Assembly: GCA_025435555.1 (NCBI GenBank)
Contig: JAIWWG010000124.1
Location: forward strand, 16,079-80,078
Origin: Chytriomyces cf. hyalinus JEL632
Lineage: Eukaryota > Chytridiomycota > Chytridiomycetes > Chytridiales > Chytriomycetaceae
Reading direction: 5' to 3'
Length of the DNA stretch: 64,000 bases
Shown here: piece after piece, positions 1-64,000 of the stretch
Layout of the letters: each line of letters starts with the position of its first letter
How positions within the stretch are numbered: position 1 is the first letter of the stretch
Notes under the pieces: model-generated
What the model was told of the DNA's origin: nothing
Database searches by the model: none
What the model saw: the letters and a program-made list of their open reading frames with translations, nothing else
Translations under genes and position numbers: made by a program

Positions 1-1187
1 CTGGACGTGCTGCGCCACCACTTCCTCAGGCTCCACCTTTGAACCCAGATGGTACTGTCAAGATTATGAAGCGAACAGATTCCTTGAGTGCGAATTCTAA
101 AGCGATTGTTGTGGAAAACATGGTGTTTGATATCACGGGGATGGAGGCAGACGCTTTGAACGTTGATCTTGGGCAAAGTACCAAGCAGCAAGTCATACCC
201 TCTTTGTCTCAACTGCTTGAACGTCCGCCGCGCGATTCCTCTTCGAAGCCTGTGAAACAAGATGAATGGGTGCCGACACCCCCATCACGAACTCCCTTCA
301 AGGAACTCGATTTGGGTCGCAAGAACCTTCAACCGTTATCATCAAGTCAAGAAATGCAGCAACCACGAGCACTAGGTCGACCTCTACCAGCGCAGCTTTT
401 CAGCTCAACATCGCTTCCATTGAATTTCAAGTCTGATTTCAATTCCAAGTCCACCCTCATCACACCCGCGCTATCCCCCAAACCATCCAAGCCGCATTCG
501 CCTGTCCCCATGTCTGTGACTCTCTCCCGTGAAGTGGAAGCACATCTTCAAAAACAGCTGGCACCCAATTCCAGTATTGCCACAGGGCCTCGAGAAGGCA
601 CCCCTCGTCTAGGTGTAAAGCCCGGATCGCTCTCGAAGCAAGAACAGCTCCTACAACAGGGCTCGCTTCCAGCACTCAATACCTTTGGTGCAGCAGTACG
701 ACGTGATTCATCGGCTTCTTCCACGTCTTCGTCATCTTCGGCCACAACGGCGGGAGACCTTTCGCGGAGGCAGCAACCGGCGATTCAAGCGCGTACAAAG
801 AGTCTGTTTATTGATATGAGTCCGTTTGAAGGGAATCGGTCAGGAAATGCAGGTGGTGGTGGTGTGATTCGTCGGGGATCAGATTCATCCGAAATTCACG
901 CGGGCGGCTCAACAGCACTTTCTCCATCACTGCCTCCCCGACGAGATTCGATGCTTAAAAAAGTGATTTCGGAACCGCAAGGGCTAAATCAGCATACGTT
1001 GGTTGGTGGGAGGAGCATGTCGCCTGTTTCTGCTGCTGGAACTACGCGTCGACAAGCGGTTGTTCCGTTCCATGCTAGCAAGGTGGCTGGTGAGCCTGGA
1101 GTTGGAGTGATTGGAGGTGGTGAGCTGGCTTCATCACAGCCGAGCATTCCACATCGATCGAGCAGTAGATTTGTTTCTCAGGACTAA
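1..1187 (+). CDS. 3' part of an unrecognised Ser/Pro-rich protein (5' end outside window)
   Basis: The reading frame is open from the left edge (from base 3) to a TAA at 1185-1187, so only the last ~394 codons are present. The ATG-less left end shows the start lies upstream. The protein is low in complexity: rich in Ser, Pro, Gln and Gly, with runs of Ser around 710-745 and several basic-x-x-Ser sites (RRDSS, RRGSD, RRDSM) that look like phosphorylation or 14-3-3 sites. No folded domain is visible in this part, so it is probably a disordered regulatory tail whose catalytic or binding domain was cut off by the window. Reality of the gene is supported by the long open frame; function is not assignable. 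Confidence 0.7.
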   Translation, partial: GRAAPPLPQAPPLNPDGTVKIMKRTDSLSANSKAIVVENMVFDITGMEADALNVDLGQSTKQQVIPSLSQLLERPPRDSSSKPVKQDEWVPTPPSRTPFKELDLGRKNLQPLSSSQEMQQPRALGRPLPAQLFSSTSLPLNFKSDFNSKSTLITPALSPKPSKPHSPVPMSVTLSREVEAHLQKQLAPNSSIATGPREGTPRLGVKPGSLSKQEQLLQQGSLPALNTFGAAVRRDSSASSTSSSSSATTAGDLSRRQQPAIQARTKSLFIDMSPFEGNRSGNAGGGGVIRRGSDSSEIHAGGSTALSPSLPPRRDSMLKKVISEPQGLNQHTLVGGRSMSPVSAAGTTRRQAVVPFHASKVAGEPGVGVIGGGELASSQPSIPHRSSSRFVSQD

Positions 1188-1302
1188 ATTATAGGAAATA
1201 AAAGATTTTGAAAAGAATGAAGCACAGAGAGCGAATGCGCTCGCTGCTGGTTTATTCAGTTTTTTTTTCTTTTTCGTAATGGCCGCTTGCAGGCCCAATA
1301 GT

Positions 1303-2325
1303 TCAGGATCTTTCGTGGTTCCATTTCACGCAGTCTTCAAACTTGACACCAGTTCCACCAAAAATGTCCAACGCGCTGCCATGACATGAAAAAATACGTT
1401 AAGTATTACCAGAGTACCAAAAAATCACGGTAAAGCGAAATCACCTTCCAAACGTCAAATCTACTTTCCCATTCGACAACCGGTCCACCAGTTCCAAATC
1501 CGAAAACGCATGCCCACCGCCCGCATACGTGACTGGAATACGGCACCATTCTCCCAGCCGCGCAACCAGCTGCTCATCCACACCTTTACACAGCCCTTCG
1601 ACATCCGCCGCGTGCACGAGAAACTCGCTGCAGTACTCTTCCAGCATGTGCAGCGAGTCTTGGTTCACAGCCATGTCTGTCAGCGTCTGCCATTTATCCA
1701 TTGCAACGATCCATTCGGTGGTGTTGGTGGTTGGGTTGATGACCTTTTTGCAGCTCACGTCCACAACAATTTTATCTTTTCCAACTCGATCGGCGAGCTG
1801 GCGTAATCGGACAAGATCGAATTTCGCGTTTGGGAAGAGCCAGCTAGTTACAATGATCTGTGGGGGGAGGCGATTGGGTCGCAGGCGTCAGGTGTATCGT
1901 TGTTGTCTACAGTTGAGGGATTTTTATGATGCAAAAAGATAACGCACGCACCTTTGCCGCTTTTCCTTCAACCAGCCAATATTCTGCATTGTCTATCGTG
2001 ATGCCTCCACCAACTTGTAGTCCATGCGGCCAGGCATGCAGTGCATCCAGAGCTGCTTGATCGTTGCCTGGGCCGAGTTTGATTACATGGGCGCCTGTGA
2101 GCGAATTGTCTTTGTACAGATTGGCGTAGTGAGAAGAGGGCAGGCTGCATGCATGCATGTTTAGTTGGTTGGTTTGCTGTTCATGGGATAGTTGGAGTTG
2201 CACCTGCTCACGAAGTTGGTCCTGAGAGAGGCCTCGTCCGACTGGACCTTGTCCCGCAGCGATGCGCCAACAATCTGTTTGACTGTGCCGGAGTGCAGAT
2301 CGATGCAGGGCCTGAACAACGTCAT
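1303..2325 (-). CDS. HIS6: HIS6/HisA-type ProFAR isomerase (histidine biosynthesis), 4 exons
   Basis: Predicted 266-aa 1-(5-phosphoribosyl)-5-[(5-phosphoribosylamino)methylideneamino]imidazole-4-carboxamide isomerase, fourth step of histidine synthesis, cytosolic TIM barrel. Exons on the minus strand: 2325-2204, 2144-1952, 1857-1445, 1375-1303; introns of 59, 94 and 69 bp with GT-AG ends and in-phase joins. Family landmarks in order: [14 protein letters not shown] at the N-terminus, TNFV...[11 protein letters not shown] across intron 1, [25 protein letters not shown] after intron 2, [50 protein letters not shown], and [12 protein letters not shown] in the last exon. These match the eukaryotic HIS6 layout rather than bacterial HisA. 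Length is normal (yeast 261). Start is the first ATG before the CIDLH motif. Confidence 0.93.
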
Positions 2326-2576
2326 TTTTTCTGGCTGAGTTTTATTTAGTTGGTTGTTATTCACGAAGTCAGCGGAAGGCGCAATATAACGGACGATTGG
2401 TTTAATATTTAAGTAACATGGGAAACTAGACTCAAGAGCTAATGCAGACACGGCGCCCGAGTCCCGTCTCAAGGCAGGGACAGGGGAGCCACAAGGAACG
2501 GGGGGGAGAACAATGAGGAATACAATGGGAATAAAAGCGACATCGGTGGGCCTTGTGTGTGTGTGTGTAGAACGGG

Positions 2577-2906
2577 TTACGCCATGGCAACCTTGGACCC
2601 GACAGTCTTCTCGTTGATGAGCCTCTTCGCAAGAGAGTCCTTGGCGGCGGACTGGCACGACTGAAGATTCGCGCAGGCGTGGCTTTCGGGCAGTCGATGC
2701 TTCGAGCAGTAGTTCTGGCTACAGTATCGACAGGTTCCGACCGTCTTGACGGCGGCGGCGCCGCAGCCAAAGCTACATTTGTTCACTTTCCGCTTGGATG
2801 GAGTTGCTGGGTTGGATGACTCTGAGCCAGCTTCTGAGACAGCCAGGGATGCAGTGGATGCAGCTGCGAGGGTGGCAGCGAGGGTGTCTTGGTTGGTGGA
2901 TGACAT
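2577..2906 (-). CDS. Small AN1-type zinc finger protein
   Basis: Intronless 109-aa protein. Residues 44-78 form one AN1 zinc finger: Cys44, Cys48, Cys59, Cys62, Cys67, His70, His76, Cys78, with the diagnostic YCSKHRLPESHAC segment. The first 40 residues are Ala/Ser/Thr-rich and look disordered; a short tail follows the finger. AN1 proteins of this size occur across fungi and are generally linked to ubiquitin/proteasome stress responses, but no ubiquitin-binding A20 finger is present here, so partner and process are open. A (GT)n run, 2559-2573, lies in the 3' flank. The next gene upstream on the same strand is neurofibromin, more than 400 bp away. Confidence 0.85.
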   Translation of the reverse strand: MSSTNQDTLAATLAAASTASLAVSEAGSESSNPATPSKRKVNKCSFGCGAAAVKTVGTCRYCSQNYCSKHRLPESHACANLQSCQSAAKDSLAKRLINEKTVGSKVAMA

Positions 2907-3325
2907 GTGGAAGTTGACGTAGCTCTTTTGTGGATGTTTTATAAAAGAAGCGTTCGGGAAGCACGTCCCTTTTAAACAACGGCAGCGGTGCCACCCTTCG
3001 AATTTCGAAACACATTTTTTCTTTCATTTTCTGCGATAATAAAAAATGATCCATATGCACAGAGACAGCCGCGCGGCCTTTTTTTTTTTATTTCGAATTG
3101 TTTATGAAAATAAAAGAGACAACAAAAGAGACAGTAAAAGGAGAAAAAAGAAGAGGAAAAGAAGAGAAAAAAGGAGCGCAAATTACACAAAAAGAAGAGA
3201 AAAAAGAAAAAAAAGAACTGGAAAAACAACAAAAAACATCGCAAATTACACGTTCCCGCCCATAGAGTCTACCTTGTATTCTTTTTTTTTTTTTTTTTTT
3301 TTTTTTTTGGATTTTACCCTTCCTT
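2907..3325. other. Intergenic region with A-rich block and long poly-T tract
   Basis: No gene is supported here. The stretch lies between the AN1 gene start and the neurofibromin stop codon. 3100-3230 is strongly purine-rich (AAAAGAGAAA-like) and 3281-3308 is an uninterrupted T run of about 28 bases. Short ORFs in it are Lys/Arg or Phe-only and are composition artefacts. On the minus strand the T run is poly-A just downstream of the neurofibromin stop, so it is 3'-flanking sequence of that gene. Confidence 0.6.
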
Positions 3326-6300
3326 TCATTTATCGTCGACCGACGCGTTTTGGAGTTGCACAAGAACAACACGGATCAGCATCACCACCAACCCAGCAAT
3401 CTGCTTCTGCTGAACTACACTGATCGTTTCAAACGAATTGGCGCTCGCAACTCCTCCAAATCCAAGCTCCTGAAGATACGAAAGCAACTGCTGATTCACA
3501 TGAAGCGGGTGTGGGAGCGTTCCTTGGAACAATACGGCATCCTCCAAAATAGACGAGGACGAAGACGCTCGCGCCTCCCCTTCAAAGTCCCCATTCATTG
3601 ACGAGGATGATGACATGTTGCTTACAACGGGCTGATTTGCACTGGGGTTACTGTTGATGATTGCACTGGCGGCTGCTTGCACAACTTCCTTCCTTGTCGA
3701 CGGCGACATGACGTTGAAGCCTCCCATCACATTGTTGATATTGGTCAGGATTCCAGAAATTCCTACACTGTCCGCTGACGGTCCTTGGTACTGCGGGACA
3801 AGTTGTGGTGCAGACGGTGGAGACAGCGGCATGCATGCCATCATGGTTTGGAAAATCGAGTGCACAGCTGCAATCAAGTTGGGTGAATTTGGTCCAGTCA
3901 CAATTTCATTCATCCGTGGCAGAAGCGACTCGTATCTATGGTGATGGTTTCCAAAAAAAAAAGTGTCAACAAATTCATAGGATTTCAAAAAACCGAATCC
4001 AACTACTTACAACACAAAGACAATCTCAGGGGCTTGCAATGTTGCTTCAGCAAGGAAACCATAAATAAATATGGCCTCCGCCTCCAGTTCTGAAATCTCC
4101 AGGATACCCACCATCATCGTAAGAATCAAGATGGACCGGTTCTCATCCGTCAGTGGAGTCAGCCGATCCAGGATATCCCTAAACTTGTTGTTCTCGTCCG
4201 TTTCAAACAAACCCCCTCCAAACGTAACATAGTCCCCAACGCCGCCAGTCTTCTTTTTCGGTTGCGCCCATTCAAAGTGAAGCAAGTCTTCATCCACACC
4301 TCCCATTTTAAACAATCCTGCAAGTTCCGATGCAGGTGTGATGGGTAACAAAGGAATAATGTACCCAGCGCAATGGTCAGCGATATATTCATGGCCACTC
4401 GCCGGGACATCCTCAGGTGGATTCTTGCCAGAAACTTCCAACGCAAGTCGCAGCAGCGCAATAGTGTCCCTTCTTGTGCGCTCCTCCTCTTTCAAGCCTT
4501 TGATCACATTCGCTGCAAACGCAAACGAGAATTCAACATTGAACCAGATCCCTGTCACATCGTCAATGTCCATTGCAAGTTTTAAGAAGACTTGGCGAGC
4601 TTGCTTGAGTGTTTCTGCAAAGCCAAGCGCCTTGAACTCGCCGTGCGTATCCAGGATTTTGATAATGTCGTGAAGCATAACAATACCAGCGGCGAAAATG
4701 TACGGATCGCTGATTTGGATGAGCCCCATGGCAACCCAGAACAGCATCTTCAGCAGGCGCAGTATGTCCGGCGTCGTTGGGAGGCCGTTGACAATGTCTG
4801 TGATACACGTGATGATGCTGACATTCAGCCCAATAACTTCGGATTCGTCATACAACGCCAGGTAACCCATCAGCGATGAAAAGCTGCGGAACAGGAGATC
4901 GACGGAGCCGTTTGTGCGAGAAAGTGCGCCCAGAGTAATAAATGTGCGAGACTGGACAACACTGAAATTGAACGTTCCCTTGACAACGAGCTCAAGCCAA
5001 CGCTCTTTCCACTCTTGAGCAAGTTCTGCAAAAAAAAGCTTCCATTTTAAGAAGAGATGAAAGCATGAAATGACAGGAAAACTCACCCCAGCTGCCGCAT
5101 CCGGTTTCAATCACTTTGACAAGCTCAGAAGTTACGGTTTTCAAATCTGTGATGGACACACCATTTGAGACATCTCCGCTCACAACTTCATCCAAAAAGA
5201 AGACATTAGAGTCGCCTTTGACGGACGAAAACACGTCGGCATCATCCTTGGACGCCGTGATTCCAAAACTCGCACGGAACTTGGGATCCGCAAAACGGGC
5301 CAGAATCTCCGTCAAAGCTTGCACCGTACCATCATTCCTTCCTGGGCTGCTTTTAGCAATTGTTGCGAGACTGTGAATAATGTTGACCGCCATTCCATGG
5401 ACAGAGTGACGGATAAGAGGTTGGCCATGCCCAATCACAAGTGTCACAATGTGAAACAGCTCCGGCGCAAATTTCCTCACGTTCAAAAGGTCGTTGAAAC
5501 TCAGCATAAGCAGGAAGCGGATAAGCACAGCCACTTCCGCCCATGTTCCTTTCGCCATTAAAACTTGGATGGAGTCGGAACCAGCAAGCTCCATCAGCTG
5601 TGAAATAACACGCGACGTTACTAACTCGCTGTTTACAGAGGCAATCGATCGAAGCGTGTTGGTGATGATGGCAGCATGCACCGAACCAACACCGCTGTCA
5701 ACAGCAGTTTGAAGGAAGGTGTAAAACAGGCTGGGAACAATTTCCTTCACAGTTCCGACTGCTGCCCATAGATTGATTTGAATCAAGTGATACAGCTGAA
5801 GGGAAAGACGGTCGGTTAATTAAGTTCTTCTCTCAAGAAGAGCGAATTACCTCAGTTTCCTTGACAGTAAGTTCAATGAGCAAACGAATCAGACTTTTCA
5901 GCTTCAAAGGGATGGACATTGTCTTGATGGACGCGTCTGATCTTGCAAACATGGCCAGATTGCGCATCCAAGGTGACATGTACTCAAGACACAAGATCTT
6001 CTGGTCCATTGTTGAGCGATTGAAGCCAATCACGCATTCGATCAGAAACTCCAGCGTCAAGTTCTTTTCAGAGGTAGCCAGTTTCTGGCTAATAACTCTG
6101 ATAAATTGAAGATCGTTTGAAGGAATGTACATGTTTTTAGCGCTGAGAAGCTGGTTTCCAATCTGGAAGCCAAAGTTGGTGCTCAAGGCGTACAACAGAT
6201 TATACGAAGACACGCGCAGGTTTGGATCACGACTACCCAGATTCAGAATTGCCATATTCAGCAGCGTACCAGGGACATCCTCTGGCCGCAAGGTTCGTTC

Positions 6301-9300
6301 GTCTGTCATCAAGTTGCCACGCCTGTTCTTTTTGAAAGCGCCACGAAGCTGCTTCAAGCTTTGCAGAATTTGTATCCCCACGGGGCTGGAAACGCGAAGA
6401 GTTGACAGCGTTGTGTTGCCGATCGATCCTGTCCCGTAGACACCGCCAACTTTGACCGTGTACTCAATCAAAAACTCATTGATATCATCCGTCGTGAGAA
6501 CATCTTCAATCTCATTGAATTTGATGACGTCAGTGAGCAGTGCATCGAACCCAAGCAGCTGCTGCTTTCGCGAGTAGCTAATGTAAATGCACTCATGCGC
6601 CAACTTCAAAACTACCGGTGTCATGTCTCTTAACCCGCTGACCAAGTTGACGTCAAACTGAGTTATGACACTCCGTTCCGTGTTGATGGTGGACTTGGGC
6701 AGTTTGATTTCCGGAAGATTGATGAAATACGCGAGCTCCCGTTCATTGGCGACAAAAAAGATGCGCTTGTTCATGGGAATGTCCATCGCCCTGTGTACGC
6801 CTTTTACGAATCGCGCAAAGGCTGAATGGCAGCGGTAGATGTACAGCGTTCCAAAGTTGTTGATGATTTCAGCAGGCATCATGCCAAAGAACCGGCGAAG
6901 CCAACCCACTTCGTACTCGTTCTCTGCGGTAGTCTGTGAAACGTCCATGACGAGATCGTACTTGGAAGTCATAAAGTCCGAAAGCACACTCAGCACATAG
7001 TACATGAGGAAGTCCATGTCAATGACATGTTGTTTCACGCGCCGTGCAATGAAATATAAGACGCGATTGCCTTCTTTCGAAACTCCGCTTTCGTAAAACA
7101 GGGCTCTTCCTCGCATCAGCTCGACTGCTTTCTCGTACCCAGAACGGCTGCGAATACGGTTAAGAAATTCTTCGTATTCCTTGGGTGTTCCTTGAGAAAT
7201 TGAGGCCGGGCGGAGAGTTTTAAGGTCCCTTGTACCCAGGATTTCCCGCAGTTTCGCAGTATCCGGAGCTGGCCCCAATTGAGTAAGGAGAATAGATAAA
7301 TCCGTAAACTTGGCTTTGCGATTGGCAATCTCCCGCGGGGACAGAATAAAGTTATGCTGGTTCCCTGTCAGGGAAATTTCAACCTTGTCCAAGTTCATCG
7401 TCAGCACCCGATGAAGACGCAGCAAATCATAGTCGGACACACTGTCTGTTTTTCTGGCTTCCATTTCAGAGCGAACAAGTTTGACCGTCGCCACATCAAC
7501 CTCAGAAATATTTCTCAAGAAGCTGCGAACACGGCCAATATTTTCTTGAAGCAGCTCGTTCAGTTCAAACATGAAAAGCTCTTTTGAACCGAACAGAACG
7601 TTGTTGGCCAAGTTTTGAATCACTTTTGTAGCCAGGACCAGACCACGCAGTAACTTCTTGTCCTGAATCGGAGGAACGATATCCAACACCCATGGCGCCA
7701 CAATAATGGGACCAATGAAACGCAGGAACATGAATGCACCAACGGCATTCCCTTTGTGTTCTGGAAACTTTTGCCCAACGCGATCCGACAAAATGGAGCA
7801 AACAACTCGCAGTTCCGGAGGAAATTGGTCCGCTGATGCCAGCAAGTTATCGAGGATCCGGTTCACCAACGTCATGACATTCTTCTTGTTGTTTGCAGGG
7901 TTGTCACCCTCGACAAGTCTGTTGGGGTCGATTTCAAAGCTGAGGTTTGAGCGAGAATCGAGCAGCTGATCCAGGACAGGTTTCAAGGCACGAACGAGAT
8001 ACTCTTTTCCATACGTCTTAGAGTATACAGTTAAAAGACGCGTTGCGATTGAGTTTTGTCTGAAGAAGTTGGTTCCGTAGTCCGTTCGATCAACCTCAAA
8101 CTGAATGGCTTTCGTGAGAAGGCGCAAGGTTTGGCCTTTGGACTCAAAAATGGAAGTCAGAATGCCAGCAACGTCCTCGACATCCGAAATGCCCCCCATC
8201 GCAAGAGCGATTTGCAGATCCTCACTCACGACGGCTTCAATCAGGCGTTCATATCTTTTTTGCGTCACGACCCCTTCTTCACCCAATCCATCAAATTGCT
8301 GTTTTCCTCCCGTCTCCAGCAGATTTGTGAGCACGAGCATGAATGAAACACGGGTCTTGGAATCTTCGTGGTAACCCATTGAAAGCGAGTACTTGAGTCC
8401 AATGTCGATATTGGCAGCAAGAAGGTTTGAAAGAGCACGAATCGTCAGGTCCTTTAACGGGAAAATGTGCGCCAACGTTTCCTTTGCTGTGATGAGCTGT
8501 TCATTATATTCGCCATGCGCTTTCGACGGGTTCGCATCCAGACTCTTGCTTTCAAGCGCTTCCATAATACGGCACTTGTCCAACACTTTCAAAAAGAAGC
8601 TCAAGTAGTTGTGGAACAGCTGCCCCTTGTACTCGTTTGAGCTTTCAAAGACTTCATCCGCATCGTCTCCTTTAAACGTGGAGGCAAGAGAGGCCATCGT
8701 TTCTGTCGTCAGCTGGATTGGGAGACCATCTAGCACTGCCACGAGCGCACGCATACTTGCCAAGTCCAGATCGCGAGTCAACTTCATGTCCGCTCCACGG
8801 TTCCCTTCATCATTTGACGCACTGCGAGTCTCTTCTGTCGAGTGAACCGAGATTTCCGCATTCCAACCCAGAATAAAGTCAAGCATCCGGTTCTTGAATC
8901 GAATTTCCTGGCGCAGGGCAACAACATCCTTTTTGTTTACCACAAGTTCGACCAGCTGGCAGACCTTGGTGCGGATGCGCAAGAATGTAGGTTGCATCTG
9001 CCCACGCATCATTCCGAAACTGTTCAAGTACTGAACGAAAGAGAGGACCAGCGAACCAAAGTCGACACCGCCCGCAAGAGCCAAGAATTCGAATTGGCTG
9101 TTATAGTCGTCCGAGGAGCGCTCAAGGATGAGCTTCAGAACGGAAATGAAGGATTCGACGAAAAAGACGTTGCGCTCGTGGTTGTTGATTTCATCAGGCC
9201 CAAGAAATTTGGTCACATTAGACTCACAGGTGGAGAACAGGATATCTGAAGTTGATCATTAATAATGAGAAAGGACGAACACGCAACCACTGCAAGATAT

Positions 9301-12300
9301 TACCAAAGAGCCCGCTGTTCAGTTCGGTACCCAAGAAATTCTTCACATATTCACGGACAACATCGTTTTCGCAAACCATGAGCAGCTGAAGGTCGGAAAT
9401 AAAGTCGCCGACATTCTTTTTGGCAAGGCCGAAAGCTGTTCGCGTTTCTGCCCCCATTTTGTTTGATGTTTCAACATTGACGTTTTCATCTGCCGCGATC
9501 GGAATGCGCTCCATGAAGTCAATCTGCATTCACAGGACAGTGTAAGGGCAAAGACAAAGAAGAGAACATGCGACACACCTGAGCATTCAAGCGGCTTATT
9601 TCCACACTAGCTGCGTAACATACACCACCCATTGCACACAAGAATCCTGTGTAATTCTGCCTCTCGCCTCGATCTTGGGTATAAGCAAGTAGCACGGCAT
9701 TATCAACAACGCTTGGCGATCCCTTTGATCCTCCGGCTCCAGCAACAATCGTGGCTGAAAGCATGGGTTTGAAGAGTTCTTTCCACCGAATGAACACCTC
9801 CTCCCAAGCGCCCAGACTTCCCATGGATGGCTTGTCCATTTTTCTCAGGACCTGCATGAAGAATCCGAGTCACGATTTCAGTTGGATACATTCATTCAAA
9901 ATAGCATGAAATAAGCTTACACTTCGAACGCGTCTCTGCATTGCGCGCGAACTTGCTATTAGCCCCACGCCTCCAATGAGAGTCCCCAGTTCTCTGTACA
10001 TGTCAATGTTTTGAAGCACCGACAGAGCTTGCTCGGAATGAAATTGGCTTCCGCGACGCCTTCCTTGGTAAATGGGATCGTCTTCCCCATTTTCCGCCTC
10101 GGCATCTTTAATATGAGCAGTGGTCACATCCATCTCTTCGACAAGGTAGCCGATACAGGCGATGGAGGTTGAGACAATCTATAAAAGTCACGTAAATACG
10201 ACCCGAAATTTATGATTGCATCAAACTGACAAACCTCGTTTGAAGGAGAACACAGGAGCACGAGCAGACATTTTTCAACTTGAACCGTCGCCGTCGCACG
10301 TTCGCTCGAGTTGCAAGCAATGCTGCAAGTGTCTGAATGCTTCTTCAGAAACTCGGTGCGGACCTTCAACAAATCGCGCAAAAGTTCCAGCATTTCTTTC
10401 AAAATCGGTTCAGGCGTAATGATATCAAATTTGGTTGTTTCATCACGAAACGAAAGAATTTGATTCGCAAGGCATCCAATCAGCGATGATGAAATGCTCC
10501 AGAAGAATGACAAGGATTCGTTCGTCGGGATGCTGGTGGGTGCTTGCCAAGATGGAGCTGATCCATCCCATACGCTGATAAAGTCTGTGGCAAAGACAGC
10601 GCGAAGGGTTTCTCCTGCTTTTGATCGAATGTGTGGATCTTCATCTTCCGTGTAGCTAACAATAGCGTGGAGAATGGTGCACATGTCTTCCAGCCCCAAC
10701 ACGTTCGATTCTTTCTGTAAAGTCAGGAATGGTTTAACCCTAATTTCATAAACTGCATGCGCTGGTCACACTCACAGCAACAACCAAAATCGGACTTTTT
10801 GCCCAGACTTTCAAAGTTCCGTGGATAAGATCAAAGTGTTCGGTCGTTAAGTCATTGATAGCCTGCACTTTGATTGCTTTCTCCTTTTTGGCATTGTGTC
10901 CAGCAAAAAGGCCAGCCTTTTTCACTTTGATTTCTGCCTCCACTCCCAACGCTGTCTGCGCATTTTTCAGCACTGATTGTTGAGCCTGCAGAGATGTCGT
11001 CAGCAATTCGAAGTCACATTATATGTAAACATTGTCAAACCATAAATAGAGCTCGCAATGGGCTGGCTAAACTTGCATTCACGCCGTAAAGGTCATCCTG
11101 CACGAAGTTTACGGAAGTCAGACGCTTTGCGTTTTTCAAAGGAGTTAAAGTAGTCAGAAACCTCGGAAACAAGCTCGTAGCAAGCGCGAATCAGAATCAC
11201 ACGGTAGGCACCCGGAGAGCTAGGACTGAATAATCCCGAAATCAATGGCCTCAACGTTTGAAACGGATTCAGTTTCATGATTGCGGTGAGCGCCTCCGTC
11301 GAAACGCGGTAGTCAAGACTAATGCCTTCAGCAATTTGAATTGTACCCTGACTTGCGGCAGGTCGAAGCTCCAATCTGGAGAACAGTTTGTCCTATTCAG
11401 AATCATTGGTTCAGATGACAATTATTCTAATATCAATCCCAGAAAGCTTCGAACGACGGTGTACCTTCAATTCCAAATCAATTGGAGAAACCAGGGCTCG
11501 GTAATAGTCTCCCGCAGGTCCCCCGATTTTCGTCAGCACGGATGCGGCGCGCAGGACATCAATGAGACAAAGCACGGACACTTCGGCGTTCTTGGTTCGG
11601 ACATTTTTGCGCATGCCTTCAAACCAAACGTCTGACTTTTTCCCCAAGTCTGGGTTCACGCGATTTACTTGGCGTGGAAACGCAGCTTGCCTGGGGGCCC
11701 CAAGCACATTGACCATGACATTGTAGAATAAATCTGGACACATTGCCAACAGAATCGTCATTGTGGGCCAGAATAGAATTCGGCGACGTGAAGTTGTGTC
11801 GCAGAGACTGTACAGAGTCAAAAAGAAAGAATCCGGCGAGCCTGTAAAAGTTGAAAATATTGTTCAAAATGTTGCCCAACTTTTCCAAACAGCAGACATA
11901 AGAGTTTCACCTTCGACGCGTCGTTGCTCGCTGTGCAGCTCGATAAACTCCTCCGGGTGTGTATCGATCCAATTCCAAAATGCCTTTCGAGCACAGATGG
12001 ATGTCAGATATTGAACCCTCTTGGCCAAGAATCTGAAGCACTGATTCAATTCTGGATGAAAATATGGCTTTTAGATGCAGTAATATTGAGGCGTAATATG
12101 CGGTTGCCAACCTGTGATCAGCGGTGTCAATCGCATTTGGTTGATGTTCAAAAACTCCATAAACCGGAGCTCCGCCAAATCTACCGCACTGCTGGACGCA
12201 TCTTCCGACTGGGAGGCGTTGGTCAAGATATAAAGCTTCTGTCTCATTCGAGCCATGACTAGATTCCAGTTTGACCCAGACAGATAAAAGATAATCTTTC

Positions 12301-13110
12301 CCGCTTCCTTCTGCAACTCCAGATAGATTTCGGGTCCAATGGGACAAATAAACATTGCCGGAGATGGCATGTAGTGGCCTGACTTCGCCTGAGTAAAGAA
12401 GGACCCAACTTTCGCAGAAGTGGGGCCTGTCTCCCGCTCATCGACAAAACCCAACGTACGCAAAAAGTCCGAATGAGTGATGCTTTCGATTGTGATTTCG
12501 CTTCCGTACGTGAGAAAGAGTGGTGTGACGTTGTTTAGAATGAAATTGGCCAAGTTCTCGTCGAGCGCGGGTGGATCGGTTAGAATGGACGATGAGTGGG
12601 ACGAAGCGGACTTGTGCTGTGAGTTGGGGTGATCTAGATCATCACCAAATGGCTCTGGCGTATCAGGGGATGTCCGAGTCTCCCTGAACAGTTTCCAATA
12701 ATAGGCCAGACAGCAGGCCATCAGCCTCAGAACAAACAACTGCGAGTGCAAGTGAAGGGCACCAGGTAGCGATTCAAATGCTTCCGGATTGTCCTCAAAG
12801 CGCTGGAGAAGAAAAAGGCAATGTCAGTCACGATTCGAAGCTTTGGGATCATTGGGATCAAACACACCGCATACGAGAAGGAGTGGCTGTTGTATGGATC
12901 CGCCGTCACAGACACAGCCTTTAACACGCTCGTGAGGGCGCCCATCACGTCCCATAGGCGCCAGGGACACAGCTCGATGATTGCTCTGATGTTCTTGGCA
13001 AAGAAGGCATCTGACTCAAGCTGGCCAAGCGTAGCGCCTGAGTTGCACGGAAGCCGCTGCGAGATGGACTCGACGATGGAGCGTAGCACTTTGATGTCCG
13101 TTGGGAGCAT
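3326..13110 (-). CDS. Neurofibromin homolog (Ras GTPase-activating protein), 15 exons, 2975 aa
   Basis: Predicted exons (minus): 13110-12868, 12802-12112, 12051-11911, 11841-11465, 11392-11113, 11066-11041, 10985-10776, 10714-10235, 10178-9921, 9851-9579, 9523-9304, 9245-5851, 5795-5087, 5025-4011, 3935-3326. All joins keep phase and give 2975 aa, close to animal NF1 (2839). Co-linear landmarks: KAFWNWIDTHPEEF (N-terminal), NYTGFLCAMGGVC, the RasGAP domain (~1390-1640) with arginine finger Arg1462 (NFFRQNS) and FLRF motif (~1573), then a Sec14-like/PH module (~1780-2050), DVPGTLLN...NLGSRDPNLR, LTLEFLIECVIGF, and the HEAT-like C-terminal region. It should switch off Ras by stimulating GTP hydrolysis; the Sec14-PH part binds lipids in NF1. 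Yeast IRA1/2 are related. The 26-nt exon is the least certain join. Confidence 0.95.
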
Positions 13111-13175
13111 CTTTGTTCAAGACTTGTGCGGTCCAAATTGGGTTCTTTGAATTTATTTATTTCCAATTTAAATGA

Positions 13176-15343
13176 TTATTCATCGTCGTTCAAAACGCTG
13201 TCGCAGACCATCGCATCTGTCACAAACACACGCGTCAGTCAAAGCATACACAGCTGAACAACACTTGGAGCCTACCAAATACGTGGCGCACGAGCATGTC
13301 GTAAAGACTGTCTGGGATGCCCTCCAGCACTTTGATCGACATGCCGATCACTCGCTTCGCATCCAGCTTTGGGAATGTCCGAAGTATCTTCATGGGACTG
13401 TAGTTATATTGGGAGGGGGTGAGTCAGGTTGCTTGACCAGGAAACCTCAAGTCCGCACCTCGGACTTTTCAAAATCTCATTTCGCATTAAAACCAGCTGT
13501 CCCACGATACACAAAATGTTCATGTGCACGCCATACGAGAGTAAAAAGTCCCACAGCTTCAACACTTCACCGAGCGGAGGTGTACAAGAGGAAAAGGTCA
13601 TGACGGCTACCATTGCCACTGTTAATTCACGTACACAAGAAATGACACCTTTTTTTTTAGTTGGACTCACGTGGAAAAGCGTACATGACCGGATCCAGGT
13701 TCTTTGACTTTAGAAATACATGCAGCTGAGGGTCTGCAATCATCAGGCACTTGTCAAGCAACTGTGCAAAACGAGGTTGAGCAAATGTGGAGAGCCAGCA
13801 AAACGAAGTAATGCAGCGGCAAAATAAGTCAACAAGAAAGGGAACTGACCTTGATGCCGCAGTGAACACCCTCCAACGCCGGCTGCACATACAACGGGCA
13901 CGTGTGATGAATAAATGTCGCAAATGTGTAAAACGCGTCCAGCTCAGGCATGACATACAAGAACGGTGCCGCCAAAACATTCATTCCTTGAACGTACGAA
14001 AACTGTAAGTTTACGAGCCTCGATGTAGGATAATCTTTGACACGCGTGGTTTCAGTTTTCAGATTTCAGATTTCCGTGTTCAGTTTATAGAGATGTTAGT
14101 TTTCAAAGTAAGTCAGCGAAACCAAACGTGCTCACACACCTTTTGCTCGCCATGCAAACGCATTCAACACTCGAATAATCATGCCCTCATCCACAACTTT
14201 CCCGAACGAAACATCGCCCATCTGGAACAGTTCCATCATCAGTTTTTGCACAATACAATCAAAATTGAAAAAACAAGTCTCAGTCACCAAAGTCCTGAAA
14301 GCGTCATTCTTGACTTTATCAAAAACAGAGCTCGGACCTTTCGCAACCAGGCCCAAATACTCGTCGGCACTTGTTTTATACACGCCCAACAGCAGCTTCC
14401 AAACACGGTGCCTCAGTCCCTGCGGCGATCCTCCAGCCGTAGAATTGGAGTTGGGTATTCCTTGCGTCAGGATCAAATGCCGTAATGTCCGCAGTGTCAC
14501 ACGCATACTCATTTCAGACGCGTTTTTCGATGCGAGAATGTGCTCGTAATGGTCCTGAAGGTCATGCTTCCCAACACCTTTTGTCGTGACGCCTGCCATG
14601 ATTGATGTGATGGATTCGATCGTTTGGATGGATGAATTGGACATGGAATGCTGTATTTGTTGACCATTCGAATGATGATGAGTTGAAGAAGACAGCGCAG
14701 TGTTGGTCGCCCCGTGTGACGATGGGCGGTATGATGACAGTCGGGAGTGACCGCCTGCTGGCGTTGCTTTTTCAGCTGCCGGCGGCACCATGGCCGCCTT
14801 TTTAGTTCCCTGGGAGGGTCCAGGATGTACTTGAGTTTTTGCAGAAGAAGGTTGCGAGGTGGGTTTGCGTGGTTGTGAGAACGAAGATGCGTTTGTATCT
14901 GTGTTTGTGTAGTTCGCTGGCGTTCGTCGAATTGCTGGAGATGTAGAAGGTACAGTTGAACCGGAAAAACTGAGGCGAGATGATGCCGACAATGATCTGG
15001 TTGCAGCAGGTGTGGGTGTTGGCTGTGTTGCGCCAGTTTTCTTTGCAGCTGTTGTTGGGATTGGAATCGTGGATGGGTTCACCGTGGACGTGGATGATCC
15101 GGGACGCGTTTTTGCAGATAGAATAGGCTTTGTTGAAGAGTTCCAAGTGGGACGGGGGACTGTAGCCTGTACCTGGGATTGCGAGGATGCACTCCTGGAC
15201 AGAGCATTAGTCAGTTTCACATGAGTCCATTCCTGAGAGATGCACCTTAAAACAGCTGTTGGAATGCACGACCGCTTGTTAGATGAAGTCATTCCCGATG
15301 CCTCCAGTGCGGTTGCTTGAGGCGATGCCTCCAAGTCCGTCAT
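13176..15343 (-). CDS. BUB2: BUB2/Cdc16-type TBC-domain GAP, 7 exons, 573 aa
   Basis: Exons (minus): 15343-15246, 15194-14138, 14002-13850, 13761-13671, 13618-13459, 13397-13276, 13216-13176. The first ~265 residues are Ser/Thr/Pro-rich and disordered; the TBC domain follows: TLRHLILTQGIP, GLRHRVWKLLLG, KVKNDAFRTLV (arginine finger), IIRVLNAFAWR, FSYVQGMNVLAAPFLYV (glutamine finger), PLYVQPALEGV, KCLMIADPQLHVFL, LKLWDFLLSYGVHMNILCIV. This order and the short SPMKILRTFPKLDAK tail match BUB2 (budding yeast) and Cdc16 (fission yeast), GAP subunit for Tem1/Spg1 in the spindle-position and mitotic-exit pathway. Both catalytic fingers are intact. Yeast Bub2 is ~306 aa; the extra N-terminus here is unusual. 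Intron 1 (15245-15195) is 51 nt with no stop, so a retained form would stay in frame. It starts 72 bp downstream of the PCP1 stop on the same strand. Confidence 0.9.
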
Positions 15344-15414
15344 AACAAAATGTGTGTTTGTTTTGGCAGAAGGTGACAAATACTTTTTTTATTTGAAAAA
15401 AACAATGGGAGATT

Positions 15415-16441
15415 TCAGAACCGCCTCATTCCACGCACCGCAAAGAACCAATACAGCACTCCAAACGCTGCACCTCCAACATGTGCTGCACTATCCACAA
15501 CCCCTTGCTGCCCCGTCGTTGCCAAATACAAATCATACGCCACATACCCTCCAATCCCAACAATCGCCGGAACTTCGACAAAGAAAAACAGCCGGATCGG
15601 GGTAAATGGGTATGTAAGCGCAAACAGCATCAAAGACGCTGAAATTGCGCCGGATGCGCCATGAGAACTTGTATCCCTGAACGCGGGCGAGAACAGCGAG
15701 TATTGGTTCTTTTTCATTGCTGGCTCAATGTACCGCGAGTACATTAAATGGGCGACAGAAGACATTGCTCCGGCAGCGAGGTAAAACACAATGAATCGGG
15801 ATGTACCAATAATGTGCAGGACTGTGTTTGCAAAACTGTGAAAGACGAGCATGTTGAGACCAAAGTGCAGAACAGTGTTGTGTGAGAACATCGACGTGAG
15901 AGTTGTCCACCAGCGCCCGGCTTCCAGCGAGCTCCAACTGATATGCCAAAGAATCGTCAGTCAGGGCTGCCCTGCCCCCAAAAACCTCGTTAAAAAAGAC
16001 GGGCACTCACTTTGAATAAAAGTTATCGTGCATGAACTTAGCCCATCGCGGGTCTCCATTTTTGCGCTCCATGATTGCGTATTGCCACAACAGAAATACC
16101 ACTGTGTTTATGCCAATAATTGAGTAAATGATGGCAGTTGGATCCGGTTCGGATGAGGATCGCCTCCCATAGTTTTTCCATGATTGTAGAGTGCTGGCCC
16201 ACCGAGAGCGAGGAACAGAAGGAGAGGCTGACTGAGCAAGGTGGAGAGAATGTTTGATTGTGGGGAAAGGTCCAAGTTGAAACGCCCCCTGCTGAAATAG
16301 TCTCCCAGTCACGGGTGCGAACACGGTCCGCGTCAGCGCAAGTGCTCTAGGTCCAAGTCCAAGCTGCTTCTGCGGCCATGCTATGGGGCTGACGGCGTGG
16401 GTAAAGCGGGTGGCAAGCGGGTTTGTTGTCCACCTCGACAT
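15415..16441 (-). CDS. PCP1: Mitochondrial rhomboid protease (PCP1/PARL type), 2 exons, 317 aa
   Basis: Exons 16441-16011 and 15937-15415 (73-bp intron). The first ~95 residues are Arg/Ser/Pro-rich without acidic residues, as in a mitochondrial presequence. Then comes a hydrophobic segment (AIIYSIIGINTVVFLLW), WWTTLTSMFSHNTVLHFGLNM (rhomboid loop/helix 2), further membrane helices, the catalytic serine in HGASGAIS, and the catalytic histidine in AAHVGGAAFGVLYWF. Spacing and order fit an active intramembrane serine protease of the inner mitochondrial membrane, which in yeast processes Mgm1 and Ccp1. Start chosen at the first ATG of the open frame, giving a full presequence. Confidence 0.92.
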
Positions 16442-16701
16442 GTGATTTTATATACTTTTTTACTTTATCTGATGAGCCAATCGAAATGCAACGGTTAGAT
16501 TCATGACCCCTGGTGGATGATTTATTCACACATCTACGCGGTTAAAAAGTATAACTTACGGACAGCACAAGTATGTAACATACGACTACAAACGGCGGAA
16601 ATGGGTGGTGGTGCTAGATGAAAACAAGTGGAAGAAAAACAAAAGAAACAATTCCCAAAAGACAGCCGCTGCTGAATCAGCTTTCCCCATCGTCCCCGTG
16701 T

Positions 16702-19700
16702 TCATTGCTCGCCATGCCTCTTGGCACCCGCGAGTTTCCCACTTTCCATAAATCTGCTCACCCCTTCATCAAGCAATGCGCCACGAATTTTGGCGGCATA
16801 TTCCTTCGCTCTTGATTTGTCCATAAAAGGCACTGCACTGCCGGATTCATCTTGACTTGCAGTGGTCGACAACAGTTGCAGGCCATCAAGAAGATTCGGG
16901 GTTCCATTCGTACCAGCACCAGCGGCAGCGTTTGTATGGGGTGAATTATTTTCATTTCGAACTCCGGAAAATGCCTCTGCTGACGCGTGTTGGTTTAAGT
17001 TTCCGGAATGAACCAATTCGGTGACACTCGCTGGAAATTCAGGCATGCGCTCGCCAACGGCCAGTACAATATCCGCCAAAGCTGCAAGCTCACACGACCG
17101 TTCGTGAACGCCTTCCCCTGCGCTGGAGAATGAGTTCATCAGATGACTTGGATTTTGATGCATATGGGGTTGAAGGGATGATTCCCGAATGTTTGAGTGA
17201 ACTTCATCCTCAGGTTGAGAGACGACCAAGTGTCGGATATCGGCGATAACGACTGGGGCTGTTGCGGGCGCAGGGGCTGTTGCGGGCGCAGGGGCTGTTG
17301 CGGGCGCAGGGACTGCTGCGGGTGTATGGCTGCTTTCAACTGGCAAGTGCGAAGTAGGAGTCTTCTCGCCAAAATTCTGTCCATTCTCATTTGGTGGCTG
17401 GATTTCCGTTGCAATTTGTACATGCTCGCTGGCCGTTTCTAAAGGCGGGATCTCACGGCTCGCATCTTCAGTGGCAACCTGGGCGGCTTCTTTCCACTCC
17501 ACAGCAGGAGGCTGGGTAGCCGAGGAGTCGGCAGTGGCTGCAGTATGATCAGGTTCAACCTCTTTCAACTCAACCGTCACGTCTTTCACGCCCACATCCA
17601 CAACTGACATTTCCACATCATCAACAGCAACACTCTCGTCTATAACAGCAGCATGAGGAGGGACAACCGGTGCAGCATTTTCAATGTCCAAAACCATTGC
17701 AGTCTCAGCAGGTTTTTGCTCCTCGACCGTGCTTTCCTTGATGGGCTCATCCATATCCACATCCATGCTATCCACTTGAGAATGTACATCATTAACAGGT
17801 TCTTGACTCTCGATTACCCCAGCAACCTCACTGTCGGGAGCCGCAGCTTGATCGACATGGCTGGTCTCATTCGCCGCATTCTCATTTGCAACCTTTTCGA
17901 CGGCGAGAGTGGGTTCCACAGATGGCACATACGCTGAGTCTAGCACAGATTCGATAGCAACGGTATCCGTGATGGTTTCTGAAGGCTCCATGGGGTCGGC
18001 AACAGACACAGAACCTAGAGCAGCAGCATCAGCAGTGGACGGCAAGGCATCCTCAAACACCACTTCATCTTCCGTTGCAGCAGCAAACGAGTCACCCTCA
18101 TCATACGTGTCTGCAGCAGATAAAAAACTTTCTCGCCGCGCATCGTCCCCATCACCACCATCCATCGAATCGCGGTTTGAGGGCAACGCAGCAGAAGCAG
18201 GTCTACCACGCTTTTTGCGCCCTGCAACCCCCTTTTTCACGCCCACCGTCGCAAGAACATGTCCTTCAACATCAACACCGCCAGGCATAAAGTAAGGACC
18301 ATACAAGAGGTCTTCTGACACGACATCTCCTTGATACCTGTACTGCAGCACTTCTTCTCGGTTAAACGGTCCACTTTGATCGTCGCTCTCGGTGGCAGGG
18401 GGTAGAGCAGGGGCATCCTCAGGAACAGAAGTCAACAAAAATGCGCGGAATCCAACGTAAAAGCAATGCGGCAAACGCTCTTTATGCTTCCATCTGCAGC
18501 TCCGGCATTTTGGGAAATCATTGTATCGCTTCTTGTTCAGGCACTTGTCATCTTGAATGTGGAACAGGGTCCTTGGTGGAATGAGAATCTTGTTTACAGT
18601 TGGATCCGCAAGTGACGGGACAAACGGGAGATTTGGGGTCACCACCAGATCTGTAAAGTCTGAATTATGGTCCTCGAGAGCAAGTGATGGTGCGGTCGGA
18701 GATTCGCTGCATGCGCCGAGAGGGCTCATGCTTGAAGAGACACCAGACGCTAATGATACCGCCGAAGCTAGTTTAATAGATTTATAGAGCGCTGTTTTTC
18801 GAGACGCAGGAGTTGCAAGTTCTTCAGCGCCACTAAGGACGCCAGCCCCACTAGAACCGAAAGCTGGCATACTCTTATGGCGACGCAGCACGTTGCCTCC
18901 GCCGTTAGATTTGGACGGTTGATAGATTTTCGCAGTCTCAGCCTCATCGCTTGAAGACTGCAGTTCAGACATCTTTGCTCGTTTTTTTGCATGGCTACCG
19001 CCCGCACCGCCACCAACAGCAGTCTTCTTTTGGCCAGCGCCATTCACAGCGTGAGCAGCATTCGCAAGACCTCCCGCAATAAAATACGGGCCGTAAATGA
19101 GATCGCCAGGTGGCAAATCAGCAATGACGCGAAAAGCATCCGCAGCGTCCAAGTCTTTTGCCCTGAACGGTTTTTTGGAGGACTGTACTGCCGAATGAAT
19201 CGTTCCCGCACTCTCGGAGGCACTGGCAGTTGATGCAGATTCTTGTTTGTCGTCAATCGAAACAAGTTTGCCAGCGTCATCAGCATCCGTCTTTATAGAT
19301 TTGGCGGTATCTGCACCACCGGCGCCGGTTTCACCGTCCTCACTCTCTGCATCCACGACAGGATTTGCGGGCAAGCCTTTAGTTTCCGGAACTCGAACCA
19401 GAAACGCGCGAAATCCGACATAGAAACAGTGGGGAAGCCTTTCGCGATGCTTCCATATACAACTGCGACATTTAGGAAACTCCGAGTACCGTTTGCGATT
19501 CATGCATCGATCATCTTGAATGTGGTAATACGTGTTGGGCGGAACAACAAGACTGTTGACGTCCGGATTCAAGACGGAGGGAACAAAAGGCATAGGATCC
19601 GATGCAAGCAAGTCCGTGTAAGGAGGAAGCGCTTTTAAATTGCATTTCGATTCTTGCGGGCCTGCCCTTTTTTTGCCGCTGCTGCTGCTATTCATACGTC

Positions 19701-20166
19701 CTCCAGTGGCAAGATCCTGAGGAATCCTCGCATATTCCATAGACTCCTCATCCGTGTCCGTATCGTAATCGAATCCTCCAACCGCAGCAGCAGCGGCCAA
19801 ACTACTACTACCACCACCACGCTTATGCAGAGTTTTTGCCTTTTTGGAGCGGGGCAAGGTTGAACCCGAGTCTGAGTGTGGCTCGCCAAACAGGAGACGC
19901 TTACGCTCGGCTTTCGATAGATTTGCATACGCGGCGGCTTCGACGCTGTTGGTGATCCCGGACGAGGGTGTCGTCAAGTGCGATACAGACGCGGACACTG
20001 CTGCGCGCGAGGCGGGTTTGGGGGCACCCTTTTCCGGGCTTGCGCGAGCGATTTGCGGTGTAGGGTGAATCCAAGGAATTGCGGGGATCGAGGGTGAGTT
20101 GAGGTAGTAGTGGTTTAGTGTTTTGCTAGAAGGGGGGACGGTGTTCAGTGAATTATTCGGGGGCAA
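16702..20166 (-). CDS. Large unrecognised protein with a duplicated Cys-rich module
   Basis: One uninterrupted frame of ~1154 codons. The frame begins with no ATG (first start-like codon is TTG at 20166; first in-frame ATG is at 19740), so the true 5' end is probably an upstream exon or the ATG at 19740. Two copies of the same module lie at minus 19620-19350 and 18660-18400: FVPS...P(N/R)T..HIQDD.C.N.KRY, FPKCRSC.WKH.ERLPH, CFYVGFRAFL, each followed ~100 aa later by DL(I/L)YGPYF...GG. Each module has four conserved cysteines that could bind zinc. Between and after are disordered Ala/Ser/Glu-rich stretches, a KKGRPA.. basic patch (AT-hook-like) and a 400-residue acidic tail with an 18-bp repeat. 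Basic patches and acidic tail suggest a chromatin or transcription role; this is inference and no family was recognised. Confidence 0.75.
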   Translation of the reverse strand: MPPNNSLNTVPPSSKTLNHYYLNSPSIPAIPWIHPTPQIARASPEKGAPKPASRAAVSASVSHLTTPSSGITNSVEAAAYANLSKAERKRLLFGEPHSDSGSTLPRSKKAKTLHKRGGGSSSLAAAAAVGGFDYDTDTDEESMEYARIPQDLATGGRMNSSSSGKKRAGPQESKCNLKALPPYTDLLASDPMPFVPSVLNPDVNSLVVPPNTYYHIQDDRCMNRKRYSEFPKCRSCIWKHRERLPHCFYVGFRAFLVRVPETKGLPANPVVDAESEDGETGAGGADTAKSIKTDADDAGKLVSIDDKQESASTASASESAGTIHSAVQSSKKPFRAKDLDAADAFRVIADLPPGDLIYGPYFIAGGLANAAHAVNGAGQKKTAVGGGAGGSHAKKRAKMSELQSSSDEAETAKIYQPSKSNGGGNVLRRHKSMPAFGSSGAGVLSGAEELATPASRKTALYKSIKLASAVSLASGVSSSMSPLGACSESPTAPSLALEDHNSDFTDLVVTPNLPFVPSLADPTVNKILIPPRTLFHIQDDKCLNKKRYNDFPKCRSCRWKHKERLPHCFYVGFRAFLLTSVPEDAPALPPATESDDQSGPFNREEVLQYRYQGDVVSEDLLYGPYFMPGGVDVEGHVLATVGVKKGVAGRKKRGRPASAALPSNRDSMDGGDGDDARRESFLSAADTYDEGDSFAAATEDEVVFEDALPSTADAAALGSVSVADPMEPSETITDTVAIESVLDSAYVPSVEPTLAVEKVANENAANETSHVDQAAAPDSEVAGVIESQEPVNDVHSQVDSMDVDMDEPIKESTVEEQKPAETAMVLDIENAAPVVPPHAAVIDESVAVDDVEMSVVDVGVKDVTVELKEVEPDHTAATADSSATQPPAVEWKEAAQVATEDASREIPPLETASEHVQIATEIQPPNENGQNFGEKTPTSHLPVESSHTPAAVPAPATAPAPATAPAPATAPVVIADIRHLVVSQPEDEVHSNIRESSLQPHMHQNPSHLMNSFSSAGEGVHERSCELAALADIVLAVGERMPEFPASVTELVHSGNLNQHASAEAFSGVRNENNSPHTNAAAGAGTNGTPNLLDGLQLLSTTASQDESGSAVPFMDKSRAKEYAAKIRGALLDEGVSRFMESGKLAGAKRHGEQ
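17255..17308 (+). repeat. Three perfect 18-bp tandem repeats inside a coding region
   Basis: Three identical copies of an 18-bp unit (17255-17272, 17273-17290, 17291-17308) followed by a diverged partial copy. On the minus strand they encode an alternating Ala/Pro/Thr hexapeptide (APATAP) in the acidic tail of the Cys-rich-module protein. The unit is a multiple of three, so copy-number change would not break the frame; likely length-polymorphic. Confidence 0.9.
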
Positions 20167-20790
20167 GTGGATTTTTTTCGAAAGAGAAACTCAACTTGAC
20201 GGCAACCCATTTGAACAGTGGTTCCTCTTTCACAGCAGCACGTTGTTTAAGATGTACATTCAGTTTTGACAGCATCGCAAACGGCGTGAATATGCTGCAA
20301 GACGTTGCATTAGATTTGGGACCAGGGGAGTCGTGGGGGGAGTGTTGAAATAAAAGCAAGACAAAGCACTCACCAAGAATCATTGAGCAGTTGCATCTTA
20401 TCAATCAACATTGCAATCTGCGTAATGGACGAGGGTCTGTTGCCGACAGTCACGAGTGCATGGGCCACAGCGCGCAGCAGAGGGTCACTAGAGTCAAGCG
20501 CAAGATGGCGATAACAAGTTTCAAGTTTATCATGAGAGAGCAAATAGGAAAATGAAAAATGCAGGTCAGTCCTCACGGGGAGTTTTGGTTGTTGCGCATA
20601 AAAGGATAACACACTCACCCAAGCGAGGCATCAGAAACAACCAGAAGTTGCTGGGAGAAGGCAAGTCACGAGAGTCGTTTAGTCTGGGTTCCATCTTCGC
20701 GAGAACATTTTTGCGGCTTACTGTTTCCGCAGGCGGTTGCACCTCCGTGCCGTCCATTTCGTTGTCCCGCTCGTTGTCTTTGGTCACCAT
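20153..20790 (-). CDS. Small unrecognised protein, about 3 exons, internal splicing uncertain
   Basis: Starts ATG at 20790 (MVTKDNERDNEMDG...) and ends TAA at 20153. The last join is clear: donor after ...MQLLNDS (GTGAGT) to acceptor ...CTTGCAG, continuing IFTPFAMLSKLNVHLKQR to the stop. The middle piece reads DPLLRAVAHALVTVGNRPSSITQIAMLIDKM, a helical-looking segment. The first intron is ambiguous: the consensus GTGAGT donor near 20618 is out of phase with the available acceptors, while an overlapping GTGTGT donor (20614) is in phase with CTCTAG. No domain was recognised. Its 3' end overlaps the open frame of the Cys-rich-module gene by 14 nt, raising the possibility that the two are alternative exons of one locus. 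Confidence 0.55.
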
Positions 20791-20981
20791 ATTTTATAAA
20801 AATATTCACGGTATAATTATTTATAAAATTTTGCATCAAAAGATAAAAATGAACGCAAAAAAAAACAAACTAACTGTGTCTTCTTTTTATACTACAACGC
20901 AAATGAACCCCCCTTCCCCCCCTCCTCACCGCTATCATCAAACAAAGATATACTAATATACATTATGCCACTTTTTCATTC

Positions 20982-22626
20982 TCAACATTCTAGCGGTGAC
21001 TTTACGACAGCGTCACAATACTCATCCTGCTCAGCCATGACTTCGTCTTCATTTGCAGCACCGTGCTCCGAAACCATATGCGAACGTAGCGCAGATGGAC
21101 GTCGAAACAGTCGATTGCACTGCTGGCATGGCATTTCGTCGATCGAGCTGCAATAATTGGCGCGATGGCTTTGCAGCATCTGATTCAAAACAAAAAAAAA
21201 AAAACCGGTTTAGAAAAAACGTTTCATTTTCTTTTTCAAATCTTTGCTGTGGTTTTTTTTTTTTTCGCGCACACCTTTCGAGTTTTAAATTTCTTGTCGC
21301 ATCCGTCACATTCGAAATTGTAGTCTTTGGCGTGTATATATGAATGCTTGGTCAAATCCTGTTGAATTTTGGATGCAGTTTTTTCGATGGATGAGTAAAA
21401 TAAGTTTCCTTGATGAACAAAAAAAACAAAAAAAAAACTGGTACTCAACTGCCCGTGTCTTGAACTTTTTTTCGCACGCATCGCATTCATATTCGCGCAC
21501 ATTGGTATGATCCATAATGTGGATTTTCAAGTCCTTTTCAAAAAAAAAAAAAAAAAAAAAAAACGCCACTTTGAGAAAGCTGACAAATTGCACATGGAAA
21601 ACCGCAAATCAGAAAAAACACAAAACTCACAGTAGCTCGTTTATAAGCCGCAGGACAATGTTCGCACACATACGGCTTCACATCTGAATGAACCAGGCTG
21701 TGACTCCGTAGTTCCTGAAATAGACCAAACGTTTGAAATGATGAGCATTTCTAATTTTTGTGTGGCACGGGGAACAGAGAAAAAAAATAATCATGGCAAT
21801 TTTTTTGCATGACTTTTCTTTGTTCAAACCATTGCTCGCTTGAAGGCCTTTCCGCAAGTCAGACATTCGAAAGGTTTCGCTTGTTGGTGTGTGACGTCGT
21901 GTTGTTTGAGTTCCTGTTTTTGAAGAAAGACACTTTTTTTTTGAGTGAACGCCAGAAGATAAAATAAAAATAGATATAAAAAAAAGCAACCATTTTCCGT
22001 TTGAAGCATTTCCCACACGTTTGACATTTCTAGATTGATGGAGGATTTGCGTACGCAGTCGTGAAGGGGAGGATGGGGGTTAAGCGAAAATTTCCAGGAA
22101 AAGGAGGGGAGATGGCGCTTACAAAGGGTCGTTCATCCGAATGTTTTGGTTCGTGGTGCACAAGCTCCTGATAAACCCACATCAAAACATTGAAGCGGCA
22201 TGAGCAAAACATATATGCATGGTCAATTTAAAAAAAAAAAACCCCATGCGGGGACACGACACGACACGAAAACCACACACAACGCACCTTCTTTGTTTTA
22301 AACAGCATAGAACAGACGAGACATTCAAACAACATCCCCCTCTTCCTCTGAAGCATGGCATCTCCCGTAATAACGACGGGTGTCTGTTGTCTAGGAGGAG
22401 AGGGTGGTGATGACGCCGGCGCAGCGGCCCTAGCAATGGGAGGCAGAGTCATACACGTGGTGGGCGGCACACCACCGCCGTCGCTGGAGACACTGAGCGC
22501 ATCGCTGACGGTCAAGGTAGATGGCATGTCATGGTCGAGTCCAGCTGCGTCGCTCACGGGAGTCTCGCCGAGGAAGAGGGACGGCTCGTCGAATACGAAA
22601 TCGTCGAGAAGCAGTCGCAGATCCAT
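20982..22626 (-). CDS. C2H2 zinc-finger protein with one finger per exon, 8 exons, 318 aa
   Basis: Exons (minus): 22626-22288, 22167-22123, 22029-21991, 21913-21830, 21714-21631, 21533-21450, 21358-21275, 21179-20982. Every intron is phase 0 and every internal exon is a multiple of three; exons 4-7 are each exactly 84 nt. Introns fall between the Cys pair and His pair, so each 84-nt exon holds the His half of one finger, a linker and the Cys half of the next (e.g. ELKQHDVTHQQAKPF, ECLTCGKAFKRAM). About seven fingers result; the last is CQQCNRLFRRPSALRSHMVSEH. The N-terminal ~90 residues are acidic then Pro/Ala-rich, like an activation region. Probably a nuclear DNA-binding regulator; target unknown. 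Introns carry very long A/T runs (e.g. 21541-21562). Confidence 0.85.
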
Positions 22627-23451
22627 TCGTATGTTGTAGTTGTAGTTGGAGTAGTGTTTTTTCTGGGCGCAAGTTTTCCGGGACCCCGCACACGCAAAAC
22701 GCCAGTCTCTTCTCTGTCCTGCTAAGCCGTCCTTGTGTGTTTTTTTTTTTTTTTTTAAACAGTGTTGCAATGTGCAAGCAGCCAGCAGCCCCCTCAAATC
22801 TTGAGAAAAAATTGCATGTTTTTTTTTGTGCGAGTGTGTGGTGGTGTTTTTGGGTCCTCTTTTTTTAATCAAAGACGCGCCACCCAGTTGAGGTCACTTT
22901 TTTCTGGCTTATGGCGCACACACTCTCTCTTCTTGTGTTTGCTGCGGTCATGATGCAATGTGTCTGGCTGGCTGGCTGGCTGGCTGGCTGCTTGGCTGGA
23001 TGCTGCATGCTGGGTCTGTGATCTGAGTGTGTGTGGGGGTGGCTGAGCAGTCTAAATATCCAGAGACCCAATCTATTCCTTTTGTTCCCCCCCATCTTGC
23101 TCTCATCAACATTCCCCTGTGCAACCAACCCTCTTCCCGGAATTACACACACATCACACTCATCCCACACTTACGAATTTCATGCCGCATTTATTGAATC
23201 TGGCCCAGGGCAAACTTTGCAAATATGCATCATACAATACAATGAAATAAAAAAAAAAGGAACGAAATACATAGAAAAACATGTGTGTGAATGAAGAAAA
23301 AACATGTGCGCGGAGAAACGAGAAAAAAACAAAATCTCAATGATGGGGTGACCAAAAAAAAAAAAAGATACAATGGGGAGGAAATAATGAATGAGAATAA
23401 TGAAGGGAAATGAGAGAAACTGATTTCAGAAAAAAAAATAAAATAAAATAC
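22627..23451. other. Intergenic region between two C2H2 genes; CTGG microsatellite
   Basis: No coding gene is supported. It includes the 5' flank of the 8-exon zinc-finger gene and the 3' flank of the next one. Visible structure: a poly-T run at 22740-22756, a CTGG tetranucleotide microsatellite at about 22964-22991, and A-rich tracts around 23249-23440 next to the downstream gene's stop codon. Confidence 0.6.
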
Positions 23452-25998
23452 TTATTTTGTGCAAATGCGATTCTTCAAATGCCGCATCAATGCATCTCGC
23501 CTTGTAAACGATGTAGAGCACAGTTCGCATGAAAACAAATTCTGTCGAGACATGCGCGTCACATTCTCCTCGTCTCCAATCCCACCACCACCATTCCCGC
23601 CTTCATTCGGATGAAACACTCGGTTATGCGTCGCTTCATGACGCCTGCATTCTTGTGCCCTCAAAAACGCTTTCCCGCATTCTTTGCATTCGTGTCGTTT
23701 ACCCATTCCGTGAATGTGTGAATGCGCCCGCAAACTGTTTCGCGAAGAAAATGGACCTTGGCCGCAGAAACAAACCAAATCTTCACCACCATTGCCACCA
23801 CCACCACCACTACCACCACCACCACCACCATTATTACATTCCCCCGTAGACCAACTACGCGCCTTTTTCGACACTTCTTCCCCACCTGCTGGTGGCGACG
23901 CATAGCAAAGACCACCCCCACCACTTCCCTCCGTTGCCGAAACGAGCAAAAGATCCATCGAATCCCCATTCGTTTCCTCCGACTGGAACGGACTCACAAG
24001 CGACGATGCCGTTTTAGAAGACTTGCGTGTCGACACAAGTTCCAGTTCAGCTGGACCCACCGCGAAATTGTGCACCACGTTTTTCCCACGTACTTGAGAT
24101 TTACTACTACTCGTGCGTACTGGTTTTAAACGGGGCCCCGGTTTGCTGATGCGTAGGCTAGTAGCAGTAGTAGTGTCGTTGCTGCTGCTTTTTGGAGACA
24201 ATTTGCGAGTCATGGAGTCGACGCTTCCCGAGCTCAAAATGGGCGTTGTTGAAGACCCGCCGCTTACACCTTTGGATGACCATGATGCAGTTGAAATGGA
24301 TGATAATGTGGATGCATTCGACAGTTTTCTTTTGAAAGAAGCACCGTGACTTTCATTTAAAGCTTCGGGGCGCGTCTCCAGCCTTAGGGGCAGCACCGGT
24401 GGTGATCGAGGCTGGAGAGTAGTAGTAGGAGGCTGAATGAGGAAATTTAAAGAGTAACCATCGTCGCAATTTAGACCACGCACAGGCGATTGCACCGGTT
24501 CCTTCAGTTTCCCGTTTGATGGGCCATTTGATGCAGGCTTCAAGGTTTGATCCATAAACGTCGAGAACCAGGATTGGCAGTCCTCAGAATTGTCGGCTGC
24601 AAATGTGCGCATCCCATTTCCGCCACCTCCTCCTCTGATATCCCATCCTGGTTCGGTTTCATTCGTGGAGCAACTTTCAGGCCCAGAGTGGAGCGACTGG
24701 AGATCGTTCTGACAATGCTGAGAATCTTGAATCGGTCCATTGCTGCGGTTCAATTGGTCCAAAAGTTTATCATGATTCCACCCATTCACCATCTGATCAT
24801 GTTGAAAGTTCCAAAAAGTCTTGTCGAAACTGGCTTGACCGCCACTGTTGTTCGTCAACACGTCCTTCATTTGACTACTACTGCTACTGCTACTGCTGGC
24901 GCCGCCTGAACCGGCATTAATATCCGCAAAAAAATCTGACTGCGTGTCAATCCAGTCGACAACACCGCCGCCTGAAGATTCAGAGTTTGACGCGCTTCGA
25001 GAAAACCCGTTTGTGATTGGCGGAAACGAATGGCATGCATTTTTTGTTGTTGATGATGGGTCGCATTTTTCTTGATGCTCCTTTTGTGCAAGATTTCCGA
25101 AAAATGCGCTCTCGCCTGGAAACGGTGGTTGTTGCTGCTGGTTGGAGCCCCAAGTCGACGAAGGTAAGTTTGCAGTTATGGAATCGCTACTTGAAGCGTT
25201 GAGGAGTGCATTCAAATGATCCGCGTTTCCAGCAACAGCAGCAGTCGGTGTGATTGGGGACCTTGTGTAGATTGAAGAAATATGAACAGCTTCGGATTCG
25301 GTGGACAAACTGACGCCGGTAAGGTGCGCAGTCGGAGGAGCTGACATGTTATCGAACGGGTCGAAAGAGTCTTTGATGAGGCCGGTTATGGGAGACATGG
25401 TATTACAGTTGTTGTTGTTGTTGTTGTTGTTGTTGTGGTTGAGCTTGATTGAGCTAAACATTTGCAGACTCCAAGGGTACGGCTCAGAGTAAAATGAATT
25501 TGAAGCAGGTTGCTGAAGAGTGCGTGTTGGTGGAGGAGATTCGTAGGTGCATGCGGTATTGTGGAGCAGTGGATGTTGTTGTCCAACAATACTGGCATTT
25601 TGCTTTACAACTGCACAAGAAGAGTCTGTGAACAAGTCCATTCGATTTTAAAAGACGATGCGGTCGGAACTCGCCGAAAAACATATAGTTTTTTAAAAAA
25701 AAAAAAGGGATGAGTCACCATGATGAGGCATTTTCACATGGGATACAACATCTGGCTGCTGCGCATCATCGCATGCATCCATCGCAGACATGTCAAAGAA
25801 CGGGTCAAGTGGGCTAAACAGGTCAAACGAGATAAGCGGGTCCAGCGCATTCACACTAGACAGCGTCCACGCATTCGCTGCGAGTTCGTGCGACGGGTGC
25901 GATGGCGGCTGCTGTGCCTCCGGGCCGCTTCGACGAGAGACCCCGATCCGCCGTGTCTTTGCCATGTCGTCGTGCTTACCCATGCATACGTCGGCCAT
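23452..25998 (-). CDS. C2H2 zinc-finger transcription factor, 2 exons, 817 aa
   Basis: Exon 1 25998-25719 and exon 2 25625-23452, joined in phase 1 across a 93-bp intron with a T-rich tract. A shorter model starting at ATG 25641 is possible, but the upstream ORF splices cleanly into it. Residues 1-~650 are Ser/Asn/Gly/Gln-rich, with an acidic/hydrophobic patch near the start (NALDPLISFDLFSPLDPFFDM) resembling an activation domain, and poly-Asn encoded by a GTT repeat at 25406-25438. The C-terminus carries zinc-binding segments: CFCGQGPFSSRNSLRAHSHIH, CKECGKAFLRAQECRRHEATH and CELCSTSFTRRDALMRHL, the last followed by KNRICTK and stop. Likely a sequence-specific DNA-binding regulator; the target genes cannot be told from sequence. 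Confidence 0.88.
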
Positions 25999-26778
25999 GT
26001 TTTTGCTTGATGAGGGAGGCTGCTCTGTCTCCCGTTTATTTTTTTGTGTTTGTTTTGGTTGGTTGGTTTTTGTTTTTTTTTTTAGGTCACCGACGTGTCT
26101 TTTTTGGGATGTGGGGAAGCTTCCTTTTTACAATAAAGCAGCACAGCAGGGGAACTTTTTCTTTCTTTATTTTTTTTTTACGTATGGATGGTGAAGTTCG
26201 CGGTAGTCGGGTATGGGTTGAGATGGTTGTTAGCGCGTTCTCGAAGCATGTAGCAGGATGTGGAAGTTTTCCTGCGAGTGGATGGGATGATACGCTTTCT
26301 TTCGCCTGCTCCAAGCAGTGCTCCAAGCTTCTTGTAGAGAGGCCGCAGTGACTGCATTCGAACACCAAGTGTCACTGATTCAGTGAGATGGGCGTGGGAA
26401 ATAAACAATAACCAAAAAGAGAAAAGAAAGAGATGCGGATGAAGACAAGACAGTTGGCAGCACATTCGTGTTTCAAAAAAAGGGAAAAGTTGATTGAGTG
26501 CATTGCATGTATGCATGTGCGACAAGTCCAAATATGAGTCATGTTTGTTGACAAAATTGAGATTTAATTTATTCAAGAGTGACGCGCGCGTGTTAGCAAT
26601 CATGACTCATATCGCGCGTCCCAGTCTACTTAAGCGTCTGTCTCCCTCTTCTCTTTCAACAAACAGCAAACCAAGCTAGCAATCCACCAACTGCAAACAA
26701 CCAACCAACCAACCCAAGCTACCCAACAACCAAGCTACTGCTTACTACCATACCCAACAACCCAACTATATACAAACA
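25999..26778. promoter_or_regulatory. Divergent promoter region (C2H2 factor / B12D-like gene)
   Basis: 780 bp with no supported ORF between the minus-strand C2H2 factor and the plus-strand small membrane protein. T-rich on the left half, then 26640-26778 is pyrimidine/CCAA-rich (repeated CAACCAACCAACC-like sequence), a composition typical of a fungal 5' untranslated leader just before the ATG at 26779. No specific operator could be identified. Confidence 0.45.
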
Positions 26779-27083
26779 ATGCCATCCATGCGAAGCGTCC
26801 CCACTGAAGTGTTCCCAATCTTCGGTAAGTATCTCATTCTCCCACACCCACACCCACTCCCCAAAGAAACTCATTCCTCCCCTTACGCGCAGGCATGATC
26901 TCAGTTGCCCTCGGCTTCGGAGTCTTTGTCGCACACCGACAAATCACAAGAGACCAAACCCTGCGAATCCACAGAAACGCATACAACCCAGACCTGTGGA
27001 TGGAGCGTATTGAACGACCTGCAGAGAGACAGACGCCCTTTACAAACTACTTTTACCGACACGTCGCAGACCAGCGAGTGTAA
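26779..27083 (+). CDS. B12D/MLRQ (NDUFA4-like) small membrane protein, 2 exons, 78 aa
   Basis: Exon 1 26779-26824, exon 2 26893-27083, joined in phase 1 over a 68-bp intron (GTAAGT...GCGCAG). The protein starts MPSMRSVPTEVFPIFG, then has one hydrophobic span (MISVALGFGVFVAHRQI), then a polar NAYNPDLWMERIE tail. A proline/valine start, a single membrane helix directly after it and an N-P-D-(L/V)-x-W motif are the pattern of the B12D/NADH-ubiquinone reductase MLRQ family, associated with respiratory complexes in the inner mitochondrial membrane. The family assignment rests on a short motif and is moderately sure. Confidence 0.68.
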
Positions 27084-27267
27084 CAACAACAAAAACTGGC
27101 AAAATCGACCTCATACCTGCGCCTTAGATGTAATGCCTCATGTGAAATTTTAATAATAAATACCTTCTACCATCATCTTGCATGCTTTTGAACCTGTTCA
27201 TGCAATTCCCATGCCCTTGTTTATTTCATTCTACCCCCGCGTACACACACACACACACATATAACGC

Positions 27268-28553
27268 TTAAACAACGGCCCGTTTCAAAATCTTTCCAAA
27301 ATTCTCGCCCTGATACTTTGCAGTCACCTTTTCCCTATCAGACACCACCCGACTTCCATCACTCGCAGAAATCGTTCCAGCACCCCACGGCCCTCCTCCA
27401 AACACTTCCTCCGTCCCAGAAATCCCTGGATGCCCATACCCCAGTGGAACATAAATGATTCCATGGTGCACAAAGTGGCTCAAGAATGTGGCAATCGTTG
27501 TTTCTTGGCCGCCGTGTTGTGACGCGGAGGATGTGAAGCAGCCGCCGTATTTCCCTGCCAGTCCGCCCTGTTGCCATATAGACCCTGTGCTGTCCCAGAA
27601 TGCTTTCATTTGGGCCGAGCATGAGCCAAATCGTGTTCTAACAAATGTATAACATTCAGTTTTTCTTTTTCTTTTTCTTTTTCTTTTTTTTTTGATTGAA
27701 AAAAGTAAAACGTACCCGAAACCGACCAAGAATCCATCGGCTTTCATCAACTCGTCAGTCTGAAAACCATAAATAAATAAAAGCATCCAATAAAATATAT
27801 TCAAAAGCAAATCTTACGGTAATCAATGGAACATTTTCAAACTTTTGCGCATACATTTTCGCCAACACTTCATCAGACAGCGTCTCTGCCACGCGGTAAA
27901 TCTTCACTTCACATCCCTGTCCAACAAGACCTTCCGAGATGGACTCTGCCAGTGTTTTCACATGACCCCACATTCTAATTCAAACACAAACGTATATCAG
28001 AATTTCCAGGTTTGCATTGTATGTTGTTTTCAGCATAAAGAAATCGTATACTCAACGAATGTATAATTATGAGAACAACAGGTTTCTTGGAACCTGACGG
28101 CGTGGCGGAAGATTCAACTGTCGTATCTTGAACCGGCTCAGCAGGTTTCGCGGATTCAACAGCAGCAGGCTGAGGATGATTCGGTTTAGCCGACTCCGAC
28201 GCGTTTTCTTGGACAGCCACCGCTGGTTCAGGTACGACGACGTGTTCAGCGACTGTTGTAGGCGCAGGTTGTTCCTCTTCCTTGGCTGGAGACAAAATGA
28301 CTTCAGGAACTACAGATGCAACTGCTGCTGCTGCTGCTGCTTGTTCCGGAACAGGTGCTGATGCTTCGGCTGGTTTCGGAGTGATTTCCTGCATGGGCAC
28401 CGCGTTTTGATCGACTTTAGGGGCGGCCGTTGCTGCGGGAGCAGTAGTAGCAGTCGCAGTAGCAGCAGCAGCAGCGGGAGCCGCAGGTGCTGGCTCGCTC
28501 GCCTGATGCGCTTGTTGCACAACAGGACTTGGTCCGCAACACAGCTTCCACAT
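27268..28553 (-). CDS. WrbA-type NAD(P)H:quinone oxidoreductase with N-terminal extension, 4 exons, 355 aa
   Basis: Exons (minus): 28553-28057, 27974-27818, 27759-27716, 27637-27268. Residues 1-~155 are an Ala/Pro/Val/Glu-rich disordered extension that begins MWKLCCGPS, a Cys-Cys site suited to palmitoylation. The flavodoxin-like domain starts at VVLIIIHSMWGHVKTLAES (FMN phosphate loop) and continues through DELMKADGFLVGFGTRFGS, QMKAFWDSTG, GGLAGKYGGCFTSSASQHGGQETT, HHGIIYVPLGY and GGPWGAGTISASDGSR. This is the WrbA/Lot6/Pst2/Ycp4 family, FMN enzymes that reduce quinones by two electrons. Yeast Ycp4 and Rfs1 sit at the plasma membrane (eisosomes); an anchored linker here would fit that. The extension is longer than in ordinary WrbA (~200 aa). 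Confidence 0.9.
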
Positions 28554-28741
28554 TTTTTTTTTGTCTCTTTGTTTTGACAAACCCAATTTTGTTGTTTTTG
28601 TCCTGTCATTTTTTTTTTTTTAAAATACAACACACTATCTGCACAACCAACAAACATGGGATAGAATCATTGCAAGTCCAATTCACCTCCAAAACGAAAA
28701 TAAAAAATTCACACAAAAAAGAAAAACAGCAGAAACTATTT

Positions 28742-30712
28742 TCAAGCCAAACGATGCATCTTCAACACCTTCCGGAAAGCTTCCTTCACAACCACAGCAG
28801 ACTTTTCACTGTCCTTCTTCGTATGTCCAGCACTAGAAAGCATCTTGATACTCGCATGCGGCAGATTCAACTCTTGCGCAATAACATACTTTGCCCGACT
28901 CACAACAACACCTTCACGAATGCATTGGTCCACAACTTCTTGCAAAATCTGTTCCTCTTCTTCTCGTGTAGACAGTCGAGACGTTAAGCGAATGTGAATC
29001 ACGGGCGTGCTGAGGTCAGTGTCGAGGACGCGGATTTGTGGGATTCCAGACTTGAGAAACACTTCCCGGATTGCTTCGGCATTTTGTTGGCACTTGACTG
29101 CCAGGGATGGGTCGCTTTCGAGGACTTTTAGGGCTTCTAATGCAGAGACTGCGAGAATGGCCGGCAGGGATGCAGAGAACGTGTATGCAAGCCCAGACAG
29201 ACGCTAAAAAAAAACAGACGTTTGGTTTAGTTTTTCAATCATTTTTTCGAAAAACCCGGATTGCAATCTTTTTTTGGGTACCTGGTGCTCAACAATTTCC
29301 AATCGACCAGCACAGAATCCTCCTGACGAAGCGAGAGCATTGGCCATAGATGCAGAGTAAATATCAACATCAGCTGGCTAAATGATCAAAAGGCGCAAGA
29401 ATTGTTAGCGCTGACATCAAACCAAATGAGAAATCTCCAGTGGCTTTACCGCAATATCGTAATGCTCAGGAGTTCCACGTCCAGTTTTTCCGACACTTCC
29501 AAACCCAAGCGAGTCATCCAAAATCAAACGGTACTGATACTGTTCCTTCATGCTCATAATTGCAGGCAAGTTGCACATGTCACCAGTAGCGCCAAATACA
29601 CCCTCAGTAATAATGAATCTACGAGTCAAGGGCTTTTTCTGAAAAAAAAATGGGGGTTCCAAAAAAAAAGTGGGGGTTTAGTCCAAACAGTGACTTGCAA
29701 GTACCAAAAAAATATTTGGAAATGGGGGGTGACCTTGTTGTCTTCCTTGATTCTTTTCAACACTCTCTCCAGATCCTGCATGTCATTGTGTTTGTAGTAG
29801 CGCACAGTGCTTCTTGACAGTTCAACGCCCTTGAGGATACCCATACCACATGCGTCGTCTCTTTTTAAGACGGCAACGAGGGAAACAATGAGCATAACAT
29901 GGGGACACGTCAAGAACAAAACACTCACACAACAAGAATATCGCTCCTCTTGGAAAAGGCAGGAATCACAGAACTGATGGTGGAAAATCCTTGCGAGTAA
30001 ACAATCGCAGCCTCGACGCCCAAGAAACGAGCAACAGACTGCTCAAGTTCCATGTGCACATCTAGAGTGATAACGCGCCACTTTTGGTCAGCTGGCCCAC
30101 ACTCGTCGCACAACAACAAAAGGGTTCAAATAAAAATAAAAAATTCAAAAAAGTACCCAGAGTTCCATAGAAACCAGATGGACCACAGGATCCCACTCCG
30201 TACTTGCGCAGAGCAGCGACAGCCTTTTCCTTGATGGGCTCGCTGTTCATGACTCCAATAAAGTTGTTTGCGGTAAAGTTGAGGCGTTCCTTTCCATCGG
30301 CAAGCTTCACTTTGGTTCCCGAAGCACTGTTTTTTTTTTATAAGCAAGAGCGCCATTCGCCCGCGTACGCTGGGTAGATTACTCACCCCGCCGTGATGGC
30401 CATGTTTTCCAACTCCGAGTTTTGGAATTCCGTCAATTTCGGCACAAGCGGTTCTGGCTCCCATTCATCACACAAATCTTGGATTTCCTGTAAGCGAGTC
30501 GCATTCGTACGAATCTTGGGTTTAGTGCCAGTCGATTTCGGTTGAAACTTGAATGGGACCAACAATACCTTCTCTGACAGCTTGACTTCATTAGGGTTCT
30601 TTGGCTTGTTGTTGAAGAAGTACCACGCCATCACAATGACAAAGAGAAGCTCTACAAACGTGCGCACAGGATCATTCTGGTGCGAATCTCTGCATGCGTG
30701 GGTAAAAGAGGG

Positions 30713-30761
<49 letters not shown>

Positions 30762-31010
30762 GGCAGGTGGTCAGAAGACAAGTCCTTGTCAGTTTGGCGC
30801 ATATATTGGGACTCACTTCACATATTTGTAAACAACGGCAGCGCCGGGCACCTTGGTGTAGACATCGTAGGCAAACGAGAAGGTGGAGTTGACGGCTACA
30901 ACCATCTGCTGGCTTAATTCACGGGCCGCTTCGCTCACAAAGGCGCTCTTCATTTGGGACATTTTCGAGATTGACTTTTTTTCTTGGAAATCAGTTGGAA
31001 TCGAATCCAT
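28742..31010 (-). CDS. LCB1: Serine palmitoyltransferase subunit 1 (LCB1), 8 exons, 557 aa
   Basis: Exons (minus): 31010-30817, 30689-30387, 30326-30157, 30061-29929, 29860-29734, 29638-29450, 29377-29282, 29203-28742. Total 557 aa, close to yeast Lcb1 (558). An N-terminal hydrophobic span ([15 protein letters not shown]) is the ER anchor. Then the alpha-oxoamine synthase fold: [99 protein letters not shown]. The lysine that binds pyridoxal phosphate in LCB2 is absent (SSGGFC), as expected for the non-catalytic LCB1 partner. It commits serine and palmitoyl-CoA to sphingolipid synthesis. Intron 1 contains a 43-nt AG repeat. A start at a downstream ATG (30962) is possible. Confidence 0.93.
30716..30758 (+). 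repeat. (AG)n microsatellite in LCB1 intron 1
   Basis: About 21 uninterrupted AG dinucleotides on the plus strand. In the LCB1 pre-mRNA (minus strand) this is a pure CU tract about 25 nt upstream of the intron 1 acceptor, so it serves as, or extends, the polypyrimidine tract. Confidence 0.9.
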
Positions 31011-31210
31011 GTTTATTGGGTGCCCATCATTCGAGCCAGGGGACAAAGCCACCCGCAGCAGCTCCCTCTAGTGCATCTTTGTATCTGGGCTGCGTAATGC
31101 GAAATCATGTTCAAACAAAACAAAAAAAAGAACGTCTCAAAAATAACAACAAACAAACGAAAATCACACACTCTTCCAAACACCGCTTTTGTTCTTTCTC
31201 CTTTTTGCCT

Positions 31211-34200
31211 TCATTCCCGGCTCTTCATTTCAATCTCTTCTCCGTCATCTTCTTCTCTCTGAGACTGCTTTCGCGTTGTCTTTTTACGAGATTCCTTTCG
31301 TCTTGCTCCCTCGCCTTCGTCGCCCTTGTCGAAATCCATGAAATCAGGCAGGGCAATGCCATTCTTGGCAAGCTCTCCCTTCACTTGTCCGACCACTTCT
31401 TTTGTGGCGGCTGACGCTACTTTCAGAGCAGGGCCAATCATTCCATACTGCCACATCACGTAGAGACCTGAGTAACAGTTGGAGGAGTGATCAGGCAAAT
31501 CCGATTAAAGGCTGCGACGAAAGAAAAAAAATACACACCTCCCAAAAGAATCGCCAAGCTGGTGAAATAGATTGGGTTGAACAAAACGAGCATAAACTCA
31601 TTCCAACCAAGCATGATCGTGAGACCAATGAACCATGGGGGAATCTTGGCCGTCGTAATGACCATCGAGCGCTTTGCTTCGACAAACATGTTTCCGGCAT
31701 CCTTTTTGAAACGGTCGCGGATGACTTGGAGACGCTGCGATGTGATAATGACAACGCATGCTGGATCAAAGCGCTGGATCATGCGAAGCAAATAGTTGTT
31801 TTAACCAAGCGAGAGCCTTCTAAATGATAGAATACACACCTGGTCCTCAATAATGTAATCGCCAATCATTTTCAAAGGCACGTCCATTTTGGCATAGATA
31901 TTCAGTGACTTGTCCGCGTCGTCAGTGGCAACTTGGAAAAATGTGTCAATGGGATCATCCAGACTCCAAAGTCTTGGGACTCCATTTTCGTCGTATCGGA
32001 AGCGCGCTTCGAAAATAGCCTGAGAGAATGATATCAGTCAGAAAATTGAACGGAAATGATGGCGAACTCTATGGGTAGAAACTCACTTTCATGCGCCCAA
32101 GCATCAGATCATCCGTTGTCTCCTTATTCAGAGTCTCAAGGAGGCCTGTCCAAGTTTGCCATCTAATGGTGGCCTTGTATCCATCGATTTCATCACCGGT
32201 AGATTCAAATCCTGGTTTGAACATACATGAGACAGGCCCAAAACATCGGGATTAAACATCAAAGAAATCCCAACCTTGACCACGCTTCTGCACTTGCAAA
32301 ACACCAAAATCTACCGCCTCCCCGAACGAATTCAGAATCCCAACCCACATGGAAGAACCGCCTTCGTTCAATTTTCCAATCACGGCGTCCTTCATCCCAC
32401 CCACAACAAGTTTCTCCACGCTGGTCATCATCTTCTCAACCTCTTCCTTTCGCTTCACCCCTGCAACCCGTTCAACTTCCGAAATGAAATGCGCGTGCTG
32501 CACCTCAGGGCTCCAATCTTCCGCATCCTGCAACTTGGCGGCACTAGCACCTTCGCGGAACATGGCCTCCGATTTCGCAAGCGCTTCAGCCAAATGTTTG
32601 GCAAACTGGGAGTTTCCAGATTCCGTGTCGGCGGCGATACCAGCGGCGAGTGAAGATGTAAACGTTTCGAGACTTCGTTTTGAAATGTTGGTGAGCTGCT
32701 GTGTGTACAGTGTGAGCAGATTTGTGGACATTTTTTTGCGGAATTCCGAGCGTTTGCGCTGGTACACTTGTTCTTGGTATCGGGAACCGGCAACGTCAAA
32801 CTTTTCTGTGAAAAGTCAAAACCGAAGAGTTACATGGGCTCATGATGAGAATGGAGGAATCAAACGACGCGATAACATGAACAAAAACAAGAGAACAAGA
32901 AGATAAAAAGAAAAAGATGAAATTACCAAGACAAGAATCGACAATTCCATTCACAATGTTTCCAAAATCTTCAACAACTTTTCCCGCTTCAATTCCTTTC
33001 AAAGCTTTAACCCCATTCACAAACAGCGTGTCAAAGACTTCCTTCGCAATCTCTTCACAACGATGCTCAGCAAGCAATTGCGTCTGGGTGGGCAAATCCA
33101 AATCTTTGCTAGAAGAAATCCGGTCCCAAACACCATTCGCAAACGAAGCAAATCCGTCCGCAGGAACTCGCTTATGCAAGATGGGCTGGAAGGCATATTC
33201 TGGGTCTGATGGGTTACTGAATTTGTGGCGCAGAAGCGTGACTGCGCTCTCAAAGCTGTCTCGGGCAAAAATCTTGTGCGGCAGGCCAGTGAAGGCAAAC
33301 GTGAAAAACTCGTCGATGGAGCAGTTCTCTTTGCCTGCAGGTTTGGACAGCGTAGACCAAATTTTTGAAAGGTATCCAGTGAGAGTGTCGGCAAGTTTGG
33401 TCAAAGGGGTTTGGCTTGTGAAATCGCGGATGACAAAGTGAAGACAAGTTTTGGGGCTCCTGAGTAAGGGAATGACGTAAAGTAAAAGTGAATCAGTATG
33501 TCGCGCATGGGGTAGTTGATAAAAGTTACACGTGGAGAGACATGTCCATGGGTCAGGGGATAAATTGGTGGCAAAAATAATTACCCCGCCCGTTGGAACA
33601 ACTGCAAGTTGACATCGAGGACAGTTTTAAGAAGACCAAGATTTGCACCATTGTACAGCCCGACGTTGTTTTCGTAGATATTTACAATAACGACCTCTGC
33701 GATTGCCAAGGCGAATAAGGCCGACTTGCGTTCAAAGTCCTGATCTTCAAATCGCTCGCCACCGTCAGTGCCTTCAACATCAAGCACAAGCGTGTTTGAG
33801 CCGTCTGCCTTCGAGACCCAGATACCTGTTCAACACGGAATAGAGTGCGGATGAGGGGTGGGTAAATTGCAAGGAGCAGTGTGGTGCGCACCCTTTGTTG
33901 TCTGCTGTCTTCCAGTGGACTCGTTCATCACATCAAAGTTGGTTCCAAAGAGCCTGTTTAGTAGCGTACTTTTTCCGGTGGACTGCGACCCGAACACGGC
34001 CACAACGTTGTAGCCAAAGCCGGATTCGCTAAGACCCCAGTGCCGCTTCATGTATTCGGACACGATAGGTCTGAATGAATGCAGCTGCGTTAATGGACAT
34101 GCATACAGCAACAAACGCGAGGGGATGAGTTGATCGGGTTGAATATTTAAGTGCTCACGAGTATTGCTTTTGGTCATTGATTATCTGAAGTCGCTGGTCC

Positions 34201-34310
34201 GTCTCGTCAAACTGCGAGAAGCGGAGAGAAAGTGCAGAGGTGTCGGGGACAGCATCCGGAGATGTGGTTGCTGTGGGCGAGGTTGCCGATGGCACTTCCC
34301 AGTCTGACAT
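31211..34310 (-). CDS. SEY1: SEY1/RHD3 atlastin-like ER-fusion GTPase, 9 exons, 810 aa
   Basis: Exons (minus): 34310-34159, 34070-33892, 33825-33585, 33459-32927, 32805-32275, 32211-32087, 32019-31840, 31773-31539, 31467-31211. GTPase landmarks: P-loop GSQSTGKST (residues 78-86), switch region [19 protein letters not shown] (G3), FVIRDF (G4 RD). A long helical middle follows, then a membrane hairpin near the C-terminus ([27 protein letters not shown]...[12 protein letters not shown]) and a charged cytosolic tail. SEY1 fuses ER tubules homotypically; the length and hairpin position are normal for fungi. It starts 193 bp from the divergent oligopeptidase gene. Confidence 0.95.
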
Positions 34311-34503
34311 GGCTGTTTATTTTATTTTATTGGTTGGTTTTAATAAATAACTCGCGTCATAATAATAAATAAAATGTGGATGCGACTTCTTCCCAAGCGA
34401 CAACAACTTGTCGGGCGTCGGCAGCATCCGCACATCTGAATTTTATCCGATTTTTATCCCTGACGCAGGTCATCGAGCGGAACAACGCCTGCACTCTCCT
34501 ACA
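34311..34503. promoter_or_regulatory. Short bidirectional promoter, SEY1 / oligopeptidase B
   Basis: Only 193 bp separate the two divergent start codons. The SEY1-proximal part is A/T-rich (TTTATTTTATTGG..., 34317-34340) and contains ATTGG (34328-34332), an inverted CCAAT pentamer. No TATA box is obvious for the plus-strand gene. Shared regulation is inferred from spacing only. Confidence 0.45.
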
Positions 34504-37029
34504 ATGTTCCGCCATCCGTGCTTACGTATGCTCTCGCGACTCTCAGTGGCACAAGCTCGTAAATTGAAGCCAGTAAATAACATGCCCGAATCACAGCCAC
34601 CCGCCCAACACGCCACTCTATCACCAGCACCGCCTGCGGCAAAGAGGATCCCCACGCAACATGCGTATCCCCACGCCGTCTCCCACGATACCGACTACTA
34701 TCACTGGATGAAGGACACTTCCAAGGACAGGCTCGCCAACAAACCCCTTGTTGGCATGCTCGAGGCCGAGAATGCTTACGCGAAGCAAGTTCATTTGACC
34801 CCGAACAGTCCGCTTACGGATGCCGTGTACACTGAGTTTCTTGCTCGCATTGAGGAGACGGACCAGGATGTTCCTCACTTCCGTGACCCATTTTGGTACT
34901 ACACACGCACGGTGGAGGGACTGCAGTACCCCATCCACTGCAGAAAAAAGCAGACTATGGACGCTGACGAGGAAGTGTATCTCGATGCCAACTTGCTCAC
35001 GCAGTTTGAATACATTGACATTGGCAGCTCCGTTGTCTCGCCGTCCCATGCGCTCCTCGCATACTCGCTGGACACTGAAGGTGACGAAATCTACACCATC
35101 AAATTCAAGAACCTGGAGACAGGTGAGGCCCTGGAAAATGTGATTGAGAACACGGACGGCTCCATTGTCTGGAACAAGGACAACACGGTCATTTTCTACT
35201 CTGTGCTTGATGCCCTGCACAGACCGACCAAACTGTACCGCCACGTTGTTGGTACAACCCAGGCAGAAGACGTGCTGTGAGTGCAATGTTCCTCCCAAGC
35301 CCTTAATCACCAAAAAAAATTTAACGCGTGTTCGCAGAATGTATGAAAATGCGGATGAACAGTTCTGGATGTCGATTGGGAAGTCAGGCTCGGGTCGTTT
35401 CCTGATTGTCAGCCTCAACTCTAGTCTCACATCCGAAGTCCACTTCTTGGATCTCGAAAACGAATCTTCAACCCTCACCTGTTTCAGCCCCCGCGAATTT
35501 CGCCATCGCTATGAAATTGAGCATCAAGGAGATCACTTTTACATCCTCACAGACGGTGGCGGCCAGTTCCTGAACAAGAAGCTGCAGCGTGTGGGTATTG
35601 AATCCACCGAACGCCGGTTGTGGCAAGACGTGCTTCCATACAATCCATTCAAAGAACTTTGCGACATGACTGCATTTGAAAAATTCATTGTGGTTGAAGA
35701 ACGTGCTGAGGGACTGTTGCGCTTGAGGATTTTGGACCCGAAAGCGCCCGAGGACTCTTACTTGCTGCCGTTTGAGGACGCCATTTTTCATGCCGAGACT
35801 TGCTCTTCGCGTGTGCAGAATTATGCGGACGATAAGTTTAGGTTCTTGTACACAAATCAATTGACTCCTACAAAGACGATGGAATACAACGTGTCCACCA
35901 AATCTTCGCTGCTGCTCAAGCAGAAGCCAAGTATGAAAATAACTTCGGCCTCTTCTTGTTATGTCAATTGTATCTCTTTAACACTCCGATTTCAAAGTTC
36001 CAGGAGGCTTTGACCCCAGCCCATACACTTTGAAACGTATTCAAGTCCCCATCCCTGCGGAAACTCAAGTCAAGGCCCCATTTGATACTCCGGTTGCAAC
36101 CGAAATCCCAGTCACACTTTTGTACAGGACGGATTTGCTCAATCCGGACGGAAAGAACAAGCTGTACCTTTACGGATACGGGTCATACGGCGTTTGCTTG
36201 GATCCTGCCTTCTCATCGAATATTTTTAGTTATGTGGATCGTGGGATTGTGGTGGCGTATGCGCAGTGAGTCCTTCTAAACTTGAGAAATTTTGTGTTTT
36301 TTAAGTTTCAATGTGAACATAGCATTCGTGGAGGCGGTGAACTTGGGCGCGGGTGGTATGAAACCGGAAAGTTTTTGCACAAGAAAAACACGTTCACCGA
36401 CTTTGTCGCATGTGCCGAGCACCTCGTTTCGCAAAAAATTACCCGACACGAACTTATGGCGATCGAGGGAGCTTCTGCCGGAGGACTTCTCATGGGTTCG
36501 TGATCCCCCCTCTTTTTTTTTTCACTTTTTGGGAATATCTCAAACTGATTTCAACATTTGTTTGACAGGCGCTGTTCTAAACCTCAAACCAGACATTGCA
36601 CACTGCGCCATTGCCGGAGTGCCATTCGTAGATGTCATCAACACCATGATGGATCCTTCCATCCCACTCACAGTCAATGAATACGAAGAATGGGGCAATC
36701 CAAATGAAAAGGAATACTTTGACTACATGTTATCGTACTCGCCATACGATAATGTCCGTGAAGGCGTTCTTTACCCAAACCTGTTTGTCAAGGCCGGTCT
36801 CAACGATCCACGTGTACAATACTGGGAACCTGCAAAGTGGGTTGCCAAATTGAGGGCGCTTGGGACGCAAGGGTCTAATGGAGAGCGTGTAATGATTTTG
36901 GATTGTAAGATGGGGAGTGGACATTTTGGAGCAAGTGGGCGGTATGGTTATTTGAAAGAGAAGGCGGGTGAATATGCGTTTGTGATTTGGCAACTTGAAG
37001 AGGCTGTGAAGAAGGTGAATTCGCAGTGA
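34504..37029 (+). CDS. Oligopeptidase B (S9A serine peptidase), 5 exons, 755 aa
   Basis: Exons: 34504-35276, 35338-35930, 35998-36265, 36323-36495, 36569-37029. N-terminal ~50 residues are basic and could be a mitochondrial targeting sequence; an internal ATG (34579) would give a cytosolic form. The beta-propeller follows (YPHAVSHDTDYYHWMKD..., DVPHFRDPFWYYTRTVEG, SPSHALLAYSLDTEGDE). The alpha/beta hydrolase carries LYGYGSYG, HIRGGGELGRGWYETGK, the nucleophile Ser in GASAGGLL, Asp in GLNDPRVQYWEPAKW and His in GSGHFGASGR, giving an intact triad. Oligopeptidase B cleaves short peptides after Arg/Lys. The length is typical. It converges with the disulfide isomerase gene, with 130 bp between stops. 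Confidence 0.94.
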
Positions 37030-37159
37030 GTGAGGGATTGGGGGTTTTGGGGTTTGCGCGGTTTAATTTTTTTGTTGAAGCGACAGTCGTAAATACCAAC
37101 TCGACAACGACAGATCTTGATTCAAAGAATAATTACAAAACAGACGTCAATAGCTTGTG

Positions 37160-39272
37160 TCAGTCTCCTTTCGTGATCGAGTATCGCGCAGCCGAAGCCG
37201 CGCGCCTCGCGTACTTCATCAGCAGATACACCACCCCGACCACAGCAATCAGTCCCAGAGCTGGATGCCCGTTAAGCCACTTCTGGAAGGAGCACCAGGG
37301 TGAACAACAAAAGAAACTAATCAACGGTACAAAATCAAACTCACTCTCATTTTTCTGACAAATCTCCGCAGTGTCCGAAAACGCGTGGTACTCAAGACAG
37401 GTTTGGCGATAAGACGACCGCTGATAACATTCTCAACATGATCCAAGACACTGCTGACACCCACAAATTTCATTCGATCTGTTGAAGACAGCACAGTGTC
37501 ATAAAACACCTCCCGCTTCGTATCAACGACCACCAGCTGCGGTGTATCTACAGATCCAGGCACAACTCCAAAATGCTTAAAGAGATAGCCCCGCCTGTCA
37601 TCAGCATCAATCCATGCAAACCGAATCGGTTGGTTTTGAATGAATGCAGGATCTTCCACCGCCACCGACCCAATTACTTTTGCTGCCACAAGTTTCCTCT
37701 CCATCCACCGCCGAGCCGCCGCGCGCAGCAAATCTGTGACAGACTGCTCATCCGCCATCCGCCGCAAGTCCAATCTCTGCAGCAATGCCAGAACAACCAA
37801 GTTTTCTCCATTCATGATTTGATGTGCGTTGAGTTCAGTTAAATGATACAGCACGGGTTGCGCATGTCGCTGGATCCATTCCAACAAAGTTGCTTGTGAT
37901 TGAAGAGTTGTGGAGAGGAGAATGGTTGATTCGTATCTGCGTGTTTCGCGATCGTAAGGTTCACCGTGAGTGACAAGAAGTTGCGGTGTGATGGAGGATG
38001 GAGGTAATCCGGGAAACATAGTTTGCGCAGATTCTTCGGGACATATCTTTAGAGGTTCGTTGGCTTTTGCAAAAGTTTGGACAATGGGTGCCAGGGATTC
38101 GATATCGACAAGGTGGTCAGGATTGTAAATGAGAAAAAAATGGACGCCGGAGTCAGTAGCAAGGGTGGATTCGAGCTGAAAAAGCGTGATTGCGGTGAAG
38201 GTATCTGCAGGTTTGATGGAAGTTGCAAATGCCGAGATGGCTTCCATAGTTCTCTGTCCTCGAAATATTTGCTGCGTGATACCATCAGCAGCAACATGCA
38301 CAACAGTAGGATACGCATGAATCGAAAAGCGATTACACAGCCGCGTTTCTTTGGAACAATCAACGTCACCCGCGTTTAGTTTTCGCTGTAAGTTGTTTGC
38401 AATGTTGGTCCAGGTGGGTGCGAAGGAGATGCAGTGGCCACAGTGCGGGGAATAAAATTTAATAAGCCAGGGAGATGATTTTGTTTTCGCGTCAAATGTG
38501 GTCCAAGTGAGTGCCACGCTTTGGCCAAGCGGGTTTGTGATTTCTGGGTCTGGCGTGGACAGGTACTCTGCGAGTTGAGACAGTTGTTGGACGACACTGG
38601 TGCTTTGGTTTAGGAGAGAGTCAAAGTGGGTTTGGATAAACTGTTTGATGATTGTGGGTTCGTTGACGCCGGTGCTGTGTTCGCGCAGAAATGATCCTTG
38701 GTGGTAACTGTGACAGCAGCACTCAACATCAAACAAGTGTTCTTGATTACTTGCCCAAGAAAATACTTAACAGTCGCAGTGAAGGGAATGCGTTAATTTG
38801 CGGGACTCTTGATCTACAAAGCGCGATTTCGTCTGTGCACTCAATCTTTTGACTCACGTCAGCGTTGACGACAAACAAGAAAAACGAACGCAGCATTCAC
38901 CTTGGCCAAGTGGAAATTTCGCGTTTCATACTCTTGCTTTGTTTCGGTGTACAGGTTCAGGAACTTTGGAGTGAGCCTGGCATGCGGCGACGGTTTGATA
39001 AAGAGTCCCAGGAAGATAGGATCTTACATTTGACAGTGGGTGCAAGTGGATGATCCAAAAAATATCAACCAGTCTCCTCCATGGTTTAGTTTCTGTTCGG
39101 CAAAGTCTGACGCGTGGAGGTGTGGAATCAGCTTGTCAGCGTCTGCAGCCATCTGTGCCAAGGCCATGGGGTTCGATGCCCCCATGCTGGCGATTACTGC
39201 TCTCTCTGCGGGTATAGGCGGTGGTGGGGCCACAACTGCGACAGCGAGGAGGATACAGGAAAAGAGTATCAT
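37160..39272 (-). CDS. Transmembrane protein disulfide isomerase with two thioredoxin sites, 5 exons, 626 aa
   Basis: Exons (minus): 39272-39028, 38976-38901, 38845-38772, 38707-37345, 37282-37160. Starts MILFSCILLAVAVVA, a signal peptide. First thioredoxin domain: WLIFFGSSTCTHCQ, LTPKFLNLY, LAKIECTDE, INAFPSLRLYHQG (typical cis-Pro and PDI fold). Second domain: WLIKFYSPHCGHCISFAPTW, AGDVDCSKETRLCNRFSIHAYPTVVHV. Two further thioredoxin-like b-type domains probably fill the middle. The last exon adds a membrane span (ALGLIAVVGVVYLLMKYARR) and a short cytosolic basic tail without KDEL. Active sites are CTHC and CGHC. It probably forms or rearranges disulfides in the ER lumen, anchored like TMX-type enzymes. 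Confidence 0.88.
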
Positions 39273-39321
39273 TTTTGTGACAATTTTTTTGACAAACAAA
39301 CCAAGTCAGTCGTGTTGATAG

Positions 39322-41413
39322 TTATGTGGACTCCTCATTCTCCGTATCAAGATGCGATGGAAATAAAACTCGAATCTTTTCCTTCAATTCCACTTCAAAT
39401 TCCTTCACTTCTGCTTGTGCCAAGCATTCCAGTTTCAGATTCCTGACTCGCTCGGCACGTTCGAGTGCAGCCTGGCGTGTGAGTCTGCGTCTCCCTCCTT
39501 CAGAATCGCCCGAAGTGTCCATTGCCAGTACAATTGCAATTTCATCCATGACACTGGCGTGGGTCGAACCAGTGCCGCGAAGCTCAAAGGGATGCTGGTA
39601 CAGTTGATGGTCGTCGTTGTTGTTCAAGGGTGCCTCCACAATGTACATGATTTGGTGCATTACATCAGACGCATCCACATCGCAAACATGCTCGATCCAA
39701 GCCTCAACGTCCTTTACAAATGCCTGCTCAGCCACCAGTGCTTGTAACTCCATCTCCCAGCACGCAGTCCATTCCTGCTTTGTTGCTTGAATCCAATCAT
39801 GCACGCGCCGCGCCTCTTTTTCAAAACGCGCAATGCCAAGCGCAACAGCTCGTGCGTCGCTCTTGACGCTCTCTTTGTTTGTGTGACTCGCGCGTTCAAA
39901 GTCGCTGCGAGTCTGCTGCGCCAACTCTGCAAATGCGTCCAACCGCATGCTCAGCCGCTCGTGCACACACACGAGTCGCTGTTTCTGCGCGTTCACGTGT
40001 GCCCGCATCCCGCCCATCTCCATCTCTCGGGCTCCCATATGCTTTTCGTGCACCTGTCGCACGCTGTCTGTAAACAGTGCACGCATGGTCCCGAGCGTGT
40101 TTCGAACTTGATTTTCAAGCCGCGTTTTCATTCGCGAAACTTGTCCAACTTCAAACAACAACAACTCCGCCATTTGATGTTTGTTGTTGTTGTTGGTGCA
40201 TATTTCCTTCTTGGCTTCTTGTTTCTCGTTATCCGTATCTTCAACTTGGTCATCTTCCTTTTCGGTCTCCATAGCTTGAATACTTGGTATGTTTGCTGCT
40301 CGTTCCGGCTGGATTTGTTCGAACGAAGCACCAATCCCATCAAACAATCCGAAACTGGCTGCAATTTCGTCAGACAAGCTGCCTCCAAGTTCCCAATTGA
40401 ACGAGCTGCTGATGGCCGTCAAAAAGTCTTCTTTTGCCGCAACTGTGTCTTCGTTCAAAGACTGATTCGTTCTACTGTCGCTGGATCTATTCACAGTAGA
40501 CAAGAACTGCGATACAGCGGGGTCCTCCGTCTGTGTCATGATATTTACCGACAGAGCCGAGATTCCAACAGGTTGGAGTGGTTCCAATGCGAGATTATCC
40601 AGAATTCTGCACAGTGCATCAGCCTCCCCGGCCAATTGCGCTGCAAGAGATGGATACGAGTCGTTTCGCTTGTAGTTTTTCGCAGAGATTGTGTTTGCGC
40701 CAAAGAGGCGCGGCAGTACTTGATTCAGTAGCGTTGCTTTCAATTGGTCCAGTGATTTGGAAGCATGAACCAAATCTGCATCTTCGGAATCTGCGACTGC
40801 CCAGTGTTAAAAAAAAACGACAATGCACTGAGATTTGAAATAGCTCTTGCCTGAAGAATTTGTGACTGCATCTGAAAGTCCACTGTTCATGTCCTCACAA
40901 AGCGTCAAGCTTGACACCCGGTGCGGTAACCGTCCCCGCGACATTCCAACCTTGTCTTTACTAGTCAATCCTTGAATTTCTTTGACCTCCAATGCTGTGG
41001 TTTGCTGCTGTAGTTGTTTGGGAAGATCGTCGCCGTGTTTCGCACAGCTGGATACTTCCGAAACAGCGCGCAAAATTCGACTCACAATTCGAGCCCACTT
41101 TGCATCGCGTTCGGCAATTGAAAAGGAAGCTGGTTTGGTATTCGTGTTTTCGTGCGCGAGATGATCCTGCACCTCCGCGTTCAGCTCTTCCAACGGTTGT
41201 GCAAGAACAGCAGGAAACGTTTCCTGTATCCTGCACGAAGATAGTACATGCGATTTAGATTTTGAAGAGTTAAATGAGTTAAATGAGACACTTTTACCCC
41301 GCCAAGAGCAACAGATCAGTCCACGGTTCTGAAGACGCACTTGCTGAAAATGTGCCGAGCGCAAAGCTAGTGAGAAGCCGTTTACAAATTGCGCTGATGG
41401 CTTGGAGCTGCAT
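39322..41413 (-). CDS. BUD6: BUD6/AIP3-like actin-nucleation and polarity factor, 3 exons, 656 aa
   Basis: Exons (minus): 41413-41298, 41230-40851, 40796-39322. The N-terminal part (LQAISAICKRLLTSFALGTFSAS..., IQETFPAVLAQPLEELNAEV) resembles the helical Bud6 N-terminus. The C-terminal half is coiled coil; the segment with WTACWEMELQALVAEQAFV (about residue 500) matches the conserved Bud6 core motif with W..VWE.EL..V.EEQ..L. Bud6 binds actin monomers and helps formins at polarity sites. Exon 2 ends with CAG before GCAAGAG, so intron 2 appears to be a GC-AG intron; acceptor at 40797 or 40791 (two codons apart). Start is the first ATG that keeps the helix intact. Overall family call is moderately strong. 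Confidence 0.78.
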
Positions 41414-41758
41414 CGCTGTCTTTGTTTTGACCCAATTGCTGTTGTTCCTTTTTTTTTTTTTTTAGTGGCACTTTTTTGAATGCGAATTCGGGGGTTTGTG
41501 CGGGTTTGTTTGGAATTGTCACCTTTTTTTTTTTTTTTTTTTTTTTTTGATTCATACAAGACCATATTCGCGGCACTGCGTGCAGATGGGCTGCATTAAA
41601 TGTATATATGAAAGACATACATATGCAATGCAAGCACTGCCGTGTGAATCAAACAGTTCTGTTTTTTTTATTCCAACACTTTCCAGCCCTTGCCACATAA
41701 AAACACATAAAAACACATGAAATACACCAAAAACTATTGCAGGTGAAAGCGATGCGTT
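41414..41758. other. Intergenic region with long T runs
   Basis: No gene supported. Located upstream of BUD6 and downstream of the small membrane-protein gene. Contains T runs at 41449-41463 and 41523-41547; translated as poly-Lys on the minus strand these create spurious ORFs. The rest is unstructured A/T-rich sequence. Confidence 0.55.
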
Positions 41759-42365
41759 CTACGGATTCTTGATTGGCGCCTGTTTACGAAATACAATGTT
41801 GTTGTTTATCAAATCGAATCAACAAAGAAACAAATTCACTCACCAACGATGGATACTCCTTCCGATGCTTCAAAAACACTGCGAAAAACACAAAAAAGGC
41901 ACCTTGTGCAGATATCCAAATAATCGCAATCAAAAACATGTTCAACTCTGTCAACGCGTTCCTCATCACACTCGGGTTCATGCATGCATACGTCACAAGC
42001 CCCACAACCAACGCCAAATGCACTCCTGCAATCACCCATACCACTGCCGACCTGTTTTCCTGAATAAATCGAGGCAACACAATCACAGAAACTGGTTCTA
42101 GCGTAATGAGGGTCGCGTTTGTGGAGGTTGAGCTTTCTGTTGCTGTGGGGCTCTTCTCGAGCAAGCTAGTTGCATTCATGCTGCCTTCCCTTGCGATGCT
42201 CCATGGCGCCATGGTTTCGCTTGTTGGGGTTCCGTAGAATTCGTTGGATCCAAACGGGTCTTCGAGGTCTTCATCCGTGACGGGTGACATTTGGACGTGC
42301 ATGATTGTTTGAGAAGTGCGTGTCTCGATGAAAGAGACACGGGGTACTACTGTTTTTGAGGTCAT
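41759..42365 (-). CDS. Unrecognised two-span membrane protein, 2 exons, 180 aa
   Basis: Exon 1 42365-41844 and exon 2 41779-41759, joined in phase 0 (GTGAGT...AACAG); the last exon adds only APIKNP. The first ~100 residues are polar, Ser/Thr-rich, with an acidic patch (DEDLEDPFGSNEF). Two hydrophobic segments follow: SAVVWVIAGVHLALVVGLVTYACM and LNMFLIAIIWISAQGAFFVFFAVFL, separated by ~15 polar residues, then a basic tail. This suggests a small hairpin or two-pass membrane protein. No family motif was recognised. It diverges from the TRIM37-like gene with only 115 bp between start codons, so co-regulation is possible. Confidence 0.72.
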
Positions 42366-42480
42366 TTTTATGAGTGTGTTTGACAGCAATAATGACTGCT
42401 CAGCACTATATTTGGAACGCCTTGGTTTTGTTTTGTTGACGAGGCTGAAATATTTACATAAAAAAGTAAAAATATTTAAA
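42366..42480. promoter_or_regulatory. Very short bidirectional promoter
   Basis: 115 bp between the divergent ATGs of the two-span membrane protein and the TRIM37-like gene. A/T-rich, with TATTTAAA (42473-42480) directly in front of the plus-strand ATG and TATATTTGG at 42408-42416. Too short for two separate promoters; shared control is inferred. Confidence 0.4.
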
Positions 42481-45400
42481 ATGGCCGAGCGAGAAATGCC
42501 TGTGGACCTGGACGACATGTAACAACAACCCAGCAGCAAGGACAGGCGGCTGGAAAAATTAACACACCCGTCGATAACTCGCAGGTTCAAATGCTACATA
42601 TGTTTCGAGACGCTCGTGCATCCGCAAATGTGTCCTCAGTGCAGCAAGATGAGCTGCGACGCGTGCATGCGGGTGAGCATCTCTTTATATTACAGAGTGG
42701 GCATCAATAGACAACAGCATGCTCAAACAACACCGTATTCGAACGAACTTGTCTATAACCGCCCTTTAATAAAACCCAGCGATGGCTCACTGCCCACGGC
42801 AACCACTGCCCACACTGCCGTGTGCCTCTCTCGGCCGACAATCTTGTCCAATGTCGATTCATGGACGACCTCGCAAAGGTGCGAATTGATTCTCTTTCTC
42901 TCGTACGCTTCCTCTCTGTGCTGAGTCCGGTTTCCCTTGTCTTTGTTGTTGTGTCACGTGACTTCACAGCAGGTGCGAGAGGCTGTCAAACATGGACCGT
43001 TTCTTTCATCGAATCCAGGCCAGGAAGTTCTCTGCAAAACACACAATGCGCCGCTATTTTACTTTTGCCACTCATGTAACGACGCCATTTGCTCCGACTG
43101 CGCCGTCTTGGGTCAAAACGTGAGCGAACCCCTTGTTTTACTCGTTGGAACCTCACACCCCACATCCCTCTTCGTCCCAGCACAAGGACCACAAGGTCGA
43201 GCACCTGCAATCCGTCTACAACTCCCACAAGGACTCTGTCTGGACAGCAATCAAATCCCTCTTTCGCAACATCAAATCCTTGTCCGAAGTCAACGAAACC
43301 GTCGACACGCATTTCCACACTCTTCGCGCTGCAAAAGCAAAAGTCGAATTTAGACATGATAAAATCATGCGCCTTGCACAACAACATCTTGACACCCAGT
43401 TTGAAACGCAAGCCGCAAAGCTCGTTTCTTTTCAACGCGGCGTGTCGCATGAACTTCAGCGGCTACACGATACCGTATCGAATCTACAGACGCATCTTAA
43501 AGTTTCTTCAAAATTGGACGTGATTCATAAAAGCACGTCCGTGTTGGACATTGTGCATAAAGAACATCCCGCCATTGCTGCAACGGACGCACTGCAACAT
43601 CATCAAATTCTCGCGCATATTCCGTCCGTGGATCTTTGCTTTGATAGTACCTTGATTCCGCCGTATGAGTCTTCCACGCTGGTTATTACTGGTGTTGCTG
43701 CGAAAATGCGCGAGACGGCGGATTCGGGGGAAGCGTGTGCCGTTTTCTCGAACATTTTTTCGGCTTCTGGGGTGGATTGGAGGTTGAAAGTTTACTGCAA
43801 TGGAAACAAGGGCACGCATTTGTCTGTCTTTATGCAGCTGCAAGATGGGAGCGAAGTCACGAGCAAGTATCAGTACAAAATTGAACTTGTAAGTGCTTTT
43901 TGTACGTTACCTTTATATTTTTATTTTTATATTTTATTCAACATCCTCAATTTGTTGTTTTTTAGATTCGAAAAGCGCTGTCCCAAAACCCGTTGGAAAG
44001 CCAACAAACTGAAGAATTTTCGGGAACCGATGCGCAAAGCGTGAAATCTGTTCGAGAGTTCACGTCCGATTTCGCAGTGGGCGAATGCTGGGGCTACACT
44101 CGCTTTTATCCGCTCGAATTGCTCGAACCAAATGGATTCGTGGCAAACGATACCCTCGAAATCAAATTTTCCGTGCGCGCCATGGACTTTGCGCAAAAAT
44201 GCAGAGATTTGCAAAGGAGGTTAACCAAAATGGAATCTTCCGCTGTTCCACGTTTCAAAGACGCTTGCAATCTAAACTCGGATGAATTGGAAAAACGGAA
44301 TCCACCCCATCAGGTATCACAAAAGAGCAGTCCATCAGGGTCTACAGGTCGTCCTCGAACAGATGATATCTCTGAGATTGCAGTTTCTCGTGGCATTTCT
44401 GCGGGTGGTGCTTTACCGCAGAAACTGTCCACGCAATTTTCAGAGTCTCCGACTCGGTTAAGGAATATTGCTGCTGCTGCTGAAGCGAATAGTCGCCCTC
44501 GGTCCAGTTTGGCAGGGTCTTTGCACGTGTATGAATCTTTATCGCTTGAACTGCCTGCAAGACCGTATACGGCAGAGAATGGCGTGGAGCGGCGTCATCA
44601 AAATTTGAGTTCATGGCACTCTGCGACAAATATTTTGAATTCTGATGCTTCAATGGGCGTTCCACCGGTGCAATCCAGAAGTCGGTTATCCGTGAGCTCG
44701 CCGGTTTCACCACCAAATCCTCCGAATGGGACAATATTTCAGCGGCATCATTCCATGAATGGGGCTTCTCAGGCCGCAGCTTTTTCGCGACCAGCCCAAA
44801 CCATCAGCATCCCAGTTCGGTCTCGTAACCGGCTTCTCCCTCCATTAGATCACCCAAATACCTGGGAAGCTGTTGAAGACGATCGAGATGAGTATTTACA
44901 TCGACCGCGTACAAACGACGCCCTGCGTCAGTCCCCATCAGGAAGACTGCCGCAACTGGTGGGTGCTACTCAACCCACAACTTCATACACTCTTCAGCAA
45001 TACGCAAACAACAATTCGGGAAATCTACTACGAATGATGCAAACTCGGTATAATGCCAGCAGTAGCAGCGATAGTGACAGTAGTAGGGGCACAACCAACA
45101 CGACCATGCTTGAACGTGCTGTGCAAGATGCATCGCGCGAATTTGAAGAACGGTTCTCGGCTCTTCGAGCGTTGGACACGGACGACGAGGATGACCACGA
45201 CGCAACTTCACAAGCACAGCATTTTTCCGATCACGACCCTGACCGCAGCACACAGCAACAAAACCAAGAGGAAAGTGATCACGCAGCTGCATTGAGAGCG
45301 ATATACCGCTCTTCTGAATACAATCATGAGGGGTATAGGAGTGAAACCACGCGTAGCCAGAGTCCGACTTCGAGCGATAATTCGTCGACGATAGAACGGG

Positions 45401-45747
45401 AACTGACGGCTATATTGGAGGGCTCGGACGCGGAGAATGATATTCGGGATGCTGTTTTGCGGGACACGCTGTCGCGTTTTATCGATCGCATATCTGGGAG
45501 TATTCGGCCGCGAGAAGACGCGCTGGGTAGCCCTGATAGTGGGGCGCGTCGAAATTCTCGGAGTGAGAGGGATGAGTTGGATTTGGATTCTGATGATATG
45601 GAAGGAATGTATGGTGTTGGCAGGCATTCTGGGGATGAAGAGGAAGAGGACGAAGAGGTTGAAGATAATGTAAATTATGAGGACATGATTGAGAGGATTG
45701 GGAGGTCTGCTCGGGATGTTCGGAGAAGGCTGTATGACCTTTCTTGA
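42481..45747 (+). CDS. TRIM37-like E3 ubiquitin ligase (RING, B-box, coiled coil, MATH), 6 exons, 954 aa
   Basis: Exons: 42481-42518, 42585-42672, 42780-42878, 42970-43119, 43181-43888, 43966-45747. RING: FKCYICFETLVHPQMCPQCS, CDACMRRWLTAHGNHCPHCR, VPLSADNLVQCRF. B-box: LCKTHNAPLFYFCHSC, CSDCAVLGQNHKDHKVEHL. Coiled coil ~145-245. MATH/TRAF domain: VDWRLKVYCNGNKGTHLSVF, TSKYQYKIEL, SVREFTSDFAVGECWGYTRF, LEIKFSVRAMDF. Domain order and motifs, including the tryptophan-rich MATH strand, match animal TRIM37, which ubiquitylates substrates and restrains centrosome assembly. The last ~500 residues are disordered, Ser/Asp/Glu-rich and end in an acidic stretch. Acceptor of exon 4 could be 42973 (one codon less). 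Function by family inference. Confidence 0.9.
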
Positions 45748-45929
45748 TGAATGATGAAGTTTTTTCTTCATTTGTAACCGACTCAAGTGGTATTTTCTAA
45801 TTATTAACTATATGCGTGCTGATATTTATCATTCGCTGGAGGGGTCTGAACAACAACACATGCATCGAAAGTCAAGATGTATTTATTCAGACTTGCTGGG
45901 CACACAAGGGGTTGAAACAAAAATTAAAA

Positions 45930-46759
45930 ATGTCCAACAAGCGCATCACCATCTTCTACGACGTTGTGTCGCCGTTCTCTTGGTTCGGATTCGAGCTGCT
46001 GCGCCGGTACCAGTCTGTCTGGAAGGGCGTGGACGTGACTCTGCAACCCTTCTTCCTGGGCGGTGTCATGGGCGCGTCGGGCAACAAGCCACCAGCAACG
46101 AACCCGTACAAAGGAGCCCAAATGCTGAAAGAGATTCCGCTGTTTCGCAAATTGTACGATATTGACATTGGGAACCCTGCGAGTTGAGTGTATTTTTGGG
46201 ATTTTGTGTTTCACGCCGGTCACAACAGCGCACAAGTGTCTGATATGCTTGTTGTGTTTCAGACTTTCCGGAAAAGTCGCTGCACGCCATGCGCATTCTT
46301 CAAGCGCTGAAATTACAGGGATCTGACAAATTGACCGCTGTCTCGCTGGCATTCTGGGTCAGTCCACGTGTTGCTGACGAAACTGAGTTTGCATCCCACA
46401 TGATAAAACTTACACACATACGCACCCCACAGAAACTATACTGGCACGATGAAAAAAGTATCGAATCAAAGGACGATCTGCAAGCGTACCTATCCCCCAT
46501 CGTCGGCGACGCCGCCGCAACGCGTCTCGTCCAACACGAGAGTCAAACCAGTGAAGTCAAACAAGCGCTCGCCGATGCTACAAAGGAAGCTGTCGATGTG
46601 CATGGCGCCTTTGGAGCGCCTTGGTTTGTTGTTCAGAACGGGAATGAGACAATGACGTTTTTCGGGAGCGACCGTATGGAAGCGATTGCCTTCTTTTTGG
46701 GGGAAAAGTATGTGGGTCCGTGCCCGCCTGGGTATAAGCAGGAGAGCAGCAAGCTTTAA
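45930..46759 (+). CDS. Kappa-class glutathione S-transferase (DsbA fold), 3 exons, 224 aa
   Basis: Exons: 45930-46182, 46263-46357, 46433-46759, phases 1 and 0. Landmarks: ITIFYDVVSPFSWFGFE with the SPFS active-site serine, LQPFFLGGVMGASGNKPP, NFPEKSLHAMRILQALK, KLYWHDEKSIESKDDL, and AVDVHGAFGAPWFVV followed by TFFGSDRMEAIAFFLGE (thioredoxin-fold cis-Pro and helix). Length matches GSTK1 (226). These enzymes are mitochondrial or peroxisomal and conjugate glutathione; there is no clear C-terminal peroxisomal SKL (ends ESSKL), though SKL-like: the last three residues are SKL, a canonical PTS1. Peroxisomal location is therefore likely. Confidence 0.93.
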
Positions 46760-46854
46760 AGTTTTTAGTTTGGACGTCCGAAAAAGGGAATAAATAACAA
46801 TTTGGATTTGATAAAGTAAAAAATAAATTGTTCAAAAAAAAAAAAACACCGATT

Positions 46855-47249
46855 ATGAACAACGAAAGCGCGCTATATTCCCTCCAGAACGCAATGACGG
46901 TCATGCGAGAAGGCTCGGTGAAAGGAGCAGCGGTCAGTTCTGACACTCACTCGCAAGACTTTGTCCTCTTGCCATACTAACCGAACCATACCCTTCTCGG
47001 ACATCCATCAACCACCTGGACATCCCCATTCCGCAATGCAAAAAACCCGATCGAACACTGTCTCTTCAACAAATAAGCCGTTTGATGCGGAAGTTGCAGC
47101 TGTAGCCTTGTTTGACGCAGAGTGCAAAGTACGCGCGTTGCGACAGTCGCTAATGATGCGGCTTCGCAGGGCCGAGGAGGAAAGAGCTGTTCTAGACAGT
47201 CTCGATTCAAAAGTGGCGGCTGCCCTTGATCATCTGGTGTGTGTCTCGG

Positions 47250-47281
<32 letters not shown>

Positions 47282-48033
47282 CAAAACTGTCAACTTCTCT
47301 CCCTGTCGCTTCTAACTTTTTCTCGTCCTATTTGCATTCTGGTTTGATTTTTTCGACAAGACTGAAAACGCGCATTCCTTCATTCGTATGCCTGAAAAAG
47401 CGATCGAGGCAGACACGGATCCCATCGCATCAGCTCACGAGTCACCAATTCCGTCCGAAGAGCCACACTCAATAATTCCAACTGAACCTGCAATTCCCGC
47501 CGCACAGTCAGCAACCACGAAACTTGTCAAATCCATCGCAGTTTTATCCCTGGAAGAGTATGAGGCACTTCCGAAATATCTATGTACGCACTGTTTCTTT
47601 GCTTTTTGTCCGTTGTTCAACATATCCGCTGACTTTATTTCTTTTGATCATGCAAAAAAAAGTGAACCGCATGAGTCTGGATAAAGTAAACGCATCCATT
47701 TCCGAATTCAACAAACTCGTCGCAGCAAAGTACACGTGCCTCAAAACACCTCACATGAAAATGACCAAACAGCAACGCGACCGGTTTTGGGAGCACAAAA
47801 AGGCGTCCAACGATGGAACCAAAGGAAAAGCGTTTCTCATGGAGCGTGAAATTAAAGAAAACTGGTGGGGAGGTGGGTCAGGGGGTGAAGGGTTTGCGGC
47901 ACGGAGAGACAAGAATGCAACTGGACCTTTTAAATTGGATACTGTTGGGAGAGCCGTGTTGGCTTTAGTTCGCCACTTGGGAAGGATCAAAGAAGTGCGG
48001 GGTGGTGGGGATACGCGGATTGTGATTGTGTGA
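46855..48033 (+). CDS. SKA1: SKA1 kinetochore subunit homolog, 4 exons, 276 aa
   Basis: Exons: 46855-46932, 47078-47236, 47361-47583, 47663-48033; phases 0, 0, 1. N-terminal helices (ALYSLQNAMTVMREG; DAECKVRALRQSLMMRLRR) would form the three-way coiled coil with SKA2/SKA3. A ~60-residue linker follows. The C-terminal microtubule-binding winged-helix domain has LSLEEYEALPKYLLNRMSLD, VNASISEFNKLVAAKY, KQQRDRFWEHK, GKAFLMEREIKE, and the signature EVRGGGDTRIVIV at the end. SKA couples kinetochores to depolymerising microtubules. In yeasts this role is taken by the Dam1 complex. Intron 1 has a TACTAAC branch site with the first AG about 95 nt later; intron 2 holds a ~30-nt T run. Confidence 0.92.
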
Positions 48034-48408
48034 ATAAGTGGGAAGCGCGAGTCGAATGAATGAATGAAGGCGCTCTATTAATCAACCCTGTTTTGGATTG
48101 GATATCCCCGTAAGTGTGAGTCTGTCTGTCTGCTACTCCTATGGTGCCCCAGTATCGCAACAGCAGAACAGCAAATGGCGTGTCTCAAGCTCGTTATTAT
48201 TTTTTAATTGGTCCAATTGTTGTTTCAGTGGATCAACCAATCATTTCCATCACCTCTGAAACGAAATTTTTTGTACCGAGTTTCAGTTCATTTTATTGCA
48301 GCACAAGGACGAAAGGGACAAGAGCACCGGTGCACCACACACGGCAACACCCCCCCGATCTCCGCACCTCCTGCTCCCCCGCATCCACGCATTTCCATCT
48401 GGACTGGC
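48034..48408. other. Intergenic region 5' of the first Ser-rich paralog
   Basis: No gene supported. From the SKA1 stop to the ATG of the first member of the tandem family. The open frame of the downstream gene continues upstream of that ATG to about 48208 but the alignment with the other two paralogs begins at the ATG, so the extra part is treated as leader. Confidence 0.5.
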
Positions 48409-49176
48409 ATGGCATCCCTGTCTCCACGCAGAAGATGCAGCACACCGACTGTCTCGATTCCAAGCCAAGAGCAAGTCTGTGTTCGCAAGCTTTCAAAGGA
48501 CGATGAGCTGCAGCTACACTCGCCCACAAACTGGATGCATGCCTTTGCGTCATCTCCATCGCCCACACACTCTGCATGCGCTCGAGCAGCTTCCCTGTCG
48601 CCGTTGACGGCGCAGGTGGCTGCTGTCTCCCCTTCACTCAACACACCTAATACCAAGAAAGAGTTGCCGGACAATTCTCCCGTTTTCAGCCATTCCCCAC
48701 GATCTCCTTTGAACGTACCTTTACGCAAGGCGGCAGCACCGCTTCGACGATTCTCAGTTGGAAACGAAGAGCACGATTGCATTTCGAGCGCAATTGCAGC
48801 GCTCATGCGGTCCCCTGACACGATATTTGTGCAGCAGCAGACAATGCACCAAGAGTACCCCCTCATAACGCTGTCACCTGTTGCGGAGGATATCCCCCCA
48901 CCGGCATTTGCTGAAACGGACGATGATGATGCTTCCATCAAAAATGTCGAATTTGACTGCTCATTTGGCAAGCAGGATGTACAGTCAAACGGCAGCAGCA
49001 TTCTCACTTCGCAACTGCTCAAGAGCAAGTCTGGCGAAACACACTCGCTCCCGTCGTCACCTTTGATTCGGGCAATGGCGCTACCGCGCAAGTTTTCTAT
49101 GGACTCTGGGATGGGGCTGGCGCCATCTCCGAGTGGATCTGTTCGAGTGGGTCGGTTCACAGTGCGTAGGCTGTAG
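48409..49176 (+). CDS. Tandem Ser-rich protein family, member A, 255 aa
   Basis: Single exon. No known domain; Ser/Pro/Ala-rich and probably disordered, but it shares three blocks with the next two genes. Block 1 (residues ~23-46): VCVRKLSKDDELQLHSPTNW then MHAF. Block 2 (~113-133): RRFSVGNEEHDCISSAIAAL then M. Block 3: the last ten residues, RVGRFTVRRL. The start aligns with the start of member C (MASLSPRRR vs MSLQQRR). Basic-x-x-Ser and Ser-Pro sites are frequent, suggesting a phosphorylated adaptor. Inference only; no function is assigned. Confidence 0.8.
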   Translation: MASLSPRRRCSTPTVSIPSQEQVCVRKLSKDDELQLHSPTNWMHAFASSPSPTHSACARAASLSPLTAQVAAVSPSLNTPNTKKELPDNSPVFSHSPRSPLNVPLRKAAAPLRRFSVGNEEHDCISSAIAALMRSPDTIFVQQQTMHQEYPLITLSPVAEDIPPPAFAETDDDDASIKNVEFDCSFGKQDVQSNGSSILTSQLLKSKSGETHSLPSSPLIRAMALPRKFSMDSGMGLAPSPSGSVRVGRFTVRRL

Positions 49177-49653
49177 AAGCGTGAAGGTGTGTGGGTTGTG
49201 GTGGAGAACATGAGACGGGCGTTCTTTTTCATTCATTGCGCGGGGGCTGGTCTCATACACATGGTCGATTCTCTTTTTGCGATTCCTTTCTCTTTTGTTT
49301 ACTGATCCACTGGAAGGGAGCATATCTCTTTCGATGCATTCCACCCCCCCCCCCCTCCTTCCTCTCTCTCTGTCTCTCTCTCCCCCTGCCTACTCACCCA
49401 CCCAAACAGTTCGCAGCAAAAGACTCTCTTTTCTCATTTTGCCAATCACTTTTTCACATAAAAAAAAGTCCGTTTTCCGTAAATAAAAAAAAGAAGTTGT
49501 TTTGCCCTTTATTTTTAATCACTGCTTTTTGTGGGGAAACCAATCATTCCACCAATCTCCATCTTCCATCTTTCGCAACCAACCAACCAAACCAGCAAAT
49601 CCCAGCAACAAAACTCACCCAAACTCACCACCCACCCCCACCCCCAACCGAGC
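49177..49653. other. Pyrimidine-rich intergenic/leader region
   Basis: No gene supported. Contains a C run (49346-49355) and CT-rich tract 49355-49392, then CCAACC/CACCC-rich sequence up to the ATG of member B, similar to leaders of other genes here. Small ORFs in it are Ser/Pro/Phe composition artefacts. Confidence 0.5.
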
Positions 49654-50505
49654 ATGCTGTCCCCACCCCCTCTCTGTCCTCACCAGCGACCCACTGCAGC
49701 AGCAGACGTCTTTGTCCAGCCACGCAAACTTCTGGATGTCGAGGTCAATGCTCTCCCCTCCCCCAGTCTCTGGTCGCATGCATTCGGCCCCTCCGCATCA
49801 CAGGCTGGGAGCCCCTCGCTTCACGGGACGGATGGCACCTCATCAGCCACGGGCGGTGATCTCACATGGCTGGGAGACTCTGATAGTGGTGAGGAGGGCG
49901 ACTTTGATTTATAGTGCTTTGACCATCCCCCCTCCCTGGCCTGAACTAAATCATCATTCCTCCCATATTCCACAGACAATGACGACGCAGAGACTCCCAA
50001 GCCGCGAAACTCGACTCTTCCGCGCATGAGACCCAGAGTTAAATACACTTTTGGGATCGGGAACCAACAGCATGAAACTTTTTCAAGCGCCATTGCCGCC
50101 CTCATGACGTGCACAAACCCAGACACGAATCTCGCAACGGACTCGGTCACGGTTAAAACGCCGTCCGACTTTTCTGGCCGCTCCCCACGTAAAGATGAGG
50201 AGGAGCCGCCTGGTTCCGGTGGCAACTATACCACCACCACCACCCCGAGTTTGGCGGCATCACCACCAGTATTGCTTCCAATCCGGATTCCATCCGCACC
50301 CACCTGTTATACCAGTTTGGATAGAAGAGGGGAGCGAGGTTGTGGCAACGGAGGAGGGCGGGTATTGTCCGCAAGGTCGCTTCCCGATCCGATTGTCACG
50401 ACCTTGTCACCTGCTTCTCTGAAATTTACAGGGCTTCCGGCACTTATGCTGAGTGCAGATGCTGCAGTGGAGAGAAAGGGACGGTTTGAAGTGCGCAAGT
50501 TGTGA
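49654..50505 (+). CDS. Tandem Ser-rich protein family, member B, 2 exons, 254 aa
   Basis: Exon 1 49654-49888 and exon 2 49976-50505, phase 1, 87-bp intron with TGAACTAAA branch site; the only family member with an intron. Block 1 (residues 20-44): FVQPRKLLDVEVNALPSPSL then WSHAF. Block 2 (50044-50106): YTFGIGNQQHETFSSAIAAL then M. Block 3 (50473-50502): RKGRFEVRKL at the C-terminus. Outside the blocks the sequence is Ser/Pro/Gly/Thr-rich and unalignable with A or C, so only the blocks are under constraint. Function unknown. Confidence 0.82.
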
Positions 50506-51130
50506 CCAATCAGACATTTCCTTTTATTTTTGTTATTTTCTTCCTTCCTTCTTTCCTTTCTCCCACACCCCGTGTCCCCGGCGCGCATTGCAGTCGTTTG
50601 TCATTTGGACTGCCGCGACCACCCCCCCTGTAGTTATAAAAAATGCATCCTTTCATTTTTTCTCTTTATTCCTTCTTCATGGTTTTTGCTCCCCATTTCT
50701 TTCGTTCTCAACCAACATATCGCATTTTACTCGCATATCCATCCGATTGATGCCTGCATGCACAGGACAGGCAATAAAAAACCAGTTTGTCATTGTCCAT
50801 TTCTTGAACGCGAATCAGCCCCTTCCGCCTTCCGCCAGACATGCAACCCTGAAGGCGCCTGTATTCTCTCATTCTTACCGAATCAACGGGAGCAGAGTCC
50901 GACTTGTATGAACAAACACGTAAAAAAACAAAAAGGTTCAGCAGTTGTACCTGACTATTTTGACTGACCAATATAAATTTTATTTAAAAATTATTGCAGA
51001 TTTTTTCTGTATTGCCGCAAAATCGAATCGCTCACTCACTCATCTCACTCATCTCACTCAAAACCAACAGCATCAAAAACGACCTTAAACAGCAACCGAT
51101 ACCTGTTCCACCCAGTCCCCCATACACATA
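50506..51130. other. Intergenic region between paralogs B and C
   Basis: 625 bp, no gene supported. T/C-rich on the left, A/T-rich around 50960-51010, and ending with repeated CTCACTCATCTCACTCATCT sequence (51032-51059) before the leader of member C. No remnant of a further copy of the three family blocks was found. Confidence 0.5.
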
Positions 51131-51667
51131 ATGAGTCTCCAACAACGCCGCCTCTCCACCATCGAACTCTTTGTCCAGCCCCGCAAGCTGTCAAACTCAG
51201 ACATGGCCCTCCTGCCAAGCCCCACAAACTGGCTGCACGCCTTCCCTCCCTCGCCTTCAAACAACACACGCTCCGACAGCACCTCAACCAGCTCCTCTGC
51301 ATCTGTACAGGCAACAGCATCATCACGCTCCAGCAGCAGCTCATATCCGCGAACTCGGTACCAAGTGGGACATTCGAGTCATGACTCTCTAGCAAGCGCA
51401 GTCGAAGCTCTCATGCGGCAAGATACCGAATACAATCAGGCCACCACCACCACTACCGCTGTAGACAAGGGTGCCGTTGTTTCTCCAATCTCGTTTGCGA
51501 GAGTGACGTTGCCAGATGTTGCCGGGGCGCAGTCCACGTTACGGATGGGATCTACCACGACGAGTTCCCTGGACCGTGGTGGCTTGAGAGTGGTGGGGTC
51601 AGCAAGTGATGCGACAGAGTCCTCTTGCTGCACGAGGAAGGGTCGGTTTGAAGTGCGGAGGTTATAG
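51131..51667 (+). CDS. Tandem Ser-rich protein family, member C, 178 aa
   Basis: Single exon, shortest of the three. Block 1 (residues 14-38): FVQPRKLSNSDMALLPSPTN then WLHAF. Block 2 (51356-51415): RYQVGHSSHDSLASAVEALM. Block 3: RKGRFEVRRL at the C-terminus. The order and approximate spacing of blocks equal those of A and B; the spacer between block 2 and 3 is shorter. Member C has the highest identity to B in block 1 (FVQPRKL). Ser/Thr-rich elsewhere. Same strand and order as A and B suggests local duplication. Function unknown. Confidence 0.82.
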   Translation: MSLQQRRLSTIELFVQPRKLSNSDMALLPSPTNWLHAFPPSPSNNTRSDSTSTSSSASVQATASSRSSSSSYPRTRYQVGHSSHDSLASAVEALMRQDTEYNQATTTTTAVDKGAVVSPISFARVTLPDVAGAQSTLRMGSTTTSSLDRGGLRVVGSASDATESSCCTRKGRFEVRRL

Positions 51668-51890
51668 CGAAGCCCGTTTCGTAGATTCGTCAGGGATGTC
51701 CCATCTGTACATTGTCTCCCCAACTCTCTTCTCTCTTTTCAGCGCGCATTTATTGGATACATTTTTAGTAGAATAAAAAAATCATGATGCACAGTCAGCC
51801 GCTTCTTTGGTCCCAATGTTTTTTTTATGTGTGTGTGTGTGTGTGTGGGGGTTGTTGAAAGGGAAAAATTACTTTAAAATACCAGCTTTT

Positions 51891-52543
51891 TCATGCAAAA
51901 AACTGCAACACTTTCTCCAACGCTCGTGCACGGTGCGAGATTGTGTTTTTGGTTTCCTTGGGCATTTCGGCATACGTCTGGGCAAAGCCGCTGGGCTCAA
52001 AGATGGGGTCCCACCCAAAATCAAGCGGCCCACGTGCTTTGACGATGGAGCCGTCGGTTTTGCCTTCAAAGATGTGTACCTGTGAATTTCCGAGAAAAAA
52101 CGAAAGGGGTCCGTCAAAGACAAAATAAAAAAAAAAAAAAAAAAAAGGAAATCCGCAAGCATGCAACAAACCTCCTTTCCAGGTCCCTCACAATATGCAA
52201 ATGTGCACAAAGCGTACGCAGATCGATCCTCAAACCCGTCCAGCATTCTATTAAGCCCATTATGTCCAACACCTTCAAGAAACCATTTAATGTAAGGCCC
52301 AGGCAGTGAATTGAGGGCATTGAAGCATAACGAAGTGTCTTCGACAAGCACTGCGCCTTGCACCGCCTCCGCAGCGAGTTTACACTTTTCAGCAGAGACT
52401 TCCGCTGTGGACGCTGCTTGCAGTTCGGGAAGATCAATCTTGCGGTTGACGAGGGTCAAGTGTGTGCAGCTTGCGAGGATGGCTTGGACTTCTTTCAGCT
52501 TGTTGGCGTTGCCGGTCACAAATGTGATGGTTCTGGCTGCCAT
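51891..52543 (-). CDS. HAM1: HAM1/ITPA nucleoside triphosphate pyrophosphatase, 2 exons, 186 aa
   Basis: Exons (minus) 52543-52172 and 52079-51891; 92-bp intron with a T run. Landmarks: [18 protein letters not shown] (nucleotide-binding start), [103 protein letters not shown]. All catalytic and metal-binding positions of the ITPA family are present. It hydrolyses dITP, ITP and XTP to the monophosphates and so keeps deaminated purines out of DNA and RNA. Normal length. A (GT)n run at 51831-51846 lies just downstream. Confidence 0.95.
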
Positions 52544-52640
52544 TTTCAACGATTGTTTTTTTTTTTGCACTCTTCATCCAACCAGAGTTTACTTGAATGC
52601 TTTTATATACACTGCGCACACATACATCAGTTTGACAGAT

Positions 52641-53318
52641 TCAGTCCAACTCATCCAAGCGTGCCCGTGCAGCACTCAAATCAGTTGCATCTGGTTCAAC
52701 AACGCCAGACCAGTCCGCCTTGACAGCCGGCAAAAGCGAGTTTAAAAACTGAACACCCACCACAGGCTCATCCCACGCAGAACGCGCTATTCCATTTTGC
52801 AGAGAAACGTTATTCTTTTGCTGCGGCTGCTGTTGATTCGCTGACACTGAACTCGCTGGCACCCACACAGCCCGCGGATCCGCCCCTTCCACTGCCACGC
52901 GTCGAATTGCAGCCAATTTCTCTTGTTCTCGCCGCATTGCATCTTGAAAAAGTATAGCCACTGCAGGATCCGTCCATCGTGACTCGGGTTCAACAGTCTC
53001 AGTGTGACGACTGTCGGTTGTGTGTGTTGAAACAGAGGCGGCACCGTCCAACAACATGTTGCCCCATCCGGCTGCTATAATCTTGCGTTCGAAGGATGGG
53101 TCGTCTACCCAGAGTCGTGATGTCTGCGGTGGCACTTTGGGTGTTGCTGTTGTTGTTGTATCAGCGTCTCCCTTCTTTTTCCGACGCCGGCGACGTGGTT
53201 TGGAGGCATCTTCTTCCGGCTCGTCCTCTTGCTGGGTGTGCTGGTTGTCTGCGTTGGTTGCGCAGTCTTCTTGTTCGTTCATGGGTGCGTTGGTTGGCGT
53301 GCTGGATATATTTTCCAT
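52641..53318 (-). CDS. Unrecognised basic protein, 225 aa
   Basis: Single exon, ATG 53318 to TGA 52641. Residues ~30-50 pass from acidic (EDEPEEDA) to a strongly basic run (KPRRRRRKKKG), a likely nuclear localisation signal. The segments RLWVDDPSFERKIIAAGWGNML, RWTDPAVAILFQDAMRREQE and SAWDEPVVGVQFLNSLLPA each combine Trp with acidic residues and could be short binding motifs. No domain recognised. 97 bp separates its stop from the HAM1 start on the same strand. The long open frame and biased codon pattern support a real gene. Confidence 0.7.
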   Translation of the reverse strand: MENISSTPTNAPMNEQEDCATNADNQHTQQEDEPEEDASKPRRRRRKKKGDADTTTTATPKVPPQTSRLWVDDPSFERKIIAAGWGNMLLDGAASVSTHTTDSRHTETVEPESRWTDPAVAILFQDAMRREQEKLAAIRRVAVEGADPRAVWVPASSVSANQQQPQQKNNVSLQNGIARSAWDEPVVGVQFLNSLLPAVKADWSGVVEPDATDLSAARARLDELD

Positions 53319-53685
53319 CTTTTTGAGAAAGACTCATAAAACAGGAAACCTCGACACATAACATATGCTCAGATATGTATTCAAATGATCTAAACGCACC
53401 CGTCAAAACAGAAGTGAAAAAAAAAGGAAAGAAGACATTTGTAAAGAGATCATAACTGGAAACAAGGAAAGAGAAACAGGTCTTATTGCTGGCGCGGCAA
53501 AAGCACAAATCCAGAACAGGGGAAAGAGGCAGAACCGATTTTTAGAGAACCAAAAACAGAGAAACGAGAAACGTCGCATGTTTGTTTAAAAAAGGAAAAT
53601 AAAAAAAAACACCAGAAAATAATAAAAAAAACAAAGTGGGAGGAGCGCAGGGGCACGGGAGAAAAAGTGATCTCTCTCACCATTT
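53319..53685. other. Intergenic A-rich region
   Basis: No gene supported. Lies between the basic-protein start and the chitin synthase stop codon, A-rich on the plus strand (53415-53640). No conserved site recognised. Confidence 0.5.
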
Positions 53686-56600
53686 TTATGAATCAGTTGA
53701 CCGTGAGTCTTCACTTTCAACAACATTCACTTGCCGATGATGCAGTCCATTTGAGCTGATGGGTCCATTGCCAAGTGCCGCATTGTAGTAAGGGTGAGAC
53801 ATAACCGCTGGGCCTTCAGATCCTGCTGGAACTCCCGAGGCGCCCATAAACGGCATAATCAGCCCAGGTGGGGGTGGACCTGGCATAATCAGACCAGGCG
53901 GTGCCATCATGTTCGGTGGAGGCATCATTCCCATCAATCCTGGTGGAGGAGGACCAGGCATGAAGAACGATGACCGACTTGGGTCCTGCATCATTGGTGG
54001 CATCACCATCGATCCGGACATGGCCGGCCCGCCAAAACGTTGCCCTCCATACAGGGAACCCGTCTCAGAGGCAGACGAACTTGCCAAAAACCGGGCACTG
54101 CCGCGCTTCATTTCATACAGCTGCGGGTCGCGCTCCATTTCAAGCCGTTCATGCTCTTGTCTACGAATCTTGACCCATTCACTCCATCGCTTCATGTTGA
54201 TACCCTTTCCATCAAACTCTCCCTCACGTGCACTATGATCGTGCCCAACGTCTTCTCCAGCGACTTTACGCGTAGCGCCCCAGGAAAAGTCATCAAAGTG
54301 CCAGAAGGCATAGGTTGGCAGGATAAAGTTCCAAACGGGCAAGGAAATGAGGTAAATCAACATCCAGAAGATGTAAATAGGACGGTTGGCCGTAAAGAGA
54401 ATCAGAATAGCCGGAAGACCCAAAATAATGGCCAGCAGAATCAGTGGTAGCTGAGTGTTGGCGTTTTTGTCAACAAGTGTGATAATAACAATGGTGATGG
54501 TGAACGTGATGGCTGCTGGAAGTACGACCGTTCCAACTAGCTCCATAAAAATAACAAACTATTTTGGAATGGAAGTAATATACAGTAAGATATACCACTC
54601 GATATAAAATGAGGCAACAAGAAGAATACACACCTGCATGGAAATGCAAAAAGTACCGCAGAGGTCTTTGACAAGCAGCAGTTCCATCAAGTTGTGGATG
54701 GTTGAGTTGATCCAACGACGACGCTGCGACAGCAGCACTCTGAAGGTGTCAGGAACCACCGTCTTGCAAATTGCTTGTGGAACAAACATCTGTGACAAAC
54801 GCACTTGTTAGCAATCAAAAGCAAAGGGTAAAATTCAAATCAAGTCGAACCATTCTACGCTTCGGGAAAGTTCTCAGCATCATAGTGGAGAGGAAACGAT
54901 CCTCTCCCAGCAACAGCAAGTTTTTCTTGTGCAGTGAGTCAACAATGTGCTCAGAGTATTCTTCGACGACGTCTGGGTTTGCGAGGATAGGCACCCAGTA
55001 GCCGTTAGGACCCTTTGGTGTCTTGATACGATACATAGAGAAGCATCCTGTATGAGGAAGTTAGTGCCGGGAAGCCCCATCATATAGCCAGAAACAAGAT
55101 CAAACCTGGAAGGCATGTGCAACCACCAAACACAGACTCGAAAGATTTTGTCATGTGGTGAGAAATAAAGTATTCGAACACTTGAATCATGGTAACCCAA
55201 GAGTCCCATTTGTTGGAGATTTTAGTTTCACCGCAGAGTCCCATGACACGATCATCCTTGAGCAAGCATGCAATCATGTGACTGAGTGCATCCGGGTAAA
55301 TTCTGGTGTCAGCATCCACCATGAGGACAGCCTCGTACTTTTCTGGGTTGACTCCGGTGATGGTGAACAGCTTGAAGAAAATGTCGAATTCCAACTCCGT
55401 CATACGGTCGTCAAACATGACCTTGGCCAAAAAGTTCATCAGCAGGACTTGCGAGTCACGCTTTCCACGGTTACCCGGTTTGGCAGCGGGCTTTTTTGGG
55501 TTGCGTTCCTCGTCATTTCCAACCTTTACAATGAGAATCATTGGAACACGACCTTCAGAGCGCTTCTTCAAAGTCCGCATGTGTGCGCCAGCTTCGCTGC
55601 CGACTCCCTCTGCGAGTTCATCCATTTCAATGCCCCCTGCGGAATCCTTGTCCTTCTTGTTAAATCGGGACTTTTTAGGTTTCTTGACGGGTGCAGGTTT
55701 AGGTTTTGGTTCCTTCTTGAATTTGTACCATCCAGCGTAGACTTTGGCGTAGTTTTTGCGGTTTGCTCCGTCGGCAATGGCAACATAACTGTAGGCTTCT
55801 GGGTCACCTCCGAGTTTTGGATCATCCTTCTGGAAACGCTCGTCCACTTCAATCATGTCAATCAGGATGTCGGGCGTTGTTTGGTTGTTGTCGGACCCTT
55901 TCACAATTCCATCCGCAACAACAAAGAGACACTTGTGCGTTCCAGGATAATAACTGTTGGCAATCGAGTCCAAGGTTCCTCGCAATGAGCCTTCTCCCTC
56001 AGAGTACGCAGTGACCATACACAGCGTGTGCATCAATGTGGGGTCGTTGAGAATTTCCGAAGTCTGTGCATCCAAGGAAGGACCATCAATTTCCATGAAA
56101 CCAAAGTTGGTAGCCCAGTTACGCGACGTGTCCAATTCATCACGGATAGCTTCACGCTGGTTTGCTGCAGAACGAGATCCAGAGAACACTCCAGCGGTGC
56201 TTCCAATTTTGACTGGCACCGACGAGGCACGATTCTGTTGGAATGCATTGCTGCTGGAAATGGCGCGAACCCCAAGCTGAGATTTTTCTTGGGCGCCAAG
56301 AGATGAGTCACCGGAAGAATCGTGCGTGTGCACGGACCCTGCCTGGTTTTGACCACCAAGTACATAGGATGCGAGGGCAGGGTTGTAGGGCTGGATGTCC
56401 CCTTCTAAATCTGGGCGGGGTTTGTTTGAGGTGAATCTGAACGAGGGCCCAGTTCTGTTGTCTCCAGAACGGTCCACTTCGCGACGACGTCTCTGCAAGT
56501 CTTCCATTGCACGGCGGTACGCCTTGTTGCTTCCCAAGCGCCAACCAATGACGTATGTGAAATAGAGGGCCAACACGAAACGGGCCAGCACGACTGCTAG

Positions 56601-58037
56601 AATAATGACCAACGAAATCCAGACAATGACTGAGGAGGCAAAGCAAGATGGGGTGATGGAGTCCACCACGGCAATCTTCAGGTAGTCAGACATGCATTGA
56701 CCCACTTGTAGCAGACCGGCACTTGCAAAAGCACGAGTTGCGTCTTTTCCAACATGGCTTTTAACGATCCTGGCAACATCGGGACCTGGAACATCCTGTC
56801 AATTACTTTGAAAAAAAAAAAAAAAAAAAGAGAGAGAGCAACGAACCAAAAATGCTGGAGTTGAATTTTGAATCGAAAAAAGGGGTTATGTCGAGGGCAA
56901 CGGTGCTGAAGATCATGACCTTTCTTCCCTTTGCAGCCATCTCAACAACATCATCGTAACCAGCCATGGCCATCGCTTGCGGCTTGAGGAGGGTGGTCAC
57001 ATTCACGTTGCCGTGACAGGCAAGAGGTCCTGTTGGGTTCGCCCGCGCTGTTGCGTTCTTCCAGTTGCTAACGACAGTCCTGTGCAACGCCAAGAATTAA
57101 TCAGACACGTTCATCACCATAATAACACAACTCACTGATTGGGCCAGATCTGAACACCCGTCCAAGGCACTGACGCCGTGCACGGGAACAGCGGCCACAC
57201 GTCCGTGTCGAAGGCGGCACACGCCCCGCTGCCTCGCTGGGGAGGGAACAGGAAGCCCATGTCAGCTCCGCTTATCACTTGGAACACGTCGTTGATGGTG
57301 TATCCATAAACGGTGGTGTGGTCAATACCGGCTCCCGGGTTAGGAGCGTAGAGTCGTCCATGGATTGCTACGTTCCCAGAAGTGTTGTTCATGTCCTTGA
57401 ACGGGAGGAAATTGTCCAATGACTTGGGACACACGACGACTTGGAAACCGAACGTCAAGAAACCCACAGCAGCCATCAGAACAAAGATGATGATGCACAG
57501 CGCCACTTTCTCTCGGTAAGCTTGCTGGACCAGAGGGTCTGGCTTGCCAAGACACTTTGAGATGAAAAAGGCAGGGATGCAGCACGTCAGAATCCACGAT
57601 GCATACACCCACGTATTCGTTTTGACTTCGTCCTTCTTCTTCTTTGTACGCTGTCTGCGGTTGAGGGAGTTGAGAACAGCCTCGGGGTCACTTGGCCGTC
57701 GATGAGGCTTTGTCAGTGTCTTCTTGCGGCTCAGCGAGACGTACTGCATTTGGTCGTAAGGACTCTCATGCTCCTTCTCGGGCATGGCGAGGGTTTGGTT
57801 GTTTGAGAGTGCCGACCCTTGCCCTTTCAATTGCAGATTAGACCGTGCACCATTGGTTCCATATCCATTAGCCGGTGGTAGTTTCCCGCCGACGGAACCG
57901 CTTGCAGGCATTGGAGACGGGGTGTAGGTGCGGAGCATGTCTGACAGATCCCCTGCATGGATGATCTCTTCTTCGTCCAGGAAGCCGTCGATCTGAGGGA
58001 GCGTTGGCTCGGGCAGGTGGCGGTCACCCTTTCCCAT
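53686..58037 (-). CDS. Class IV-type chitin synthase, 6 exons, 1346 aa
   Basis: Exons (minus): 58037-57136, 57079-56847, 56785-55106, 55047-54851, 54789-54634, 54558-53686. Disordered N-terminus, two membrane helices ([39 protein letters not shown]), an extracytosolic loop with a cytochrome-b5-like PVYV region, a third helix pair ([20 protein letters not shown]), then the glycosyltransferase-2 core: [66 protein letters not shown] and the product-binding QRRRW (residues 1026-1030). C-terminal helices and a Pro/Gly/Met-rich tail follow. No myosin motor domain, so not class V/VII. Makes cell-wall chitin from UDP-GlcNAc at the plasma membrane. Intron 2 has an 18-nt T run. Confidence 0.94.
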
Positions 58038-58306
58038 GTACGGAGTGTGTGGTTGTTGTTGTCTGAGGTGGTCGGAATGTACAGTGCTGAAGGAAGCGCT
58101 GGGGGGGTGTCAGTCCGCAACGGTTGTGTTCTAAATTGGTACTCTCAAACAGGGTTTGCAAAAAGGGTTTGGATGGAAATGAATTTACGCGCGAAACTGA
58201 ATTGGAAGCGACCTTAAACACTAGCAGAGAGACATCAGAACAGAGAAGAGAGGAGAAGCAGAATCAGAACATTATTGGTGATCATCACAGTGACAGTTTA
58301 CTCGTC

Positions 58307-58942
58307 CTACAACAGCACAAGCCTCATTTGCCGCCACTCCTGATCAGTGTACTCGCTTTTCGCATCTGCCCAGAGTTGTTGCGAGACCACGCAGGACAGG
58401 TCATCAAGCGCCCCACCTCCCCTGTTCACCACAGCTACGACCTCAATACGTGCTGCTAACGTGTTCATCCGGACCCCATGACACACGACTTTTAAAGCTG
58501 CCCGCCATTGCCCCTTTGATGCAAACTTGTCAGCCTTTTCCCAATCGCGAGCACATCGCTCCTTCACCGTGTCTCTGAAGACTCCAACTCGGACGGCTCT
58601 TTTCAACTCGCTTCGTTGCTTCGAGAACCGTTCCGACACCCAGACATGCGAGTCTGGCAGAAAGAGACTCAGCGTCGGCAGAAAGTCGCCCTGCTCAACT
58701 TCTTGCCAGAATTCTTCGACAGTCCTGATCGTGTAGTCGCAATTTTGGACGTGCGATGATCGCACTTTGGCGCACTTCCAGAGGACAACAAAAACATCAT
58801 AGTCCGACTTGTCAGTGTGTGTGCCCCAAACTCGGGAGCCAAACAAGAACGCAAATGCGACATTCGCACGCTCGATTCTTCCGCTCAATTGGAGCAGTTC
58901 AAGCAAGGTGTCCATGGGTTTTTTGAGTGTTGTTGTGGTCAA
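58307..58942 (-). CDS. Nucleotidyltransferase-fold protein, 211 aa
   Basis: Single exon. Near the N-terminus AFLFGSRVWGTHTDKSDYDV carries the GS(R)-x(n)-D-x-D signature of polymerase-beta-type nucleotidyltransferases (Gly-Ser of the fingers-like loop, then metal ligands in SDYDVFVV). The rest is helical, with KFASKGQWRAALKVVCHGVRM resembling the helical domain of MNT/KNTase-like proteins. In prokaryotes such proteins act with HEPN partners or as antibiotic transferases; in fungi scattered copies are of unknown role. It is the last host-like gene before the repeat-rich right end, so recent acquisition is possible but not shown. Substrate cannot be predicted. Confidence 0.72.
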   Translation of the reverse strand: MTTTTLKKPMDTLLELLQLSGRIERANVAFAFLFGSRVWGTHTDKSDYDVFVVLWKCAKVRSSHVQNCDYTIRTVEEFWQEVEQGDFLPTLSLFLPDSHVWVSERFSKQRSELKRAVRVGVFRDTVKERCARDWEKADKFASKGQWRAALKVVCHGVRMNTLAARIEVVAVVNRGGGALDDLSCVVSQQLWADAKSEYTDQEWRQMRLVLL

Positions 58943-59817
58943 GGCGTATTAAATAAAGTGTGGCTGTGCCGTGCTGCCGGATCGGTTTCTGGGCCCCGCT
59001 GGTGCTGCACACGCAATCCAACACAAACAAAGTGACCAGTCACCAAATCATTTAGTAGGGCCCCTTCATCGCGCTAAGCAAGAAATTCTGTCACAGGTAA
59101 GAGGAATCCAAGTTTTGAAGGGACTTGAAAGAGATGGCAAGGAAGAAAGGCTCATGGGTATGGCTGCACCGCAATTGACTGAAGCTTTTGGGCCATCATA
59201 TGATCTATAAGCTGCGGTCAGGAAAAGAACCAACACCAAAAGTGCGAAATAAAACGAAATGTTAACCCACATTTTCATGTGCATAAAAGGGGTTTTTTAT
59301 TTGTGTTCAAATTCGGATCCTGGAAGTGCTGGAGTTGTTGGAGTTGATAGCAGTGGTGGGAATGCGTCCACAAGCACCAAAACTCACAGGAGTGCAGGAG
59401 ACAGGAAGTTGAGGATTTCCGAGTATTTTGAGGGTGTTGTGAATGATTTGGAGTTGGAAAGTCATGCATTTTATACAGTTTTGGGTGGCACATCAATCTG
59501 TAATGCAGCCGGATCAGATAGGGATTTATCTGCACAAAAAACTAGGGTTAGCCATGAGTTCAAGCGATCCACCAATCAAAATGAATCAGACCAGTGAGAA
59601 TCATTGGACTGGAGGGCATGCACAGGAGCATGCTGCTGAACAGCCTGAAAAGAGGATATAAGAAGGAGTTTTTGTTTTAGTTTTCTCTTTAAGTTGTTAT
59701 CTCTGATCTGGCTGTGGACACAACTACTGTATTTAAGTTGTATAAATTCAAATATGTTATCAGTACCAGCTGACCTCATCTACGACTATAAACACTTCTT
59801 GCAAACATTCCTAAATC
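58943..59817. other. AT-rich, gene-poor stretch; possible LTR-like region
   Basis: No spliced host gene is recognisable. Short ORFs (e.g. 59259-59597 plus) lack homology cues. A TATA-like ATATAAGAAGG at 59656-59666 followed by A/T-rich sequence and TTATCAGTACCAGC (59757-59770), resembling an initiator-methionine-tRNA primer-binding site, suggests the 3' part of an LTR on the plus strand. The LTR ends were not found, so this is a weak inference. Confidence 0.3.
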
Positions 59818-60232
59818 ATGTCTGACTCTGATGGTGCTTATAAAGCAATCCCTGACTGTGATGCGACCTTGGCAAAGTGGCCTGTGTTCCGGCTCAAGTT
59901 CTGAACCAATTTGCTGCAAGATGCAAAGCAGTATTTCTCACATGGGTGCTTTGTGAGAGTGTTGATGATCCTTTGGTGCAAGAGGTTACCCGGGACCCAT
60001 CTGTGGCTTGGTTCTTGTCAGGATGATTCATCAAAATTCTGCCATTATCCCAGGTCATCCCAATGTCTTGCTGTGGGCTTATGAGTTGGGTGATGCAATT
60101 TTGGTGGCTGCTCTTGTGAGTAGCAGTTGTAAGAAGCATTATAGAAACCAGACTATTCAGGAGGGTATTGATTGGGCCACTGTGAAAGGGCATCAGATGG
60201 TTGTGAATGTTTTGTTAAATGTGAAGAAATAA
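59818..60232 (+). pseudogene. Broken ORF series, possible retroelement gag-like remnant
   Basis: An ATG at 59818 opens MSDSDGAYKAIPDCDATLAK and is followed by readable peptide in other frames: VLNQFAARCKAVFLTWVLCE with DDPLVQEVTRDPSVAWFL (about 59895-60025), then NVLLWAYELGDAILVAALVS to KGHQMVVNVLLNVKK and TAA (60232). The three pieces look like one protein interrupted by at least two frameshifts or a stop. Position after an LTR-like stretch suggests a gag-type protein, but no nucleocapsid zinc knuckle is seen. Family unknown. Confidence 0.4.
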
Positions 60233-60789
60233 ATAGAATAATTCTTTTTGTAAGTAACATATAAAGAATTATTGAACATGAGATTGATAAAAATAGATCG
60301 ATGCAAAATCCTTTTTAGCTTGCTATAAAGCTACAGCAATTTTTCTCCGTAATGCCTATAGCTGCCAATGCCATTTTAGCAGAACTAAAAATTTTCTCAA
60401 TATATTGTGCATTTGCTCCAAAAAAGAATTTTTGCAAGGATTACTCCCCCCCTAGCAACATGCTGCGCAAGTAAGTGACCAGCACCCAGACAAGTGATCG
60501 ATAAGCAGTTTGGCTATCAGGCAGATAAGAACACTCATTAGGTAAGTCCAGAGCTGCTTCTGGCAAACCATATTCATCAAACCAGCCTGAGCCACTCACA
60601 AATTGGCTCTACTGTCATCAGATCAGCTCCAGAGTGTGGCAGCCACAATGGACATTTTGGCAGTCACACAAAGTTTGGCGTTGGATGACACAAGTGGCTT
60701 GCAGATCTGTACAAAGTAAGACCAGTGCTACTGCTGGAAGAACCTAAAATACTGTTCCAGCATCAGTTTCACATCTGAATCAGTGCCTC
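60233..60789. other. AT-rich repeat-like remnant
   Basis: No intact ORF. Low GC, frequent stops in all frames. Lies between the broken ORF series and the 3' end of the Copia-like element and probably contains that element's truncated end or LTR, but no terminal repeat could be matched inside the window. Confidence 0.35.
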
Positions 60790-63700
60790 AGACATCATCA
60801 GACAACTAACCAAGCTTCTGTAAGGCGTGTCAGTTTCAGGTAGATTGGTATTTCTCTTCATGACTAGTCTAGAAGGTAGTGGGGTGTCTATTGGCTTACT
60901 GTCTTGCATGATGAACTGAAGTAGAACCTCTTGAAGAGCTCATTCTTGACTGATGTACAGTTTCTTGTTCTCCAAGTCACGTTTGACATGCATACCAATG
61001 TAGTTCTCCAAGTAGCCAAGATCTTCCACTTCAAACTCCTGCTTGAACATTTTCCAGAAGTCTTGAAGGATGGGACTGCTCTTGTCTCCAGCTGCTAACA
61101 CATCATCAACCCAGACTACAACCAGAACCAAATCCTTGTCCCAGCTGCCTTTGAAGAAGATGCATTGCTCATGCATGAGGGGCTTGAACCCATTCTTGAG
61201 CAGGAACTCAGCTAGTCATTTTCTCCAGGCACAGCCTGCTTGTTTTGTACCATAGAGAGCCTTGAGGAGCTGTGTTGTGGTTTGCCAGGAGGATTCAATT
61301 CTTCTTCAAACCCCTTGAATTGCTGCATGTAGACTTCTTCCTCAAGCTTGCTGTTCAGAAATGCGGCTCTAACGTCGCCTTGTTGAATGACCCAGCCTCT
61401 GGCATTGCAAATGACCAGAAAAATGCAAATGGCTTGTGCTTTTGCAACAGGAGCAAAAGTGTCGGTGAAATCAACCCCTTCAATCTGAGTGAACCCTTTG
61501 GCAACACCGCTAACCTTGAAGGTACTGTCTTTCTTGATGTTTGGAAACAGCTTGCTCCCAATTGCCTTTTTCCCTGGTGGCAGATCAACCAGCTCGAAGG
61601 CATTGAAGTGCTTGACGTTGGTCAACTCCTTTTCAACGGCTGCTTTCCATTTCTGAGCATCTGGACCTTGCAAAGCTTGATCCATGGTCAAAAACGCATA
61701 ATGGATGCTGTTCCTGTTGTCCAGCTTCCACCATTCACCTGGAGGACGTCTATTTCTCTTGGGACACAGTGAAGGTGATCTATCTTACTGTCCATCATCC
61801 TCAGAACTACTGTTTTGAGTTTCTTGAACTGGTTCTGGCACCGTTAGAGATTCTGGCACTGGGATATCGTCTTCAGAGTCAGAATCATCAGATTCAAGAG
61901 CTGTTTGCATTCCAGAGTTGCTTGATCCAATGGCGCAATTTCTGACATTTTCGCATTTTGATTGGTAGCTCCCTCATCCCAAGTGACACTGGTGGCAACG
62001 ACCTCACGTTGGTTATCCAAGAGCATGCGGTATGCACTGCCATAGTTCTTATAAAGCAGAAATTGTCCTGGGAGACTCCTGGGATCAAGTTTGTGACTTC
62101 CACCAGTTTTCTCAACTGGGACCTTGTTGAATATCAGTTTCAAGTGATGGAGCACTGTTTACTTCAATAAAGGTTAATTCTCCCTGATTCATCTCTTATT
62201 CTCTACTGCAGATAAAGAAGAGTCACACGCCTCACCATTCCACCAACCTCAATACATATGGGCATGAAGTATGACATTGAGTAGGGTAAACGTCTAGTAG
62301 ATACTATAACGAGGGATGAATACACGAATACTCGTATTCTATAAAGGGTGCAGACTTGTAGATGACAATAGCTTATTCTATTACATGATTTCAACTATTC
62401 TTGCTCTGATCAAGCATAAACATGGTTGGAAAGCAAATACTTGGAATTTATATGATTCTGGCATAGCTGTTAAGGTTCGCAACCACAGACCCACAGGTCA
62501 CTGGTTCAACCTACACTGCTGCCAACTTCATGCAGCTTTCTTCTGATCTTTATAGGGAAATAAGCAGAAGAAGAGGAAATAGAAATCATCTTAGACAAGT
62601 ATTCTATTACCACTTTTGTATGACTAATCTGTCAAGCCAGTCAAGCAATTAATCAATAACCTTACCCATTGTGGCAGATATTGATTATAATTGCCAAGCC
62701 TTTGCTGTCAGCCCAGTTCTGATTAATGAATCAGCCTGAAAACTGATTTGTGAGCAATGACTCACTTTTTCAGCAAATTAAAACTGGAAAATGACAAGTG
62801 AGTGATTTCACATCCATAATGACTTTTCTGACTGAAAATCTGAATTATGACAAATAAAATGGAAAAAAAAGTGGCTGAGAAGTGAAATTGAAGAAAGCCT
62901 AATTAGATTTTATGGGAGACAAACATGTATATAAGGAGAGCTGTTTTGATGTGTTGTGATTCACCCTTAAGATAATAAATACTTATCAGCCCAAGTTCAA
63001 AACCAAACAGACCTTGACCCAACAGCAACTACCAAACACTCTAAGCATGGAAACATCAGGTTTGACATCTGTGAACTCTTCCACACAGGTAGCACACTTG
63101 TCTGGAGCCATGCTTCTGATGGCAACAAAGGTGGTAGTCAAAATTGCATCTGGCCAGTAGCTCTTTGGTAGACTGCTCTAAATCAGTGTGGTTCTTGCCA
63201 GGGTGGTAATTACGTAATTTGTGACCTCTGCGGTACTATTCTGCTCATGTTCATATGGCACAGTGATCTGTTGCTCAATGCCATGCTTGCCACAGTAAGC
63301 CTTGAAATGACCCAGAGTCAGTTCCTTTTCACCTCCATGTCTAAAGCCTTTACCTTGCAGCCTGTGACTCGCTCAGCCCATGGTAGCCAGTTTTTGATGA
63401 CTTCAACAATGTCCTGGCTGGACTTCTGCTTCATTGGCAACATGAACTGCATGTTTGAATGATCATCAGTCATTCCAAGTACTGCTAGCTTGCCATGTCA
63501 ACCAGGAATGTTCACAATGTTGAAATCTAGATGCAACAGATCCATTGGATGTTTAGCGTGTGGATTTCCAGTTGGAGAGAAGACCTTACGTTGTGCTTCC
63601 CCCAGATTGCATGCTTCACAGGTGCCATGGTCATGTGAGTTTTTCCCAAAGCTCATTCCATGAACATGTTGAGCCACTTGCTTCAAAGTAGAGTAACCAA

Positions 63701-64000
63701 TATGGCAAAATCGTTGATGCCACAGCTTGTCAGCAACCAAATACGCATTATTTGGAGTTGTAGCTTCCAGGACCTGCCATTTCATGATCCAGCAATCGCA
63801 AACGTAGTTGGATATGAAGATCATGTTTCCCTTGTGCTTGAAAGTGGTCACACCGTTCAGGCAGTGTTCCTCAATACCCTTCTTGTCCAATTGCGCAGTG
63901 GAAAGAAGATTGACCTTCATCTTAGGGACATGAAACACCTCCTGAAGAGTGATAGTGTTTCCCTCAGAAGTCTTGCAGGTGATGCTTCCAACACCTTGAA
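60790..64000 (-). mobile_element. Degenerate Copia-type LTR retroelement pol, running off the right edge
   Basis: Reading leftwards on the minus strand: VGSITCKTSEGNTITLQEVF and LWHQRFCHIGYSTLKQVAQH with CEACNLGEAQRK (GAG-pre-integrase zinc region, 64000-63500); integrase core remnants (LLHLDFN, NMQFMLPMKQKSSQDIVEVI, FKAYCGKHGIEQQ, WPDAILTTTFVAIRSMAP, MLRVFG; 63520-63010); LDPRSLPGQFLLYKNYG (~62090); reverse transcriptase (61690-60800) with DVRAAFLNSKLEEEVYM, VVWVDDVL catalytic motif and a terminal PYRSLV. The frame is broken by a TGA after NIPG (63498), a frameshift near 63310 and other stops, and by an inserted 885-bp element. Domain order integrase before reverse transcriptase is Copia-type. 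Not functional in this copy. Confidence 0.88.
62120..63014 (+). mobile_element. Solo-LTR-like insertion (885 bp) with 5-bp target duplication
   Basis: Insertion at 62125-63009 flanked by exact direct repeats GACCT (62120-62124 and 63010-63014). The element begins TGTTGAATATC and ends CCAAACA, i.e. TG...CA ends with TGTT/AACA inverted termini. Near its right end are TATATAAGG (62928-62936) and AATAAA (62974-62979), fitting an LTR promoter and polyadenylation signal in plus orientation. It contains no long ORF. Removing it with one GACCT copy restores continuous reading of the surrounding minus-strand pol between WVKV and PVEK, so the boundary is well fixed. Interpreted as a solo LTR left by recombination of a younger retroelement. 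Confidence 0.8.

Follow-up and report, generated by a model that had tools for sequence, protein, structure and literature searches.

The tandem genes A, B and C and three relatives elsewhere in the same genome (D, E and F) form a protein family with three conserved blocks, and the genome carries two WNK kinase genes with a CCT domain in which the pocket positions are kept. On the strength of the motif, the CCT domains and their conserved pocket residues, we tentatively propose that A to F are mostly disordered adaptors that dock through GRFxV on the CCT domains of the two WNK kinases, a reading that we regard as just short of probable. GRFxV, near the C terminus, would dock on the CCT domain downstream of the kinase domain of WNK, block 1 (LxSP[TS]xWxHAF) would be a docking site for another partner, and the family proteins would bring a client bound at blocks 1 or 2 to WNK, or link WNK molecules, with a mode of action like that of the long animal TSC22D proteins. 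We infer that they bind the WNK CCT, carry a client and may have a role in osmotic or volume signaling.

Genes A, B and C and the blocks they share

The window analyzed is the whole stretch of 64,000 nt, which corresponds to positions 16079-80078 of contig C29 (JAIWWG010000124.1) in a genome of 37.8 Mb and 242 contigs; coordinates without a contig name refer to the window. All three genes are on the plus strand, and the reading frames of 255, 254 and 178 aa listed in an earlier note are found there. Gene A (48409-49176) and gene C (51131-51667) are single exons that encode 255 and 178 aa, and gene B (49654-50505) encodes 254 aa and requires an 87 nt GT-AG intron (GTGAGG...CACAG, 49889-49975) between exon 1 (49654-49888, from ORF reading) and exon 2 (49976-50505). 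The intron border that gives 254 aa is inferred from the reading frame, and three alternative GT/AG choices likewise keep the frame open, with products of 248, 249 or 253 aa. The plus frames of A, B and C are taken as coding because the blocks match there and because identical block residues often differ in codon (16 of 29 between A and B, 14 of 32 between A and C, and 14 of 29 between B and C). A 314 aa ATG-started ORF lies antisense to gene A (48288-49232, minus strand), probably by chance.

Block 1 spans 26 aa in gene A (EQVCVRKL...SPTNWMHAF, 48469-48546, from the block alignment) and reads VFVQPRKL...SPSLWSHAF in B (49708-49785, from motif pattern search) and LFVQPRKL...SPTNWLHAF in C (51167-51244, from both). 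VQPRKL had been offered as the block 1 consensus of all three genes, which fails for gene A, where VCVRKL is read. Block 2 is RFSVGNEEHDCISSAIAALM in A (48748-48807) and TFGIGNQQHETFSSAIAALM in B (50047-50106), both from the block alignment and the latter without an Arg before the Phe; in C it is RYQVGHSSHDSLASAVEALM (51356-51415, from alignment and structure prediction), which is predicted to form short strands and a helix. Block 3, recovered by motif pattern search, is GRFTVRRL in A (49150-49173), an RFxV motif at the C terminus, GRFEVRKL in B (50479-50502) and GRFEVRRL in C (51641-51664). All of these are on the plus strand.

The order of the blocks is the same in all three genes, as had been claimed, and the description of the proteins as unalignable overall agrees with the spacers between the blocks, which show no detectable alignment in the A/B/C pairs (at most 1.4 s.d. 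relative to shuffles). The spacing had also been called conserved, but the spacers are of 67, 58 and 37 aa and of 114, 124 and 75 aa in A, B and C, respectively, and since spacer lengths vary over 37-67 and 31-124 aa in the six members the inter-block spacing is not kept.

GRFxVR[RK]L followed directly by a stop codon is present in A, B and C as claimed, and is found at three places in the 37.8 Mb genome, all of them in the trio, with one in the reversed control. The stop-terminal form of block 3 is peculiar to A, B and C within the six-member family. That the motif ends exactly at the stop in these three genes would suit a C-terminal PDZ-like ligand (VR[RK]L-COOH) rather than an internal RFxV, but D, E and F continue beyond the eight-residue block, by 7, 7 and 2 residues, and retain GRFxV and not R[RK]L, and we consider a PDZ-like ligand most improbable.

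Elsewhere in the window there is a Chitin_synth_2 gene (PF03142, 9.4e-107), from which a fungal source is taken, a gene for a neurofibromin-like protein with RasGAP and CRAL-TRIO domains (5833-9216, minus strand), and a 1154 aa ORF (16702-20166, minus strand) in which the Cys-containing repeat DDxCxNxKRYxxFPKCRSCxWKHxERLPHCFYVGFRAF occurs twice and which has no Pfam match at E 0.001. Adjoining gene C is a Ham1/ITPase-like gene (51869-52570, minus strand), the Pfam match of which ends at profile position 127 of 186, ahead of a run of Phe codons that is perhaps an intron.

A family of at least six and the conservation of its blocks

Protein searches of the genome place D, E and F on three other contigs (C181, C100 and C1, respectively). 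Gene C as query, at E up to 10, gives eight matches including itself: D (6.8e-8), E (3.7e-7), exon 1 of B (1.1e-5), A in two pieces (4.6e-4 and 0.226), F (0.0098), and one that was dropped (C219:11123, E 2.63). Query D gives ten including itself, the others being E (1.6e-54), C (5.4e-8), F (2.3e-4), A (0.00225), B in two pieces (0.095 and 0.675), and three that were dropped (C100:31924, E 0.064; C151:4449 and C166:225317, both E 0.37); exon 2 of F gives four, namely itself, D (1.0e-4), C (0.0186) and E (0.635). The dropped places carry neither P[TS]xWxHAF nor GRFxV in any of the six frames. A 60 nt GT-AG intron adds a first exon to gene F, and the resulting block 1 has 26 columns as in the other members. 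PxxWxHAF, written as a DNA pattern in which the second codon is Thr/Ser-like, is found at seven places in the genome (the six members and one place with an in-frame TGA) and at one in the reversed control. Because the protein searches are run exon by exon, six members is a lower bound; their sizes range from 138 to 255 aa.

Expansion by local duplication, as had been proposed, accounts for part of the family: the trio is in tandem, but D, E and F are on other contigs, and D and E are in duplicated segments. A tree of the 54 block columns groups D with E (87/85, below the method's own strict mark) and gives no supported branching among A, B and C; a single local ancestor of these three is suggested by their tandem order and stop-terminal block 3. 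We note that the segments containing D and E (C181:197000-205000 and C100:411000-420000) share a further 891 columns at 78% identity beyond the two genes, and that the two WNK loci described below align with each other over 3906 columns at 70% identity; both pairs may go back to an old segmental or genome duplication. In the F locus (C1:329000-336000), just upstream of F itself, is what by eye resembles a class III nucleotide cyclase domain.

All six members share the core LxSP[TS]xWxHAF in block 1, [RT][FY]x[VIF]G within block 2, and GRFxV in block 3. Across 54 hand-anchored columns, block 1 is invariant in all six at L.SP..W.HAF, block 2 at one G and one A, and block 3 at GRF.V. Block alignments, with borders placed by hand and the data already in view, score 21-42 s.d. 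above shuffles in all 15 pairs of members, whereas spacer alignments score at most 1.4 s.d. in 14 of the 15, the exception being the closer duplicate pair D-E (25.6 s.d.). The claim that the blocks are retained beyond chance stands on these scores and, independently of the borders, on the search with C alone that finds D at 6.8e-8 and E at 3.7e-7. Comparison of D with E over 138 codons gives a dN of 0.17 and a dS of 0.94 (NG86), or a dN of 0.17 and a dS of 0.81 (YN00), and a dN/dS of ~0.2.

An AlphaFold model of C, made with an alignment of A, D, E, exon 2 of F and a piece of exon 2 of B, has a pLDDT of 57 and a pTM of 0.22 overall, with pLDDT values of 71, 88 and 78 in three tens of residues around block 2. 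This region, the sole stretch of fair confidence, is predicted to form a pair of short strands and a helix of 17 residues; the helix is largely lost in E. The earlier note read the blocks as selected binding motifs within disordered sequence, an interpretation supported by blocks that are kept while spacers drift, by the different codons at about half of the identical residues, by the D/E dN/dS, and by the limitation of fair-confidence fold in C to block 2.

The blocks might instead be relics of duplication in fast-evolving, lineage-specific genes without a common function, and the viral and prokaryotic collections, searched with protein D, do contain 51 and 25 pattern matches, respectively, and no relatives, such that homologues beyond this genome number zero in the collections searched. 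Among the 29-32 identical block residues of A, B and C, however, 14-16 differ in codon, the spacers are unaligned in 14 of 15 pairs while the blocks are kept, D/E dN/dS is ~0.2, and the divergent F still has the three block cores, all of which speak against relics and leave them very unlikely.

No Pfam model is over cut-off for A, C, D, E, exon 2 of F or two pieces of B; with the threshold at E 1 there is one sub-cut-off match, in C (E 0.05). NCBIfam at the same threshold, for A, C, D and E and for exon 2 of F, gives none over cut-off and one far below it, also in C (E 0.031). The best match of the family profile to solved structures is at E 0.13. Block 2 was considered as kin of the CCT strand-helix core and this was rejected (profile comparison probability of 0.2%).

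An RFxV motif and two WNK kinases with a CCT domain

All six members have the RFx[V/I] core, in a GRFxV that starts between 8 and 15 residues before the C terminus. Of 20,000 shuffled copies of each protein, 0 to 0.025% carry GRF[^P][VI] among the final 20 residues, the six proteins being homologous and not independent. The Gly preceding RFxV presumably fits the longer consensus for SPAK/OSR1 binding. RFxV is described as a ligand of the CCT domains of SPAK/OSR1, WNK and NRBP1 (PMC4512625, PMC12266122, PMC12266109), with the docking core written as RFXV/I (PMC4512625), and the genome was therefore searched for a CCT domain. The earlier note had the block 3 pattern, GRFxVR[RK]L at the stop, and missed its identity as RFxV; the WNK-CCT genes were outside its view.

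The CCT profile (PF12202, OSR1_C) matches over cut-off at two places, on contigs C221 (2.3e-5) and C40 (4.6e-5), and in none of 14 control genomes; no further CCT domain is over cut-off in the genome profile search, in which an intron-split CCT could be missed. At E up to 10 there is one further place (0.19), by eye a RasGEF-like ORF, and one control genome matches, below cut-off. Both CCTs are within long frames that open with the last part of a kinase domain. Against the PDB, the first kinase exon of the C221 gene finds human WNK1 at 7.4e-33, with WNK1 or WNK3 in 15 of the 17 chains among the PDB matches listed and the next best at 1.9e-14, and its N-lobe matches both WNK1 and WNK3. The hallmark of WNK kinases is the lack of a Lys at beta-3 and a Lys in the glycine-rich loop instead, and this arrangement is seen in C221 (VAWNQL vs VAWCEL and GKGAYKEVYKA vs GRGSFKTVYKG of WNK1) and in the same stretch of the C40 exon, with Asn in the fungus against Cys in WNK1 at the beta-3 position.

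In an alignment to human OSR1, residues F52, D59, E67 and L73 of the fungal CCT are the same in both copies, and we take them to be equivalent to OSR1 F452, D459, E467 and L473, of which F452, D459 and E467 presumably hold the RFxV motif. OSR1 L473 is reported to lie under the motif Phe (PMC4512625), and in NRBP1 the motif Arg is reported to be held by two Glu eight residues apart (PMC12266122), a spacing equal to that of D59 and E67 in the fungal CCT. Structure prediction of the WNK CCT gives a model too weak to bear on the fold, and the lack of OSR1 among the fold matches listed for it carries no weight as evidence.

No RFx[VI] is present in the two long stretches scanned per WNK gene, and each gene has one RYNV, inside the kinase domain; should this extend to the complete genes, another protein would have to supply the CCT ligand. 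The likely reader of RFxV is the WNK CCT itself, since no OSR1/SPAK-type CCT is recognized by the profile search of the genome. In the long frame on C40 no CCTL2 model matches at E 0.001, and the scan of the C221 kinase ended at its CCT. The cotransporter domain PF03522 has no matches in the genome, and none in the control genomes as well, so that its absence is uninformative.

It is also possible, although rather unlikely, that in a genuine family with docking blocks GRFxV is bound by a scaffold other than the WNK CCT or folded back on blocks 1 and 2. These two blocks are longer, are also well kept, and have no meaningful Pfam or NCBIfam match, as such a reading would have it, but block 3 contains in all six members an invariant GRF.V that is the core of a CCT ligand, and both WNKs encoded in this genome bear a CCT in which the pocket residues are conserved.

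Block 2 starts with R[FY]x[VI] in four members (A, C, E and F), with RFSF in D and with TFGI in B; with an R[FY]x[VIF] start in five of the six members it may be a second RPhi-type motif that leads into the helix. A two-site adaptor with block 2 as the second RPhi motif is possible, although gene B speaks against a strict rule.

Comparison with TSC22D proteins and other CCT systems

The long TSC22D proteins, of which Bunched is the Drosophila member, are animal proteins to which the family can be compared. In human cells TSC22D2/4 are reported to bind CCTL1 of WNK1 via RFRV, and long TSC22D proteins to have two RPhi motifs, modeled and tested as the sites for WNK1 CCTL1 and the NRBP1 CCT (PMC12266122). 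The family could be a remote TSC22D homologue that has lost the TSC22 domain, in keeping with its long disorder, its RPhi motifs, WNK as the proposed partner, and a TSC22D motif A given as RFRV (PMC12266122). However, the TSC22 domain (PF01166) is not found in A, C, D, E, exon 2 of F or the two pieces of B scanned, and the genome has 15 weak places, none over cut-off, with 10 of the 14 control genomes matching too. Furthermore, blocks 1 and 2 differ from what we take to be the TSC22D RPhi region. By these tests, which are of sequence, the family members are not TSC22D proteins, and we regard remote homology as quite unlikely.

The physiological role of CCT-like domains inside WNK is called unclear in a 2025 paper (PMC12266122; see also PMC12266109). 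A 2016 review gives Penicillium marneffei as the source of the sole WNK1 orthologue then identified in a unicellular organism (PMC5346417), by which statement WNK signaling in fungi looks little explored, and a microsporidian kinome paper mentions WNK (PMC4280135). Among titles and the beginnings of abstracts, in a literature with subscription journals mostly outside it, no fungal RFxV adaptor or fungal WNK CCT domain was found.

A broader scenario, conceivable and with the balance rather against it, is that a WNK osmotic or volume pathway without a recognizable SPAK/OSR1-type CCT kinase has here its own expanded set of disordered RFxV adaptors that plug into the WNK CCT, which would be an independent counterpart of TSC22D and would point to adaptor docking as an ancient CCT role. 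WNK-CCT domains together with small RFxV proteins, in a genome where no OSR1/SPAK CCT is recognized and the WNK exons scanned are without RFx[VI], would make a stripped-down system for a direct test of the adaptor role.

The proposed adaptors resemble the cation-chloride cotransporters and WNK tails that bind SPAK/OSR1 in that an RFx[VI] core is present in all six members, and differ from SPAK/OSR1 ligands in that the likely reader here is WNK's own CCT. Both fungal WNK copies carry PF12202 downstream of the kinase, as do CCTL1-bearing WNK kinases, whereas the fungal exons scanned are without RFx[VI]. Unlike the TSC22D proteins, the family has no detected TSC22 dimerization domain, has its GRFxV near the C terminus, and is smaller (138-255 aa); like TSC22D2/4, in which RFRV and RWTC are reported to bind the CCTs of WNK and NRBP1 (PMC12266122, PMC12266109), its members appear mostly disordered and have a conserved motif of the RPhi type.
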